Origin: Hydrogenophaga sp.
Lineage (GTDB): Bacteria; Pseudomonadota; Gammaproteobacteria; Burkholderiales; Burkholderiaceae_C
Length of the DNA stretch: 10,724 nucleotides
Direction of reading: 5' to 3'
Assembly (NCBI GenBank): GCA_011390855.1
Contig: JAABRN010000226.1
Location: 1 to 10,724, forward strand
Of the stretch, positions 1 to 10,724 are shown in pieces (position 1 is the first letter of the stretch; each line of letters opens with the position of its first letter). The translations under genes and the position numbers were made by a program. Below the pieces are notes generated by a model. That model was given only the letters and a program-made list of their open reading frames with translations, was not told the origin of the DNA and did no database searches.

Positions 1-1547
1 CCCCAGCGGCTTTTCTCACGCGGGTTGGCCTTGTCTGTGGCGGTGCGGTCGCTGTTGTTGGTCAGGGTGAAGTACACCTGACCGTTCTTGGGATCGATGG
101 CGCCCCATTCGGGGCGGTCCATCTTGGTGGCGCCCACGGTGTCTGCCGCCAGGCGTGTGTTGACCAACACATCGGCCTGGCTGCTGAAACGAAATGGGGT
201 CAGCGGCCCCTTGCCAAATACCAGCGGCAGCCATTCACCGGAACCGTCGTCGTTGAATTTGGCCACATACAACGTGCCTTCGTCCAGCAGTGCACCGTTG
301 GCCAGTCCCTTGGCCTTCTGGTACACGCCTTTCGAGACAAACTTGTAGATGTACTCGTTACGGGCGTCGTCGCCCGAATAGCACACCACCGGCTTGCCTT
401 CCACGCCAGGTTGGAACACCACGCCTTCGTGGGCAAAGCGGCCCAGCGCGGTGCGCTTGACCGGTGTGCTCTCAGGGTTGAAGGGGTCCACTTCCACCAT
501 CCAGCCAAAGGCATTGGCCTCGTTGCGGAAGTCCTGCGTGGCATTGGCGCCCTTGGCGCTGACGTCAAAGCGGGCGAACTCGTCGGCACCGCTGTCGGCC
601 AGCTCCCAGCCATAGCGCGAAGTGGCGGGCTTGCTGTCGTTGCTGCGCACACCGTAGCGCGACTGCTCGCGGGTGCGGCCATTGGCGCCCACCTTGTTGA
701 TGAAGTAACCCGCCCAGTTTTCCTCCGACATCATGTAGGTGTTCCAGGGCGTGACGCCATGGGCGCAATTGTTCAGCGTACCGCGGGTGCGGGTGCCGTC
801 CTGGCTGTACCGGGTCTTGACGAAATCGCTGCCGCGCACCGGGCCGTTGATGGCCATCGGCGTGGCGGCGGTGATGCGGCGGTTGAGCTTGCCCGGCACC
901 ACAGCCCACTGGCCGTTGTTGCCCTTCTTGACATGCACCACAGAAACACCGTGGGCGTTGATTTCCTTGAGACATTCGTCGGCCGGGCGTTTGCCATTGA
1001 CCAAGGGAGGCACACCACCACGGTCGAGTTTCTGGCCCACAGCGCGGGCGTGCATATAGCGCGGCTCCACGTATTCGTGGTTCATCACCAGCAGACCTTC
1101 GGTGGAGCTGCCGCTGTACGGGTCTTTGCCTTCGATGGGGAAGAAGTGCATGCCGTCGTGGTGGCTGCCCATCTGGTTGGCCTGATCGGCGCCGGTGTTC
1201 TTCATCGGGTCGAACGCCGGCATGTTTCCGGAAATGGGCGTGCCCCACGGGATGAAGGTCTGCACCTTGTAGCCCTTGGGCACCACCACGGTGTCGGCGC
1301 TGCTGACCGCCACGGCATCGAAGCCAACGAGATTGCCACCGGAACCACCCGCAGTGGCCGCACAACCGGACAGGCCGACACCGCCGAACAGGGCGGTGAT
1401 GGAGGCACCCAGGCCACCCTTGAGTGCGCTTCGCCGACTCAGGTTGGCGTTGAGCACATCCTCAAAGTGGCGGTTGCTGCTGGCGTTGGACATCGGCTCG
1501 TCGCCGTCGCCGTTGTCGATGATCAGATTGGCGGGAAGATGGGTCAT
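1..1547 (-). CDS. phoX: PhoX-family (DUF839) phosphatase, partial, C-terminus beyond window
   Basis: The minus-strand frame is open from an ATG at 1547 to the left edge, giving 515 residues of a family usually well over 600 long, so the C-terminus is missing. PhoX enzymes are exported, metal-dependent phosphomonoesterases that release phosphate outside the cytoplasm. The N-terminus has a twin-arginine motif (SRRSALKGG, residues 37-45), a short hydrophobic stretch and then LSGC (59-62), which fits a lipobox, so a Tat-exported lipoprotein is inferred. Family landmarks are GLLVMNHEY (151-159), a TLNNCAHGVTPW stretch (257-268) with the conserved cysteine at 261, and SEEN (274-277). Known PhoX structures bind iron and calcium, the cysteine being an iron ligand. 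The start is uncertain: no clear ribosome site precedes 1547, and an in-frame GTG at 1565 and ATG at 1493 are alternatives. No Pho box was recognised upstream, so phosphate control is not shown. Confidence 0.9.
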   Translation of the reverse strand, partial: MTHLPANLIIDNGDGDEPMSNASSNRHFEDVLNANLSRRSALKGGLGASITALFGGVGLSGCAATAGGSGGNLVGFDAVAVSSADTVVVPKGYKVQTFIPWGTPISGNMPAFDPMKNTGADQANQMGSHHDGMHFFPIEGKDPYSGSSTEGLLVMNHEYVEPRYMHARAVGQKLDRGGVPPLVNGKRPADECLKEINAHGVSVVHVKKGNNGQWAVVPGKLNRRITAATPMAINGPVRGSDFVKTRYSQDGTRTRGTLNNCAHGVTPWNTYMMSEENWAGYFINKVGANGRTREQSRYGVRSNDSKPATSRYGWELADSGADEFARFDVSAKGANATQDFRNEANAFGWMVEVDPFNPESTPVKRTALGRFAHEGVVFQPGVEGKPVVCYSGDDARNEYIYKFVSKGVYQKAKGLANGALLDEGTLYVAKFNDDGSGEWLPLVFGKGPLTPFRFSSQADVLVNTRLAADTVGATKMDRPEWGAIDPKNGQVYFTLTNNSDRTATDKANPREKSRW

Positions 1548-1561
1548 GGGTTGAGTTTTGT

Positions 1562-1906
1562 TCACGAGAGGTTGAAAGCGACGTCAATGTAGGCGTTGCG
1601 TTTGACAAACGCGTGAAAATCGCCGGGACACGTTGCACATGCATGGCTTTCGTGCCCTACCCAGGCGAAATCCGCTTTGTCTGGTGATCCACTCGAGAAG
1701 TTGTTCACTTTGGCAGCCAACAGCGCTGCATCCGTGGAAGAGGGGTGCAGCAAAGCACCGCGGCTGACCTCTGCCTTTCCCTGTGCTTTCAGCGTGGTGG
1801 TTCTCTCCGCGCCGCATTCGATGAGCGACTGCACGGCCTTGTCCAGTATGCGGTCGCGTGTGGTGCGTTCTGACCTGCGGGTGTGATGTTCTGACTTCCT
1901 GGTGCC
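1562..1906 (-). pseudogene. TetR-family regulator remnant (DNA-binding N-terminus only)
   Basis: The minus-strand frame from 1906 to the stop at 1562-1564 encodes a recognisable TetR-type helix-turn-helix. It contains RRSERTTRDRILDKAV, then AERTTTLKAQ, then EVSRGALLH and TDAALLAAKV, matching the usual order of helix 1, the TTT turn, and the VSRGALxHHFP recognition helix and its following segment. The family's HHFP is degraded to HPSS. The frame begins directly after a TGA (1907-1909) with no ATG; the first possible start is a GTG at 1834, already past helix 1. After about residue 70 (near 1697) TetR-like sequence ends, and only about 45 unrecognised residues follow instead of a roughly 130-residue ligand-binding domain. 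It is therefore start-less, mutated at a core motif and truncated. It lies divergent from the crotonase-family gene at 2025, the usual position for a local TetR repressor, so it probably once regulated that gene. Confidence 0.65.
1598..1612. repeat. 15-bp palindrome upstream of phoX
   Basis: GCGTTTG-A-CAAACGC is a perfect inverted repeat with 7-bp arms around one base. It lies about 51 bp upstream of the chosen phoX start, inside the decayed frame of the tetR remnant. The shape would suit an operator for a dimeric regulator, but no known consensus is recognised and it could be chance. Confidence 0.3.
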
Positions 1907-1931
1907 TCATGCAACAGCTGGACACCGATGG

Positions 1932-1947
1932 ACACTCAGTGTTGACT
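1932..1947 (+). promoter_or_regulatory. Possible -35 element with overlapping palindrome upstream of the crotonase gene
   Basis: ACACT-C-AGTGT (1932-1942) is a small perfect palindrome that overlaps TTGACT (1942-1947), close to a sigma-70 -35 box and about 80 bp before the ATG at 2025. No convincing -10 box sits 16-18 bp downstream (the bases are CACAGT-like), so this is weak. The arrangement could be a repressor site over a promoter, left from the divergent TetR regulator. Confidence 0.2.
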
Positions 1948-2024
1948 GGGGGGTGGAGCGGGTCCACAGTCGGCTCTGACTGCTGTTCAGGCGTTTGTTT
2001 TTTCACTGTTTCAAGGAACCCTTC

Positions 2025-2924
2025 ATGCCCATGTTCGAGACGCTCCAGATTGACAAAGACCAGCAAAACCCAAGGGTGGCCCGACTGCTACTCAACAGGC
2101 CGGAACGCCTCAATGCCATCAGCGACGAAATGCCGCGGGAAATCAGGGAGGCGGTCCGGTGGGCGAACGCCGACGATGAAGTGCACGTCATCATTGTGGA
2201 AGGCGCGGGCAAGGGGTTCTGCGGCGGCTACGACCTCACCGGCTACGCCGAGCAACTGATGGAACACCCTTGCCAGCAAGAGAAAACACCCTGGGATCCG
2301 ATGGTGGACTACGCCTGCATGAAGCAGAACACGGAGGATTTCATGGCTTTGTGGAAGAGCGCCAAACCCACCATCGCCAAAGTGCACGGCGCTGCCGCTG
2401 CCGGGGGAAGCGACATCGCCATGTGTTGCGATCTGCTGGTCATGGCAGATAACGCACGCATCGGCTACATGCCAACCCGAGTCTGGGGCTGCCCGACCAC
2501 TGCGATGTGGACATACCGCCTGGGACCCATGCGGGCCAAGCAGATGATGTTCACCGGCGATCTCATTGACGGCAAGACGGCGGCCGAGTGGGGGCTGGCA
2601 ACCTTGTCGGTGCCGGCAGAAGAGCTCGACGCTGCCACCATGAAGCTTGCTGCAAGGATTGCGGGCGTACCGCGTGCTCAACTGGCCATGCACAAGATGG
2701 TGGTGAATCAGGTCATGCTGAACATGGGCCTGGAGCAGACCCAGATGATGGCAACCGTCTTTGACGGGATCACCCGGCACAACCCTGAAGGACTGTGGTT
2801 TCGCCGACAAGCACAGGCGCATGGTTTCAAGTCCGCTATCGAATGGCGCGACAGCGGGCGGGCGATTCCGGAAGGTGACGAGGCGAGAGCACTGATCCGG
2901 GAGATGGAAGCGCGCCGGGAGTGA
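2025..2924 (+). CDS. Enoyl-CoA hydratase/isomerase (crotonase) family protein with non-canonical active site
   Basis: The product has 299 residues, slightly longer than the roughly 260 of a classic crotonase. The ATG at 2025 is preceded by AAGGA (2013-2017) at 7-nt spacing; an in-frame TTG at 1995 is less likely. The crotonase fold is clear: [13 protein letters not shown] (21-33), the first oxyanion-hole segment [10 protein letters not shown] (62-71), and the second segment [18 protein letters not shown] (120-137). In bona fide hydratases two glutamates activate water. Here the first aligned position, in GGSDIAM, is Asp130, and the second, normally in a GxPE motif, is Thr151 ([10 protein letters not shown]). 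Simple 2-enoyl-CoA hydration is therefore doubtful; isomerase, lyase, hydrolase or dehalogenase-like chemistry on an acyl-CoA is possible. The gene stands alone on the plus strand, divergent from a TetR remnant. The acyl-CoA synthetase in the nearby operon may be metabolically related, but that is inference. Fold certain, substrate unknown. Confidence 0.88.
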
Positions 2925-3046
2925 CAGGGCTGCGCTTTTTCGCGGCTCGCCAACCCTTGCGTCTGGCGTGGCGGTTTCTGCGGATTCATGGCGGGGATGG
3001 GCAGGTGCCGCCGGTTCCAGATCATCTCAGGTGAGGTTGCATAACC

Positions 3047-3448
3047 TCATTGCCTGGGCCTCACCCCCCACCAGGCCATGCCCACCACAGCTGCGAACGC
3101 GGTGTAGGCTGCCACGAACACCCACCATGGTGCCTCCCAGTACAGCAACCGGGACAGCCAGTGTTCGATGAAGCTCTCGCGGTAGCTGCCCTGGCCCGCA
3201 GCGCGGCGCAGGTGCTGTTCCCACACGGTGAGGGGGCAGAGCTGCCCCAGCCAGGCCTGCGCTGCAATGAAGACCATCAGGACCAGGTGGCTCAGGCGCA
3301 GACCGAAGTGGCGCACCCATCGCCACCCCATCGCGCCACCCATCAGCACCAGGGGCAGCAGGCCGACCACGAACAACACGATGGCCACGTGCAGCCCCAG
3401 GATGGTGTCGGCCAGCAACAGGGCATGGTTTGGGGCCAGGGTGGGCAT
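3047..3448 (-). CDS. DUF2784 family membrane protein
   Basis: The product has 133 residues from the ATG at 3448. Hydrophobic segments at about 9-38, 50-69 and 107-127 suggest an inner-membrane protein with three or four helices. DUF2784 landmarks are visible: LLADTILGLHVAIVLFVVG near the N-terminus, then QLCPLTVWEQHLRR (69-82) and SFIEHWLSRLLYW (92-104). The function of the family is unknown. A GTG at 3499 in the same frame would add 17 residues (MDAGATNDLF...); neither start has a good ribosome site, and the shorter form was chosen because family members begin close to the first helix. The gene lies 72 bp downstream of the stop of the 3521-4114 gene on the same strand, so the two may be co-transcribed. 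A 7-bp stem-loop (TGAGGTT/AACCTCA, 3032-3049) overlaps its stop codon but has no following T-run. Confidence 0.8.
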   Translation of the reverse strand: MPTLAPNHALLLADTILGLHVAIVLFVVGLLPLVLMGGAMGWRWVRHFGLRLSHLVLMVFIAAQAWLGQLCPLTVWEQHLRRAAGQGSYRESFIEHWLSRLLYWEAPWWVFVAAYTAFAAVVGMAWWGVRPRQ

Positions 3449-3520
3449 GCCCGATGTTAGGGCAAGGCTGAACAAGTCGTTCGTGGCGCCCGCATCCACG
3501 GAAACTCGATCAGCGTTGCC

Positions 3521-4114
3521 TCAAACCGCTTCGGCGGTGCGTTGCGAACCGCCGATGCGAACACCCACAGCGGCGTTATGCAGCAGTTGTTGTGCCTCGG
3601 CGGCGCTGTGGGCCAGCAGGGGTTGGGCGCGCAGGGCGAGATCGGCAAACGCGTGCAAGACGTGCGTTTGCTCTGCGTCGGTCAAGGCGATCTCGGCAAT
3701 CGTGCTGGTGCCCTCAGCAACTGCGGGCCGGGCAAGCGCGCGCAGTGCAAGCACCGCAAAGCTCCGGTGCACGCCGTACAGACCCACACGCGCATCTGGG
3801 AGCAGCGCTCGCAGGCTGAAACCATAGCGTCCTTCTTCAGCTTCGACCTGTTCAATCTGGCTCAGATCCAGTTTGCGGACGTGTTGTCGTTTGCTGGTCT
3901 GAACGACCAGCAACGACTGTGTGGTGACCGCCCAGATGGTGCGGCCAGCGCCCACTGCACGGCCTGTGGCATATGCACAAATGGCCTCATCCCGGTTGAG
4001 GTGGTTGCGCATGAGGTCCACGTCGGCGTGTCTGAGCAACTGGTGGGCGCTGGGGTCGTGACCTTCGAACAGGATCTCCAGTTGTTCGTTGTAGTTGCGG
4101 AAGAAGTCGAACAT
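3521..4114 (-). CDS. Uncharacterised protein, possible PH-like domain
   Basis: The product has 197 residues from the ATG at 4114 (MFDFFRNYNEQ). No signal peptide or membrane segment is seen, so it is probably cytoplasmic. Residues about 42-130 alternate short beta-like strands (AICAYATGRA, RTIWAVTTQSLLVVQ, VRKLDLSQIEQVEAEEG, YGFSLRALL, RVGLYGV). This pattern resembles bacterial PH-like domains, in which a 'write-to-log'-style strand is followed by a basic strand. The C-terminal part (about 138-185) is Ala/Leu-rich and probably helical. Function unknown. An upstream in-frame ATG at 4204 would add 30 residues, but that stretch is unlike the rest of the protein and has no ribosome site, so the internal ATG is preferred. 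The gene lies behind the terminator of the transporter operon and must have its own promoter, which was not recognised. The PH assignment is tentative. Confidence 0.7.
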   Translation of the reverse strand: MFDFFRNYNEQLEILFEGHDPSAHQLLRHADVDLMRNHLNRDEAICAYATGRAVGAGRTIWAVTTQSLLVVQTSKRQHVRKLDLSQIEQVEAEEGRYGFSLRALLPDARVGLYGVHRSFAVLALRALARPAVAEGTSTIAEIALTDAEQTHVLHAFADLALRAQPLLAHSAAEAQQLLHNAAVGVRIGGSQRTAEAV

Positions 4115-4234
4115 CGGATCATTGGCGTTGCAGGGCAATATGGCCCAAGCCTGGACTTTCGCCCATCCCCGGTGTTCTTGCCAGCCTGGGGTTTCAAAGG
4201 GCATTCAGGAAACAGACGGACCCGCCTGCAGACG

Positions 4235-4267
4235 AAAAAAAGCCGCCGGCGCTGTGGCGCCGGCGGC
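4235..4267 (-). terminator. Rho-independent terminator of the liv/acyl-CoA synthetase operon
   Basis: Read on the minus strand, an 11-bp perfect GC-rich stem (GCCGCCGGCGC at 4242-4252 pairing with 4257-4267) with a 4-nt loop is followed directly by seven T residues (A-tract at 4235-4241 on the plus strand). It lies 21 bp after the livK stop and marks the 3' end of the operon. On the plus strand there is no T-run, so it acts in one direction only. Confidence 0.93.
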
Positions 4268-4288
4268 AGTGAACACAGGCTTGGAGGC

Positions 4289-5455
4289 TCAGTTCACCTT
4301 GAAATAGTCTGACACCACTTGCCAGCGCGCTTCCTTCAATTGCGACAGGCGGGTGGCATTGCTGCCCAGACGCTTCTGGGGGCCAAAGGTCATTTCGGTG
4401 CTACCGAAAATGTCCGGTGGAATCACCATTGTGTCCATGGCCTTGATGAAGCTGTCGGTGGTCAGGTTGGGGCCGGCCTTGCTGGCGGCACGCAAGAAGG
4501 AATCGACCAGCGAATAGCCATAGACCGAGAACACGGTCGGGTCTTCGTTGAACTTGGTCTTGTACTTGTTGGCCCAGAAGCGAATCGGCTGCGATGCTGC
4601 GTCCAGGTAGGGGTTCTGTACGGTCATGGTGGCATAGAAACCATCCATGGCCGGGCCACCCAGCTTGTGGATGAGGTCGGTGTAAGCCGCGCTGGAACCC
4701 AGGAAGGTGGGGTTGAAGCCCAGCCGTTTGGCCGTCGCAATGCCGCCAATGGTCTCGCGGATGATGGTGCCCATCACCACGAAGTCACACTGGGAAGAGG
4801 CCAGTTTCTGCATCTGCGAGGCGAAGTCGGTCGCGCCGCGCTTGAAGGTGGTCACTTCAGCGAACTGCATACCCATGCCCTTCAGGCCTTCTTCAGCGCC
4901 GCGGAACACCTCCAGGCCGAACTCGTCGTCCTGGTACATGGTGCAGACTTTCTTGGCGCCTTTTTCCTTCACCAGCAGTGGCACGGCCGCTTTCATCTGG
5001 TCGAAGTAGGTGGCGGCAAACGAGTATTTCAGCCGGTGGAAGGGCTCGTACATTTCACGCGCGGCGGTCACGGGGAAGAAGTTGATCACGTTCTTCTGGA
5101 ACTGCACGGGCATGGCGGCCATGTTCTGTGCGGTGCCGATGTGGCCCACCATGGCAAAAATCTTGTCCTGGTTCACCAGCTTCTGCGCGGCCAGCACGGC
5201 ACGGCGGGGCTCGTAGCCGGAATCTTCCACGTTGAGCTTGATCTTGCGGCCGTTGATGCCGCCCTGCTCATTGGCCTCGTCCACGCGAAGCATCATGCCG
5301 AATCTCACCTGCTTGCCAAAGCCCGCCAGCGGGCCGGAAAGGTCCTGGATCGATCCCAGCACGATCTCGTCCTTGGTGACGCCCTGGGTCTGGGCAAAGG
5401 CGGATGCGCTGGCCAGCAAAAGGCTGGCGGCGATCAGTGTCGGTTTTGTCTTCAT
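4289..5455 (-). CDS. livK: Periplasmic substrate-binding protein of the liv-type ABC importer
   Basis: This 388-residue protein captures the substrate in the periplasm and delivers it to the LivHM permease. A Sec signal peptide is clear: MKTKPTL, a hydrophobic run, then ASAFA with cleavage expected after residue 21. The mature protein starts like type I periplasmic binding proteins (DEIVLGSIQDLSGPLAGFGK), followed by the GMMLRVDEANEQGGINGRKIKL segment of the family. Start choice is firm: AAGGAG (5464-5469 on the opposite strand) lies 8 nt before the ATG, the best ribosome site in the operon, suiting a binding protein made in excess over the membrane parts. It is the last gene of the operon, 54 bp after the acyl-CoA synthetase, and unlike the upstream gaps that spacer holds no repeat element. 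The ligand cannot be read from sequence; the synthetase next door argues for an organic acid over leucine/isoleucine/valine. The symbol denotes family position, not proven specificity. Confidence 0.92.
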   Translation of the reverse strand: MKTKPTLIAASLLLASASAFAQTQGVTKDEIVLGSIQDLSGPLAGFGKQVRFGMMLRVDEANEQGGINGRKIKLNVEDSGYEPRRAVLAAQKLVNQDKIFAMVGHIGTAQNMAAMPVQFQKNVINFFPVTAAREMYEPFHRLKYSFAATYFDQMKAAVPLLVKEKGAKKVCTMYQDDEFGLEVFRGAEEGLKGMGMQFAEVTTFKRGATDFASQMQKLASSQCDFVVMGTIIRETIGGIATAKRLGFNPTFLGSSAAYTDLIHKLGGPAMDGFYATMTVQNPYLDAASQPIRFWANKYKTKFNEDPTVFSVYGYSLVDSFLRAASKAGPNLTTDSFIKAMDTMVIPPDIFGSTEMTFGPQKRLGSNATRLSQLKEARWQVVSDYFKVN

Positions 5456-5509
5456 GCACTTGTCTCCTTGGTTGTGAACGGATGGATGGCGGTGGCTCGT
5501 TGCGAAAGA

Positions 5510-7366
5510 TCAGCCGTACATGGCTTCAATCTGCGGGGAATACTTTTTCTCGACCAGCTTGCGCTTGAGCTTCATGGTGGGCGTGAGTTCTTCGTCTTCG
5601 GCGGAGAGCTGCGTGTCGAGCAGGAAAAACTTCTTGATCTGTTCCACGCGGGCAAACTTCTTGTTCACGCGGTCGATCTCTTCCTGAATGAGCTGCTGCA
5701 CCTCGGGCGAGCGGGTCAGGCTCGCGTAGTTGGAAAACGGCACGTCGTTGTCCTGCGCAAATTTCTCCACGTTCTCCTGGTCGATCATGATGATCACGGT
5801 GAGGTAGGCCCGCTTGTCGCCAATCACCACCGCGTCGGTCACGTAGGGCGAGAACTTCAATTCGTTCTCCAGCTCACTGGGCGTGATGTTCTTGCCCCCT
5901 GCGGTGATGATGATGTCTTTCATGCGGTCGGTGATGCGGAAAAACCCTTCCTCATCGACCATGCCCACATCACCCGTGTGCAACCAGCCATCGGCGTCGA
6001 TGGTCTCGGCCGTCTTCTCAGGCAGGTTCAGGTAGCCCATGAACACGTTGGGTCCGCGCACCAGAATCTCGCCCGTGGCTGGGTCCAGCTTCACTTCGTT
6101 GTAGCTGGCTGCCGGGCCAATGCTGCCGGGCTTGATGCGTTCGGCCGGGATGCCGGTAGAGGCGCCGCAGGTCTCGGTCATGCCCCACACCTCCAGCATG
6201 GGCACACCGAGCGCCATGTACCAGCGCACCAGCTCGGGTGAAATGGGCGCTGCGCCGGTCACCAGAAAGCGAGCCTTGTGAATGCCGATGAGCTTGCGCA
6301 CATTGTTGAGCACCAGCATGCGCGCCACGTGAAACTGCAGCTTGAGGGAGCCGGGCACGGCTTGCTGGGCCAATACCAGGTCGGCTACGCGTTGGCCCAC
6401 ACCGATGGACCATCCGTACGCAGCCTGCTGCAGCTTGCCGGATTCCTTGAGCGCGATCATCACGCCCGAATAGAACTTCTCCCACACGCGTGGCACGGCA
6501 GTGAACACCGTGGGCGCGATCTCGCGCACGTTCTCCGGCACGGTCTCGGGGTTTTCGACGAAGTTGAGTTTGGCGCCGGTGTAGAGCGAGAAGTACTCGC
6601 CCCCCATGCGCTCTGCGATGTGGCACAGCGGCAGAAAACACATGCATTCATCGCGGTCGTCGCGTGAGATCAGCGTGTTGTAGCCGCGCACGGTGTAGAT
6701 CAGGCCTTTGTGGCTGTGCATGGCGCCCTTGGGCTTGCCCGTGGTGCCCGAGGTGTAGACCAGGATGGCCAGGTCGTCTGGCTGGCAGGCGGCCACGCGC
6801 TCTTCAATCATCTGCGGGTGCTGGCGGGCGTGTTCACGGCCCATTTCGCGCAGCACGTCCAGACCGATCACCTGCGGGTCGTCCAGTTCGCGCAGGCCTT
6901 CCATGTCGAACACCACGATCTTGCGCAGCTTGGGCAGGTGTTCCCGCACCACCAGCGCCTTGTCGAGCTGCTCGTCGTCTTCCACAAACAGCACGGTGGT
7001 ACTCGAGTCTTCACACAGGTACTGCACCTGCTCGGAAGCATCGGTGGGATAGATGCCGTTGGACACACCGCCCGCACTCAGCACCGCCAGGTCGCACAGC
7101 ACCCATTCGATGTTGGTGTTCGAGAGAATCGACGCGGTTTCCTTCGGACCAAAGCCCAGCGCCATCAACCCATGAGCGATCTCGCGCACCGCTTCGGCTG
7201 TCTGGTTCCAGGTCCAGGTGCGCCAGATGCCAAAGTCCTTCTGGCGCATCCACACATTCGGCCCGCGCGCCTTCGCCGCGTTCCAGAACAGGGCCGGAAT
7301 GGTCTCGCCCTGCATCACGATGTCGGGCTGCGGCTGGATGTGGGAGAGGTCCCAGAGTGTGCTCAT
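5510..7366 (-). CDS. AMP-forming long-chain-type acyl-CoA synthetase in the transporter operon
   Basis: This 618-residue cytoplasmic enzyme of the ANL superfamily makes an acyl-CoA from a carboxylic acid, ATP and CoA. Motifs in order: the phosphate-binding loop YTSGTTGKPKG (204-214), VPRVWEK (291-297) and GAAPISPEL (371-379), typical of long-chain synthetases, WGMTET (394-399), WLHTGDVG (461-468), the hinge region ITDRMKDIIITAGGKNITP (478-496), and LTPTMKLKRK (594-603) with the expected catalytic lysine. Length and motifs fit the Faa1/FadD15-like group, whose real substrates are often aromatic or unusual acids. The ATG at 7366 was chosen because the protein begins MSTLWDLSHI there; the longer frame from 7438 would read through the repeat spacer. 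The ribosome site is weak, which fits translation coupled to upstream genes. It lies between livF and livK, implying uptake followed by activation. Substrate unknown. Confidence 0.92.
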   Translation of the reverse strand: MSTLWDLSHIQPQPDIVMQGETIPALFWNAAKARGPNVWMRQKDFGIWRTWTWNQTAEAVREIAHGLMALGFGPKETASILSNTNIEWVLCDLAVLSAGGVSNGIYPTDASEQVQYLCEDSSTTVLFVEDDEQLDKALVVREHLPKLRKIVVFDMEGLRELDDPQVIGLDVLREMGREHARQHPQMIEERVAACQPDDLAILVYTSGTTGKPKGAMHSHKGLIYTVRGYNTLISRDDRDECMCFLPLCHIAERMGGEYFSLYTGAKLNFVENPETVPENVREIAPTVFTAVPRVWEKFYSGVMIALKESGKLQQAAYGWSIGVGQRVADLVLAQQAVPGSLKLQFHVARMLVLNNVRKLIGIHKARFLVTGAAPISPELVRWYMALGVPMLEVWGMTETCGASTGIPAERIKPGSIGPAASYNEVKLDPATGEILVRGPNVFMGYLNLPEKTAETIDADGWLHTGDVGMVDEEGFFRITDRMKDIIITAGGKNITPSELENELKFSPYVTDAVVIGDKRAYLTVIIMIDQENVEKFAQDNDVPFSNYASLTRSPEVQQLIQEEIDRVNKKFARVEQIKKFFLLDTQLSAEDEELTPTMKLKRKLVEKKYSPQIEAMYG

Positions 7367-7548
7367 TTCAATGATCCATGAAAGTGGCGACGATCCCACA
7401 ACGCATCCGGAGCAAGATGCCCCCAAAATCCAGGGCACCCGTGGAACCGGCTTTGCCGGGCCATGGGGTGCGTCACCCTCCCAGCGCCGAAGGCGCGGAC
7501 TGGAGAGGGGGAAGCCGCGAAGCGGCGCATGGGGTGTCGCATCCTCAT
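7363..7548 (-). other. Bridging ORF from livF stop to synthetase start (61 codons)
   Basis: The frame starts at an ATG overlapping the livF stop (ATGA) and ends at a TGA overlapping the synthetase start (ATGA). The peptide begins MRMRHPMRRFAAS and ends HFHGSLK; it is Arg/His/Pro-rich and resembles no known protein. It may serve only to carry ribosomes across the repeat insertion. Nothing shows directly that it is translated. Confidence 0.3.
7367..7543 (+). repeat. Palindromic repeat insertion in the livF-synthetase gap (J1)
   Basis: This spacer contains three short hairpins with 5-bp GC stems and 3-nt loops: CCGGC-TTT-GCCGG (7447-7459), GCGCC-GAA-GGCGC (7484-7496) and GCCGC-GAA-GCGGC (7514-7526). 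GGAACCGGCTTTGCCGGGCC (7443-7462) recurs with one base changed in the J3 and J4 gaps. CATGGGGTG is repeated directly at 7462-7470 and 7528-7536. The segment is bounded by ATGAG at the livF stop (7548-7544, minus strand) and ATGAG at the synthetase start (7366-7362), 182 bp apart. The part from 7367 to about 7442 shows no recognised repeat. Confidence 0.75.
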
Positions 7549-8333
7549 CTCCAGTTTTTCTTTTTCTTCCAGCGCCGGTCCGCCCGCACGCCTTCTTCCT
7601 TCATGCCCAGGTAGAACTCCTTGATGTCGTCCTTCTCGCGCAGCCGGGCACAGGTGTCTTCCATCACGATACGGCCGTTCTCCAGCACATAGCCGTAGTC
7701 GGACGCATTGAGCGCCATGTTGGCGTTCTGCTCCACCAGCAGAAGGGTGGTGCCGCGCTCGCGGTTGATGCGCACCACGATCTCGAAAATCTCTTTCGTC
7801 AGTTTGGGACTCAGGCCCAGGCTGGGTTCGTCGAGCAGGATCAGGTCTGGGTTGGCCATGAGTGCACGGCTGATGGCCAGCATCTGCTGTTGTCCGCCAG
7901 AAAGCAGTCCTGCGTCTTGCGCGGCGCGCTCGCGCAGGATGGGGAAATAGCCGAACACCGCTTCGATGTCGCGCGCCACGCCGTCGCGGTCCTTGCGGGT
8001 GTAGGCGCCCATGAGCAGGTTGTCGCGCACGCTCAGCAATGGAAACACCTCGCGCCCCTCGGGCACATGGCTCAGGCCCTGCTGCACGATGAAGGCCGGG
8101 TCCTGCGCCGTGATGGGCTCGCCCTTGAACTCGACGCTGCCCTTGCGCGGGTCGATGATGCCGCTGATGGTTTTCAGGATGGTGGTCTTGCCAGCGCCGT
8201 TGGAGCCCAGCACGGTGGCGATTTCACCGCGTCGCACCTGAAGGCTCACGCCTCGAATGGCCTTGATCGGGCCATAGGCACTCTCCACGTTGAGCAGCTT
8301 GAGCACAGGTGCGTCAGAGGTGGCTACGCTCAT
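7545..8333 (-). CDS. livF: ABC importer ATP-binding protein LivF
   Basis: This 262-residue protein is one of the two ATPases that power the importer at the cytoplasmic face of LivHM. Visible motifs: Walker A GSNGAGKT (43-50), HVPEGREVFP (89-98) in the Q-loop region typical of LivF, signature LSGGQQQ (144-150), Walker B LILLDEP (164-170), and LLLVEQNANMAL (197-208), where LivF proteins carry Gln/Asn in place of the usual switch histidine. The ATG at 8333 (MSVATSDAPVL) is preceded by GGGAG at 10-nt spacing; the longer GTG frame from 8396 reads into the repeat spacer and was rejected. The C-terminus carries a basic tail (ADRRWKKKKNWR). Its stop is TGA in an ATGA context directly abutting repeat J1. 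Confidence 0.93.
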   Translation of the reverse strand: MSVATSDAPVLKLLNVESAYGPIKAIRGVSLQVRRGEIATVLGSNGAGKTTILKTISGIIDPRKGSVEFKGEPITAQDPAFIVQQGLSHVPEGREVFPLLSVRDNLLMGAYTRKDRDGVARDIEAVFGYFPILRERAAQDAGLLSGGQQQMLAISRALMANPDLILLDEPSLGLSPKLTKEIFEIVVRINRERGTTLLLVEQNANMALNASDYGYVLENGRIVMEDTCARLREKDDIKEFYLGMKEEGVRADRRWKKKKNWR

Positions 8334-8455
8334 GATGAAAGGACTCCCGCCTGAGGCGTGTGTAAGTGCGAGCGATCCGGCGCCGGGCCGCCCCAAGCCG
8401 GATCAGCCCCCTCGGGGGGCAGCGACCCGCGCAGCGGTGGAGCGTGGGGGCTCAT
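8330..8455 (-). other. Bridging ORF from livG stop to livF start (41 codons)
   Basis: The frame opens at an ATG overlapping the livG stop (ATGA) and closes at a TGA overlapping the livF start (ATGA). AGAAGG at the end of livG (8468-8463) lies 7 nt before this ATG, a plausible ribosome site. The peptide starts MSPHAPPLRGSLPPEG and is Pro/Gly-rich, with no recognisable family. A coupling role is inferred; translation is unproven. Confidence 0.35.
8335..8449 (+). repeat. Palindromic repeat insertion in the livG-livF gap (J2)
   Basis: This GC-rich spacer has the modules CGCC-TGA-GGCG (8348-8358), a CCGGCGCCGGGCC variant of the shared word (8377-8389) lacking the triloop, and CCCCC-TC-GGGGG (8407-8418). 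From about 8420 to the livG stop it loosely matches the same side of repeat J3 (GCGACCCGCGCAG against GCGGCCACACGCAG), and both copies end at the stop codon of the upstream gene. CATGAGC occurs at both borders (minus strand 8456-8450 and 8334-8328), exactly 122 bp apart, the same distance as in J4. Confidence 0.7.
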
Positions 8456-9279
8456 GCCACCACCTTCTGGTTTTCTCGGCGCAGGTTGGACACGTCGTCC
8501 ACTGAGCCCAGGTAGGCCTCGATCACGCCCGGGTGCGCCTGCACCTCGGCGGGTGTGCCGGTGGCCAGCTCTTCGCCCATGCTCATGGCCAGCACCCGAT
8601 CCGACACCTTGGACACCAGCGACATGTCGTGTTCCACCATCAGCACCGTCACACCGAGTTCGTTCTTGATGTCGGTGATCCAGAACGCCATGTCTTCGGT
8701 TTCTTCCACGTTCAGGCCAGACGACGGTTCGTCCAGCAGCAGCAGCTTGGGTTCGGTGCACAGCGCCCGTGCCAGCTCCACCACCTTGCGAACGCCATAC
8801 GGCAGACCGGCCACCATCGATTCTCGGTGGTGCTGCAGGTCGAGCAGTTCAATCACATGCTCCACCTTTTCCCGCGCCTCAATTTCTGCCGCGCGTGTCC
8901 TGGCGGTGAAAAAAAGCTCGCTCCACAGCCCGGTTTTGCGGTGCGTGTGCCGCCCGATCAACAGGTTTTGCAAAACGGTGGCGTGTTCGAACAGCTCGAT
9001 GTTTTGAAACGTGCGCGCGATGCCCAGCGACGCGATTCTGTGCGGCGGCTGTTCGGTGAGCTTGAGCATGCCGTCGGGGCCAGCGAAATCGATGTGGCCT
9101 GTGGTGGGCGTGTAGATGCGGCTGATCAGGTTGAACACCGTGGTCTTGCCCGCACCGTTGGGCCCGATCAGGGTGAACACCTCGCCGCGCTTCACATCAA
9201 AGCTGACGTTGTTGACCGCCAGCACGCCGCCAAAGCGCACGCTGAGGCTGTGGGCAGACAGAAGGATGTCGTCGGTCAT
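8452..9279 (-). CDS. livG: ABC importer ATP-binding protein LivG
   Basis: This 275-residue protein is the second ATPase of the importer, partner of LivF. Walker A is GPNGAGKT (39-46), the Q-loop is ARTFQNIELF (88-97, Gln92), Walker B is LLLLDEPSSGL (179-189) and the switch histidine is His217 in MVEHDM. The signature is LPYGVRKVVELARAL (159-173), a departure from LSGGQ that is normal for LivG. The insertion after the Q-loop (FTARTRAAEIEAREK) is also typical of LivG. The ATG at 9279 begins MTDDILLSAH; no strong ribosome site precedes it. The stop is ATGA, directly at the edge of repeat J2. Confidence 0.94.
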   Translation of the reverse strand: MTDDILLSAHSLSVRFGGVLAVNNVSFDVKRGEVFTLIGPNGAGKTTVFNLISRIYTPTTGHIDFAGPDGMLKLTEQPPHRIASLGIARTFQNIELFEHATVLQNLLIGRHTHRKTGLWSELFFTARTRAAEIEAREKVEHVIELLDLQHHRESMVAGLPYGVRKVVELARALCTEPKLLLLDEPSSGLNVEETEDMAFWITDIKNELGVTVLMVEHDMSLVSKVSDRVLAMSMGEELATGTPAEVQAHPGVIEAYLGSVDDVSNLRRENQKVVA

Positions 9280-9417
9280 GAATGGCTTCTGGTTGATGAC
9301 ACGTTACGAACGAAGGGAAGCGGACCAGAGACACCGAGGAACCGGCTTCGCCGGGCCTCTGGTGTCGCCCCCTTGAGGGGGGATGCGGCCACACGCAGTG
9401 AGCAAGCAACGGGGGTG
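9280..9417 (+). repeat. Palindromic repeat insertion in the livM-livG gap (J3)
   Basis: GGAACCGGCTTCGCCGGGCC (9338-9357) is the shared 20-base word, with hairpin CCGGC-TTC-GCCGG (9342-9354). Thirteen bases further lies a second palindrome, CCCCCTTGAGGGGG (9368-9381). GACACC (9330-9335) and GGTGTC (9361-9366) flank the first hairpin as an outer inverted repeat. The borders carry ATGACC at the livM stop (minus strand 9423-9418) and at the livG start (9279-9274), 144 bp apart. Unlike the other three gaps, the frame opened by the first ATG is closed by a TAA at 9306-9304 and does not reach the livG start as a bridging ORF. Confidence 0.75.
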
Positions 9418-9419
9418 GG

Positions 9420-10496
9420 TCATTTCAATCGGTCGGATTTCTGGAACGATTTCTGCCGCTTGAACATGCCCTTGCGGTAGAACGGGAACAGCTGGAAGTA
9501 GGTGCGGATCTTGAGCCAGCGGCCATACAGCCCCATGGGTTCAAACAGCACGATGGCCACCAGCACCACGCCATACACCACGCCCTTGAGACCGGTGGCA
9601 TCGGCAATCACGGCAGGCAGAAAATCCTTGCCGATGGAGATCAGCTGCGGCATCACGATGATGAAGATTGCCCCCAGGAATGCGCCATGGATCGAGCCCA
9701 GGCCGCCGATCACGATCATCAGCAGCAGGTCCACCGACTGCAGCAGACTGAACTGGTCCGGCGACAGAAACTGGATCTGGTGCGCATACAGAGCACCGCC
9801 AATACCGGCCAGCGCGGCCGAGAGCGCAAAACTCATCGTCTTGTAGCGCGCCAGATGAATGCCCATGCTCTGCGCTGAAATCTCGGAATCGCGAATGGCC
9901 ACAAAGGCGCGCCCGGTGGATGAGCGCAGCAGGTTCACGATGCCCAGTGTGGATAGCACCGTGACCAGCAGGCAGAGGAAGTAGAACTCGGTGGGTGTGT
10001 CCAGCGTCCAGCCGAACAGGGCTGGCTGATTGACCATCATGCCGGCGTTGCCACCGGTCACGCTTTCCCAGCGCGCCATGCCTTCTTCCACGATGAAGCC
10101 GAACGCCAGTGTCGCCATGCCCAGGTAGATGCCTTTCACCCGCAAGGCCGGCAAACCCACCACCATGCCCACGGCCGCCGACAGCAAGCCCGCGCAGGCC
10201 AGCGCCAAGGGGAACGGGAAGCCTGCATTGACCATGATGGCCTGCGTGTACGCACCCACGCCCAGGAAGGCCGCATGGCCCAGAGAGAACAAACCGGTGA
10301 AGCCGGCCAGCAACATCAGGCCCAGGCCCACGATGGCGTAGATCAGCACAAACGTGAACTGTGCCAGCCAGTACTCCTGCACCAGCCAGGGTGCCGCCAC
10401 CATGAACAGGCCCAGCAGCCCATACCAGAACACATGGCCCCCATGCTTGGCCAGCCGGATGTCCTGGTTGTAGTCGGTCTTGAAAAGGAATCTCAT
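9420..10496 (-). CDS. livM: ABC importer permease LivM
   Basis: This 358-residue inner-membrane protein pairs with LivH to form the transport channel. Many hydrophobic segments are seen (about 24-38, 44-66, 74-90, 96-115, 122-138, 172-190, 222-238, 254-284 and 304-320). The family stretch LMLLAGFTGLFSLGHAAFLGVGAYT (60-84) and the cytoplasmic loop STGRAFVAIRDSEISAQSMGI (193-213), which contacts the ATPase, are clear. A basic C-terminal tail (RKGMFKRQKSFQKSDRLK) follows the last helix. The ATG at 10496 lies 2 nt after a run of seven G residues contributed by repeat J4; this may act as an improvised ribosome site. The stop is ATGA at the border of repeat J3. Confidence 0.94.
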   Translation of the reverse strand: MRFLFKTDYNQDIRLAKHGGHVFWYGLLGLFMVAAPWLVQEYWLAQFTFVLIYAIVGLGLMLLAGFTGLFSLGHAAFLGVGAYTQAIMVNAGFPFPLALACAGLLSAAVGMVVGLPALRVKGIYLGMATLAFGFIVEEGMARWESVTGGNAGMMVNQPALFGWTLDTPTEFYFLCLLVTVLSTLGIVNLLRSSTGRAFVAIRDSEISAQSMGIHLARYKTMSFALSAALAGIGGALYAHQIQFLSPDQFSLLQSVDLLLMIVIGGLGSIHGAFLGAIFIIVMPQLISIGKDFLPAVIADATGLKGVVYGVVLVAIVLFEPMGLYGRWLKIRTYFQLFPFYRKGMFKRQKSFQKSDRLK

Positions 10497-10618
10497 AGCC
10501 CCCCCGCAGCGCCTGAGGCGCTACCCCCCCAGGGGGGCGCCACGAGCGGCCCGGCGAAGCCGGTTCCGCCGTGGCCCTGGAAGTGACCTCGGCTCAAGTG
10601 GCTGTTCGGCTTCCTCAT
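10493..10618 (-). other. Bridging ORF from livH stop to livM start (41 codons)
   Basis: An ATG overlapping the livH stop (GTATGA) is preceded by AAGGA (10630-10626) at 7-nt spacing, a good ribosome site inside the end of livH. The frame runs through repeat J4 and ends at a TGA overlapping the livM ATG. The peptide begins MRKPNSHLSRG and ends SGAAGGL, with the repeat read as GGTGFAGPLVAPPWGG. It is probably a ribosome carrier if it is translated at all. Confidence 0.4.
10498..10613 (-). repeat. Palindromic repeat insertion in the livH-livM gap (J4)
   Basis: The shared 20-base word lies here on the minus strand (10548-10567), inverted relative to J1 and J3, with hairpin CCGGC-GAA-GCCGG (10551-10563 read on plus). 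A C-run/G-run palindrome (10524-10537) and AGCGCC-TGA-GGCGCT (10508-10522) follow. In its own orientation the order hairpin, 13 bases, C/G palindrome is the same as in J3. TATGAG occurs at both borders (minus strand 10619-10614 and 10497-10492), exactly 122 bp apart. Confidence 0.78.
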
Positions 10619-10724
10619 ACCTTTTTCCTTAGTTTCTCGCCGAAGAGGCCATTGGGCTTGAGCACCAGCATGATCAGCACCACGATGTAGGGCGCAATAT
10701 CCTTGAAGCCCTCGGGCAGGTAGA
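10615..10724 (-). CDS. livH: ABC importer permease LivH, 3' end only
   Basis: The last 35 codons run off the right edge: YLPEGFKDIAPYIVV...KPNGLFGEKLRKKV then TGA at 10617-10615. A final hydrophobic helix followed by the PNGLFG motif and a basic end is typical of the C-terminus of LivH permeases. The position just upstream of livM on the same strand supports this. LivH and LivM would form the membrane channel together. The start, promoter and most of the gene lie outside the window. Confidence 0.85.
   Translation of the reverse strand, partial: YLPEGFKDIAPYIVVLIMLVLKPNGLFGEKLRKKV

Follow-up and report, generated by a model that had tools for sequence, protein, structure and literature searches.

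Why should the genes of a tight liv operon be held apart by repeat-filled gaps, each of which carries an ATGA stop/start sequence at both of its borders? The window, by which we mean the whole analysed stretch of 10,724 nt from Hydrogenophaga sp., contains four such gaps, the first between livH and livM and the others between the following genes, for which we keep the names given in an earlier note on this DNA:

9420..10496, minus strand: livM-like permease gene (358 aa; relatives in Comamonadaceae)
8452..9279, minus strand: livG-like ATPase gene
7545..8333, minus strand: livF-like ATPase gene
5510..7366, minus strand: acyl-CoA synthetase-like gene

Read on the minus strand, the two borders are TATGAG and TATGAG at livH/livM (122 nt from copy to copy; A of the first and second ATGA at 10618 and 10496), ATGACC and ATGACC at livM/livG (144 nt; 9423 and 9279), CATGAGC and CATGAGC at livG/livF (122 nt; 8455 and 8333), and ATGAG and ATGAG at livF/synthetase (182 nt; 7548 and 7366). 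The coordinates together with these border strings confirm the claim of the earlier note that the ATGA stop/start is duplicated at all four gaps, and the ribosome-site strings at 8468-8463 and 10630-10626 are present where it had placed them. Its internal contrast, the synthetase-livK gap, holds as well: the stop there is CTGA, and the 54-bp gap is absent among the repeats listed (20 of 39 direct families and 25 of 28 inverted pairs). No Rfam family was matched at gathering scores.

In G058, the genome of the locus L006 and sister to that of the window (1.89 Mb surveyed), 10 of 439 co-directional gaps of 40-300 bp without repeats have ATGA at both borders, so that four ATGA-bordered gaps out of four in one operon lie far from chance. 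The same borders are found in 7/29 gaps with 1-4 repeat partners and in 8/95 gaps with at least five; the latter joint count is not above the product of the margins (10.6), and the genome-wide excess suggested earlier for repeat-containing gaps is not seen in this class of G058. Identical bases beyond the ATGA are weaker evidence than the ATGA itself, since the repeat may ordinarily begin with the extra CC seen at livM/livG.

The earlier account of four insertions was right about the borders and overlooked the micro-ORF that joins both ATGAs. A small ORF of repeat DNA is begun by the first ATGA and ended by the second, and it is complete at three of the four gaps in the window:

10493..10618, minus strand: bridge ORF 1, livH/livM (41 codons; its ATG lies across the livH stop in the ATGA at 10618 and its TGA across the livM start in the ATGA at 10496)
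9304..9423, minus strand: incomplete bridge ORF 2, livM/livG (39 codons; its ATG lies across the livM stop, its TAA 27 nt short of the livG start)
8330..8455, minus strand: bridge ORF 3, livG/livF (41 codons; overlapping the livG stop at its beginning and the livF start at its end)
7363..7548, minus strand: bridge ORF 4, livF/synthetase (61 codons; overlapping the livF stop at its beginning and the synthetase start at its end)

We consider it likely that the liv gaps are for the most part small, translationally coupled ORFs built from repeat DNA, which would relay ribosomes from gene to gene. In relatives, a gap was called bridged when the first in-frame stop, read from an ATG near the upstream stop, fell within -12 to +9 nt of the downstream start. 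Among 80 non-identical filled gaps, 75 have such an ATG and five do not; 58 of the 75 are bridged. The two remaining frames served as the control and gave 19 of 150. Counted by insert cluster (n = 29), mean bridging is 0.73 versus 0.07 in the control, with 23 clusters higher, one lower and five ties (permutation p <= 5e-6). Frame controls were used because dinucleotide shuffles keep frame and ends and are hence a poor null. A shuffle of the liv gap interiors, since dropped, separated bridged gaps poorly because GC-rich DNA has few stops (observed 17, 13, 11 and 19; means 13.6, 10.1, 7.8 and 13.4; maxima 18, 13, 11 and 17).

All 12 filled livG/livF gaps have a length of 1 mod 3, with bridging in 11; the cluster to which the insert with bridge ORF 1 belongs is bridged in 10/10 rows. 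At livF/synthetase, the 303-bp double insert of L006 is a single open frame of 101 codons. In L016 and L026, the second ATGA of livM/livG is absent and the insert shares the livG reading frame, which is an alternative way to keep this junction. The frames stay open and their residues are free: the peptides are not conserved and are under weak constraint, with dN/dS of about 1.15 at livH/livM and about 0.76 at livG/livF (9 of the main cluster's 10 rows in each case).

Inserts clustering with bridge ORF 2 are bridged in L024, L104, L011, L020, L062, L063 and L065 and unbridged in L006 and the window. The unbridged livM/livG gap of the window itself, like that of its sister, speaks against a relay.

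Named relatives without the repeat keep these junctions short, as overlaps or spacers of 25 nt or less throughout (35 nt or less being counted as empty). The expectation that they should show ATGA overlaps was borne out at livG/livF and livM/livG, where an in-frame ATGA overlap is found in 65/67 and 57/62 empty junctions, and failed at livH/livM (1/60, in L063) and livF/synthetase (2/42). At livG/livF, where the window is filled, the sister L006 has an ATGA overlap and no insert. AGATGA + 4 nt + ATGA is already present at livF/synthetase in several empty relatives, L049, L059 and L044 among them; the ATGA pair there therefore need not stem from insertion and can predate the insert.

These junctions bear directly on the simpler view that four independent insertions entered ATGA overlaps as a safe harbour, each duplicating 5-7 bp, with translation of the insert being irrelevant. 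The ATGA overlaps seen at empty livG/livF and livM/livG junctions, the filled window beside its empty sister, and the empty sites of a further repeat family (C, described below) agree with it. However, almost every empty named relative lacks an ATGA overlap at two of the four junctions, and at livF/synthetase the view is contradicted by the two ATGAs that several empty relatives already have there. Since it predicts neither the open bridging frame (0.73 versus 0.07) nor the 1 mod 3 length of all 12 filled livG/livF gaps, we regard it as unlikely. The 5-7 bp target duplication does not hold as a general rule, for five of the ten filled livG/livF gaps that are ATGA-bordered at both ends share only the ATGA; between two ATGA-bearing borders, the string in common is 4 to 8 nt long. 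Four fresh, independent events are also doubtful, as the livH/livM insert clusters with nine other rows. On a quickly built tree the filled states do not group together, and gain, loss and exchange are therefore not separable everywhere. The G015/G019 pair was set aside as a source of fresh insertions, since a single 114-kb block at 98.5% identity makes up most of the stretch (identity is 81-84% on the left side and 92-98% on the right side).

If the gaps do relay ribosomes, the following course may be proposed. In the ancestor, livM/livG and livG/livF would have been tied by ATGA overlaps, and the other two junctions would have been overlaps or few-nt spacers. Repeats from two or more largely dissimilar families (A and B) would have settled in these junctions, and insertion into an ATGA overlap would leave an ATGA on either side, of which the first would retain the old ribosome site and now initiate the micro-ORF, and the second would retain the downstream gene's own start. 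Copies would be kept, or mended by later small changes, if open in the frame that ends across the start of the next gene, and ribosomes finishing the upstream gene would be passed on via the micro-ORF by termination-reinitiation. Actual translation and coupling, the chemistry of insertion, and selection as the filter are the parts of this course that we infer.

The repeats themselves are placed in the window as follows:

10524..10580, plus strand: family A, livH/livM gap (unusual orientation; inverted copy of 9325-9381, 84%)
9325..9381, plus strand: family A, livM/livG gap
7429..7479, plus strand: part of family A, livF/synthetase gap
8381..8450, minus strand: family B core (CCCCCACGCTC...), livG/livF gap

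As compared here by blast, families A and B have nothing beyond a 14-nt G/C run in common. The livH/livM gap gives 57 blast matches in the 1.89 Mb of G058. The family B core is matched in all 66 genus genomes searched, and in G058 the family forms tandem arrays of 83-93 bp; it was rejected as an ATGA-seeking element, with few of 44 G058 match rows having a left-flank ATGA and several lying inside called genes. In the same genome, 66 of 67 co-directional family A copies have one orientation, a count that leaves out matches without a recognised left end (71/73 without this filter), and 52 of those 66 have their left end -1 to 13 nt past a stop; other placements are 26 convergent, 2 divergent and 8 unassigned. 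A family lying mostly just after stops in one orientation, and also between convergent genes, points to a 3'-end role. The liv repeats might thus be 3'-end RNA elements (terminator, processing or stability) settling behind stops, with ATGA borders and open frames as side effects of a tight operon holding GC-rich repeats. Against this stand the opposite orientation of the window's livH/livM copy, the livG/livF inserts, which are found in both orientations, and the preference for the bridging frame over the two other frames of the same DNA, and we judge this explanation quite improbable.

That the repeats carry promoters driving the downstream genes by themselves would seem highly unlikely: promoter activity is reported, in an extract from PMC4213456, for the region between senX3 and regX3 that bears mycobacterial interspersed repetitive units (MIRUs), but promoters do not predict a bridging frame, and inserts of both orientations occur at one and the same junction. 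Genuine small protein genes with functional peptides are equally hard to credit, for although open frames that are coupled at start and stop would suit them, the dN/dS values, the different inserts held by the same junction in different species, and the lack of a homologue for the 61-residue product of bridge ORF 4 in a protein search of limited sensitivity all argue against them.

Pooled genome-wide, the repeats of G058 show the bridging architecture weakly. With any start, gaps with many repeat partners are bridged in 30/93 cases (shuffles 24.0, maximum 28), those with few in 7/20 (shuffles 6.6) and unique gaps in 66/399 (shuffles 62.0). When the upstream stop is ATGA, the corresponding figures are 8/23 versus 11/46 in the control frames, 4/7 versus 2/14, and 9/35 versus 7/70; from the unique gaps, the bridging frame in G058 is therefore not peculiar to repeats.

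Family C, which is separate from A and B and also present in the window's genome, has a 65-bp unit with a 22-codon ORF and GGAGGG ahead of the right GTGA, and its loci contain 1-3 units, tandem copies included. It is matched in 49/66 genus genomes and, with some matches partial, in 84/200 genomes of Burkholderiaceae. In a first sample, NTGA overlaps tie it to long ORFs at both ends in 29/30 loci; in a second, both ends are linked in 20/31 places (17/28 minus three places shared with the first), and one link or both are missing in 11. The idea of insertion into ATGA overlaps gains support in other operons from this family. The empty yeaH/spoVR site is an ATGA overlap in two genomes with SpoVR 96% identical (a -4 overlap in 7/20 readable loci, the start being uncertain for several others), and empty ATGA overlaps are also found in more distant bufB/bufC-like pairs. 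The bufC-like search also gave distant relatives, and L287-L300 alone were used for the empty sites (the window's own L287 100%, L288 66%, the other loci 32-43% identical).

The closest known parallel is with MIRUs, reportedly due to Supply et al. in 1997. In both MIRUs and liv gaps, short, apparently mobile repeats sit at stop/start junctions, a likeness of architecture. An excerpt of PMC12548453 describes an ORF inside the MIRU whose coupling to the gene downstream involves a spacing of -4 nt, and a junction ORF overlapping both neighbours is what we find in the window (3/4), in relatives (58/75, the stop falling within -12 to +9 nt) and in family C (29/30 and 20/31). According to part of PMC2734929, species that do not belong to the M. 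tuberculosis complex have short rnc-fpg gaps, and MIRU units measure 40-100 bp; the empty liv junctions are likewise short, with ATGA overlap prevailing at two of the four, as are those of family C, whose 65-bp units with tandem copies fall inside the MIRU range. In contrast to MIRUs, as far as these excerpts go, the present repeats belong to another phylum, involve two families (A and B) in the window's gaps instead of one unit, and also live outside operon junctions. REPs and GTAG- and CGTC-tagged repeats, likened here by description, are also dispersed palindromic repeats near genes, and GTAG REPs reportedly often supply a TAG stop codon to flanking ORFs; coupled micro-ORFs, however, are not among the features described in the available portion of that source (PMC3733652). 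Coupling by ATGA, as outlined in the excerpt of PMC12548453, is matched by the -4 overlaps that are ancestral at two liv junctions and present at both bridge-ORF ends, with the difference that in the liv gaps a repeat sits between the coupled genes and would carry the coupling on. Reports of such repeats in Burkholderiales were absent from titles and abstract openings among the matches listed, a source mostly outside subscription journals.

Evenly balanced, in our judgement, is the wider idea that in Burkholderiaceae several unrelated repeat families have converged on the MIRU life style, colonising operon stop/start overlaps and persisting as ribosome-relay ORFs, and that at least one (family C, with its own Shine-Dalgarno-like GGAGGG) has specialised for them, operons so gaining DNA without losing coupling. 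If true, there would be a general route by which coupled operons take up mobile repeats, these being tolerated when read as a relay ORF; MIRUs would be one case of a convergent class and not a mycobacterial oddity; the ATGA kept at both ends of gaps in tight operons would be explained; and an environmental genus would be available for testing the relay. Caution would then be due in taking such operon gaps as untranslated.

At rlmH/maf, filled gaps with GTGA stops are bridged in 4/13 cases versus 15/26 in the control frames, and those with ATGA stops in 5/7 versus 2/14.

Four gaps in the liv operon and between it and a synthetase gene hold repeat DNA, with the following layout (lengths from stop end to start; open frames counted from the first ATGA):

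livH/livM, minus strand: 118 nt, inverted family A copy, open frame of 41 codons
livM/livG, minus strand: 140 nt, family A copy, open frame of 39 codons, with a TAA stop 27 nt short of bridging
livG/livF, minus strand: 118 nt, family B copy, open frame of 41 codons
livF/synthetase, minus strand: 178 nt, family A copy, open frame of 61 codons

The duplicated ATGA borders that the earlier note had described were present at all four gaps exactly as claimed, and ATGA at both borders in four of four gaps is not chance. In three gaps the open frame first meets a stop at the second ATGA, whose TGA closes it. The window is a contig from a Hydrogenophaga-like genome; its closest named neighbour in the tree, the locus L006, comes from a Hydrogenophaga MAG and is 91% identical over the liv genes. 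In 1.89 Mb of this sister's genome, G058 (1674 genes called by a simple codon-usage script), co-directional gaps of 40–300 bp carry ATGA at both borders in 10/439 repeat-free cases, in 7/29 cases with one to four repeat partners, and in 8/95 cases with at least five, where the joint ATGA/ATGA occurrence is not above its margins (10.6 expected).

We have then counted bridges, the micro-ORFs that run from an ATG at the upstream stop to the downstream start, in 80 non-identical filled gaps, after removal of the window copies L001 and L086 and of identical rows. An ATG lay within the preset range around the upstream stop in 75 of them, and 58 of these 75 were bridged (stop within −12 to +9 nt of the downstream start), compared with 19/150 in the two other frames; by 29 clusters of similar inserts, the mean bridged fraction was 0.73 versus 0.07 (permutation p ≤ 5e-6). 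Filled livG/livF gaps vary in length, yet 12/12 are 1 mod 3, and the bridge peptides are not conserved (dN/dS ~1.15 and 0.76, from 9 of the 10 rows in each main cluster). Since the frame is open and the lengths are phased while the peptides are free, a correctly phased open frame is what is kept. The better reading is a relay, in which repeat DNA is held in frame between overlapping stop/start signals and would be translated. The 303-bp livF/synthetase gap of L006 is a single open frame of 101 codons spanning two consecutive elements.

Taking the G058 stretches together, bridging was only weakly raised in gaps with many repeat partners (30/93; shuffles 24.0, maximum 28). As a second test of family B, we have checked a junction that we take to be rlmH/maf, where 8/30 loci show a −4 overlap. 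Filled gaps with an ATGA stop were bridged in 5/7 cases versus 2/14 in the control, and those with a GTGA stop in 4/13 versus 15/26, so the bridging rule is not universal.

The earlier note had read the gaps as four insertions, each duplicating 5–7 bp of a stop/start overlap. When 80 named loci carrying the operon were read by tblastn (empty junction, gap ⩽35 nt), the readable junctions numbered 80 for livH/livM, 78 for livM/livG, 77 for livG/livF and 68 for livF/synthetase, with 20, 16 (two being in-frame fusions), 10 and 26 filled, respectively. Empty junctions had an in-frame ATGA overlap in 57/62 loci at livM/livG and 65/67 at livG/livF, and at these two the insertion reading is supported. 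At livH/livM (1/60) it is unproven, with L063 alone reading GTATGAGATTC, the sequence one would expect before the window's copy was inserted, and the other 59 having different spacers. At livF/synthetase (2/42) target duplication is not needed, because both ATGAs already stand, as AGATGA, 4 nt and ATGA, in several relatives with an empty junction. The livG/livF junction is empty in the sister L006; the inserts of L026 and L016 there fall in one cluster, and that of L016 aligns with the family B copy of the window in opposite orientation. Filled and empty states lie scattered over a quick tree of 73 rows, a pattern that recurrent gain, loss or interspecies exchange could each have produced.

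In L016 and L026, the livM/livG insert shares the reading frame of livG, which may gain an N-terminal extension of ~36 codons of repeat DNA. The liv operon of L045, a record titled Akkermansia muciniphila, was placed among Limnohabitans rows in the tree, and that title is probably wrong. Two genomes (G015 C1, ~2.836–2.950 Mb, and G019 C1) have ~114 kb in common at 98.5% identity, flanked by 81–84% on the left and 92–98% on the right, perhaps a recently exchanged island.

Family C came to light when bridged gaps in G058 were traced; its 65-bp unit has the start ATGAGC, 22 codons, GGAGGG and the end GTGA, and is matched in 49/66 genus genomes, the window's own included, and in 84/200 genomes of the bacterial family, some partially. 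In a first sample (one locus per genome, 30 of the 49), 29/30 loci join ORFs on both sides (⩾60 codons upstream, ⩾50 codons downstream) via NTGA overlaps, a generous count in that the script picked whichever stop and start close to the unit fitted best; left links were 25 ATGA, 3 GTGA and 2 TTGA, and right links 20 GTGA, 8 ATGA, 1 TTGA and one without. A count over a second sample of 31 places in three genomes (3 of these places also in the first sample) gave 25 left links, 22 right links and 20 with both. Judged by the genes called in G058, one place runs counter to gene direction, one between convergent genes and one between divergent genes, the last carrying both links in the second sample. 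At a pair that is presumably yeaH/spoVR, two loci with downstream proteins 96% identical show an empty ATGA overlap, and L265 is filled. At another, which we take to be bufB/bufC-like, empty overlaps (8 ATGA, 1 GTGA) account for 9 of the 13 loci that could be read, and two loci hold the unit, one in the window's own genome.

MIRUs were reportedly studied by Supply et al. in 1997, work cited by a review (PMC12548453). According to this review, they appear mobile and insert at start codons, their ORF being coupled to the target gene at a spacing of −4 nt that probably keeps harm low; PMC2734929 gives rnc-fpg as an example, where species beyond the M. tuberculosis complex have short gaps. The window would work like this coupling model, and in build family C comes nearest to MIRUs; it would be wrong to call the window repeats MIRUs without sequence kinship. 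Alternatively, promoters within the repeats might drive the downstream genes, by analogy with the MIRU region of senX3–regX3, for which PMC4213456 describes promoter activity.

Families A and B both occur outside operon junctions. Family A is dispersed, and in G058 it lies behind stop codons in one orientation in 66/67 co-directional copies whose left end was recognised (other contexts: 26 convergent, 2 divergent, 8 unassigned), or 71/73 without the left-end filter; it may be a 3′-end element in its own right. Its copies there stand mostly −1 to 13 nt after stop codons; some occur in convergent gaps as well and, rarely, in divergent ones. Family B is matched in 66/66 genus genomes searched and forms tandem arrays in G058, some inside called genes. 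The array periods are 84 nt at C33 (a convergent gap), 87 and 93 nt at C13 and C2 (within called genes) and 90 nt at C27 (unassigned), each a multiple of three; periods of 83–88 nt occur in other arrays (C1, C6, C16, C18).
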